In this document: positions 1 to 38,418 of the stretch, in pieces
Layout: every line of letters starts with the position of its first letter
How positions within the stretch are numbered: position 1 is the stretch's first letter
Assembly: GCA_937931785.1 (NCBI GenBank)
Contig: CALHAX010000011.1
Coordinates: forward strand, 1-38,418
DNA: 38,418 nt
Reading direction: 5' to 3'
DNA from: an uncultured Hyphomicrobiaceae bacterium
GTDB lineage: Bacteria; Pseudomonadota; Alphaproteobacteria; Rhizobiales; CALHAX01
Notes under the pieces: model-generated
Databases searched by the model: none
The model's input: the letters and a program-made list of their open reading frames with translations, nothing else
What the model was told of the DNA's origin: nothing
Translations under genes and position numbers: made by a program

Positions 1-689
1 CGTTCGGCTTCCTCGGCCTCTGCTTTAAGACGTGCCTCTTCGGCGGTCTTGCGCGCGGCTTCCTCGGCCTCAGCCTTGAGGCGTGCCTCTTCAGCGGCCT
101 TGCGCGCGGCTTCCTCGGCCTCAGCCTTGAGGCGTGCCTCTTCAGCGGCCTTGCGCGCAGCGGCCTCAGCCTCGGTCTCAACCTGTTGCGCCGCGGCTTC
201 TGCAGCCAGACGTGCCGCTTCCTCGTCAGCTGCCTGCTGCGCCGCAAGAGCGGCCGCTGCGGCAATGGCAGCTTTGCGGGCCTTGTCCTGCGTCTCCTTC
301 AGCCGTGCGGCTTCTGCTTTGGACACCTGGTCGGCTTGCTGAGCACGAAGCACCTCCGCGCGGCGCTGTTGATCGTCAATACAATCAGCGAGAATACGCC
401 AGCTTGGTTCCAGTGGCGGCGTGAACTTGAGCAGGCAGCTCTCGCGCCACTCCGGTGGAATAACGGTCCATGATGAGATGATCCGTTGCCGAGCGACTTC
501 CTCGTAAAGTTTGCAGTGCCCAATGGCGCTGTCATCGCGACAGATGTTCTTGATTCGCCATTCCGGAAGTTTGTCCGCGTTTTCCTGCGCGTTGGCGTTT
601 CTGGGGCCCTGTGCTGAGCCAGCAGCAAGAACTGTCAGTGCAGCGAGGAAAAGAAAACCACGGCGCGCAACGCCAAACAAACTAAACAC
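1..689 (-). CDS. Secreted protein with Cys-containing domain and Ala/Glu-rich coiled coil (3' end cut by window)
   Basis: No ATG fits this reading frame. The best start is GTG at 689, preceded by GGGAG about nine bases upstream. The first 35 or so residues look like a signal peptide: basic MFSLFGVARR, then a hydrophobic run FLFLAALTVLAAG, then Ala-rich possible cleavage sites near residues 26-35. A region of about 80 residues follows with four cysteines (contexts NICRD, GHCKL, ESCLL, ADCID), probably a small periplasmic domain with disulfides. From about residue 110 the protein turns into a charged, Ala/Glu/Lys/Arg-rich helix that becomes a perfect 17-residue repeat at the window edge. The frame is still open at base 1, so the C-terminus is missing. 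I do not recognise the family; export and a periplasmic coiled coil are inferred from composition. Confidence 0.75.
   Translation of the reverse strand, partial: MFSLFGVARRGFLFLAALTVLAAGSAQGPRNANAQENADKLPEWRIKNICRDDSAIGHCKLYEEVARQRIISSWTVIPPEWRESCLLKFTPPLEPSWRILADCIDDQQRRAEVLRAQQADQVSKAEAARLKETQDKARKAAIAAAAALAAQQAADEEAARLAAEAAAQQVETEAEAAARKAAEEARLKAEAEEAARKAAEEARLKAEAEEAARKTAEEARLKAEAEEAE
10..162. repeat. Three tandem copies of a 51-bp coding repeat
   Basis: Copies start at 10, 61 and 112. The second and third are nearly identical, while the first carries several third-position changes (for example TCTGCTTTAAGA for TCAGCCTTGAGG). Read on the minus strand the unit encodes 17 residues, close to EAARKAAEEARLKAEAE. 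The array may continue beyond base 1. It lies inside the truncated secreted protein gene, and because the unit is a multiple of three, changes in copy number would keep the frame. Confidence 0.9.
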
Positions 690-806
690 GACATCTATCT
701 CCCAAAACCTGGATTTTTCAGGGAAACTGGCACAGAACGTAGGCTGAGCCAACAGGCGAAGGGTTAACGCCCGAGGGCTATTGCATGCCGTTTTGCCCTG
801 CATCGG

Positions 807-1442
807 TCAGTTGGATTGGTAAATGATGGCACGGATCGGGGTCGGTCCCGCGTCTCCAGTTGCAGCGTTCAAGGCCTCAGGACAATTCGAGAGCACGGCC
901 AGAATGTCCATCTCGGCACGTAAATCGACAAAATCTCCCGGTTTGGAATGGCTCGCTACGATTTGCGCAGCACCGTTCGCAGCCACGGGGACAGACATGA
1001 AAAAATTTGCATTAGCCACAACGTGCTCTGGCCCGAGATCGTGTGTCGCCAGCTCGCGTTCAAAATTGCGCTGGCAGCATTCGGGATTTGTTTTGCCGTA
1101 GCGGATTTCATCCACTGCAAACGAGCAGCACCCGAAAATCGTGTCGTGGCGCCCACACGTGTCCGCAACAATCGTCATCATTGGGCGTGCCAGTTGTGAG
1201 CGGAGTATCGAGCCCTTGTCCAGGAAGATGTTGCCGGGAATCTTGATTGTGTTCGGCATGTGATAGCGCTCGGTGCGGTCGTCATTGTTGAAGCACAGGA
1301 AATCAATCGCCTGTTGCCCCTCAAGATCGACCAATCGCAAGACTTGCCCGGCCTTCACCACACCGCTCCAAGGCGCGCACGCCGGGACCACGATGTCTGT
1401 CAGGACTTTACCCGGTACCGTTTCGAAGTCGGTCGTGCTCAT
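807..1442 (-). CDS. DUF1989 / urea carboxylase-associated family protein
   Basis: The 211-residue protein matches the DUF1989 (urea amidolyase-associated protein) pattern: residues near 45-60 read AIDFLCFNNDDRTERY, followed by a PMMTIVADTCGRHDTIFGCC stretch whose His and Cys residues are typical probable metal ligands of the family. Relatives are encoded beside urea carboxylase/allophanate hydrolase or alone, and have been linked to nitrogen-compound metabolism; the reaction is not settled. I chose ATG at 1442 because GGGAG sits seven bases upstream; an in-frame GTG at 1463 would add seven residues and has no ribosome site. No urea carboxylase gene is visible in this window, so the gene stands alone here. 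It is divergent from the EF-hand gene, with about 126 bp between the two starts. Confidence 0.85.
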   Translation of the reverse strand: MSTTDFETVPGKVLTDIVVPACAPWSGVVKAGQVLRLVDLEGQQAIDFLCFNNDDRTERYHMPNTIKIPGNIFLDKGSILRSQLARPMMTIVADTCGRHDTIFGCCSFAVDEIRYGKTNPECCQRNFERELATHDLGPEHVVANANFFMSVPVAANGAAQIVASHSKPGDFVDLRAEMDILAVLSNCPEALNAATGDAGPTPIRAIIYQSN

Positions 1443-1568
1443 GCTCGATCTCCCGCCACACAATTTTATTTCGGCAGGTGCGACGGATTTCGCCGCATCA
1501 ACCCGTTACCCCAGTATCTCACAACGAGCATCGCATAACACGATCCTCGCGTTCAGAAAGGTTCTGAC

Positions 1569-2144
1569 ATGAAACGAATAGCAATTTTGACGTTGACCGC
1601 TGGTGCGATCGCCGTCGCCGGAATTGGCATTGGCGTCCATAAAGCTGAGTCCGCCGGCCATGGTGGCGACAGTTATCGCGGCAGTCACTCCGGTGGTGGC
1701 TGGGGCAAGCACGGTGGCGGTAAAAAACGGTGGGGGCGTGGGCATCACCGTGGCCATGGCATGCGTCACATGATGAAACGCTTTGACACCGACAAGGATG
1801 GCAAACTGACTCAGGACGAAATCAACTCCGCCCGGACGGCGCTCGTGACGAAGCATGACGCAGACGGTAACGGTCAGCTCACACTCGCCGAGTTCCAGAA
1901 TCTTTGGTTGGAAGTGCGCCGCAAGCGTATGGTGCGTTCGTTCCAGCGTATTGATGAAGATGGCGACGCAATAATTTCTGTCGAAGAGTTCCTTGAGCCA
2001 TATGCCCGCATCGTTGAACGCATGGACCGCAACGAGGACGGTGTTCTCGACAAGGCGGATCGCAAACGCGGTCGTGGATGGCGTCACAAGCGTCGTCACG
2101 GGGGCGAACGCAACAAGCCTGAAGGCGAACAGACCGAACAGTAA
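1569..2144 (+). CDS. Secreted His/Gly-rich EF-hand calcium-binding protein
   Basis: The 191-residue protein starts with a signal peptide (MKRIAILTLTAGAIAVAG, probable cleavage near residue 29 after AESA). Residues 30-68 are rich in Gly and His (GGGWGKHGGGKK, GHHRGHGMRH), which could bind transition metals. Four EF-hand loops follow: D73-E84 (DTDKDGKLTQDE), D97-E108 (DADGNGQLTLAE), D129-E140 (DEDGDAIISVEE) and D153-D164 (DRNEDGVLDKAD). The last has Asp in place of the usual Glu at position 12. The C-terminal tail is basic. The start is supported by AGAAAGG upstream. It is probably a periplasmic calcium sensor or buffer; the partner is unknown. Transcription ends against the small peptide gene on the other strand, with hairpins in between. 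Confidence 0.85.
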   Translation: MKRIAILTLTAGAIAVAGIGIGVHKAESAGHGGDSYRGSHSGGGWGKHGGGKKRWGRGHHRGHGMRHMMKRFDTDKDGKLTQDEINSARTALVTKHDADGNGQLTLAEFQNLWLEVRRKRMVRSFQRIDEDGDAIISVEEFLEPYARIVERMDRNEDGVLDKADRKRGRGWRHKRRHGGERNKPEGEQTEQ

Positions 2145-2150
2145 GTCTGG

Positions 2151-2171
2151 GAGAGATCAAAAAAATCTCTC
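2151..2171. other. Small A-loop hairpin
   Basis: GAGAGAT and ATCTCTC form a perfect 7-bp stem around an A-rich loop, seven bases after the EF-hand gene. On the minus strand the loop is a run of T. It may assist the stronger hairpin next to it; its role is inferred only. Confidence 0.45.
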
Positions 2172-2181
2172 GCAACACAGC

Positions 2182-2217
2182 AAGCCCCCCGCGGTGCAGT
2201 TGCATCGCGGGGGGCTT
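2182..2217. terminator. Strong GC hairpin between convergent genes
   Basis: AAGCCCCCCGCG (2182-2193) and CGCGGGGGGCTT (2206-2217) form a perfect 12-bp stem with a 12-base loop that can itself pair (TGCA/TGCA). It lies between the stop of the EF-hand gene on the plus strand and the stop of the small peptide gene on the minus strand, so it probably ends both transcripts. Neither side has a long T tract. Confidence 0.7.
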
Positions 2218-2242
2218 CGCTTCGGGGGGAAACGGGTTTGGC

Positions 2243-2341
2243 TTACCAACCGTAGTAGGTCTTGCATCCAGCTTGAGCGATGCTCGATGTCATGAGCGTT
2301 GCGGCTGCGACGAATGCAAATGCTGTGATTTTCTGGAACAT
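2243..2341 (-). CDS. Secreted micropeptide, 32 residues, predicted 8-residue mature part
   Basis: ATG at 2341 is preceded by AGGAGA at ideal spacing, and the frame runs 32 codons to TAA at 2243. The product starts MFQKITAFAFVAA, continues hydrophobic and ends its signal sequence with SSIAQA, a textbook signal peptidase I site. Cleavage there leaves only GCKTYYGW, with one Cys, two Tyr and a C-terminal Trp. Good ribosome site, coherent signal peptide, own leader of at least 100 bp and a hairpin after the stop all favour a real gene. I know no family with this mature sequence. It may be a signalling or metal/redox peptide, or a nearly bare signal peptide that acts in the membrane. The Cys does not sit in a lipobox: the residues before it are AQAG, without the needed Leu. 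Confidence 0.65.
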   Translation of the reverse strand: MFQKITAFAFVAAATLMTSSIAQAGCKTYYGW

Positions 2342-2689
2342 TTTTTATCTCCTGGGATTTCAGTTTGTTGAACTCCCGGGTGCGTCCTGCCTTCCCGGTT
2401 GCCAAGGCAATGGATCGGCCAGACGAAAATGTGTGCTACGTCACAGATATATTGTTCGAGAAGTTTCCCAAGCCATTGAATGAAAAGAGAAAATCGATAA
2501 AAGCTTCTTTCATATGCCATATGGTAGACGGGTGTTCGTGTGCATAGAGATTACAAATCGGGCGTTTGCGTAAAGTCCGCACAAGTTTACGTACCTCGGA
2601 TCCTTGCCACTCAGATTCCCCTTGACCTGGAGTCGCTCCAGTTCGGTATCTGAGCCTCAGTCAAATGGTGGGAGGAGAGGGAGGAGAGC
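2342..2689. other. Divergent regulatory region, 348 bp, no further gene
   Basis: This gap separates the secreted micropeptide gene (leftward) from merR (rightward). It holds the MerR-type promoter described separately and, in the leader of the micropeptide, a short hairpin TGCCTT (2388-2393)/AAGGCA (2404-2409). The stretch 2440-2540 is AT-richer than its surroundings and could hold the micropeptide promoter, but I see no clear -35/-10 pair. No coding signal was found in it. Confidence 0.5.
2622..2652 (+). promoter_or_regulatory. MerR-type promoter/operator with 19-bp spacer
   Basis: A -35 box TTGACC (2622-2627) and a -10 box TATCTG (2647-2652) are separated by 19 bp, the overlong spacer typical of promoters that MerR-family activators untwist. 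The spacer contains the dyad CTGGAGTCGCTCCAG (2627-2641). It faces the MerR gene 38 bp downstream, so the regulator most likely controls its own operon with the SDR gene. Confidence 0.75.
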
Positions 2690-3058
2690 ATGCGTATTGC
2701 AGAAGCAGCATCGCAATGCGGCCTGAGCATCGATACCATCCGGTATTACGAAAAGTCGAACATGCTTCCGCCCATCGCCCGCGGTTCGGATGGTCAACGG
2801 CGTTTCTCGAGCGAGAATATCGGCTGGTTGATCTTGCTGGCCTCACTTCGCGACACCGGCATGCCGACCGCAACTATGCGTAAGTTTGCGGCGCTCTATT
2901 GCAAAGGCGACAGCACAATGCCCGAGCGTCGCAAACTACTCGTCGCCCATGCGGCGTCCCTGCAAGAACGGCGCACCCAAATCACACGTTGCGAGGAACT
3001 TCTGGCTTACAAGATCTCGGTCTACGACGGCACGACAAACAAAGGAGGGAAACAATGA
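2690..3058 (+). CDS. MerR family transcriptional regulator
   Basis: The 122-residue protein opens with a winged helix-turn-helix of the MerR family: MRIAEAASQCGLSIDTIRYY, then the wing with GQRRFS near residues 35-41 and the second HTH around residues 45-70. The C-terminal half (75-112) is a helical dimerisation segment; its few cysteines (CKGD near 80, TRCEE near 100) do not form the clear metal-binding loop of CueR or ZntR types, so a small-molecule or redox ligand is more likely. GGAGGAG upstream fixes the start. Its stop overlaps the start of the SDR gene in ATGA, indicating translational coupling. The 19-bp-spacer promoter just upstream is the likely target. Confidence 0.88.
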   Translation: MRIAEAASQCGLSIDTIRYYEKSNMLPPIARGSDGQRRFSSENIGWLILLASLRDTGMPTATMRKFAALYCKGDSTMPERRKLLVAHAASLQERRTQITRCEELLAYKISVYDGTTNKGGKQ

Positions 3059-3654
3059 AGATCATTTTGGTCGGTGCCGGAGGCGATGTCGGACGCGCAG
3101 CCCATGCAGAACTCGCGTCGCGTCACGACATCATCACTGTTGGCCGCACCTCTGGTGACATTCAGGTGGATATAGAAAACAGGGCCTCCATTGAAGCGAT
3201 GTATCGAAAAACCGGACACGTAGATGCTGTGGTATCTGCAGCCGGCACTGTTCATTTCGGTCCGCTCACTGATTTTACGGAAGAGCAGTTCATGCTCGGG
3301 TTGCGCAACAAGGTCATGGGACAGGTCAACCTTGTGCTTGCCGGTCTGGATCATGTCACCGACGGTGGGTCTTTCACTCTCACCAGCGGCGTCCTCGATC
3401 GCGATCCCATCAGGATGGGATCCGGAGCGGCAACGGCAAACGGTGCACTTGGTGGATTCGTCGTTGGCGCAGCAATCGAGATGCCGCGCCAGTTACGGAT
3501 CAACGTCATCAGCCCCGGCCTCCTCGATGTGTCAGAAGAACGCTATGGGAATGCCTTCCCGGGCCATGAACGTGTGCCCTCCGATCGTGTTGGCCGTGCC
3601 TTTGCCAAGAGCGTTGAGGGCGCGATCACGGGCCAGGTGATTGTCGTCGAATAG
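3055..3654 (+). CDS. Short-chain dehydrogenase/reductase-like protein lacking the usual Tyr-Lys pair
   Basis: The 199-residue protein has an N-terminal nucleotide-binding motif VGAGGDVG (residues 6-13), the NAG-like VSAAG turn near 62 and a Ser in TLTSG near 110, all SDR hallmarks. The stretch where classical SDRs have YxxxK instead reads GSGAATANGALGGF, so the catalytic Tyr and Lys are replaced. This matches a known compact SDR subgroup of about 200 residues. GGAGGG precedes the start, and the gene overlaps merR by four bases. The enzyme may reduce a substrate by another mechanism or bind NAD(P)(H) without the classical chemistry; co-transcription with merR suggests it acts on, or responds to, the regulator's inducer. 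Confidence 0.85.
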   Translation: MKIILVGAGGDVGRAAHAELASRHDIITVGRTSGDIQVDIENRASIEAMYRKTGHVDAVVSAAGTVHFGPLTDFTEEQFMLGLRNKVMGQVNLVLAGLDHVTDGGSFTLTSGVLDRDPIRMGSGAATANGALGGFVVGAAIEMPRQLRINVISPGLLDVSEERYGNAFPGHERVPSDRVGRAFAKSVEGAITGQVIVVE

Positions 3655-3682
3655 TGACGTCAGGAGCACCCACTGAAGTGCA

Positions 3683-4819
3683 TTACCCCGTATTCCGCAT
3701 GATGTGCGCGTCCATGGCGGCGAGACCTTCATCAATGCCGGTGCGACCATAGCCAATGCGAAAGTGTCCCTTCAGTGTGCCGGTCAACGCGCTCTCGTAA
3801 ATGCTGCCGGGAAGAAGAAGGACACCACTCTCCTCAACCAGACGGCGACAGAATTCCTCGACGCCCTCCGGACCGTTGTAACGCGGGTAGGCCATGCACG
3901 ACCCGTCCGGCATCTGCCAATCGAACAACGCACCGTGGCGTTTGAAGAAGGCGTCCAGCTTGACGAGATTTTCGTCCACCAACTTGCAGTTTCGCGCCAG
4001 CAACGTGTTACGTGCTTTCAGGGCAATCAGTGTCAGTCGTTCACTGGGGCCGGAATTGCAGATGGAGAGATAATGCTTCATGCGTTCCATTTTTGTGAGC
4101 ACGTCCGCATCCTGACACGCGATCCAGCCAATGCGGAGCCCCGGCAAACCATAGGCTTTCGACATGACATTGAGAGACAGACCACGCTCATACAGATCCG
4201 CAACAAAGGGCAGATGCTCGGTTCTGGCACGGCCAAGGCCGTTGAAGATCTCGTCGGCAAGAATCCAGATACCATGGTTGCGGCACAGTTCGATTAGCGC
4301 ATCAAAGCGATCTCGCGACAAAATTGCCCCGGTCGGATTGTGCGGAAAGTTAATCGTGACCAGTTTCGTGTTGGGGCGAATGGCATCACGAACCCGATCG
4401 ATATCGAGCGACCAGTTGTCATCCGGATCGAGTGACACGCCCGTCGCTTCGCAAATGGCCAGCGGTAACGTCTCGTGGCTTTGATAGTTCGGGGTTACAA
4501 CAATAGCGTGACTGTCCCTGTCGAGAAGCACCGTATTGGCGGCGAAAATACCCTCGCTCGCCCCTGCGAAACAGAGGATGTTATCAGAAGTCTGGTTTGC
4601 GTAGGTTTCCGAAATCACCTGTCTGAGATCCGGTGCGCCCCAGGTTTCCGTGTACCCGAGCCATAACCCCTCGAAGGCCTCGCGATCCTCATCATTTGCC
4701 ATGGCAAGCAGATCACGTATCGAAATACTCTCCGCATCGGATGCGGTCATGTGGTAACGCGCCTTGAACTCCCACTTTGCAAAATGAGTTTCCAGCTTGA
4801 AGTCGGGCAATGTGGTCAT
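3683..4819 (-). CDS. Class I/II PLP-dependent aminotransferase
   Basis: The 378-residue protein has the fold type I signature set: NFPHNPTG (157-164), the Asp of LADE (D189) that contacts the PLP pyridine nitrogen, the Schiff-base lysine in MSKAYGLPGLRIGW (K221) and the Arg of LRIGW (R229). It resembles aspartate/aromatic-type and C-S lyase-like aminotransferases; the substrate cannot be assigned. Its start overlaps the stop of the GMC oxidoreductase gene in ATGA, making it the third gene of a tight operon. The operon runs away from the SDR gene, whose stop lies 28 bp beyond. Confidence 0.9.
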   Translation of the reverse strand: MTTLPDFKLETHFAKWEFKARYHMTASDAESISIRDLLAMANDEDREAFEGLWLGYTETWGAPDLRQVISETYANQTSDNILCFAGASEGIFAANTVLLDRDSHAIVVTPNYQSHETLPLAICEATGVSLDPDDNWSLDIDRVRDAIRPNTKLVTINFPHNPTGAILSRDRFDALIELCRNHGIWILADEIFNGLGRARTEHLPFVADLYERGLSLNVMSKAYGLPGLRIGWIACQDADVLTKMERMKHYLSICNSGPSERLTLIALKARNTLLARNCKLVDENLVKLDAFFKRHGALFDWQMPDGSCMAYPRYNGPEGVEEFCRRLVEESGVLLLPGSIYESALTGTLKGHFRIGYGRTGIDEGLAAMDAHIMRNTG

Positions 4820-6438
4820 GTGGAGTCCGTTTGTGTGGCGATGATCATATCGGCCGCTTTGTTAGCGATCATCAGGGTTGCGGCATTGAGATTGGCGGAG
4901 AGCATGGTCGGCATGATGGACGCGTCGATCACACGTAACCCATCCATACCATGCACCCGCAGTTGAGCGTCGACCACTGCAGTCGGGTCATCAGCCGGGC
5001 CCATTTTGCAGGTCCCTGCCGGATGAAATGTCGTCGTGCCGCGTTGGCGAGCGGCGTCCAGCAGTTCGTCGTCGCTCTGAACGTCCGGGCCGGGAAATGC
5101 TTCGTGGTCGTAGTACGGTGCGAGCGGTTTTGAGCGCAACAAGTTGCGTGCGAGTTTGACCGCGGCCAACAGGATGCGTTGATCGTGCGGGTCCTTGAGA
5201 TAGTTCGGCTGGATGAGTGGCGCGGCGAACGGATCGGCTGACGCAAGGCGCACATGCCCCTGGCTTTCAGGGCGTTGCTGCCAGGCGGCTACGGTCATGC
5301 CTGGTTGATCCTCAAGCGTGCCTTGCACCCCTTCCGCATAGCTGGCCGGAGTGAATGTCATCTGGATGTCGGAGCTGCGCACCGTTTCATCGGAATGCCA
5401 GAAGCAATAAACGAGGGTCGGACTGAGAGCGAGAATGCTCGGGCGCCCCGTGCACCATTTGGCAATCTCCCCGGCGAGACGCAAACCACGTGCCCGCTCG
5501 TTGATCGTATCCACGTTTTTCACGCGGGCAGCGAGACGCGCCCCGTAGTGATCCCGCAAGTTCTCGCCTACTCCGGGCAAGGCGTGCCGTACCTGGATAC
5601 CATGCAATTTCAGTTCGTCTGGTGGGCCAATTCCGGAGAGTTTCAGGATCTGCGGAGAGTTATAGGTGCCACCTGAGACGATGATCTCGCGATGTGCTGT
5701 GGCCTCGTGTGTTACTCCCCCCTGTCCACCTCGGACATAGCTTACGCCCGTCGCACGTTGTCCCTGAAATTTGAGGGTTGTGGTATGCGCAGCCGTCACG
5801 ATTTTCAGGTTCTTGCGCTTTTTCACCGGGTGCAGAAAGGCCCGCGCCGCACTTACGCGGCGGCCCTTGTTGATTGTTCTCTGCGCGTAGGCGACACCTT
5901 CCTGCGTCTCGCCATTATAGTCCGGATTGCGGGGGATGCCATATTGCTCTGCTCCCGCAATGAAGGCCTCGCACAGCGGGTGATGCCAGTCGATATCGGT
6001 GACATCGAGTTTTCCGGAATGCCCACGATAAGACGGGTCGGCGTTCCCAATACGATTTTCCATCCGTAGAAAGTGCGGCAGCACATCCTCATACCCCCAT
6101 CCGCGATTGCCCGCCTGCGCCCATTGATCAAAATCCATGCGCTGACCGCGGTTGTAGATGTGCCCGTTGATGGAACTGGACCCACCCAACGTCTTGCCAC
6201 GTGGGGCGAGCACGCGCCGACCGTTTGTGCCGTCGCACGGTTCCATGTCGTAGAGCCAGTTGAGGCGTGGATTGTAGAATGTCTTGATGAACCCGGCGGG
6301 GATATGAATGTACGGGGACCAGTCGCGCGGGCCCGCTTCCAGCAACAGCACGCGCATGGTTGGATTTTCGCTGAGGCGGTTGGCAAGCACGCACCCTGCC
6401 GATCCGGCGCCAACGATGATGTAGTCGAACGTGTCCAA
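4816..6438 (-). CDS. GMC-family FAD alcohol dehydrogenase (choline dehydrogenase-like)
   Basis: The 540-residue protein carries the FAD Rossmann motif VGAGSAG (9-15) with E34 ending the second strand, the first GMC signature GKTLGGSSSINGHIYNRG (81-98), the second signature with SGGTYNSPQILKLSGIG (255-271) and the catalytic His in HPAGTCKMG (H472). Length and motifs fit choline/alcohol dehydrogenases, which oxidise a primary alcohol to an aldehyde and pass electrons to the respiratory chain or oxygen. No betaine aldehyde dehydrogenase or betI lies nearby, so choline is not favoured by context. It sits between two aminotransferases, 12 bp after the class III gene and overlapping the class I/II gene by four bases, which suggests oxidation of an amino alcohol or of an alcohol made after transamination. 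Confidence 0.9.
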   Translation of the reverse strand: MDTFDYIIVGAGSAGCVLANRLSENPTMRVLLLEAGPRDWSPYIHIPAGFIKTFYNPRLNWLYDMEPCDGTNGRRVLAPRGKTLGGSSSINGHIYNRGQRMDFDQWAQAGNRGWGYEDVLPHFLRMENRIGNADPSYRGHSGKLDVTDIDWHHPLCEAFIAGAEQYGIPRNPDYNGETQEGVAYAQRTINKGRRVSAARAFLHPVKKRKNLKIVTAAHTTTLKFQGQRATGVSYVRGGQGGVTHEATAHREIIVSGGTYNSPQILKLSGIGPPDELKLHGIQVRHALPGVGENLRDHYGARLAARVKNVDTINERARGLRLAGEIAKWCTGRPSILALSPTLVYCFWHSDETVRSSDIQMTFTPASYAEGVQGTLEDQPGMTVAAWQQRPESQGHVRLASADPFAAPLIQPNYLKDPHDQRILLAAVKLARNLLRSKPLAPYYDHEAFPGPDVQSDDELLDAARQRGTTTFHPAGTCKMGPADDPTAVVDAQLRVHGMDGLRVIDASIMPTMLSANLNAATLMIANKAADMIIATQTDST

Positions 6439-6450
6439 AAGGCGTCCCGA

Positions 6451-7836
6451 TCAGGCTTGCGTCATTGCATGAGAGTGCGTGTCGTCGAGGGATTTTTCAA
6501 GACATGCGACCAACGCATCGACATGCGCCTCGTCAATGATCAGGGGCGGCGAAATCGCAATCGTATCTCCGATGTTGCGGCTGATCATACCGTGCGCCTG
6601 CGCCCGGGAAACGCAATACGCAGAGGCCGCCAAGTCTTTGGCAAACGGCGCTTTGGTACCCTTGTCCGCCACGATCTCGACTCCGGCCACCATGCCGACG
6701 CCACGCACCTCCCCAACAATCGGATGATCCGCCAGTGCGCGGACTTTCTTTTGGAAGTATGGCGCAAGACGCGCGGCGTGGCCCTGGATATCACGCTCAT
6801 CGTAGATATTGAGAACTTCGAGACCAACGGCACAGGACACGGGGTGCCCGCCATAGGTGAAGCCGTGGCCGAACGTGCCGATCTTGTCGCTCCCATCTGC
6901 AATCGCCTGATAGATCTCGTCACGGATCATGACAGCCGAAAGTGGCATGTAGGACGCTGTCAGCATTTTTGCGCAGGTCAGAATATCGGGTTGAATGTCG
7001 AAGGTCTGGCACCCCCAGTAGTTCCCGGTGCGTCCGAACCCTGTGATCACTTCGTCCGCCATGAACAGGATGTCGTATTTTTTCAGAATCTCCTGCACAC
7101 GCGCAAAATATCCCTCCGGCGGCACGACAACCCCGCCCGCTCCCATGACCGGTTCGGCTATGAAAGCGGCAACCGTGTCCGGGCCTTCATCGATGATCAT
7201 CTGTTCAAGGTCGTCGGTGATCCGCGTGACGAACTCCGCTTCACTCTCGTCGTCCTCTGCGCCCCGATAGTAGTGCGGACAATGCGTATGCAGCACGTTC
7301 GGGATCGGTAGGTCAAACATCATGTGATTGTAGGGAATGCCCGTCATGCTGGCAGCGGCGATGGTGACGCCGTGATACCCGCGCTGACGTGAAATCACCT
7401 TTTTCTTCTCCGGACGTCCAAGCGCATTATTGTAGTACCAGACGAATTTCAGCGCCGTGTCATTAGCCTCCGACCCCGAGCAGCAGAAGAACACTTTTGA
7501 CATCGGGACCGGAGCGAGACCGATGAGACGCTCCGCAAGGTCTATACCGTAGGTGTGCGCCTTGGGGCCGAACTGGTGGTAGAACGGAATGGTCTCCATC
7601 GCTGTCGTGGCGGCGGCGACAACGCGCGGTTCGCCACCGAACCCGAGTCCGGCGCACCAAAGGCCCGCAACAGACTCCAGGTACGCATTGTCGTTCTCGT
7701 CATAGACATACAAGCCTTCGCCCCGTGTGATGACCAGACTGTCGTTCGCCTCAATCGCTCGGGCGTTCGCATAAGGGTGAAGCGTGAAGGCCTTGTCGCG
7801 AGCAGCCGCAGAATTGGGGAGGGTTTCGACGGCCAT
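6451..7836 (-). CDS. Class III omega-aminotransferase
   Basis: The 461-residue protein has the class III pattern: GSEANDTALK (121-130), the PLP-binding Asp in FMADEVITGFGRTG (D261), and the Schiff-base Lys in LTCAKMLTASYMPLSA (K290). Overall sequence resembles omega-amino acid/amine:pyruvate aminotransferases, which move the terminal amino group of amines, beta-alanine, taurine or polyamine derivatives to a keto acid. It is the first gene of the minus-strand operon with the GMC dehydrogenase and the class I/II aminotransferase. Upstream lies a non-coding gap of about 190 bp before the divergent small membrane protein gene, where the operon promoter should be. The substrate is unknown. Confidence 0.9.
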   Translation of the reverse strand: MAVETLPNSAAARDKAFTLHPYANARAIEANDSLVITRGEGLYVYDENDNAYLESVAGLWCAGLGFGGEPRVVAAATTAMETIPFYHQFGPKAHTYGIDLAERLIGLAPVPMSKVFFCCSGSEANDTALKFVWYYNNALGRPEKKKVISRQRGYHGVTIAAASMTGIPYNHMMFDLPIPNVLHTHCPHYYRGAEDDESEAEFVTRITDDLEQMIIDEGPDTVAAFIAEPVMGAGGVVVPPEGYFARVQEILKKYDILFMADEVITGFGRTGNYWGCQTFDIQPDILTCAKMLTASYMPLSAVMIRDEIYQAIADGSDKIGTFGHGFTYGGHPVSCAVGLEVLNIYDERDIQGHAARLAPYFQKKVRALADHPIVGEVRGVGMVAGVEIVADKGTKAPFAKDLAASAYCVSRAQAHGMISRNIGDTIAISPPLIIDEAHVDALVACLEKSLDDTHSHAMTQA

Positions 7837-8023
7837 GGCGGACTCCGTGCAGGCAGGGGGTGCAGTGTTCCTGCGAAGCTATCGCAGGTTCCACCACATT
7901 GCGAGAGCCGACGTGCGCCACAGACTTGTCCCCAATCATGCGGAAAAATGCAGCGTGGTGCGCCGTATCCCGAACGAATCATGCAGTGTTTGTTCGAGAA
8001 CAACGCGCGACGGGAGCCACGCC

Positions 8024-8275
8024 ATGCTGCAGTACATGACCATCTTTGCAGTGTCGCTCGCGGCCTACGCCGGGGCGAGCTACTGGGCTCTGTTGTGCGG
8101 GATTGCCGCCCTGTCGCTCCTCGCCATCGCCGGCGACGGCGTCATGACCCGCGTGATCATCGGCGGCGACGACGACATCGTGCACTTCTCTCTCCGCCAG
8201 ATCGCCATGAACGCGTTCTGGGCAAGCACGACGGCATATGCGCTGGGCGTGGTGGTCAGGTTGATATACACTTGA
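8024..8275 (+). CDS. Small membrane protein, unrecognised
   Basis: The 83-residue product starts at ATG 8024 with CGGGAG eight bases upstream. Residues 5-36 are hydrophobic (IFAVSLAAYAGASYWALLCG, then AALSLLAIAG) and residues 60-80 form another segment (MNAFWASTTAYALGVVVRLI), so two to three membrane helices flank a short polar loop GGDDDIVHFS. No family is recognised. Its stop lies six bases from the stop of the gene on the other strand, so the two are convergent. Confidence 0.6.
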   Translation: MLQYMTIFAVSLAAYAGASYWALLCGIAALSLLAIAGDGVMTRVIIGGDDDIVHFSLRQIAMNAFWASTTAYALGVVVRLIYT

Positions 8276-8281
8276 AGGGGC

Positions 8282-9400
8282 TTAAAGCGCCAGAGTTCTA
8301 GGCGACCAAGGTGCACGTGCGCCGACGGCAAGTAGGTCTCTTTGCACTCGCTCAAGATCACCACTTGTTGCACCAGTGCGCTTCGATTTCGAGTCAGCCT
8401 GATCTAAGAGCTCATAAAGGTTGTGTGCAGCATGCAGCTCACTTTGTGCGAGCGTGAAAGTTTCCTTTTTCCACTCAATCAGTCCCAAAAGCTCCTGAAG
8501 GTGTGCCTCAGTAATAGTTTGCCGTTGGCTATTTGTAAGAGAATTGATCGCCTCCTTTACAATGTCGCGCACTGACAAGAGTCTATCTGATGCCACGTGA
8601 TGGTACCCTATTTCTCCAATCAACCGACCGACTCTTGCGCGCTGGTCCGCTTGATCAGACTCTATGAGTGTGAGCCAAAGGTTGTGCAGTTCATCCAATG
8701 CTTCGCTATGGCGTCCCAATGCGGCTTTTTGGGTTGCGATCAATTCAACGATTAAAGCATCGTCGGGGGTCGCTTTTAGAGCGTGTTCAAACTCCTGCAG
8801 CGCCTTGAGGTTTTCTTGCCGACCACTCCGCCCTGAATTGTGCCACTGATTTGCACGCCCAACCCATAAGGCTCCCTGCCACAAGTGTGTTTCCGCCTTG
8901 TGTCGCTTTTGTAGTCGAAGCCGTTTCTCCAACAACTCAAGTTGTCGATCCACTATTCGCAAATGGCGATCAACGTCGACCTTTCCTTTGAACCACTTGC
9001 CAGGGTGTTGGATTTGTGGGCCATTTTCGTCAACGTCCTGCTGGAATTCGCGCACATCGAATGTGTTGAGCACGCGTTGCAGCCTTGTCCCATCGAACAA
9101 GCCGATGTCCAATGGCGCTCCCGGCACAGGCGATATACGCGCTTCGTTCAGCTTTGCGCGACGCCCTTCAAGTCGGACCTCTCGTCGATTTAGGTACTCT
9201 CCAAGCCGCTTGTGTAATCGCTTTTCGGCATATTGGTATCTTTGAACAATCGCGTAGGCGCCGGCTAAAAGCGTGAAGATCGGCGCTACCAATTTGCCAA
9301 TGCGGGTGAACGTATCGAAGTACTCGTTTGAAACTTGGGTTAGAAGTCCGAGGAGTCCAAAATAAATTCGTTCGAATCCGTCAATATCTAACCCGTCCAC
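8282..9400 (-). CDS. Membrane-anchored protein with helical-repeat (TPR-like) C-terminal region
   Basis: The 372-residue frame starts at GTG 9400 behind a GGGGG ribosome site; no ATG fits. A membrane segment lies near residues 36-53 (GKLVAPIFTLLAGAYAIVQ). Residues 55-85 are very basic and helical, and residues 145-172 form a likely coiled coil (RIVDRQLELLEKRLRLQK). From about 175 to 345 paired helices with alternating A/L/Y positions suggest three to four degenerate TPR units (for example KALQEFEHALKATPDD and HSEALDELHNLW). Codon use is more AT-rich than neighbouring genes, as is the surrounding DNA, hinting at a transferred gene. The function is unknown; a scaffold at the inner membrane is a reasonable guess. 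Confidence 0.65.
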   Translation of the reverse strand: MDGLDIDGFERIYFGLLGLLTQVSNEYFDTFTRIGKLVAPIFTLLAGAYAIVQRYQYAEKRLHKRLGEYLNRREVRLEGRRAKLNEARISPVPGAPLDIGLFDGTRLQRVLNTFDVREFQQDVDENGPQIQHPGKWFKGKVDVDRHLRIVDRQLELLEKRLRLQKRHKAETHLWQGALWVGRANQWHNSGRSGRQENLKALQEFEHALKATPDDALIVELIATQKAALGRHSEALDELHNLWLTLIESDQADQRARVGRLIGEIGYHHVASDRLLSVRDIVKEAINSLTNSQRQTITEAHLQELLGLIEWKKETFTLAQSELHAAHNLYELLDQADSKSKRTGATSGDLERVQRDLLAVGARAPWSPRTLAL

Positions 9401-9724
9401 ATCTGCCCCCAGTACGCAATAATCAGCCCAATGCTAATTTACACAACCCGTTCGACTTGAAAACCCGAATTGCCCGATGTCAGGCGAAAATAATGTCTAC
9501 CCGGAACAATTCTTAGTCTGACACGTCACCATGGACCGGGCCGGTGCTGTTGTGGAACACGAGTTGACAACCGAATGACACCCCGACCTGCCCGGGTCGA
9601 ACAAGTTCTTCCGGCCGCCCCAGAACACCAACCCATCCTCACATCATTTCGACTTGCACCCGCAGCGGGACCATGCACAACAGGCTCATAACCGAACCAG
9701 CCCTCTCGCCGTGGAGCCCCCGCC
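9401..9724. other. 324-bp intergenic region, no gene seen
   Basis: This gap separates two divergently transcribed genes. It includes TTGACA at 9564-9569, but nothing like a -10 box lies 15-19 bp further on. The part near 9410-9500 is AT-rich and may hold the promoter of the leftward membrane protein. I found no RNA gene, repeat or strong hairpin. Confidence 0.4.
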
Positions 9725-10558
9725 ATGAATCCCGAAAAACAACGCGCCAAAGCCGAAGCATTCGCCGCATTACACCATGCCGATGACGTTCTCGTACTCC
9801 CCAATGCCTGGGACGGGGTGTCGGCGAAAGTGTTGGAGATGGCTGGGTTCCCGGCAATCGCGACGGCCAGCGCAAGCATTTCATGGACCAAGGGTGTGCG
9901 AGACGGTGAAGGCCTGACGCGGGACGATGCTATTGATGCCATCCGTCTCATCGCGGGTGCTGTCGATGTTCCGGTGACGGCGGATATCGAAAAAGGCTTT
10001 GGTATCGATCCACGCGAGGTTGCCGAAACCGTCAGGCAATCGATCGAAGCGGGTGCCGTTGGAATTAACATCGAGGACAGTGAAGGCCCGGGACAAATCG
10101 ATGTGAATGAGATGCAGACACGCATTCGTGCTGCGCGCCAGATCGCTGGAGATTTCCCACTCTGGATCAACGCACGCGTCGATGCATACCTGCTCGGCAA
10201 GAAAGGCGACGACGTTTACGCCGACACGATTGCCCGCGCCAAAGCATGGATCGAGGCCGGAGCGGACAGTATTTTTGTCCCGGGACCCAAGGATGCAGGT
10301 CTGATCGGAAAGCTGGTGAAGGATATCGACGCACCGCTCAATGTGATCGTCATCGATGAGAGCACGCTATCCGTTGCAGAACTGAAAGCGCTGGGTGTCG
10401 CGCGCATTTCGACCGGTCCGCGTCTGATGCAGGCTGCGATGGGAGCGCTGCAACGTGCCGCCACCTCCATGCGTGAAAACGGCGATTTCCGTTTCATGGA
10501 CGGTGCAGCGAATTTTGCGGAGATCAACAAGGCAATGGACAAGGGCGCGCAAGGGTAA
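9725..10558 (+). CDS. Isocitrate lyase/PEP mutase superfamily protein
   Basis: The 277-residue protein has the metal site of the family in VTADIEKGFG (D87, E89) and INIEDSEGP (E117, D118), set in an alternating beta/alpha barrel pattern from AWDGVSAKVLEMAGFPA (residues 28-44) onward. The catalytic Cys loop KKCGH of isocitrate and methylisocitrate lyases is absent, which argues against those two reactions. Proteins of this compact type include oxaloacetate decarboxylase-like, carboxyphosphonoenolpyruvate mutase-like and petal-death-like C-C or C-P lyases. No phosphonate genes are near. GGAG lies just before the start. It may be co-transcribed with the dioxygenase gene 119 bp downstream, but that gap is wide. 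Confidence 0.85.
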   Translation: MNPEKQRAKAEAFAALHHADDVLVLPNAWDGVSAKVLEMAGFPAIATASASISWTKGVRDGEGLTRDDAIDAIRLIAGAVDVPVTADIEKGFGIDPREVAETVRQSIEAGAVGINIEDSEGPGQIDVNEMQTRIRAARQIAGDFPLWINARVDAYLLGKKGDDVYADTIARAKAWIEAGADSIFVPGPKDAGLIGKLVKDIDAPLNVIVIDESTLSVAELKALGVARISTGPRLMQAAMGALQRAATSMRENGDFRFMDGAANFAEINKAMDKGAQG

Positions 10559-10677
10559 CAAGCGCACAAGTGCCATCGTGCCTGCGCATGCGCATCGCAG
10601 CTATTCACCAATGGATTGGTACTTCCAACGCAGCCCGTTTTGGCGTTTCATGAGGTGTTGATTGCAGGAGCAGCCCC

Positions 10678-11409
10678 ATGACTCTGATTACGTCGGTCGG
10701 GACATACGATCTCGAAGCCACATTGCAACACGCGCACTTTGCTTTCGTGGGCGCAGACGACACGCGCGCATTGTTGAACGCAGCGCACGGTATTGCTGAC
10801 TGGTCCGCATTTGCCGCAAGTTGGGACGATCTGCCGGAAGACACGTTCATGGCGGACGGCGGGCGATATCGCCAGCGCCGCCACGCCGCATTCTCTGTAT
10901 CAGGCAATGCGCCCGTGGTCCGCAAGCCAGCTCAACCTCACTATCAAAGCACGGATCGCAATCCTCTGAATGGCGGGATTGAGCGCTGGTTCGAGCCGGT
11001 GCTGCCTGAGATCGCACTAGGCAAAACGATGTCGTCAATCTTCACGTTCTGTCGCCAGACGCTTGCGCGGATTCGGCCCGATGTTGCAGATTGGCACGTC
11101 GAGATGCATCAGTTCCGGATACTGGCGCAACAGGGCACGGCCGGCAAACCGACACCCGAAGGTATGCATCGCGACGGTGTGGACTTCGTTCTTGTATTGT
11201 TGGTCAATCGCACAAATGTGGCGCGCGGCACGACGACCATTTCCGATCTGGAGAAAAATATTCTCGGGGAGTTCACACTTTCTACGCCGCTTGATGCCGC
11301 GATCGTCGACGATCGATATGTCTATCACGGCGTCACGGCCATTGAAGCTGAGCTTGCAGATGCTGAAGCACACCGCGACGTTCTCGTCGTGACGTGGAAA
11401 GCAGAATAG
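10678..11409 (+). CDS. Fe(II)/2-oxoglutarate dioxygenase of the free L-amino-acid hydroxylase type (PF10014-like)
   Basis: The 243-residue protein shows a facial triad H164-x-D166 (in PEGMHRDGVDF) and H217 (in YVYHGVTAI), with R233 placed to bind the 2-oxoglutarate carboxylate. The context PTPEGMHRDG and the preceding VEMHQFRI are characteristic of the family of L-isoleucine 4-dioxygenase and related enzymes, which hydroxylate free aliphatic amino acids or oxidise methionine. AGGAG precedes the start. The upstream neighbour is the PEP mutase-like gene; a hydroxyamino acid could in principle be cut by a C-C lyase, but that link is speculation. The gene ends toward phoX with a dispersed repeat in between. 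Confidence 0.85.
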   Translation: MTLITSVGTYDLEATLQHAHFAFVGADDTRALLNAAHGIADWSAFAASWDDLPEDTFMADGGRYRQRRHAAFSVSGNAPVVRKPAQPHYQSTDRNPLNGGIERWFEPVLPEIALGKTMSSIFTFCRQTLARIRPDVADWHVEMHQFRILAQQGTAGKPTPEGMHRDGVDFVLVLLVNRTNVARGTTTISDLEKNILGEFTLSTPLDAAIVDDRYVYHGVTAIEAELADAEAHRDVLVVTWKAE

Positions 11410-11450
11410 TCAGACCCGACCGGTCGAATCCAGTTGTGCGGGAGATTGGC

Positions 11451-11522
11451 CCTATAGCGCGTCTGATTCAAATGGAATCATGATGCGACGCCCCAGGTAG
11501 CTCCACAGACATCCCGATGTCT
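11451..11522 (+). repeat. Dispersed 72-bp intergenic repeat, copy A
   Basis: This segment matches the reverse complement of 28599-28670 at 63 of 72 positions without gaps. It contains TGATTCAAATGGAATCA (6-bp stem, 5-base loop) and AGACATCCCGATGTCT (7-bp stem). It lies between the ends of two convergent genes, as does the other copy. It resembles the extragenic palindromic elements common in alphaproteobacteria, but I cannot name a family. Confidence 0.85.
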
Positions 11523-11542
11523 CCATTTAAGTCGGACACACC

Positions 11543-13447
11543 CTAACCGATCACGCCGCCGTCTTCACGGGAGATGGCGACAATCGCGGACCGGGGCACG
11601 CTTTTTCCACCGTCAGGAAAGCTGCTGCCTCCTTTGTCTCCCGGGTGCTGGATGCCGACGAACATGGTTTTCCGATCCGGACTCCAGGCTGTGCCAGTCA
11701 CTTCTGCTTCACGAGGCCCGACAAGGAACCGTTTGATTTCGCCAGTTTCCGGATCGCCAACCAGCATCTGGTTGTTGCCCATGCCTGCAAAATGTCCCTT
11801 GTTGGTGTCTTTTCCGTCCGTCTGAATCCAGAGCAGGCCGGAGCTGTCAAACGCGATACCGTCGGGCGCGTTGAACATGTTGTCGGGCGTGATGTTTTCC
11901 GAACCGGCAAAGGCATCATCGTGAACCACCGGATTGCCAGCCAGAACGAACAGGTTCCACGCAAAACCTTCAGCCGTATGATCTCCCTCATCCGGTTGCC
12001 AGCGGACGATCTGACCATATCTGTTTGCGGCACGTGGGTTGGCACCACTGACGGGGGTTGCGTCCCCGCCCGCGTTGGGTTTCTTGCCGCGATTCTTGTT
12101 GTTGGTCAGCGCGCAGTAGACCTCAGCTTTGCCAGGATGTACCGCGACCCATTCCGGGCGATCCATGGTCGTTGCCCCAACCGCGGACGCCGCCTGGCGT
12201 GTATGAATGCAGATGTCGGCTTTTGATGCCATGCCGGTGCTTTCCGGCGTAAGCGCAAGCCAGCGACCTTTCATGTCATCGTCAAACTGTGCAGCGTAGA
12301 GTGTGCCGTTCAGGAGCAACTCGGAATTGTTCGCCCCTTCGGCATATGTTCCGTCACTGACGTAGCGGTAGATAAATTCTCCGCGCTCATCGTCGCCCAT
12401 GTAGACAACCAGTTGTCCATTCGCCGCTACGACAACCTCTGCATTTTCATGCTTGAAACGCCCGAGCGCCGTCAATTTGCGCGACATTGACTCCGGATCA
12501 AACGGATCAATCTCAACCACATAACCTGTGCGGTTCGGCTCGTTGGGGTGTCTGGAAACATCAAACCGCGCGTCTTCCCTGGCCCAACCGTATCCCCAGT
12601 CCTCCGTCTGGATGCCATAACGTTTCAGCTCGGCAGATGGTTCGTAGTTTTCATCTCCAATGGAAAAATATCCATTGAAGTTTTCCTCACACGCAAGGTA
12701 GGTGCCCCATGGCGTGCGGCCATTTCCGCAATTGTTCCAGGTTCCTCGTGCGATCACACCCTTCGGGTCCGCTGCCGTTTTCAGGAGGTCATGCCCCCGC
12801 GCCGGACCAGAGATGTCAAACGGCGTGTCGGCCGTTATCCGCCGGTTGAAGGGAGAGTCCTTCACCACCGTCCAAGCATGTGCGTCTGGCTTGATCTCGA
12901 AAATTGATATCCCATGTGCGGCCTTGCCCTTGGCGACATCGTCCGCCGTCTCCGGCAAACCAGACGCACGGTTGCCGTATGCGATTCCACGGTTGGTGTA
13001 TTCGTTGTTGACGGCAAAGACGTACGTCGTTCCGTTGAAAAACAACGCCATGCCATCGTTGTTGTCGCCAACGGCACGTTCCTGACTGGCTCCGGTTCCG
13101 CGCGTAACGGGATCAAACTCCGGGGCGTCGGACCACAACGGATCGCCCCACTTCGTCACGATAGTCCAGCGATAACCGGGGGGAACGGTAACTGTGTCCA
13201 GCGTGTTGGCTGGAACGGCCTCAAACCTGAGGCGCGATGCGGCACGTACGGGGCGAGATGTGAGTGCGCTGGTGCCAAGCAGGAAGGCTGTCGTGCCAAA
13301 TATGAGGGACGATCGCAGGAGGTCACGACGCGATAGCGCGCCCTCGACGATGGTATCGAAGTCCGTTTTTTCCGGACGTGGTGCATGAAGGTCGTCAAAA
13401 TCGTCGAACGAAATATCGTGATGGGCAGATCTGAATACGGACGACAT
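11543..13447 (-). CDS. PhoX-type (DUF839) Tat-exported alkaline phosphatase
   Basis: From ATG 13447 the protein has 634 residues; AAGG nine bases upstream supports this start over ATG 13504 or 13474, which lack a ribosome site. A Tat signal SRRDLLRSS begins at residue 39, followed by a hydrophobic run LIFGTTAFLLGTSAL; the 38 residues before it are usual for PhoX. Conserved landmarks include AVGDNNDGMALF, NNCGNGRTPWGTYLACEENF and PDGIAFDSSGLLWIQTDG, typical of this calcium/iron-dependent, beta-propeller phosphatase family. PhoX enzymes hydrolyse phosphomonoesters in the periplasm and are usually induced by phosphate starvation. I found no convincing PHO box. The symbol is given by family resemblance only. 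Confidence 0.88.
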   Translation of the reverse strand: MSSVFRSAHHDISFDDFDDLHAPRPEKTDFDTIVEGALSRRDLLRSSLIFGTTAFLLGTSALTSRPVRAASRLRFEAVPANTLDTVTVPPGYRWTIVTKWGDPLWSDAPEFDPVTRGTGASQERAVGDNNDGMALFFNGTTYVFAVNNEYTNRGIAYGNRASGLPETADDVAKGKAAHGISIFEIKPDAHAWTVVKDSPFNRRITADTPFDISGPARGHDLLKTAADPKGVIARGTWNNCGNGRTPWGTYLACEENFNGYFSIGDENYEPSAELKRYGIQTEDWGYGWAREDARFDVSRHPNEPNRTGYVVEIDPFDPESMSRKLTALGRFKHENAEVVVAANGQLVVYMGDDERGEFIYRYVSDGTYAEGANNSELLLNGTLYAAQFDDDMKGRWLALTPESTGMASKADICIHTRQAASAVGATTMDRPEWVAVHPGKAEVYCALTNNKNRGKKPNAGGDATPVSGANPRAANRYGQIVRWQPDEGDHTAEGFAWNLFVLAGNPVVHDDAFAGSENITPDNMFNAPDGIAFDSSGLLWIQTDGKDTNKGHFAGMGNNQMLVGDPETGEIKRFLVGPREAEVTGTAWSPDRKTMFVGIQHPGDKGGSSFPDGGKSVPRSAIVAISREDGGVIG

Positions 13448-13519
13448 TTGGAGTAACCTTGATGTTCGACTGCTCATATTCAGTGTGCCGCGATTTAACA
13501 TCATCGAAGTGGTGACAGA

Positions 13520-14026
13520 TCAGGTCAGTATGTCGAAGCGTTTCGAGATGCGATCGACCAGAGTACCATCATGCAAAGGCACATCACGAGCAATGTCGTA
13601 AGTGCGAAAGCCCATTTTCTCATAGTAGGCAAGTCCACCGCTGTTGTCGGCACGGATCGTTGCATTGAGCGTTGTACATTCCAAGCGCTCGGCGACAGCA
13701 TGCGTTGCACCAAAAAGAACGCGGCCCACACCTCGTACTTTCTGTGTGGGGCGCGCGAACGTGGCGATATCACCCCAGTCGGTGGGAAGCTTGTCGTGGC
13801 GCCAAAGACATTGAAATCCGAGCACCGCACCAGAGTCATCATGTGCGACGTGGCTGCAAATCAGTTTTTGATCTTCGATGAACTTCTTTGCAACAGCAAG
13901 AACGGACCACTCATTCTGATAGGCTGTCGTGCCCCCGATACGGATAATTTCGTTGAGCAGTAAAGATATTTGCTCCGCGTCCGCGGCTTGCGAACGTCGT
14001 GTCCCTGGTTGCTGCGATGCGGTCAT
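13520..14026 (-). CDS. GNAT family N-acetyltransferase
   Basis: The 168-residue protein has the acetyl-CoA binding motif VRGVGRVLFG (near residues 97-106, a variant of Q/RxxGxG/A), a central strand with ATIRADNSGGLAYYEKMGF (the usual N-x-x-x-x-x-YEKxGF end of the GNAT fold) and the expected length. It resembles phosphinothricin/amino-acid N-acetyltransferase-type enzymes; the substrate is unknown. It lies between rpoD (upstream, same strand, 118 bp away with a hairpin) and phoX (downstream, same strand, 72 bp to the chosen start). It may share a transcript with phoX. Confidence 0.85.
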   Translation of the reverse strand: MTASQQPGTRRSQAADAEQISLLLNEIIRIGGTTAYQNEWSVLAVAKKFIEDQKLICSHVAHDDSGAVLGFQCLWRHDKLPTDWGDIATFARPTQKVRGVGRVLFGATHAVAERLECTTLNATIRADNSGGLAYYEKMGFRTYDIARDVPLHDGTLVDRISKRFDILT

Positions 14027-14058
14027 GGACGCATCGCAGCATGGGACGTCAGACGAAT

Positions 14059-14087
14059 GTGTGGCCCAAAAAAGTGCTGGGCCACAC
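14059..14087 (-). terminator. 10-bp hairpin after rpoD
   Basis: GTGTGGCCCA (14059-14068) and TGGGCCACAC (14078-14087) pair perfectly around a 9-base loop, 57 bp past the rpoD stop. No T tract follows on the minus strand, so termination may be partial or Rho-assisted. Confidence 0.55.
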
Positions 14088-14144
14088 CGGAACGTAGAAT
14101 AAGCGTGGTCGAAACTGCAGGGTGCAGCAAAGTGTGAGTACCCT

Positions 14145-16241
14145 CTAGTTGTCCAGGAAACTTCGCAGCTTCCGCGAGCGGCTCGGGTGTTTCAACTTGC
14201 GCAGTGCTTTCGCTTCGATCTGGCGAATCCGTTCTCGTGTCACCGAGAACTGCTGACCGACTTCTTCGAGCGTGTGGTCGGTGTTCATGCCGATACCGAA
14301 GCGCATGCGGAGCACGCGTTCTTCACGTGGCGTAAGCGAGGCGAGGACACGCGTCGTCGTTTCGCGCAAGTTGGCCTGAATGGCCGCGTCGATTGGCAGG
14401 ATCGCATTTTTATCCTCAATGAAATCACCGAGGTGACTGTCTTCCTCATCGCCAATTGGCGTTTCAAGGGAGATTGGCTCTTTAGCGATTTTGAGAACTT
14501 TGCGCACCTTCTCAAGTGGCATGGCCAGTTTCTCAGCCAGTTCTTCCGGAGTCGGCTCACGGCCGATTTCGTGCAGCATCTGGCGTGATGAACGCACAAT
14601 TTTGTTGATCGTCTCGATCATGTGCACCGGAATGCGGATCGTGCGCGCCTGGTCAGCGATCGAACGTGTGATCGCCTGGCGGATCCACCATGTGGCGTAG
14701 GTAGAGAACTTATAACCGCGGCGGTACTCGAACTTGTCGACCGCTTTCATCAGGCCGATGTTGCCTTCCTGAATGAGGTCGAGGAACTGCAGGCCACGGT
14801 TGGTGTATTTCTTTGCAATGGAGATCACGAGACGGAGGTTGGCTTCCACCATCTCCTTCTTGGCGATGCGGGCCTCGCGTTCGCCTTTCTGCACGTGGCG
14901 GACGATGCGACGGAATTCTGTAATTTCGAGGCCGGTTTCCGTTGCAAGGTTTTGAATCTCACCACGGATCTTGCCAATCATCGACACTTCACCGGTAACA
15001 AACTTGCCCCAGGTCTTGGCGTTCAATTCGGCAACGTTTGCCGTCCAGTTCGGGTCCAGCTCCTTGCCTTGATAAGCTTCGGCGAACTGGCCGCGCGATA
15101 CGCCATAGGAATCTGCAAGGCGCATCAGACGACCTTCAAATCCCATAAGCCGTTTATTGATCGCGTAGAGCTGCTCGACCAGGGATTCGATCCGCATGTT
15201 GTTGAGCGACAGGCTCTTGACGTCGACGATGATCTCTTCACGCAACTTCTCGTAGCGCTTGACCTGTGCACCGGTCAGCGCTTCGTCGGCAAGCGCTTTC
15301 TCAACGTTCTGGTCCTGCAACTTGCGCAGTTTTTTGTAGTTCGACGCGATGTTGTCGAAGATTTCCAGCACCCGTGGCTTAAGCTCGGCCTCCATTGCCG
15401 CGAGAGACATGCCGCCATCATCGAGATCGTCATCATCTTCGTCGTCGTCGCTCTCTTCGCCCTCTGTCTGGTCTTCACCGTTCTCGTTCTTGGGCGTGTC
15501 GTCGTTGTCTGCGTCCGGCTTGATGATACCGGCAGCAATATCAGCAGCTTTTTTCTCTTCTTCCGCTTTGGCTTCCTTGGCGAGTTGCGCTTGACCTTCA
15601 GCGGTGTGTTGAAGTGAGTTGTCCGGTTTCTTTTCAGGTCCATCGTAAGTTGCTTCGAGATCGATGATATCGCGGAGCAAAATCTTGGCTTCGTTCAACT
15701 CGTCGCGCCAGATGATGATGGCCTGGAAGGTCAAAGGGCTTTCGCACAAACCAGCGATCATCGCTTCCCGGCCAGCTTCAATGCGTTTGGCAATTGCAAT
15801 TTCACCCTCGCGAGAGAGCAATTCAACGGTGCCCATTTCGCGCAAGTACATCCGCACCGGATCATCCGTGCGATCCGTCGGTTCCTTGACGGCTTTGGTC
15901 TTGGTCACGGCGGACGCGGCAGCCGGCGCAATTTCGCGCGGCGCATCTTCGTCGATCTCTTCCTCGTCTTCAGCCTCTTCCGCCTCGACGACATTCACCC
16001 CCATATCGGAAAATTTCGACATCAGGTCTTCGATCAGTTCCGAAGTCACATCTTCGGAAGGGAGTACGGCGTTCAACTCGTCAAGGGTCACGAAGCCGCG
16101 TTGCTTCGAGTCTTTCATGAGTTTCTTGATGGCGGCGTCGGAGAGGTCGAGGATCGGCTTGTCGCCCGCCTCTGCCGTCGGCTCAGCTTTGGCCGGTGCT
16201 GCCTTGGTCTTCTTTGCTTGAGTTTTTGTCGTCGTTGCCAT
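14145..16241 (-). CDS. rpoD: RNA polymerase primary sigma factor RpoD
   Basis: The 698-residue protein is the housekeeping sigma-70 factor. Region 1.1 covers about residues 1-85, region 1.2 lies at 126-165 ([20 protein letters not shown]), and the non-conserved region spans roughly 170-440 with a strongly acidic stretch at 252-286 ([17 protein letters not shown]). Region 2 is at 463-535, including [18 protein letters not shown] and [14 protein letters not shown], which bind core polymerase and the -10 box. Region 4.2 near the C-terminus ([17 protein letters not shown]) reads the -35 box. It ends [10 protein letters not shown], as is usual in Hyphomicrobiales. The gene follows dnaG on the same strand, 154 bp downstream, the normal alphaproteobacterial order. 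A 6-bp dyad lies 53 bp upstream of the start. Confidence 0.98.
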
Positions 16242-16293
16242 GCTCTACTCCGAACGTCCTCTCAGTGAGTTGAGACCAGCCGCGTCCGACTGA

Positions 16294-16306
16294 TCATCAC
16301 TGATGA
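16294..16306. promoter_or_regulatory. Small dyad upstream of rpoD
   Basis: TCATCA-C-TGATGA is a perfect inverted repeat ending 53 bp before the rpoD start codon. It may be an operator or chance; nothing else supports it. Confidence 0.3.
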
Positions 16307-16395
16307 CGTTGTAAATATCGCCAATGCCGGCGCACCACCAAGGTGCCCGATCTGGTATCGTATGCCGTCCCCATCCGGCCGCGCATGCGTGGCCA

Positions 16396-18279
16396 TCAGT
16401 CATCACGCACCCGTGTTTGACCTTCTACCGTTGCTCTCTGGTTCTGGACATCCTTGAGCCTGGCAAAGGCTTCCTCGGAAAGCTCATTCAAGAGATCTTC
16501 CCCTGCGCGATGGACGTCGAATTCCAGATGCTTGCCGGTATGAAGGGCGAGTGTGTGTAACCATCCTTCTCTGGCCTCATCAAGAGAGGCCTCAGGTTCA
16601 GCGAACCTGTCGCTTTTGTGGCCGGTCATGCGCGCAATGACTGCGCAGCCCTGATCGCACCCCAGCCTTGTGAGATGGCCCCGCAACATGGCCGTGTCAA
16701 GAGCCTTGTTCGCCGCGTGGGCCTGTAAAATTCCATCACGCAAATCGCGCAGTGCCGTGTTGTGAACGGCCAGTTCTGCAATTTCATCGGTATAATCGTC
16801 CACGAGATCCGGATGATTGATCAGGGCATGCAAGAGCAATGCCTCCCGGCCAATGGCTTGATCTGCTGCACCCCGCACTAAAGTGCTCTGGAGCAGGCTG
16901 CTGGTCGGCGGCGTGCGAAATGGGGGGGCGGACGGATCGCGGTTGAACGTATTCCGGCGGGTGCCGCCGCCGCCGCCGCGCTCGGGGCGTGGGGCTTTCT
17001 GGGTGCGCATGGTCCGCCACGCATGGAACAGGCGGTCGGAAATGTCGCGGTTGTAATGGTTTCGGACCCCTTCGTCCTGAATGGTCGCAACGTGCTTGCG
17101 CAGTGTGGCTTCCAGGCTAGCGCGGCGCTCTGGCGTGGTCCATTCTCCAGCAGTCCATTCCTTGTCCCAAAGAACCTCCGCCAGCGGTTTTGACTGGGCA
17201 AGAACGGATTTGACGGCGGCTGGGCCCTCAAGTTTGAGAAGGTCGTCAGGGTCCTGCCCGGAAGGCATGAATGCAAATCGCAAGCTGAGCCCCGGCTTCA
17301 GGCCCGGTAAAGCGGTCTCAACCCCGCGATGGGCGGCTTTCTGGCCCGCTGCATCGCCGTCGAAACACAGAATTGGTTCGGGCGCCATGCGCCAGAGAAT
17401 GGCGATTTGCGCTTCCGTCAGCGCCGTACCGAGCGGGGCAACGGCTTGCGGAACGCCAGCGCGGGCCATGGCGATAACATCCATGTAGCCTTCAACGACC
17501 ACGATCTGTTCGCTCTCGTAGGCGGCTTGTCGAGCCCCCGCAGCGTTGTAAAGGATGTGGCCTTTGTGAAAGAGCGGGGTCTCGGGGCTGTTCAGGTACT
17601 TGGCCGGAGCATCCGGATCGAGTGCACGGCCACCAAATGCAATCACGCGGCCCTTCATGTCGGTGATTGGAAACATGATGCGGTGACGGAAACGATCGTA
17701 GGAGACCGCAATGTCTTCACCTCCGATCAGCATGCCGGCGCTGATGGCGTCCCGCTCACGAAACCCAAGTTTATTTAGATGTGATTTCAGTGCGTTACGG
17801 TCGCGCGGGGCGTATCCGAGGCCGAAGTGTGTCTGGATTTCACTGTCCAGCTCACGTCCATCAAGATAGCGCGCAGCATCACGCCCCGCCGTTCCGGCCA
17901 ACTGGTTGCGAAAAAATTCCTGGCTTGCGGCCATCAGCTCGTAAAGCCGGCCCCGGTCATCTTGTTGCTGGCGCTGCTCTGGCGTGACGACAGGCATCGG
18001 AACGCCCGCTTCGCCTGCCAGTTGCTCGACGGCTTCCGGAAAGCTCAACCCTTCCGTTTGCATCAGGAATTTGAAGATATCGCCGTGCTCGCCCGTGGCG
18101 AAGCAATGGTAGAACGCCTTTTGGTCGTTCACAGTAAACGAAGGCGTTTTCTCGGTCTTGAACGGGCTGAGGCCCTTGTACTCGCGGCCCTGACGCTTGA
18201 GCGGCACACGACGGGAAACGACCTGGCTGACGGGCAACCGGGCACGAATCTCGTCGAGAAACGCATTATCGAAGCGCAT
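16396..18279 (-). CDS. dnaG: DNA primase DnaG
   Basis: The 627-residue protein makes RNA primers for the replisome. The N-terminal zinc-type domain (1-100) reads GLSPFKTEKTPSF at 36-48 and FYHCFATGEHGD at 56-67; of the CHC2 ligands seen in E. coli, only one Cys (C59) is left, so zinc binding is doubtful, which I believe is common in Hyphomicrobiales. The TOPRIM catalytic core is intact with EGYMD (E263-D267) and CFDGDAAG (D307, D309). The C-terminal part (about 470-627), after a Gly/Pro/Arg linker, is the helicase-binding region. It is followed by rpoD. Three consecutive dyads lie just upstream of the start. The ribosome site is weak (AGG, seven bases before ATG). Confidence 0.97.
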   Translation of the reverse strand: MRFDNAFLDEIRARLPVSQVVSRRVPLKRQGREYKGLSPFKTEKTPSFTVNDQKAFYHCFATGEHGDIFKFLMQTEGLSFPEAVEQLAGEAGVPMPVVTPEQRQQQDDRGRLYELMAASQEFFRNQLAGTAGRDAARYLDGRELDSEIQTHFGLGYAPRDRNALKSHLNKLGFRERDAISAGMLIGGEDIAVSYDRFRHRIMFPITDMKGRVIAFGGRALDPDAPAKYLNSPETPLFHKGHILYNAAGARQAAYESEQIVVVEGYMDVIAMARAGVPQAVAPLGTALTEAQIAILWRMAPEPILCFDGDAAGQKAAHRGVETALPGLKPGLSLRFAFMPSGQDPDDLLKLEGPAAVKSVLAQSKPLAEVLWDKEWTAGEWTTPERRASLEATLRKHVATIQDEGVRNHYNRDISDRLFHAWRTMRTQKAPRPERGGGGGTRRNTFNRDPSAPPFRTPPTSSLLQSTLVRGAADQAIGREALLLHALINHPDLVDDYTDEIAELAVHNTALRDLRDGILQAHAANKALDTAMLRGHLTRLGCDQGCAVIARMTGHKSDRFAEPEASLDEAREGWLHTLALHTGKHLEFDVHRAGEDLLNELSEEAFARLKDVQNQRATVEGQTRVRDD

Positions 18280-18307
18280 GAAAGGCCTGTGGGTCCGGAG
18301 TGCGATG

Positions 18308-18351
18308 GTGCAAATTGCACGACCGTTACAGATTGTAACTGATTCGAATCA
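18308..18351. promoter_or_regulatory. Cluster of three perfect dyads upstream of dnaG
   Basis: Three inverted repeats lie in 44 bp: GTGCAAATTGCAC (18308-18320), GTTACAGATTGTAAC (18325-18339) and TGATTCGAATCA (18340-18351), the last two abutting. They are 29-72 bp upstream of the dnaG start. On the minus strand the middle one contains TACAAT, a good -10 box, without a clear -35 partner. The last keeps the TGAT-N4-ATCA core of FNR/FixK sites but lacks the outer T and A. Binding proteins are unknown. Confidence 0.55.
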
Positions 18352-18476
18352 CACGCTTGCATGAAGATGGGAGCATGCGGACAACCGGTGCAAAGCCGTC
18401 AGAAAGACAACATTTCCCAACCGTCGATCGAGCTTTGCCTTCTTGCGCCCAGTGACGTCTCGGAGGGGCGGATCGT

Positions 18477-18926
18477 CTAACCCAGTAGTTCCTTGACGAC
18501 CTTGGAGGCTTTGGAGAAATCCATCTGGCCGGCATAGCGTTCCTTGAGTGCGCCCATGGCCCGGCCCATGTCTTTTAGCCCACTGCATTCGAGCTCTTTC
18601 AGGACTTCATCCACAGCGGCACGGGTTTCATCCTCGCCGAGTTGCTTGGGCATGAAGCCTTCAATAATCTCGATCTCTTCGCGCTCCTGCTGCGCAAGCT
18701 CAAGGCGACCCGCCTCTTCATATGTGGTGATCGACTCACGGCGCTGCTTGATCATCTTGGCCATGATTTCGAGAATTTCGGTATCGCTGACACCGTCGTC
18801 ACTGGTTGAGCGAGCCGCAATATCGCGATCCTTGATCGCAGCGTTGATCAGGCGCAGAGTCGCCGTACGGCGCTTTTCCTGCGACTTCATTGCTTCCTTG
18901 AGGGCAGTATTGAGTTGGTCACGCAT
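18477..18926 (-). CDS. GatB/YqeY domain-containing protein
   Basis: The 149-residue protein matches the YqeY family throughout: an N-terminal helical part (MRDQLNTALKEAMKSQEKRR), a central KDRDIAARS...GVSDTEILEIMAKMIKQRRES stretch and the C-terminal part LKDMGRAMGALKERYAGQMD, which corresponds to the tRNA-facing tail domain of GatB. Such stand-alone proteins are thought to have a role linked to tRNA or translation, but the activity is not established. GGGAG lies six bases before the start. The order carA (divergent), yqeY-like, dnaG, rpoD is well conserved in alphaproteobacteria, which supports the call. Confidence 0.92.
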   Translation of the reverse strand: MRDQLNTALKEAMKSQEKRRTATLRLINAAIKDRDIAARSTSDDGVSDTEILEIMAKMIKQRRESITTYEEAGRLELAQQEREEIEIIEGFMPKQLGEDETRAAVDEVLKELECSGLKDMGRAMGALKERYAGQMDFSKASKVVKELLG

Positions 18927-19262
18927 GGTCGGCTCCCAGGTGGGGTTTGCTGCGCCGGTGCACTGCGCCGGAGAACTTTTAATTCGGTTCGCGCAGTCCT
19001 ATGTGCGAATCGTGGCGCGCATCAAGGCATCGTGATCCGCGGAGATACGTTGATTTGCGTTAACGAAAGCATACCGTGCGCAAATGCGATGGCAGCGTTG
19101 ACGAACATCGCGCCAACCCATAGGTCATGAGCCGTTTGCTCGGTCGTGCTTTCGAGAAGGGCGTGTTGCTGTACCAGCCATATGGGAACCGGCCCGCGTC
19201 ATGCAAGATCACTGCGCACACAACAGATCCATTGCACTCACGCCAACGAGGATGTTCTTGCA
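18927..19262. other. Divergent regulatory region between the YqeY-like gene and carA
   Basis: This 336-bp gap has no gene. It holds a candidate carA promoter (separate entry), a direct repeat TGCGCCGG (copies 13 bp apart near 18950-18971), a near-perfect dyad TTCGCGCA/TGTGCGAA (18988-19009) and a wider one ATTTGCG (19053-19059)/CGCAAAT (19079-19085). Any role in pyrimidine or arginine control is conjecture. Confidence 0.4.
19098..19126 (+). promoter_or_regulatory. Candidate carA promoter
   Basis: TTGACG (19098-19103) and TAGGTC (19121-19126) are 17 bp apart, leaving a leader of roughly 130 bases before carA. The -35 box is good and the -10 box weak. Confidence 0.3.
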
Positions 19263-20480
19263 ATGACCACAACAGAAATCGCCGACCCGAAACTCGCCTG
19301 GGAGGATACGATCCCAACCGCATGGATCGTGATGGCAGACGGCACGATGATCCCCGGCACGGGCCTTGGTGCAGAGGGGCATGCGCCGGGTGAAGTGTGT
19401 TTCAACACGGCGATGACCGGTTATCAGGAAATCCTGACAGACCCGTCCTACGCCGGGCAGATCATAACGTTTACGTTCCCGCATGTCGGCAACGTCGGCA
19501 CGAACGACGATGATATCGAAACCGCAAATGCTGCGGCTGCATCCGGGGTGCGCGGTTGCATCCTGAGAGCCGACGTAACCGACCCATCGAACTATCGTGC
19601 AAACAGGCATCTGGATGGCTGGTTGAAGACGCGTGGCATCATTGCAATTAGTGGTGTCGACACACGGGCTCTTACGGCAAGTATTCGCGACAATGGCATG
19701 CCAAATGCCGTGATTGCATTCAATCGCGAAGGGAAATTCGACTTCGATGCCCTTAAGGCAGAAGCTGCGGCGTGGCCCGGGATCGATGGCATGGACCTCG
19801 CCAAGGAGGTGACCTGCGGGCAGACCTACACTTGGAACGAGGGCGCATGGTCATGGGCGGATGGTCATCAGGAACAAACTGACCCCGCGTTCCACGTTGT
19901 TGCGATGGATTTCGGGATCAAGAAAAACATTCTCCGCTGCTTGGCCAGTGCAGGCTGCAAGGTGACCGTTGTTTCTGCAGATGCATCTGCCGCAGACATT
20001 CTGGAGCGGAACCCGGACGGTATTTTTCTCTCCAATGGTCCGGGCGACCCGGCAGCGACCGGCGAATACGCGGTGCCGGAGATCAAACAGCTGGTTGACA
20101 GCGGCAAGCCGGTATTCGGGATTTGTCTCGGACACCAAATGCTCGGCCTCGCTCTTGGCGGTTCGACATCAAAGATGCACCAGGGCCACCATGGCGCAAA
20201 CCACCCTGTGAAAGATCACACGACAAGCAAGGTCGAGATCACGTCCATGAACCACGGGTTTGCGGTTGATCGCGACAGCCTGCCGGACACGGTCGAAGAA
20301 ACGCACATCTCACTGTTCGACAAGACAAACTGCGGCATTCGGTTGAAAGACAAGCCGGTGTTTTCCGTGCAGTATCATCCTGAAGCGTCGCCGGGCCCGC
20401 AGGATAGTCACTACTTGTTCCGCCGGTTCACGAACCTGATGAGGGATGCAAAGGGTGTTGAACGGATTTCGGAAAGTTAG
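19263..20480 (+). CDS. carA: Carbamoyl-phosphate synthase small subunit (glutaminase)
   Basis: The 405-residue protein takes ammonia from glutamine for carbamoyl phosphate, feeding arginine and pyrimidine synthesis with CarB. The N-terminal CPSase_sm domain contains EVCFNTAMTGYQEILTDPSY (44-63). The class I glutamine amidotransferase domain has the nucleophile in GICLGHQMLG (C288) and the triad partners H372 and E374 in QYHPEASPGPQ. LSNGPGDP, typical of CarA, is at 265-272. I start at ATG 19263 because the protein then begins as relatives do; GAGG lies upstream, and the longer frame from 19146 has no homologous character. carB is not next to it. The 3' end overlaps the ChaN-like gene. Confidence 0.97.
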   Translation: MTTTEIADPKLAWEDTIPTAWIVMADGTMIPGTGLGAEGHAPGEVCFNTAMTGYQEILTDPSYAGQIITFTFPHVGNVGTNDDDIETANAAAASGVRGCILRADVTDPSNYRANRHLDGWLKTRGIIAISGVDTRALTASIRDNGMPNAVIAFNREGKFDFDALKAEAAAWPGIDGMDLAKEVTCGQTYTWNEGAWSWADGHQEQTDPAFHVVAMDFGIKKNILRCLASAGCKVTVVSADASAADILERNPDGIFLSNGPGDPAATGEYAVPEIKQLVDSGKPVFGICLGHQMLGLALGGSTSKMHQGHHGANHPVKDHTTSKVEITSMNHGFAVDRDSLPDTVEETHISLFDKTNCGIRLKDKPVFSVQYHPEASPGPQDSHYLFRRFTNLMRDAKGVERISES

Positions 20481-21408
20481 GGCTGCGATATTTGCGTCGG
20501 CGTTTGTTTTTGTCGCGAGCACGCCGACGCTGAGTGCTGATGCATGGCAGTCCGAGGTGCTACGCGATCATCCGCTGGTAGGCAAAATCTACGACGTTTC
20601 GAGTGCGTCATTTATTTCACGTAAAGACCTTCTAGGTCTCATCAGCACTTCTCGACATGTGCTTCTCGGCGAAATTCACGACAACGCAGACCATCACGCC
20701 TTGCAAGCTGAAATTATTGAAGCCTTGGCAGAACAGAAGCGACGCCCGCGTGTTGTGATGGAGATGCTGGAAAAGGCGCCGCCCACACTCATCGACAGCC
20801 AGAATGCGATAGAAAGAAAAGACTCGTCGCACACATCGCATGTGATCGACAACTTCAGACGCTGGTGGACCAAATCCGGCTGGCCTGACTTTGAAATTTA
20901 TGCTCCCATATTTACAAAAACACTTGCTTCAGGACTGCGGTTGGCGACGTCGAACATGCAAGGCACGTCGTCAACCACCATCGAAACGTTGCTGACGACG
21001 GCTGCGTTGTCGCGCCTGCATGAAGAAGCCCTAAATGAAGAGTTGGAGATCTCTCATTGTGGCGTGTTGCCCGACAACGTGATCCCCAAAATCGCCGTTG
21101 CGCAACGTAAACGAGACATCAAGCTTGCATTGGCTATGCGGGCTGCGCATGCAACGGGTGGCGACGGTACAGTTTTAATTGCTGGCAGCGGCCATGCTCG
21201 GAAGGACAGGGGGGTTCCCCATTATCTCGAACACTTTGGGGAAAGCAGTGCCACAATTAATTTTCGCGAAGTTACCGAAGGTAAAACTGAACCGCTCGAT
21301 TTGATTGAGCCGGGTGAAGCCGACTACATCTGGTTCACACCGCGGCGCAAACGCGAGGACCCGTGCATCGCGTTGCGCAAGAGGTTCGGAAAGACGAAAG
21401 CAAACTAG
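20446..21408 (+). CDS. ChaN-like secreted protein (haem-binding/Tiki superfamily)
   Basis: The 320-residue protein begins with a signal peptide (AAIFASAFVFVASTPTLSA, cleavage near residue 31). The signature HVLLGEIHDNADHHALQ near residues 70-86 and the later LIAGSGHARKDRGVP near 244-258 match the ChaN/Tiki (PF04187) family, whose members bind haem or act as metalloproteases. No lipobox Cys is seen, so it is probably soluble in the periplasm. ATG 20446 overlaps carA by 35 bp; GTG 20455 is an alternative and has GAGG at a better distance. The overlap suggests coupled translation with carA, though the roles seem unrelated. Confidence 0.82.
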   Translation: MQRVLNGFRKVRAAIFASAFVFVASTPTLSADAWQSEVLRDHPLVGKIYDVSSASFISRKDLLGLISTSRHVLLGEIHDNADHHALQAEIIEALAEQKRRPRVVMEMLEKAPPTLIDSQNAIERKDSSHTSHVIDNFRRWWTKSGWPDFEIYAPIFTKTLASGLRLATSNMQGTSSTTIETLLTTAALSRLHEEALNEELEISHCGVLPDNVIPKIAVAQRKRDIKLALAMRAAHATGGDGTVLIAGSGHARKDRGVPHYLEHFGESSATINFREVTEGKTEPLDLIEPGEADYIWFTPRRKREDPCIALRKRFGKTKAN

Positions 21409-21492
21409 GAAGCCAGTTCCATCATTATGAACAATACACATTCGTGAACGTACTCCTCTTCCGGCTGGCGCGTCCTGTCGTATAGTTCCTGC

Positions 21493-22203
21493 ATGTTCAT
21501 TCGCCTGATCACCTTGGGTTGCGTGGCTGCGGCGCTTCTTGTTTTACCCATGCGGGCGACCGCCCAAACGCTGACGACTGCGCGCGATTGCACGCTGGCA
21601 CTCGTCTTGGCAATCGACGTGTCGGGCAGCGTGGACGCCGACGAATATGTGTTGCAGATGAACGGGCTTGCCGACGCATTCCGTACACATGACATAGCGG
21701 CAGCAATCAATGCCGACGGCGCCAAGGGTATTTACGTCACCGTTGTGCAATGGTCGGGCGACACCCGCCACGCGCAAATTGTGCCCTGGCGCTGGCTCAC
21801 GGATTTTCCGAGCATTGTTTCGTTCGCTGACGAGATCGAGGCCCAGGAGCGTGCATTTCGGATCTATGCGACCGGCATCGGAGAGGCGTTGGCTTTTTCC
21901 CGACGCCTGTTTTCCGGGCACCCCGCATCGTGTCGCCGACGCGTGATTGATGTATCCGGCGATGGCCCGAGCAATGAAGGCCGCGATCCTGCTGCGATAC
22001 GCTCTGCATTGGTCGCAGACGGCATTACAATCAATGGTCTCGCCATCCTCGACAGCGAACCGGACCTGAAAGCGTACTATGAAGCCAACGTTATCGGCGG
22101 TGCCGCCGCCTTCGTCATGACCGCAAACACATTCAAGGACTACCCCGACGCCATCCGCCGCAAACTCATCCGCGAAATACTGCCAACCATTACGATGCGG
22201 TGA
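21493..22203 (+). CDS. DUF1194 secreted von Willebrand factor A-like protein
   Basis: The 236-residue protein has a signal peptide (ITLGCVAAALLVLPMRATAQ, cleavage near 24) and a VWA domain with the metal-ion-dependent adhesion site D42-x-S44-x-S46 in LAIDVSGSVDADEY. Later landmarks are TVVQWSG near 83, ATGIGEAL near 126 and VIDVSGDGPSNEG near 146, all typical of DUF1194, a family common in alphaproteobacteria with no fixed function. It probably acts in the periplasm by binding another protein. It converges on the class V aminotransferase gene 14 bp away. Confidence 0.88.
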   Translation: MFIRLITLGCVAAALLVLPMRATAQTLTTARDCTLALVLAIDVSGSVDADEYVLQMNGLADAFRTHDIAAAINADGAKGIYVTVVQWSGDTRHAQIVPWRWLTDFPSIVSFADEIEAQERAFRIYATGIGEALAFSRRLFSGHPASCRRRVIDVSGDGPSNEGRDPAAIRSALVADGITINGLAILDSEPDLKAYYEANVIGGAAAFVMTANTFKDYPDAIRRKLIREILPTITMR

Positions 22204-22217
22204 AGTCCTTGATCGAT

Positions 22218-23477
22218 TCAGCGCCCCTCTACAATTTCCTGCATCGCAGTCAGGAACTGCGCAACTTCCTGCACACTATTGTAGTGGCACATGGAGACAC
22301 GGATGCACGATGGTAACCCAAGAGGGGTGAGCACGTTTCCGGAATAATGGTCCGCTTTCCGAATATGGGTGCGGATGCCGCGTTCGCGCAGCGCAGCCAG
22401 AAGATCCGCCGCGTCCATGCCGTCCACAGTGATGGCGCACAGTCCCTCACGTAACGGATTGTCGACACCGCCGATGATTGAAACCTCCGGCATGTCGGCA
22501 AGTCCCTTCAGATTGCCGGTACCGTGGATCATCGCATCTGTCAGCGCTTTTTCGTGCGCGTGGATCGCAGACCCTGCCGCCTCAAGTTTTGCACGATCGT
22601 CAGCAGAATCTGTGAAATGTGCACCGAGCCATTTTAGGTAAGTCACGACATCTGCGAGTGCGGCATAGGCCCCGGTATCGCGCGTGCCAAGTTCCCAGTT
22701 TCCTTCCGGTCCGTCGATCAGGCTGTCGTGCGGCAGAAGAGAAAGCCGGTCCGAAATCCATGCAATGCCGTAGCCATGCCGGGAGAACATCTTGTACGGA
22801 GAGATCGCGTAGCCATCCACATTGTAGCTGGCGATATCGAGATGCCCGTGCGCCGCGTGCTGAATGCCGTCCACGATGATGAAGCAATCCGGCGCCACTG
22901 CACGAATGGCCTTCGAAACCGCTGCCACGTCGACCGCCATGCCTGTGACGGGAGATGTATGGATGATCGTCGCCACGCGTGTGTCTTGCGTGACAAGCTT
23001 CGCATAGGCCTCCGCCGTCACCGAACCGGTCGCGTTGTCGTGCGGCACAGCAATATAATCCTTGCCCGCAATTTTGGCCCATCGAATGGCAGCACTCCGC
23101 GACGCAGGGTGCTCCAGCGTGGTGCCGACGACGTTGCCACCTGCTGGGCTCTCGATGATTGCATTGCTGATCATGCGGAACAAAAGTTCCGTGCCGCTTT
23201 CACCGACGAAGACTTGCCCTTCTTTGGCATTGAGCAAAATCATTGTATCGGCCTTGGCCTCGGCAATGATCTTGTTCAGCGCCTTCGACGCAGGATTGTC
23301 GCGTCCCTGATTATCCGGAATCGCAGCATATTTTGCGGATGTATCAACCACGGACTTGAGTGTCAGCGCCCCACCCGCATTTTCAAAAAACACGCGTTCT
23401 CCCTCGAACGGGCACGTGTCAACGTGTGCAAAGCGATCGCGTACAGCATCCATAAGACCGGGGTGAGTGTCGAACAT
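22218..23477 (-). CDS. Class V aminotransferase (cysteine desulfurase-like family)
   Basis: The 419-residue protein shows the class V set: FFENAGGAL near 30-38 for phosphate contacts, D203 with Q206 and H207 in IVDGIQHAAH, and the Schiff-base Lys in DGYAISPYKMFSRHGYGIA (K229). The C-terminal domain ends with RVSMCHYNSVQEV, as in NifS/SufS-like and isopenicillin epimerase-like members. The usual catalytic Cys loop of cysteine desulfurases is not evident and no isc/suf genes are near, so an aminotransferase, lyase or racemase on another substrate is more likely than Fe-S assembly. It is divergent from the TPR-oxygenase gene with 210 bp between starts. Confidence 0.85.
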   Translation of the reverse strand: MFDTHPGLMDAVRDRFAHVDTCPFEGERVFFENAGGALTLKSVVDTSAKYAAIPDNQGRDNPASKALNKIIAEAKADTMILLNAKEGQVFVGESGTELLFRMISNAIIESPAGGNVVGTTLEHPASRSAAIRWAKIAGKDYIAVPHDNATGSVTAEAYAKLVTQDTRVATIIHTSPVTGMAVDVAAVSKAIRAVAPDCFIIVDGIQHAAHGHLDIASYNVDGYAISPYKMFSRHGYGIAWISDRLSLLPHDSLIDGPEGNWELGTRDTGAYAALADVVTYLKWLGAHFTDSADDRAKLEAAGSAIHAHEKALTDAMIHGTGNLKGLADMPEVSIIGGVDNPLREGLCAITVDGMDAADLLAALRERGIRTHIRKADHYSGNVLTPLGLPSCIRVSMCHYNSVQEVAQFLTAMQEIVEGR

Positions 23478-23687
23478 GGGAATTGGCTTTCTCGGTTTGA
23501 GGCGCTGCCCTCAAACGTGGACATCATTCGTGTGGGGTTTAAGCGCGGATAAAGGGCGTCGTCCAGTGCCGAGGTTGGACACGCCCGGCCATGGCATGTC
23601 CGTGTCGCGTCAACTTTCCGCAATACAACGGCACGGGAGTTGGCTATTTCTCATGCACAGATCTGAGACAACCGACGAGGTAGCGCG

Positions 23688-25307
23688 ATGGCAACGGACA
23701 AGCTCGCACACATTCAGCGCATGCTGGACAAGGGGCAGATCCGTGAGGCCGCTCAGGTCTGTGAGGCTGCATTGCGTCAAGACCAGAAAAATCCAGGTCT
23801 GTGGAGCATGATGGGGCACATCTTGCTGGGCGCGCAAAAGCTGAAACCCGCATTCGAACACTTCGCACGCGCCATTAATCTTGAGCCTGCGAACCCGGAG
23901 CATCATGCGAACGCGGGTCATGTCCTGACGCTGGGGCAACGCTTCAAACCGGCAGAAGAAACGCTCAAGAAGGCGCTGGATCTGGGGAGTTCAGACCCTC
24001 GCGTGCTGCATGATCTTGGTGGCGTCTACCTCATGACTGAGCGATTTGGTGAAGCTGTTACAACTTTCGAGCGTGCGATAGATCTGGCACCGGATCAGGC
24101 TTGGCCGCACGCCAACCTTGGCATCGCGTTGCATCAGGTCAAAAGATATGACGAGGCTGTAGCTGCTTACCGTCGGGCCCTTGAAATCGACGAGCGCGAT
24201 GACAACACGCATTTCAACCTTGGTCTGACGCTTGGCGCATTGCGAGACCACGAGGAGGCGGTTCGCTGTTTCGAAGAGGCGGAACGGCTCAATCCGAAGC
24301 GCACCGACGTTGCGCGCCAGATTGGGCAGGTCAAACTCACGGCAGGGGATTATGGCGGGGCGGTTCCCTACCTTGAGAAGGTCATCGCGAATGCTCCCGA
24401 AGATGCGCAGTCCCAACTATCTCTGACGCACGCGTTCAGTTTTTCAGGGCGCCCCGCTGAAGCCATTACGTTGTGCAAGGAGATCATTGCGAAAGCTCCG
24501 AAAATCGTGGCTGCGCGAAACAACCTGTCCTTCGCGTACCTGAGGAATGGAGAACCAGAAAATGCGATCAGGATTTGCGACGAAATTCTTGTTCTTGCCC
24601 CCGGTCAGACGACGGCGCTCAGTCACAAGTCAGCAGCTCTGAACGAACTGGGGCACCGCGAGGAGGCCGCCGCAATTCTGGATCTCGATCGGTTGGTGCA
24701 GGCGAAAGTCTATGGTGTGGAGGGTAGCGATTTCGCAAATGTAGAGGATTTCAATGCCGCATTCTGCACCTACATCATGTCGCATCCCACATTGAGCTAC
24801 ACGAAGAACAACCGCACGCTCTCGTCCGGACAATGTACCCGCGACATTTTCGAAGATCTGCCTGCGGACCCCGGACCGGTCGTTCAGACCATGAAGGGCA
24901 TGATCGAGCAGTCCATTGCGGACTACAAGGCAGCCAATCCGGTTACGCCGGAACACCCGTTCCTGTTCCGCCATCCTGCGCGCTACAACATTGTGTGCTG
25001 GGCTAATGTTATGGATTCAGGAGGGTATCACGACACGCATTTTCATCCTCCTGGTTGGTTGAGCGGCGTGTACTATCCACAATTGCCTGGCGATGTTCGG
25101 GGCGACGATCCGAACCATGAGGCCTGGATCGAATTCGGTCGCGCCTATTATGCGATCGAAAGCAGCGACGAACCACCAGTGCGTGTCGTGATGCCACAAG
25201 AGGGAATGATCGTTCTCTTCCCCTCTTACACCGGCCATCGTACAATCCCGTTTCAGAGCGATAAAAAGCGTATCAGTGTGGCGTTTGACGTCGAACCGTT
25301 GGAATGA
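23688..25307 (+). CDS. TPR protein fused to a C-terminal Fe/2OG oxygenase (PF13759-like)
   Basis: The 539-residue protein starts with about nine tetratricopeptide units over residues 1-340 (for example AWPHANLGIALHQVKRYDEA near 138-157). After a linker with LDLDRLVQAK, residues 355-539 form a double-stranded beta-helix oxygenase: HDTHFHPPGWLSGVYY gives H448, H451 and H453 as metal-ligand candidates, H517 in SYTGHRTIPF is the distal ligand and R528 in KKRISVAF should hold 2-oxoglutarate. Relatives act as hydroxylases of unknown target; the TPR part suggests a protein substrate. No signal peptide is seen, so it is cytoplasmic. The FAD oxidoreductase gene starts three bases after its stop. Confidence 0.85.
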   Translation: MATDKLAHIQRMLDKGQIREAAQVCEAALRQDQKNPGLWSMMGHILLGAQKLKPAFEHFARAINLEPANPEHHANAGHVLTLGQRFKPAEETLKKALDLGSSDPRVLHDLGGVYLMTERFGEAVTTFERAIDLAPDQAWPHANLGIALHQVKRYDEAVAAYRRALEIDERDDNTHFNLGLTLGALRDHEEAVRCFEEAERLNPKRTDVARQIGQVKLTAGDYGGAVPYLEKVIANAPEDAQSQLSLTHAFSFSGRPAEAITLCKEIIAKAPKIVAARNNLSFAYLRNGEPENAIRICDEILVLAPGQTTALSHKSAALNELGHREEAAAILDLDRLVQAKVYGVEGSDFANVEDFNAAFCTYIMSHPTLSYTKNNRTLSSGQCTRDIFEDLPADPGPVVQTMKGMIEQSIADYKAANPVTPEHPFLFRHPARYNIVCWANVMDSGGYHDTHFHPPGWLSGVYYPQLPGDVRGDDPNHEAWIEFGRAYYAIESSDEPPVRVVMPQEGMIVLFPSYTGHRTIPFQSDKKRISVAFDVEPLE

Positions 25308-25310
25308 GCG

Positions 25311-26645
25311 ATGCCTGATCTGTCGGATGACATCTTCGCTGAGACGTTTTCGCAAGACCCGTGGTGGTGGGAGGCTGCGGCACCGGTTGAGATGCCATCA
25401 ACCGAGATCTCACAAGCAACAGATGTTGTGGTGATCGGCAGCGGCTATGCCGGATTATCCTGTGCACACGAGCTGGCACGCAACGGAACGAATGTCATCG
25501 TCGTTGATGCAGGCAGCATCGGCATCGGCGCGAGTACGCGGGCTGCCGGATTGTTGTCCGGACGAGCTGGGGTAAGCAAGCAAATCAACCTGGAAGCTGC
25601 CGTTGGCGCTGATCAGGCGACGCGTATTCTCGATGAAGCCGACGAAGCATATGAGTATTTCCAGAACCTCATTGCAACAGAAAATATCGATTGCCACTTC
25701 CAGAATGTTGGTCGGTTTGTCGGGGCGCATACGCCCGCAGCGTACGACAAACTTGCGAAGAAGGCGGATGAATACAACAGCGACAGTCGTGGTGCGTTTC
25801 GAATGGTCTCGCGCGCTGAACAACACAACTACATTGGCAGTGATTACTACTTCGGCGGCATGTTCACCGAAGCAGCCGGTTTGGTTCATTCATCGCTATA
25901 TCATCGTGGCTTGTTGAATCTGTGCGAAGCGGCAGGTGTTCGCTTCCTTCCCAATGCCCGCGTAGAGGTGATTGAAAGTAATACGCCGCGCAAGCGTGTT
26001 CATACAAGCCAGGGCGTGATTGAGGCGAAGGACGTCGTGCTCGCCACGAACGGCTATACGGACAAGTCCGCGCCGTGGCATCAGCGACGCATCATCCCAA
26101 TTTCCAGTACGATCGTCGCGACAGAAGAAATTGGTGAGGATCGAGTGAGTGCACTCTTGCCGCAACTTTGTGCCGTTATCGACGCCAAACGCATCATCTG
26201 TTTTGCGCGCCCGTCGCCGGACAGAAAACGCATTCTCTTTGGAGGACGCGCCCGCTTTCACCCGATCACGACCGAGGAAGCAACGAAAATTCTTTATGGC
26301 CAGTTGTGCGAAATGTTCCCCGAAATGCAGGGTGTGAAGGTCACAAACACGTGGACTGGTTACATGGGGTTCACGTTCGATTTTCTCCCCAAGATGGGAG
26401 AGCATGACGGCATGCACTACGCCATCGGCTGCAACGGCGGATGCGGCATTGTCATGATGAGTTGGCTTGGCAGGCAGGTCGCCCGCAAGATCGCCGGAAC
26501 CGCGAACCGTCCAAGCGCATACGAAGCCCAACCTTTCAAGACACAACCCTTTTACGGCGGGAAGCCTTGGTTCCTCCCGGTCGTCGGCAACTATTACCGC
26601 TTTCGCGACTGGCTCGAGCTTCGCAGCGTCCGTCACCTCCGATAG
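25311..26645 (+). CDS. DAO-type FAD-dependent oxidoreductase
   Basis: The 444-residue protein has the FAD motif VIGSGYAGLSCAHELA (41-56) with D66 ending the second strand and GIGASTRAAGLLSGR (71-85), which marks the glycine/D-amino acid oxidase and gamma-glutamylputrescine oxidase group. Near the C-terminus GYMGFTFDFLPKMG and GCNGGCGIVMMSWLGR fit the substrate and FAD-closing loops. Such enzymes oxidise a C-N bond of amino acids or amines. An unusual N-terminal WWWEAAAP precedes the fold and is frequent in this group. It is tightly coupled to the upstream TPR-oxygenase gene. It converges on the fatty acid hydroxylase gene with a four-base gap. Confidence 0.9.
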   Translation: MPDLSDDIFAETFSQDPWWWEAAAPVEMPSTEISQATDVVVIGSGYAGLSCAHELARNGTNVIVVDAGSIGIGASTRAAGLLSGRAGVSKQINLEAAVGADQATRILDEADEAYEYFQNLIATENIDCHFQNVGRFVGAHTPAAYDKLAKKADEYNSDSRGAFRMVSRAEQHNYIGSDYYFGGMFTEAAGLVHSSLYHRGLLNLCEAAGVRFLPNARVEVIESNTPRKRVHTSQGVIEAKDVVLATNGYTDKSAPWHQRRIIPISSTIVATEEIGEDRVSALLPQLCAVIDAKRIICFARPSPDRKRILFGGRARFHPITTEEATKILYGQLCEMFPEMQGVKVTNTWTGYMGFTFDFLPKMGEHDGMHYAIGCNGGCGIVMMSWLGRQVARKIAGTANRPSAYEAQPFKTQPFYGGKPWFLPVVGNYYRFRDWLELRSVRHLR

Positions 26646-26649
26646 CAGC

Positions 26650-27639
26650 CTACAACGAAGCGGAGCGCCGTCGCTCTTTCATCCGTTCGCCGGCTTCAGG
26701 TGTGCCGTCATGGAATGAGCCGAACCATTTGTCCCACGGCACCTCCAACCCGCCGTAATTGCACTCGAAATACCGGTGGTGCATCTGGTGATGGAACGTG
26801 CCAAGCGCCAGGCGGTCCCTGTCTTTGACAACCAGCCCCTCGAACCCCGTGTGGGTCGTGGCTGCCGTGAGTGTCAGATACTGCATGTGATAGAGCAGAT
26901 GGATCGGATGCGACGCGATGATCCAGTGAATCCAGATCGATCCGAGAAACAGAATATGCTCGACAGGATGCATGGAAAGTCCTGACCAGGGACCCACGTT
27001 GGTATTGCGATGATGTAGATTGTGCACGGTGCGGTAAAGTGGCGGCCAATGCAGCAGGCGATGGATCAGATAAAAGTGAAACGACTCCCAGATCGGGACA
27101 AGTGCAAAGAGGAGAACAAACCACACTGGATTGTCGCGCCAGTTCAGGAATGAAATGTAACCGTTTGCAAACGCCCACATCGTACACGCTTCATAGGCTG
27201 TCCAGACGGTCACGCCACTCGCCAGTGTCCAGAACATATTGTCGCGAACTTGCGAGCCGAATGTGAAGACCTTGCCGCGTTTCGGCATGTCCCGCGGATC
27301 GTACTTCTTCGTCTTGCCCTGCCCTTTGTAAATATAGAACCATAGGTGCAGCCCACCAGCGACCAGTACCATGAGCGCGAGATTACGCGCATACATCTGC
27401 GCCACCCAACCGATGTTCCACGTTTTTACAGTCTCCAGTGAGGGTTGAAACCAGAACCAGCACGCCGCAGCAAGTCCAACAAGAATCAGACGCTCGGAGA
27501 TCAGGAACCACGAATTCCAGAGCCAGGACAAAATCCGGCCTGGATGGAGGGGCCAGACGAAGAGTGGGTTCACCTGCAACGGCACGTTCGGGCGGTAGTG
27601 CCATTCCGTTTGTGTGGCTTGTTGCGTAGGTTGAACCAT
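26650..27639 (-). CDS. Fatty acid hydroxylase/sterol desaturase family membrane enzyme
   Basis: The 329-residue protein carries the His-rich di-iron motifs of the family: HFYLIHRLLH (H188, H193, H197), HNLHH (H206, H209, H210), HPVEH (H224, H228) and HHQMHHRYFECNYG (H283, H284, H287, H288). Hydrophobic segments near 45-65, 85-105, 135-160, 168-185 and 228-250 fit four to five membrane helices. Enzymes of this type hydroxylate or desaturate lipids, sterols, carotenoids or ether lipids; the substrate is unknown here. The start ATG 27639 faces a divergent gene across 90 bp containing a perfect dyad. It is large for a bacterial member because of an N-terminal extension of about 60 residues. Confidence 0.9.
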   Translation of the reverse strand: MVQPTQQATQTEWHYRPNVPLQVNPLFVWPLHPGRILSWLWNSWFLISERLILVGLAAACWFWFQPSLETVKTWNIGWVAQMYARNLALMVLVAGGLHLWFYIYKGQGKTKKYDPRDMPKRGKVFTFGSQVRDNMFWTLASGVTVWTAYEACTMWAFANGYISFLNWRDNPVWFVLLFALVPIWESFHFYLIHRLLHWPPLYRTVHNLHHRNTNVGPWSGLSMHPVEHILFLGSIWIHWIIASHPIHLLYHMQYLTLTAATTHTGFEGLVVKDRDRLALGTFHHQMHHRYFECNYGGLEVPWDKWFGSFHDGTPEAGERMKERRRSASL

Positions 27640-27662
27640 GTCGAATTCCTAACGCTTTCTTA

Positions 27663-27679
27663 AAATCCATGATGGATTT
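27663..27679. promoter_or_regulatory. Perfect 7-bp dyad in divergent promoter region
   Basis: AAATCCA-TGA-TGGATTT sits 24 bp from the start of the fatty acid hydroxylase gene and 51 bp from the start of the gene on the other side. Its symmetry and place make it a candidate operator for both. Confidence 0.4.
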
Positions 27680-27729
27680 GCGGACGTCGAGGCAACGATA
27701 TCTCAACCTTGTTGCTTCACTTTATCAGT

Positions 27730-28431
27730 ATGAAACATATCTATCGTCTCACACAACGGGTGACCAAGCCCGGTTCTGTCGTTCGATCATACCATTGTCG
27801 GTTGACGGACGAGAGCGGTACGGCCCTGTTTGACGGTGATACTCGCAATGGCATTCCGTCAAAACCATGGAATTTTTCTGATACAAAAGGCGCATCAGCG
27901 ATGTCCTTCGGTCCGAACCGCAGGATGCTTGCGAACCGTTATATTGTCTGCGATCAGCATGCCGCACGTTTGGCGACCATCCGCCTTCCTGTCGTGAACA
28001 CGAGCTTCGGTGGGCATTGCTTCGAAATCGATGATCAATCAGGCGCGCATTTCATGACGCTCAAGTCTGCAGAGACCTTCGAGCAAGGAGTTCTGGACAA
28101 GGTCGGGGCTTTGTGTGGCGATGATCTTGTGCTCGTCAAGGACGGTGAAATTCTCGGTTATACCGGAGCGGAATCCCAACCAACAGGTTCCCGTAAACCT
28201 GTGTCTGTCGCAGGTGTTGCAAAAGGCGTATTCGAACGCGCCAGCGAACTGCCTGGGCTGGTCGTCGAAAGCATCAAGGATGAATTTGGCGGTGCAAACC
28301 GGATTCGTGAAGAACGTGTCGCCGCACGCCTCACACTTGTGGGAGCAGGTACTGATCTCGATCCGCGCTTTGTCATGGGTGTCCTGCTTTTCAAGACGCA
28401 TGTATTCTCGGCGATCCGCGACGTCAGCTGA
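27730..28431 (+). CDS. Unrecognised protein, possibly tubby C-terminal/LURP-one-like
   Basis: The 233-residue protein begins MKHIYRLTQRV; I use ATG 27730, although no clear ribosome site precedes it and a TTG at 27709 could extend it. It has no signal peptide or membrane segment. Alternating short strands such as RYIVCDQHAARLATIRLPVV near 72-91 and GHCFEIDDQSG near 97-107 recall the scramblase/LURP-one (tubby C-terminal-like) barrel, but no motif decides it. Its last part carries DLDPRFVMGVLLFKTHVF. A strong hairpin follows the stop. It is divergent from the lipid hydroxylase gene, which could mean joint regulation in lipid metabolism. The family is unproven. Confidence 0.6.
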   Translation: MKHIYRLTQRVTKPGSVVRSYHCRLTDESGTALFDGDTRNGIPSKPWNFSDTKGASAMSFGPNRRMLANRYIVCDQHAARLATIRLPVVNTSFGGHCFEIDDQSGAHFMTLKSAETFEQGVLDKVGALCGDDLVLVKDGEILGYTGAESQPTGSRKPVSVAGVAKGVFERASELPGLVVESIKDEFGGANRIREERVAARLTLVGAGTDLDPRFVMGVLLFKTHVFSAIRDVS

Positions 28432-28452
28432 AACGGGACCAGTCGGATGAAA

Positions 28453-28478
28453 AAAGCCCGGCGCAGTGGCCGGGCTTT
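28453..28478. terminator. Bidirectional intrinsic terminator
   Basis: AAAGCCCGGC (28453-28462) and GCCGGGCTTT (28469-28478) pair perfectly around GCAGTG. On the minus strand the stem is followed by a run of six T, on the plus strand by three. It ends the gene at 27730-28431 and probably transcripts from the DUF2147-like gene on the other strand. Confidence 0.85.
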
Positions 28479-28557
28479 CGAGCGCTCGACGCGGGGGCGT
28501 TCGACTTAGCGGCTTCTACGAAGGAGAGGCGTCGGGATCATCATGGCACGCGTGAAA

Positions 28558-28592
28558 CGTTGTGTCAGAATCGGTGGTTCTGACACAACGTC
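28558..28592. repeat. 14-bp perfect inverted repeat
   Basis: ACGTTGTGTCAGAA (28558-28571) and TTCTGACACAACGT (28579-28592) are exact reverse complements around TCGGTGG. The stem abuts the dispersed repeat copy B. It could be a second terminator of the minus-strand gene, part of a mobile repeat unit, or a protein site. No T tract follows. Confidence 0.8.
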
Positions 28593-28598
28593 TATAAA

Positions 28599-28670
28599 GA
28601 CATCGGGATGCCAGCGGAGCGACCTGGATCGTCGCGTCATGAGTCCATTTGAACCAGACGCGCTATAGGA
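28599..28670 (-). repeat. Dispersed 72-bp intergenic repeat, copy B
   Basis: In reverse complement this matches 11451-11522 at 63 of 72 positions without gaps. The outer stem CGCGTC/GACGCG is perfect here, whereas in copy A it has one wobble, while the inner stem is perfect in A and weakened here. It lies just past the stop of the DUF2147-like gene and, with the 14-bp inverted repeat and the terminator, fills the gap between two convergent genes. Confidence 0.85.
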
Positions 28671-28679
28671 TCGTCGAAG

Positions 28680-29054
28680 TTATTTGATCCGCTTCATGTT
28701 TTCGCCTTTGCAGATCAAGCCACCAAGACCACAGCCTTCAAGGCGGAGCGTATTCGAGCTCTTCAGGGTCATATAGCCAGTGTAGACCTTTCCGTCGTCG
28801 GTCGAACGGAGATTACCCTTCCACTGATTGCCCTTCACTTTTTTGGCACCGCAAGACAGTGTTTTTCCGACCCACTGTTTTTTGGGATGGCTCAGAACCT
28901 TGAGGCCAATCCCGCCCTTGCAGCCGAACACCTTGTAAGTGGCACCGGTTGACGGACGCTTCCACGTGCCGTTTGGCGACGCGGCTTGCGCCAGTGTGGC
29001 GAACGCAAACGTTCCTGCCGTCACAGCCGCTGCAAGTGTCAAAATCTTCTTCAT
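28680..29054 (-). CDS. DUF2147-like small secreted protein
   Basis: The 124-residue protein starts at ATG 29054 with AGGAGGAGG nine bases upstream. A clean signal peptide ends at ATLAQA (residue 24). The mature part opens SPNGTWKRPSTGATYKVFGC and contains KKVKGNQWKGNLRSTDDGKVYTG-type strands typical of DUF2147, a small beta-barrel family of unknown function in the periplasm; relatives usually have LWYDPEDGKTY where this has STDDGKVYTG. Four Cys (45, 68, 108, 115) could make two disulfides. The downstream gap holds a dispersed repeat, an inverted repeat and a terminator. Confidence 0.8.
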   Translation of the reverse strand: MKKILTLAAAVTAGTFAFATLAQAASPNGTWKRPSTGATYKVFGCKGGIGLKVLSHPKKQWVGKTLSCGAKKVKGNQWKGNLRSTDDGKVYTGYMTLKSSNTLRLEGCGLGGLICKGENMKRIK

Positions 29055-29223
29055 GGGTCGCAACCTCCTCCTGAACAAACGCGTACACGAAAGGTACGCG
29101 AGGCCCCAAAACGCAGCCCCATCGGTTAACCCTAACGTCAACGTAGCAACGGAATGGGCCGAGACAAAGCACGAAATGCAACAATTTTGCGATGAGAGGC
29201 GACACCCCGCCCCCCCGCACGTG

Positions 29224-30135
29224 TCAGCCAGAAGGTCCACGCACCTGCATCCGCTTGCCGATCATCACGATTGCAACAACGATGACGGCAAAGATCACCT
29301 GTAGCGATGTGATTTGCTCGCCGAGTAGTACTGCAGCGGCGGCAATCGTTACGAACGCTTGAAACAATTGCAGTTGCCCGACCTTCGCAATGCCACCACG
29401 GGCCAAGCCCGCGTTCCAGGCGAAAAAACCCAGCAATTGACTGAACAACGTGACATAAACAAAGCCAGTCCATGCCGAGGATGACGCGTTCCAGTTGATG
29501 GGCTCCGCGAAGATCCAGACGATGGGTACGAGCACTGGCACCGATATGAGAAGTGCCCAGCAGATCACCTGCCAGCCGCCCAATCGTCGTGATAACACGC
29601 CGCCTTGCGCGTAGCCGATCGCAGCACTGACCACGGCCGCGACAAGCAAGAGATCGGCAAGACCAGCATCAGTAAGACTGGCACCATCAAGAATACTGAA
29701 TGCGAGAACGGCAAGGCTGCCAGCGATGGCGGCGAGCCAGAAACCGAGCGATGGGCGTTCACCGGCAAAAAACACTCCAGCGACAGCCGTTGCCAGTGGC
29801 AGAACCGCAATCACCACGCCACCGTGCGCTGCGGGTACATAAAGCATTGCTGTCGTGGCAAAGATCGGGAAGCCGATGACGACCCCGGCAGCGGTGATCA
29901 GTAAGGGCAGAATGTCGTGCCGCTCCGGTAAGCGTTGTCGCGTCAAACCGAGGATCATCGCAGCAATTCCGGCAGCCACCAAAGCCCGACCGAGTCCGAC
30001 AAAAACCGGATCCAGATCGGCCACAGCCAGACGCGTCATGGGCAGCGTTAGTCCAAAAATGAGCACGCCGATCGCGCCTAGAAGGTAGCCGTCGCGTTCG
30101 CGGGCACGCTGTTCGGCGCTGGAAACGTCGTTCAT
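29224..30135 (-). CDS. EamA/DMT-family transporter
   Basis: From ATG 30135 (MNDVSSAEQ) the protein has 303 residues; a TTG at 30159 would add eight. Ten hydrophobic segments in two five-helix EamA halves are visible, starting at YLLGAIGVLIFGLTLPMTRL and ending at LGEQITSLQVIFAVIVVAIVMI, with the motif GRALVAAGIAA in the first half and LARGGIAKVGQLQLFQAF in the second. Such inner-membrane proteins export amino acids, nucleobases or other small metabolites by proton or substrate exchange. The substrate is unknown. It is divergent from the TerB-DnaJ gene with 141 bp between starts. Confidence 0.9.
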   Translation of the reverse strand: MNDVSSAEQRARERDGYLLGAIGVLIFGLTLPMTRLAVADLDPVFVGLGRALVAAGIAAMILGLTRQRLPERHDILPLLITAAGVVIGFPIFATTAMLYVPAAHGGVVIAVLPLATAVAGVFFAGERPSLGFWLAAIAGSLAVLAFSILDGASLTDAGLADLLLVAAVVSAAIGYAQGGVLSRRLGGWQVICWALLISVPVLVPIVWIFAEPINWNASSSAWTGFVYVTLFSQLLGFFAWNAGLARGGIAKVGQLQLFQAFVTIAAAAVLLGEQITSLQVIFAVIVVAIVMIGKRMQVRGPSG

Positions 30136-30276
30136 GTGAGGGGCGTCCTGTGCGGGCAATTGACCGCAGGCGGTTGCGAGCGGGGCAAATTCATTGCACG
30201 GATATCAGACATTGTTGCGCTTCGCACCTGCTGGGTGAACATTGGGCTTGTGCGGCCTGTAGACAGGAGAGAAAAT

Positions 30277-31002
30277 ATGTCGATCTGGGGCAAGATTGCC
30301 GGCGCGGCCGCAGGCCTTGCGATTGGAGGTCCGATTGGTGCGCTGGTTGGCGCCTTGGCTGGCCATCTGGCCGTTGACCGCAATCTGGCGAGTGACGCAG
30401 ACACAGCAGCGCAAAAAGAGATCGCGTTCACCATCGGCGTAGTGGCGCTCGGCGCAAAGATGGCGAAGGCTGATGGCGTAGTCACGAAGGACGAAGTTGC
30501 CGCTTTCAAACAGGTCTTCAAGGTGCCGCCTGGAGAAGAAGGCAATGTCGCGCACGTTTTTGATCTGGCCAAAAAGGATACCGCAGGTTTCGAGGCTTAT
30601 GCCAACCAGTTGGCCGGATTGTTCCGTAACGATCCAGAATTGCTGTGCAACGTCCTGGAGGGCTTGTTCCACATTGCAAGTGCGGATGGAGTCCTGCATC
30701 CGGGGGAAGACGCCTACCTTGCGGAAGTCGCAAACCGGTTCGGGGTCACGGAAACGGAATACAAACATATCCGCGCACGTTTTCTGCCGGAGGACAAATC
30801 GAGCCCCTATGACATTCTGGGCATCTCGCCGGATATCGACGATGCCGCACTGAAAGGGCATTACCGCAAACTGATTGCTGAGAACCATCCGGATCGTGCG
30901 ATGGCGCGTGGCATGCCGGAGGAGTTTATCGCGATCGCCACGGAAAAATCTGCCGCGATCAACGAGGCTTACGAGGAAATTGCCAGGGAACGCGGGCTTT
31001 AA
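30277..31002 (+). CDS. TerB-DnaJ domain protein (DjlA-like membrane co-chaperone)
   Basis: The 241-residue protein starts at ATG 30277 behind AGGAGAG. Residues 7-30 form a glycine-rich hydrophobic helix (GAAAGLAIGGPIGALVGALA) that likely anchors it in the inner membrane. Residues 45-170 hold a TerB-like helical domain with two acidic ADGV motifs (65-68 and 136-139), probable metal-binding loops. The J domain spans 177-241 with YDILGISPDID and the essential HPD (204-206), the contact to DnaK. This is the architecture of DjlA, a J-protein of the envelope stress response. The exact client is unknown. Confidence 0.92.
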   Translation: MSIWGKIAGAAAGLAIGGPIGALVGALAGHLAVDRNLASDADTAAQKEIAFTIGVVALGAKMAKADGVVTKDEVAAFKQVFKVPPGEEGNVAHVFDLAKKDTAGFEAYANQLAGLFRNDPELLCNVLEGLFHIASADGVLHPGEDAYLAEVANRFGVTETEYKHIRARFLPEDKSSPYDILGISPDIDDAALKGHYRKLIAENHPDRAMARGMPEEFIAIATEKSAAINEAYEEIARERGL

Positions 31003-31067
31003 GTGTTTCTGAAAATGGCCAGCCAGGTGCCGCTTCGCACAATTCCGACACACAATTATCGCCATTC

Positions 31068-31086
31068 ATCCACAATTCATGTGGAT
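31068..31086 (+). terminator. Small hairpin after the TerB-DnaJ gene
   Basis: ATCCACA (31068-31074) and TGTGGAT (31080-31086) pair perfectly around ATTCA, followed by TCTACT. It is weak for a terminator but is well placed 66 bp past the stop. Confidence 0.35.
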
Positions 31087-31265
31087 TCTACTAATGCTGC
31101 GTCACACGGTATCTGAACCATGACGCAGGGTGTTTCACCCGCCTCGATCCTTCCGATGCCAGTGGAAATTTCGGGAGCGTCGCATGTCTCCCACTTACTT
31201 CTGGGCATTCCAGTTGTGAAATGAAGTCTCCGTTCTGGTCGGAGATATTATTTTGGGAGGCCATC

Positions 31266-32504
31266 ATGGCTTGGAGCAAAGTATGGCTTGTCGGTGCTGT
31301 AATCCTCGCGTTCGCTTTTAACGCGTTGGCGCCGGTGCAAGCGGCAGGCAGGCTGTCGGAAAAGAATATCATCAAGCGCCTGGTTATCAAGAAGAAGCCA
31401 CGGACGCAGCGGCCCGTTCAGCGCCAACGCAAAGTGCGCCGCAACGTGACACGCGATACAAATCGGGTGCTGAAACGCACGACAACGCGTCGTACATTGA
31501 CAACGCGCCGTCGTACGTTGACCAAGGCACCGAGGGTGGTTCGCCGCAAGACCTTGACGATCCGCAAGACACGGGTGACAAACCGTCGGACGCGCGAAGA
31601 ATTCCGCAGTCTAAAGCGTCGCAAGACGCTGCGTCGTATCCTCACTAAAAAGCGGACCCGGACCCGGACCCGTACGCGAAAAATCCAGAAACGCATCGCG
31701 TTTCCACCGCCAGCAATCGAGATCGCGGATGGCGTCAGCACGACCCCTCGCCCGGATCGCCCGCGTCCCCCACAGAACACAGGTGGTCAGGGTGGTTCGA
31801 AGCAAGGCGGTTCCCAAACGGGCGGAACAAAATGGGTGCGGACGACGCCACGCCCTTCGAAGAGCAGAAAGCGGATTGTACGGAAGAAAAACACACTTCG
31901 CCCAACAACGCGTATCGTACGGCAGGCGACGCGCCGAGTCATACGCCCAGCCCGTCAGATCGTAACGCAGCCTGTTAAAGTCGCAACGACACGTATTGAG
32001 CGGGATCAGATCCAGCAGATCGTGCAGACCGAAGGCCTGCCGCAGATCGATATCGAGATCTACTTCGACTACAATTCGGCGACGATCCGCCCGCAGTCAA
32101 TGCCAGATATCGGAACGCTGGGTCGTGCCCTGCGCAACAAGCAGCTTGCCGGTTCGCAGTTCATGATCATCGGTCACACAGATGCGTCGGGCAGCGACAG
32201 TTACAACCTCACGCTGTCAGAAGCTCGTGCCAATGCGGTACGTGACTTCCTGGTCAACATTTTTGGCCTTGAAGGAGAAAAATTCTTCCCGATGGGTTAT
32301 GGCGAAGAGCAACTCAAACGCCGTGATCGCCCGGACCATGCTGAGAACCGTCGGGTCCAGATCGTCAACATCGGAGGGCAAACGGTTGCAGACACGAACG
32401 ATGGCGAAGTCGAAGTGTCCGAAGTCGAATTGCCGGAAGAAGATATTTACGATGGCGAAGTCTCCGCACTGACCGAAGACGGCGGCGTGCCAGACGATCA
32501 GTAG
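31266..32504 (+). CDS. OmpA-family protein with highly basic N-terminal half
   Basis: The 412-residue protein starts at ATG 31266 with GGGAGG six bases upstream. A signal peptide ends near residue 27 (APVQAA). Residues 35-145 are extremely rich in Arg, Lys and Thr, with repeats such as RTRTRTRTR near 130-138; a Gly/Gln linker (173-187) and a second basic stretch (195-240) follow. Residues 260-370 form the OmpA peptidoglycan-binding domain: IYFDYNSATI, IIGHTDASGSDSYN and the NRRVQIV end, with D and R residues that hold diaminopimelate. The last 40 residues are acidic (EVEVSEVELPEEDIYDGE). OmpA identity is clear; the basic half is unusual. A hairpin follows the stop. Confidence 0.9.
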   Translation: MAWSKVWLVGAVILAFAFNALAPVQAAGRLSEKNIIKRLVIKKKPRTQRPVQRQRKVRRNVTRDTNRVLKRTTTRRTLTTRRRTLTKAPRVVRRKTLTIRKTRVTNRRTREEFRSLKRRKTLRRILTKKRTRTRTRTRKIQKRIAFPPPAIEIADGVSTTPRPDRPRPPQNTGGQGGSKQGGSQTGGTKWVRTTPRPSKSRKRIVRKKNTLRPTTRIVRQATRRVIRPARQIVTQPVKVATTRIERDQIQQIVQTEGLPQIDIEIYFDYNSATIRPQSMPDIGTLGRALRNKQLAGSQFMIIGHTDASGSDSYNLTLSEARANAVRDFLVNIFGLEGEKFFPMGYGEEQLKRRDRPDHAENRRVQIVNIGGQTVADTNDGEVEVSEVELPEEDIYDGEVSALTEDGGVPDDQ

Positions 32505-32514
32505 AACCAACAGG

Positions 32515-32551
32515 ACAGGCCCGGTCAGTACATGCGACTAATCGGGCCTGT
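32515..32551. terminator. Hairpin between convergent genes
   Basis: ACAGGCCCG (32515-32523) and CGGGCCTGT (32543-32551) pair perfectly around a 19-base loop, followed on the plus strand by TATTGATTTCTT. It sits ten bases past the OmpA stop and before the end of the hydroxyacid dehydrogenase gene. Confidence 0.65.
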
Positions 32552-32609
32552 TATTGATTTCTTGTGTGCCTCAGAATGCAGTCGATGTTCGTGAATGAAC
32601 GAGCCCTCT

Positions 32610-33581
32610 TCAAGCCACCCGGTCAACAGGCTCCTTGCCAGCAAAGAACGCATCGAGATTGTCCAGTGCACGAAAGCCCATGGCATCACGGGTTTCGAAT
32701 GTGGCGCTGCCGATGTGGGGCAACATGAAAACATTGGTGAGCGCACTGATCGCCGGGTTGCCACCAGGTTCGGTGACGAAACAATCCAGGCCTGCCGCGG
32801 CCAGTTTGCCGGATTTGAGCGCGGCGATCAGATCGTCTTCAACGACAAGTGCACCACGTGCAGTGTTCACAAGAACTGCACCGTCCGGTAACTGATTGAG
32901 CAGTGTCGCATTGACCATCCCCTTGCTTTCAGGTGTTGCGGGACAATGCAGGGAGATAAAATCGCAATGTGGGAGCAGGCTCTCGATCGTGTCGTGGTAC
33001 GTCGCACCCTGTTCTTTCTCCGCAGAAAGCCGGGACCGATTGTGGTAATGCACCTCCATATCGAACCCGCGACAACGCTGAGCCATCACCTGCCCGACCC
33101 GTCCCATGCCGATGATCCCGACACGCTTTCCCGTGACCTGCGTGCCAACCATGAAGGACGGGCTCCATGTCGTCCATTCACCGTTTCGCACCATTGCGTC
33201 GCCTTCGGCAGCGCGTCGGGCCGCGCCCAGCAGAAGTAGGAAAGCGATTTCAGCCGTTGCATCGGACAACACGTCCGGTGTGTTCGTCACAACCACGCCA
33301 TGCGATTTCAGGGCGGTTAGGTCGCAGTGATCTGTGCCCACGGAATGGTTGGCAATAATCTTCGTGCGTGGGTCAAGGCGAGCGACAACATCAGCGGAAA
33401 AGATCTCCGAGTGACACGGCAGGATCGCATCCACCTTGGCGCTCATCTCGACGATTTCATCAGCGGAGAACAGTCGATCATCCGGATTGTCGATAACCGT
33501 ATAGTCGTGTTTGGCCCGCGCTTCCGTGTTGGCAGACAGCTTGCGCGTCAACCAGAGGGTTGGCGTGTTCATTTCAGACAT
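32610..33581 (-). CDS. D-2-hydroxyacid dehydrogenase (glyoxylate/hydroxypyruvate reductase-like)
   Basis: The 323-residue protein has the NAD(P) Rossmann motif IGMGRVG (157-163) within GKRVGIIGMGRVGQ and the catalytic residues of the family: R242 in NTARGALVVED, E271 in FVTEPG and H289 in LPHIGSAT. Such enzymes reduce glyoxylate, hydroxypyruvate or 2-keto acids to D-hydroxy acids, or the reverse. The residues after GMGRVGQ include HNRSR near 180, where an Arg/Ser patch favours NADPH, as in glyoxylate reductases. It is the last gene of the minus-strand run starting at dctP, 35 bp after the small membrane protein gene, so it may act on the carboxylate brought in by the TRAP transporter. Confidence 0.92.
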   Translation of the reverse strand: MSEMNTPTLWLTRKLSANTEARAKHDYTVIDNPDDRLFSADEIVEMSAKVDAILPCHSEIFSADVVARLDPRTKIIANHSVGTDHCDLTALKSHGVVVTNTPDVLSDATAEIAFLLLLGAARRAAEGDAMVRNGEWTTWSPSFMVGTQVTGKRVGIIGMGRVGQVMAQRCRGFDMEVHYHNRSRLSAEKEQGATYHDTIESLLPHCDFISLHCPATPESKGMVNATLLNQLPDGAVLVNTARGALVVEDDLIAALKSGKLAAAGLDCFVTEPGGNPAISALTNVFMLPHIGSATFETRDAMGFRALDNLDAFFAGKEPVDRVA

Positions 33582-33616
33582 TGGGGCCCCCGGTTCAAAA
33601 AATTCGAGAACAGCGA

Positions 33617-34000
33617 CTAAGGGTTTTTATTGCGACGCAGGCATGCATCCCAGAAATCATACACGGCCATGAGCAGAACAATGATCGCGATAACCCAGAA
33701 CGGCAATCCGCCCCAGAACCCGGCAAACCCGGTCGAGATACTGTAAGCCAGGCCGATGATGAACGTGAGGAGAATGCTGGTTCCGGCAAGGCTGCTGACG
33801 AACTTGACGCCGCGGTCACTGAGGATCCCCATTCCGGCCAGCGTTGCGTAGAGAACAACAGCCGACATGATCATCGCAACACTCGTGAACTTGATCATAT
33901 TGGCTTTAGGAAGACCTTGCCAGAACACGAAGTACAGAACTGCGTTGAAGGCCAGAAAGCAAATGACCGCTATCGAAAGTTTTTTCGCACGATTTTCCAT
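33617..34000 (-). CDS. Four-helix small membrane protein, unrecognised
   Basis: The 127-residue protein begins at ATG 34000 with AAGGA eight bases upstream, six bases after the amidase stop. Four hydrophobic segments are visible at about 8-28 (SIAVICFLAFNAVLYFVFW), 36-58, 70-90 and 98-115 (PFWVIAIIVLLMAVYDFW), with a basic C-terminal tail LRRNKNP. Charges predict both ends in the cytoplasm. No family is recognised. Its close spacing with the amidase suggests co-translation. Confidence 0.75.
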   Translation of the reverse strand: MENRAKKLSIAVICFLAFNAVLYFVFWQGLPKANMIKFTSVAMIMSAVVLYATLAGMGILSDRGVKFVSSLAGTSILLTFIIGLAYSISTGFAGFWGGLPFWVIAIIVLLMAVYDFWDACLRRNKNP

Positions 34001-34006
34001 TTCTGG

Positions 34007-35365
34007 TTATCCTTGTTCTTCGTCTGAGGCGTCAGCCTCAAGGTAAGCTTGCATCCAGCGTGCGGTCCGCAACAAACGATCATCTTGCTCTGCCGAACCT
34101 ACCAGTTGAATGCCAATTGGCAAACCGGCCTCACCCGCCAACAAAGGCAAGGTGACACAAGGCAATCCAGCCAGCGTCCAAACGGTGCAGAAAACCGGAT
34201 CTCCGGTTCCGTCTGCCTTCAACGGGGCAACGCCTTGCGACGAGGGTGTCAGAATCGCGTCCACATCGTTGAGCAGGTCTGTGAAATAGCCTTCAGCCGC
34301 GCCAACCATGCCAATCGCTTCCGCATACTGGTCATCAGAATGGCTGCGCGCACGCTCTATGATCGGTTGCAACGTCGTACTCACCTGATCCCAGTGCATC
34401 TCGAAGTCGGATTGAAGATGCCGGCAAATTTCATATTCATGAATGATGTTGTGATATGTAATCAGGTCAGGAAATGACTCCGGCGCTGGGTAGCGTTCAA
34501 CTTGGCCACCAAGCGCGGATATAACTTCCTCGAAAGCGTCCCGGGACGTATCGTCGAGGCGGTCTGCATAGGGGAGATCAAACCAGGCAAAGTTCGGTTC
34601 CACCAGCACATCCGCGCGAGCGCCAGACAGTATGTCGGGTTTCGGGCGCGCATACGTGGTTGGATCTGCGGCATCGTATCCGACAAGCACGTCAGCCAGC
34701 AGACCAACGTCTTCTAGTGATCGTCCGAACACACCAACCTGATCCAGAGTCTTCGAGGTCTCCAGCACACCACCGCGTGAGATCATCCCCCGCGTCGGTT
34801 TCAGGCCATAGATCCCGCAGAATGAAGCAGGGCGGATCGTTGAGCCATTTGTCTGGCTGCCGATTGCAAGTGGAACATGTCCGGCAGCCACAGCAGCAGC
34901 AGAACCACTGGAAGACCCGCCAGGCGAACGTGTTACATCATGTGGGTTCGAGGTATCCGCCGCGTGCATGAAGGCGAACTCCGTGGACACGGTTTTCCCG
35001 AGGATGATTGCGCCCGCTTCCCGCAACTTGCTGATCACCGTAGCATCGGCGTTCGGTTGGCGTCCCGCGTGAATTGGTGTTCCGTAACCGGTCGGCATGT
35101 CGACGGTATCGAAGATATCCTTGATCCCGACAGGCACCCCGTGCAGAGGACCGACCGGTTTGCCGAAGCGGCGCAAGTCGTCCATCGCGTCGGCTTGCGC
35201 GCGGGCCTGGTCCGGGTCGAGATATTCCCAGGCGCCAACAGTGCCATCGGTCGCTTCGATCCGGCCAATGCAGGCATCAACCAGTTCGCGCGAGGTCAGT
35301 GCGCCTGATTTGATCTGATCGGCTGCGTCCACCGCCGTCAGTTCCCATGGTTCCGGGTCGGACAT
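34007..35365 (-). CDS. Amidase-signature family amidohydrolase
   Basis: The 452-residue protein has the Ser-cisSer-Lys triad of the amidase signature family: K82 in VGIKDIFDT, S151 in the SPGGSSSGSAAAVA segment and S175 in QTNGSTIRPASFCGIYGLKP. The spacings (69 and 24 residues) equal those of well studied members. The usual GGSxRxP is NGSTIRP here, a small variation next to the nucleophile. Such enzymes hydrolyse amides to acid and ammonia; GatA-type, AtzF-type and indoleacetamide-type members share the fold, and no gatB or gatC is adjacent, so it is not the glutamyl-tRNA enzyme. It lies 23 bp after the TRAP permease gene dctM, suggesting an amide or its acid is the transported substrate. Confidence 0.92.
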   Translation of the reverse strand: MSDPEPWELTAVDAADQIKSGALTSRELVDACIGRIEATDGTVGAWEYLDPDQARAQADAMDDLRRFGKPVGPLHGVPVGIKDIFDTVDMPTGYGTPIHAGRQPNADATVISKLREAGAIILGKTVSTEFAFMHAADTSNPHDVTRSPGGSSSGSAAAVAAGHVPLAIGSQTNGSTIRPASFCGIYGLKPTRGMISRGGVLETSKTLDQVGVFGRSLEDVGLLADVLVGYDAADPTTYARPKPDILSGARADVLVEPNFAWFDLPYADRLDDTSRDAFEEVISALGGQVERYPAPESFPDLITYHNIIHEYEICRHLQSDFEMHWDQVSTTLQPIIERARSHSDDQYAEAIGMVGAAEGYFTDLLNDVDAILTPSSQGVAPLKADGTGDPVFCTVWTLAGLPCVTLPLLAGEAGLPIGIQLVGSAEQDDRLLRTARWMQAYLEADASDEEQG

Positions 35366-35388
35366 CGAATTGCTTTCTGTAACGTGAG

Positions 35389-36756
35389 TTATTTCACGTA
35401 CGGGCCAAACAGATAGTCCGGCAACCAGAGTGCGATACCCGGGAACTTGTACATCAGGGCCATACAGAAGATGACAATGCCGAGGTATGGCATGATCCCC
35501 TTAAAGATCTGCATGAGCTCGATCTGGTCTCGAAGCACCCCTTTGAGATAGTACGCCGACATCGCCATCGGCGGGGTGAGGAACGACGTTTGTAGGTTGA
35601 GTGCGACGAGCATGGCGAAGAAGTATGGATTGACGCCGAAGTTATCGAGCAGTGGCAAGAAGATCGGCACGAAGATGATCAGGATTTCCGACCACTCCAG
35701 CGGCCAACCGAGGATGAAAATGATCAGCTGCACCATGATCAGGAACTGCCACGGTGCGAGATCCATGCCGATGATCCAGTGTTCGATGACATCGTGCCCG
35801 CCAAGGTAGGAGAACACGGACGCAAAGGTCCACGAGCCAACAAACATCCAGCACACCATGGCCGTGGTTTTTGCCGTTAGGAACACCGACTGCTTGACCT
35901 TGTCCCACGAGAGCGCGCGGTAGATCACAGCAAGCACCAGGCCGCCGAGTGCGCCCATGGCGGCGGCTTCCGCCGGTGTCGCCAGGCCACCGAGGATTGA
36001 ACCAAGCACCAGCGCGATCAGCAACGTGAGCGGAACAAATGACGTCAGCAGTTCCCAATAGATCTGCCCTTTGCTCGGGGCGTTATCCATGACAGGTTTC
36101 GGCGCGATCGACGGATTGAACCACACCCGGATGATCACATACACAATGTACATGCCCGCCAGCAGGAAGCCCGGGAATACGGCAGCCGCATAAAGCCGGA
36201 GCGGAGAGAGTTCCGCAATCGCCGCATAGACAATCAGCATGATCGACGGCGGAATGAGAATCCCGAGCGTGCCACCTGCGCAGATTACGCCGGATGCGAA
36301 TGACTTGTCATAGTTCGCCTGTGCCATGGCCGGAAACGCCAGCAGGCCCATCAAGGTCACGACCGCGCCCACGATTCCGCTGGCTGTCGAGAACACAGCA
36401 CAAGTTACGAGCGCGGCGATCGCCATGGAGCCTGGCAAGTTTCGTGCGGCAAGCTGTAGAGAGAAAAACAACCGATTTACGATGTTCGCGCGCTCGACCA
36501 CATAGCCCATGAATAGAAAGAGCGGGATGGCAACAAGCGTATCGTTCTCCATCACCGAATAGGTGTTCTGGTTGAGGAGGAAGAAAATCCGGTTGTCGAA
36601 GATGTCGGCAAACGCCTCGATCGATCCCGCCTCGTAGTAGGCGTAATATCCAAAACCAACGCCCATCGCGAGCAAGGTAAAGGCAACAGGGAATCCGAGC
36701 AGTACCAGCACGATAAACAGGCACAGCATGAGGATGGCGACTTCGGGATTGGTCAT
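35389..36756 (-). CDS. dctM: TRAP transporter large permease (DctM-type)
   Basis: The 455-residue protein is hydrophobic throughout with about 12 to 13 membrane segments. Features typical of DctM are GFPVAFTLLAMG near 21-32, ASGIVGAVVTLMGLLAFPAM near 125-144, GVICAGGTLGILIPPSIMLIVYA near 157-179 and the C-terminal LQTSFLTPPMAMSAYYLKG. Together with DctQ it uses the sodium gradient to move a carboxylate delivered by the periplasmic DctP. The gene follows dctQ with a 71-bp gap. Gene symbol by family only. Confidence 0.95.
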   Translation of the reverse strand: MTNPEVAILMLCLFIVLVLLGFPVAFTLLAMGVGFGYYAYYEAGSIEAFADIFDNRIFFLLNQNTYSVMENDTLVAIPLFLFMGYVVERANIVNRLFFSLQLAARNLPGSMAIAALVTCAVFSTASGIVGAVVTLMGLLAFPAMAQANYDKSFASGVICAGGTLGILIPPSIMLIVYAAIAELSPLRLYAAAVFPGFLLAGMYIVYVIIRVWFNPSIAPKPVMDNAPSKGQIYWELLTSFVPLTLLIALVLGSILGGLATPAEAAAMGALGGLVLAVIYRALSWDKVKQSVFLTAKTTAMVCWMFVGSWTFASVFSYLGGHDVIEHWIIGMDLAPWQFLIMVQLIIFILGWPLEWSEILIIFVPIFLPLLDNFGVNPYFFAMLVALNLQTSFLTPPMAMSAYYLKGVLRDQIELMQIFKGIMPYLGIVIFCMALMYKFPGIALWLPDYLFGPYVK

Positions 36757-36827
36757 GACAACTTTGGACCTTCGGATACCGGCAACGGGCTTTGTTCAAT
36801 TGAGTTGGAGTGCGAGCGCTGTTGGTT

Positions 36828-37490
36828 TCACCTGTTCGGCTCGTTGTTTGTTGACGCTGGCGGCGATCGCCCGGCATCCAGCAGATCTGACTGCTCGTCG
36901 GCAATGCGACCTTCATAAATGGCAGGCATCTGCAGCGCTTGTTCGATCAATTCGTCTTCCGTTTCCTTCACGTCCTCAAGACGCGTGGGCCACACGCCAG
37001 TGCGCATGGCAATGATGCAGCGAAGACATTCGGCAAAGCCCTGAACAATCAAAAGGCCACCGGCAATCGGAATGAGGGTCTTGAAGAAATAGATCTGAAT
37101 GCGCGCGGGCGAATTCCAGCTCACTTCCTTGAAGCGCCAGGAATCTTGCGCGATTTCCGTTCCGAACCAGGCAAGTGCAAACATGCCGGGGAAGAAAAAC
37201 AGGAGGTAAAGCACGAAATCAAAACGGGCCTGCCAGCGCACGGGCAAAAAACGATACAACACATCGCCGCGCACATGCGCGTCCTGCGCCAGGGCATAGG
37301 CACCGGCCATCATGAACAGGGCGCCGTACATCTGCACCATCATGTCGAAGGCCCAGACGGTTGGGCTGTTCAGCACGTAACGCACAAACACTTCGTAAGC
37401 GACGGAGAAGGTCAGGATCAAAATGCACCAGCCAAAGGCGCGTCCAATCCAGACACTCAGACTTTCAATCGCGTAGATGATCGACGTCAA
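36828..37490 (-). CDS. dctQ: TRAP transporter small permease (DctQ-type)
   Basis: The 220-residue protein has four membrane helices (about 15-36, 46-65, 90-110, 130-150) in the DctQ pattern, with WAFDMMVQMYGALFMMAGAYAL and DAHVRGDVLYRFLP near 40-80 that are typical of the family. The frame starts with TTG 37490 behind a GGGGG ribosome site, as no ATG fits. The C-terminal 50 residues (from RTGVWPTRLEDVKETEDELI) form a charged cytoplasmic tail longer than usual. It lies between dctP and dctM. Confidence 0.92.
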   Translation of the reverse strand: MTSIIYAIESLSVWIGRAFGWCILILTFSVAYEVFVRYVLNSPTVWAFDMMVQMYGALFMMAGAYALAQDAHVRGDVLYRFLPVRWQARFDFVLYLLFFFPGMFALAWFGTEIAQDSWRFKEVSWNSPARIQIYFFKTLIPIAGGLLIVQGFAECLRCIIAMRTGVWPTRLEDVKETEDELIEQALQMPAIYEGRIADEQSDLLDAGRSPPASTNNEPNR

Positions 37491-37604
37491 GGCGTCATCC
37501 CCCCAGATGCAATCTGTCAGATATGTGTCGCGATGGCAGGCAGGTCACCCAACCAGGCAAAAGTTCGAAACCGGCCCGCACTAGCACCGGTCGATCAAAA
37601 AAAT

Positions 37605-37629
37605 GGCCCGGGCAAAGGTTGCCCGGGCC
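37605..37629 (-). terminator. Strong intrinsic terminator after dctP
   Basis: GGCCCGGGCAA (37605-37615) and TTGCCCGGGCC (37619-37629) pair perfectly around AGG; on the minus strand the stem is followed by ATTTTTTT. It begins nine bases after the dctP stop, so much of the transcript should end here and the permease genes be made in lower amount. Confidence 0.9.
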
Positions 37630-37637
37630 GCTCGGAC

Positions 37638-38418
37638 TTATCCGAAGTGGTGGTTGTACGCCAGCTTGTAGTCAGGCTGGTTCAGGTTCAGGTAGTTCAT
37701 GACGTCTTTCGCGTAAGCCTTCTGCGACTCGATGACTTTTGCGAAGAACGGATCTTCTTTCGAAAGACGATCCACGACGATATCCCAGGCTTTGAGCTGT
37801 TCTTTCATCACGGAATCAGGCGTGCGGTAAACATTGACGCCCTGCCCCTTCAGCTTCACCAGATCTTCCGAATAGCGTTTCGTGTTGTGCCAGTAGAAGT
37901 TCGAGTTCTCAGCTTCCGACGCATGCTTCAGGATCGCCTGATGCTCGGCTGGAAGTTTCTCGTAGGTTTTCTTGTTGAACGTGATTTCGAAGAATTCCTG
38001 GCTCTGGTGGAAGCTGGCCAGGTGGTAGTGCTTCGAAACGTCCTGCATGCCGAAGTCGCGGTCAGACGTCGGATTGTTGAATTCCGCAGCGTCGATCAGG
38101 CCGGACTTCATGGCTGGTTGAATTTCGCCACCTGGAAGCTGAACAACCGACATACCCATTTCAAGAAGAACGTCAGCAGCCAGACCAACGGTCCGGTATT
38201 TGAGGCCCTTCATCTGGGAGGCGTCTTTGATTTCTTCCTTGAACCAACCGAGCGGCTGCGCTGGCATGGCAGAGTTGAAGAAGCTGACGACGTTCAGGCC
38301 AAGTGAACCCATCAGCTCATCAAACAGTTCTTGACCGCCACCGTAGTGCAACCAACCGAGAACTTCCTGGCTCGACCAGCCAAAGCAAGGGCCGGTGCCA
38401 AACAGCGAAGCGGATTTC
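37638..38418 (-). CDS. dctP: TRAP transporter substrate-binding protein DctP-type (5' end cut by window)
   Basis: About 259 C-terminal residues are present; the frame is open to the window end and the signal peptide and first part of the protein lie outside. Visible landmarks are FGTGPCFGWSSQEVLGWLHY near the edge, the conserved GLKYRTVGLAADVLLEMGMSV and the following VVQLPGGEIQPAMKSGLIDAAEFNNP, whose Arg (RTVG) binds the substrate carboxylate in DctP proteins. It ends with YNHHFG. The protein collects a carboxylate in the periplasm for DctQM. The substrate is unknown; the sequence is closest in style to the 2-oxo-acid and aromatic-acid binders. It is the first visible gene of the run. Confidence 0.93.
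   Translation of the reverse strand, partial: KSASLFGTGPCFGWSSQEVLGWLHYGGGQELFDELMGSLGLNVVSFFNSAMPAQPLGWFKEEIKDASQMKGLKYRTVGLAADVLLEMGMSVVQLPGGEIQPAMKSGLIDAAEFNNPTSDRDFGMQDVSKHYHLASFHQSQEFFEITFNKKTYEKLPAEHQAILKHASEAENSNFYWHNTKRYSEDLVKLKGQGVNVYRTPDSVMKEQLKAWDIVVDRLSKEDPFFAKVIESQKAYAKDVMNYLNLNQPDYKLAYNHHFG

Follow-up and report, generated by a model that had tools for sequence, protein, structure and literature searches.

The locus at 2243–2341

In the window, by which we mean the whole stretch of 38,418 nucleotides of Hyphomicrobiaceae DNA analyzed here, a micro-peptide gene of 32 codons plus TAA is located on the minus strand at 2243–2341 (ATG, 2341–2339; TAA, 2245–2243), as recognized from its open reading frame and from its relatives in two other genomes. 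The downstream gene, which encodes an EF-hand protein (1569–2144, plus strand), is convergent, and the upstream gene, which encodes a MerR regulator (2690–3058, plus strand), is divergent; an SDR protein and a DUF1989 protein are also encoded in the neighborhood. A ribosome-binding site, AGGAG (2349–2353, minus strand), is spaced 7 nt from the ATG; the start codon is fixed by a TAA that lies in frame two codons 5′ of it. The full product is MFQKITAFAFVAAATLMTSSIAQAGCKTYYGW, followed directly by TAA. Codons 1–24 (2270–2341, minus strand) correspond to a signal peptide predicted from hydropathy, MFQKITAFAFVAAATLMTSSIAQA, which contains a single Lys, a hydrophobic core (best 11-residue Kyte–Doolittle mean, 2.16) and the sequence A-Q-A ahead of Gly-Cys, and the remaining codons (2246–2269, minus strand) encode the predicted mature peptide GCKTYYGW. 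The cut site was placed by rule, after A-x-A. An earlier sequence-only reading had described, without giving a strand, a 32-codon frame with an ideal ribosome site and a signal peptide ending in AQA, followed by eight codons to the stop; all of these elements were present, on the minus strand, with the cleavage predicted by rule.

A strong hairpin (2182–2217, minus strand) starts 25 nt past the stop codon, in the space between the gene and the point where the convergent EF-hand gene ends. The folding energy of the stretch is −39.3 kcal/mol (z = −5.3), and none of 200 shuffled sequences was equally stable, in agreement with the hairpin noted previously. The hairpin is followed by a terminator-like short stem and T-run (2169–2184, minus strand); the T-run comes only after this second, weaker stem, and the number of terminator-like matches at the locus (one, against a shuffle mean of 1.6) was not above that of shuffled sequences. 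The long leader that had been proposed for the gene was not borne out: the ATG lies 348 nt from the divergent merR gene, yet a scan of 1480–2760 on both strands, which is weak in such genomes, detected no σ70-like promoter. A known RNA at the locus was rejected, because a search of the window gave no match at the gathering score and the 12 matches within 2150–2700 were all sub-threshold (E = 0.07 to 8).

Several other features of the window were recorded. The N-terminus of the EF-hand protein is signal-like, and the protein also contains a Gly/His-rich stretch; its match to lanmodulin (E = 1e-7) was weak, with 32.1 bits where the cut-off is 135. In front of merR, at 2622–2652 (plus strand), TTGACC and TATCTG are separated by a 19-base spacer, the start of which is spanned by a dyad, CTGGAG-TCG-CTCCAG; we take this arrangement to resemble a MerR-type operator-promoter for merR (2690–3058) and the overlapping SDR gene (3055–3654). 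At 23688–25307 (plus strand), a TPR protein with a putative C-terminal 2OG-Fe(II) oxygenase domain is encoded beside a gene for an FAD-dependent oxidoreductase. An oxidoreductase of the window is closest (~53%) to plasmid-borne copies in Agrobacterium, Sinorhizobium and Rhizobium, among others, which makes an alphaproteobacterial source near Hyphomicrobiales likely.

Relatives from two additional families

The window sequence was used to search 397 genomes of the order, among them that of the window, and a profile was run on what is apparently the same set. The window sequence gave matches in genomes G038 (E = 8e-4), G127 (E = 0.08) and G198 (E = 0.07; all E values per genome). The G198 match fell inside a long frame and was rejected as a member, which left two true relatives besides the window genome, G038 and G127, each from another family. 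Orthologous frames, which the sequence-only reading had named as the thing to look for in related genomes, therefore exist. The scores obtained with the window query alone are marginal given 397 genomes, and the case accordingly rests on the common tail, stop, Gly-Cys, start and hairpin. The layout was the same in the three families: a start codon, a Lys near the N-terminus, a hydrophobic core, A-x-A, Gly-Cys, a linker, Tyr-Tyr-Gly-Trp and a stop. G038 carries the forms MIRKIAAYAFVTASSMLVAGSAFA followed by GCVTYVPRYYGW, and a signal part ending in AFA followed by GCGGYVTRYYGW; the form in G127 is MKTINKISAVMVVGILSLAASSSAFA followed by GCYGYYYGW, with AFA ahead of the Gly. In every complete copy of G038 and G127, the stop codon immediately follows the Trp. 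The products of the peptide family are hydrophobic and 32–36 aa long. The calculated [M+H]+ of the predicted mature peptides is 977.42 for GCKTYYGW, 1131.42 for the G127 form, and 1463.68 and 1381.60 for the G038 forms.

Four sequences from the three genomes (window, G038 and G127) were aligned and converted into a profile, A1. At E values up to 0.001 this profile detected 3/397 genomes, and only these same three were convincing; at E values up to 1 it matched 255/397, nearly all weakly. Forty weak places were read (24 of the 27 fetched loci besides that of G127, the exceptions being L030, L031 and L034, and 16 from among the other weak places), and no member was found among them. A sample of the class (385 genomes) contained no member in the 384 genomes besides the window genome, a match in G511 being the signal part of another protein. 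A second draw from the order, restricted to genomes with a completeness of 99 or more (392 genomes, partly overlapping the first sample), yielded only G038. The gene was present in one of the five genomes of the family of G127; G038 was the sole genome of its family in the sample, as was G000 of its own. The peptide family is rare and scattered over three families of one order.

None of the genes scanned in the three neighborhoods (window, G038 and G127) was held in common. Pfam assigned the neighbors in G038 to RuvC, an FAD protein, a CobS-like AAA protein, a release-factor-like protein, YebC, a CorC/HlyC protein and 3-dehydroquinate synthase. In G127, the gene sits between zapA (Pfam E = 2e-16) and 6S RNA. 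Four congeners of G127 were searched and contained no family member anywhere; zapA was found in three of them, but not in G155, and in all three it is followed by 6S RNA with the peptide gene absent in between, which suggests a self-contained unit that is acquired or lost as a whole. In G127, an 80-aa frame (L046, 5098–5340, minus strand) occupies the gap between zapA and the peptide gene, abutting or overlapping each of them. It had no Pfam match, and may be either a coupled gene or an accident.

Seven matches were obtained in G038, where one and the same sequence of 128 nt stands at the ends of contigs C5 and C36 and at the starts of contigs C12 and C18. Since this identity at contig ends marks an assembly break at a repeat, G038 probably carries five genes, in two tandem arrays of two and three copies. 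At all four G038 loci (L042, L043, L044 and L045), the peptide arrays interrupt the assembly at the 128-nt repeat, so that draft assemblies of other genomes may show too few copies. The two arrays share ~100 nt (four mismatches) before the first copy and then diverge, indicating that the duplicated unit includes its own upstream region.

Hairpins comparable to that of the window were found 3′ of the G127 gene and of the last copy in both G038 arrays; over the four loci, in stretches picked by eye, the z scores were −5.3, −5.1, −5.6 and −4.5. The spaces between copies in G038 contained no hairpin beyond chance (z = 0.1, −0.1 and −0.1), and mRNA-stabilizing hairpins between copies were dropped from consideration on these values. 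Behind the G127 gene, a 13-bp stem is followed by a T-run. The promoter scan, again weak in such genomes, found no promoter-like site on either strand of the G038 stretches covered, and one site, on the gene strand, at the G127 locus.

The peptide family is in none of the libraries searched. When all four A1 sequences were compared with Pfam, NCBIfam, PHROGs and PADLOC, weak matches of single members were the most that was obtained: the best were K1-lyase_N in Pfam (E = 0.05) and EDSAP-1 PEP-CTERM in NCBIfam (E = 0.12), each with one member, together with four PHROGs matches (E = 0.03 to 0.22). PADLOC gave none. We take these weak matches to be signal-peptide noise. Three of the four A1 sequences had no match in plasmids, the window sequence had none in phages, and our literature search found no publication with the peptide strings or on this family.

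Conservation of the tail and control for chance

Within A1, the A-x-A (4/4 rows), the Gly-Cys and the Tyr-Tyr-Gly-Trp-stop are invariant, and the linker of 2–6 residues between Gly-Cys and Tyr-Tyr varies. Six of the eight residues of the predicted mature part of the window peptide are invariant, against 7 of the 24 residues of the signal part. The higher conservation of the last eight residues, proposed beforehand as a check on the gene, was thus found in these three genomes. The clustering of invariant residues in the tail disfavors the suggestion that the peptide is a regulator acting through its signal peptide only, and a function of the signal part alone was rejected on the same grounds.

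A second check concerned dN/dS. In the most diverged pair of G038 copies, the signal peptide showed six synonymous and no nonsynonymous differences (S = 18.8 and N = 53.2 sites), a distribution with a probability of ~3e-4 under neutrality by our own arithmetic, and this synonymous bias points to purifying selection. The mature part of the G038 copies showed one to two synonymous and four nonsynonymous differences, and all four of the latter were located in the linker. Both checks favor a coding gene with an important tail, subject to the caution that the G038 copies are related and few. The conservation amounts to few independent points, since the family occurs in only three genomes and the copies within G038 are closely related.

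As a control, at least 166 stretches were fetched by pattern, at least 117 from genome contigs and 49 from viral contigs. YYGW followed by a stop occurred 108 times among the stretches listed (74 in genome contigs and 34 in viral contigs), and in 0/108 of these listed occurrences was there a start codon 25–60 codons upstream with a hydrophobic N-terminus; the hydropathy cut was 1.6, which all four family sequences pass (1.82 to 2.64). None of the at least 117 genome-contig stretches combined a start with a hydrophobic N-terminus, a result of little bearing on the spread of the family, and in the viral contigs the fixed pattern gave no stretch and the gapped pattern gave 49, none with the layout. 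With assumed residue frequencies, we roughly estimate the chance of a tail G-C-x(2-8)-YYGW behind A-x-A at 3e-9. That two other families have relatives sharing this tail and stop suggests that the window frame is more than a chance frame. As a whole, the orthologous frames, the conservation of the tail and the purifying selection in G038 support the view of the sequence-only reading that this is a gene for an exported peptide with a predicted mature part of eight residues.

Function of the predicted mature peptide

The account that we favor, to which we give roughly an even chance, is that of a real, rare, Sec-exported micro-peptide that works through a free aromatic C-terminus; the product is probably a small ligand in the cell envelope. 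The gene, with the strong hairpin behind it, looks like its own transcription unit, and the frame would be translated. The product would enter the Sec pathway, and signal peptidase I would cut after A-x-A. A linear peptide, Gly-Cys-(2 to 6 variable residues)-Tyr-Tyr-Gly-Trp-COOH, with a length of 8 to 12 residues, would thereby be freed into the periplasm and possibly to the outside. One point against this account is that a 32-residue chain would still be mostly within the ribosome tunnel at termination, so that export would have to be post-translational; others are that no gene was common to the three neighborhoods among those scanned and that no promoter was found at the window or G038 loci. 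The free aromatic C-terminus of the peptide would dock in a receptor pocket of the envelope, as is suggested by a stop fixed right after the Trp and a linker free in length and sequence. The Cys could serve as a second handle, in a disulfide dimer or for a metal. The tandem duplication in one relative points to the dosage of a product, and not to a regulatory leader.

For the receptor, our most specific candidate, a guess with little probability behind it, is a PDZ domain belonging to an HtrA-type or C-terminal processing protease. AlgW and DegS are activated via their PDZ domains by free peptides in which the C-terminal positions 0 and −2 are aromatic (WVF, YQF and YYF), both tripeptides and decapeptides having been used (PMC8545111), and a YxF rule for PDZ activators is also given in PMC3582582. 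In all four A1 rows, position 0 is Trp and position −2 is Tyr. In its full form, which we regard as a long shot, the idea is that the peptides are gene-made free PDZ ligands, exported solely to mimic the C-terminus of a stray outer-membrane protein with Tyr-Gly-Trp-COOH. They would thereby control how active a periplasmic HtrA or C-terminal processing protease is, and disulfide dimers formed through the Cys would make avidity depend on the redox state of the envelope. The likeness to the C-termini of MucE and outer-membrane proteins in the AlgW/DegS system lies in a periplasmic free C-terminus with aromatics at 0 and −2; active peptides there have 3 to 10 residues (PMC8545111), against the 8–12 predicted here. 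Those activators end in Phe and are the tails of larger proteins, whereas the present family has Trp at 0, an invariant Cys and the standing of a candidate ligand. The fit of Trp to AlgW in WVF concerns position −2 and not 0 (PMC8545111). A further point against the idea is that the Cys has no role in PDZ binding alone.

Other explanations were weighed against this envelope ligand. An exported signaling peptide, that is, a mature C-terminal pheromone like Phr or PapR read by a cell-surface or imported receptor, is doubtful. Pheromones tend to vary, and YYGW is constant between the families; the variation of the linker among the G038 copies could be variation in specificity. The RRNPPA systems of Bacillota resemble the family in their small Sec-exported propeptides, with a signal of 5–10 residues that is typically C-terminal (PMC11343458), and the family sequences do combine a Sec signal with a short C-terminal mature peptide of predicted cleavage. 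However, precursors of the Phr/PapR type have 50–120 aa, are encoded beside their receptor and undergo further proteolysis (PMC11343458), whereas the present products have 32–36 aa, the window gene lies between those for an EF-hand protein and MerR, and the 10 Pfam-scanned neighbors of the G038 and G127 copies were of ordinary housekeeping or metabolic types, with no receptor gene. We hold it similarly doubtful that the Cys is acylated through the lipoprotein pathway, with signal peptidase II yielding an anchored C-KTYYGW. The Cys is invariant, and the sequence AFAGC in G038 and G127 formally fits what we take to be the lipobox pattern PS00013, so that signal peptidase II is possible for these two genomes, but AQAGC in the window fails at −3, where it has Gln. 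The earlier statement that the peptide does not fit lipoproteins is thus too strong. Lipidated modified peptides exist (PMC12636315), but Leu is absent from −3 in all four A1 sequences, and an A-x-A site lies at the same place.

The small size (under 60 aa), the hydrophobicity and the tandem copies in G038 would also suit a membrane micro-protein, such as a type I toxin, with an uncut segment in the inner membrane, the GC..YYGW tail in the periplasm and tandem units under antisense RNA. The type I toxins Ldr and Ibs are likewise tiny and hydrophobic, and occur duplicated in tandem arrays. HokB, moreover, dimerizes through a periplasmic Cys (PMC8309996). We nevertheless consider this unlikely: an uncleaved toxin needs no A-x-A, which is invariant here as is the YYGW tail, unlike in Ldr and Ibs; the 19-residue hydropathy of the four A1 sequences is moderate (1.48 to 1.93); the tail in G127 is without a cationic residue; and the scans, weak in such genomes, gave no sign of an antisense RNA, with no promoter-like site on either strand in the window or in the G038 stretches. 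It is very improbable that the exported Cys/Tyr/Trp peptide is a precursor which an enzyme encoded at another place in the genome modifies to bind copper or to serve as an antibiotic directed at BAM. Such a role has a parallel in darobactin, a small modified peptide that binds BamA. Most precursors modified by MNIO enzymes have Sec signal peptides, and most of these have Cys motifs (PMC12452194), so that bufferins and their like share with the family a Sec signal and a Cys in the mature part; they differ from it in that the mature part here has only 8–12 residues, and no MNIO or other peptide-modifying enzyme was detected by Pfam among the 24 other window proteins scanned or the 10 neighbors of the relatives. 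Finally, small frames are common, and a chance frame would agree with the marginal sequence scores, but this reading was rejected on the tail and stop common to three families, the synonymous bias and the 0/108 control among the matches listed. A leader peptide of another gene was also rejected, because the hairpin lies directly behind the gene, and the convergent gene downstream in the window and the terminator-like stem and T-run in G127 leave no regulated gene to attenuate; we give next to no credence to either a chance frame or a leader.

Genes this small are readily overlooked by annotation; in Sinorhizobium meliloti, 54 non-annotated translated small frames were reported, 33 of them of 10–49 aa (PMC10117765). 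If the envelope-ligand interpretation is true, the whole mature product of the family would be a Sec-exported peptide of 8–12 residues, constant at both ends and unconstrained in between, and would represent a type of envelope ligand new to Gram-negative bacteria.
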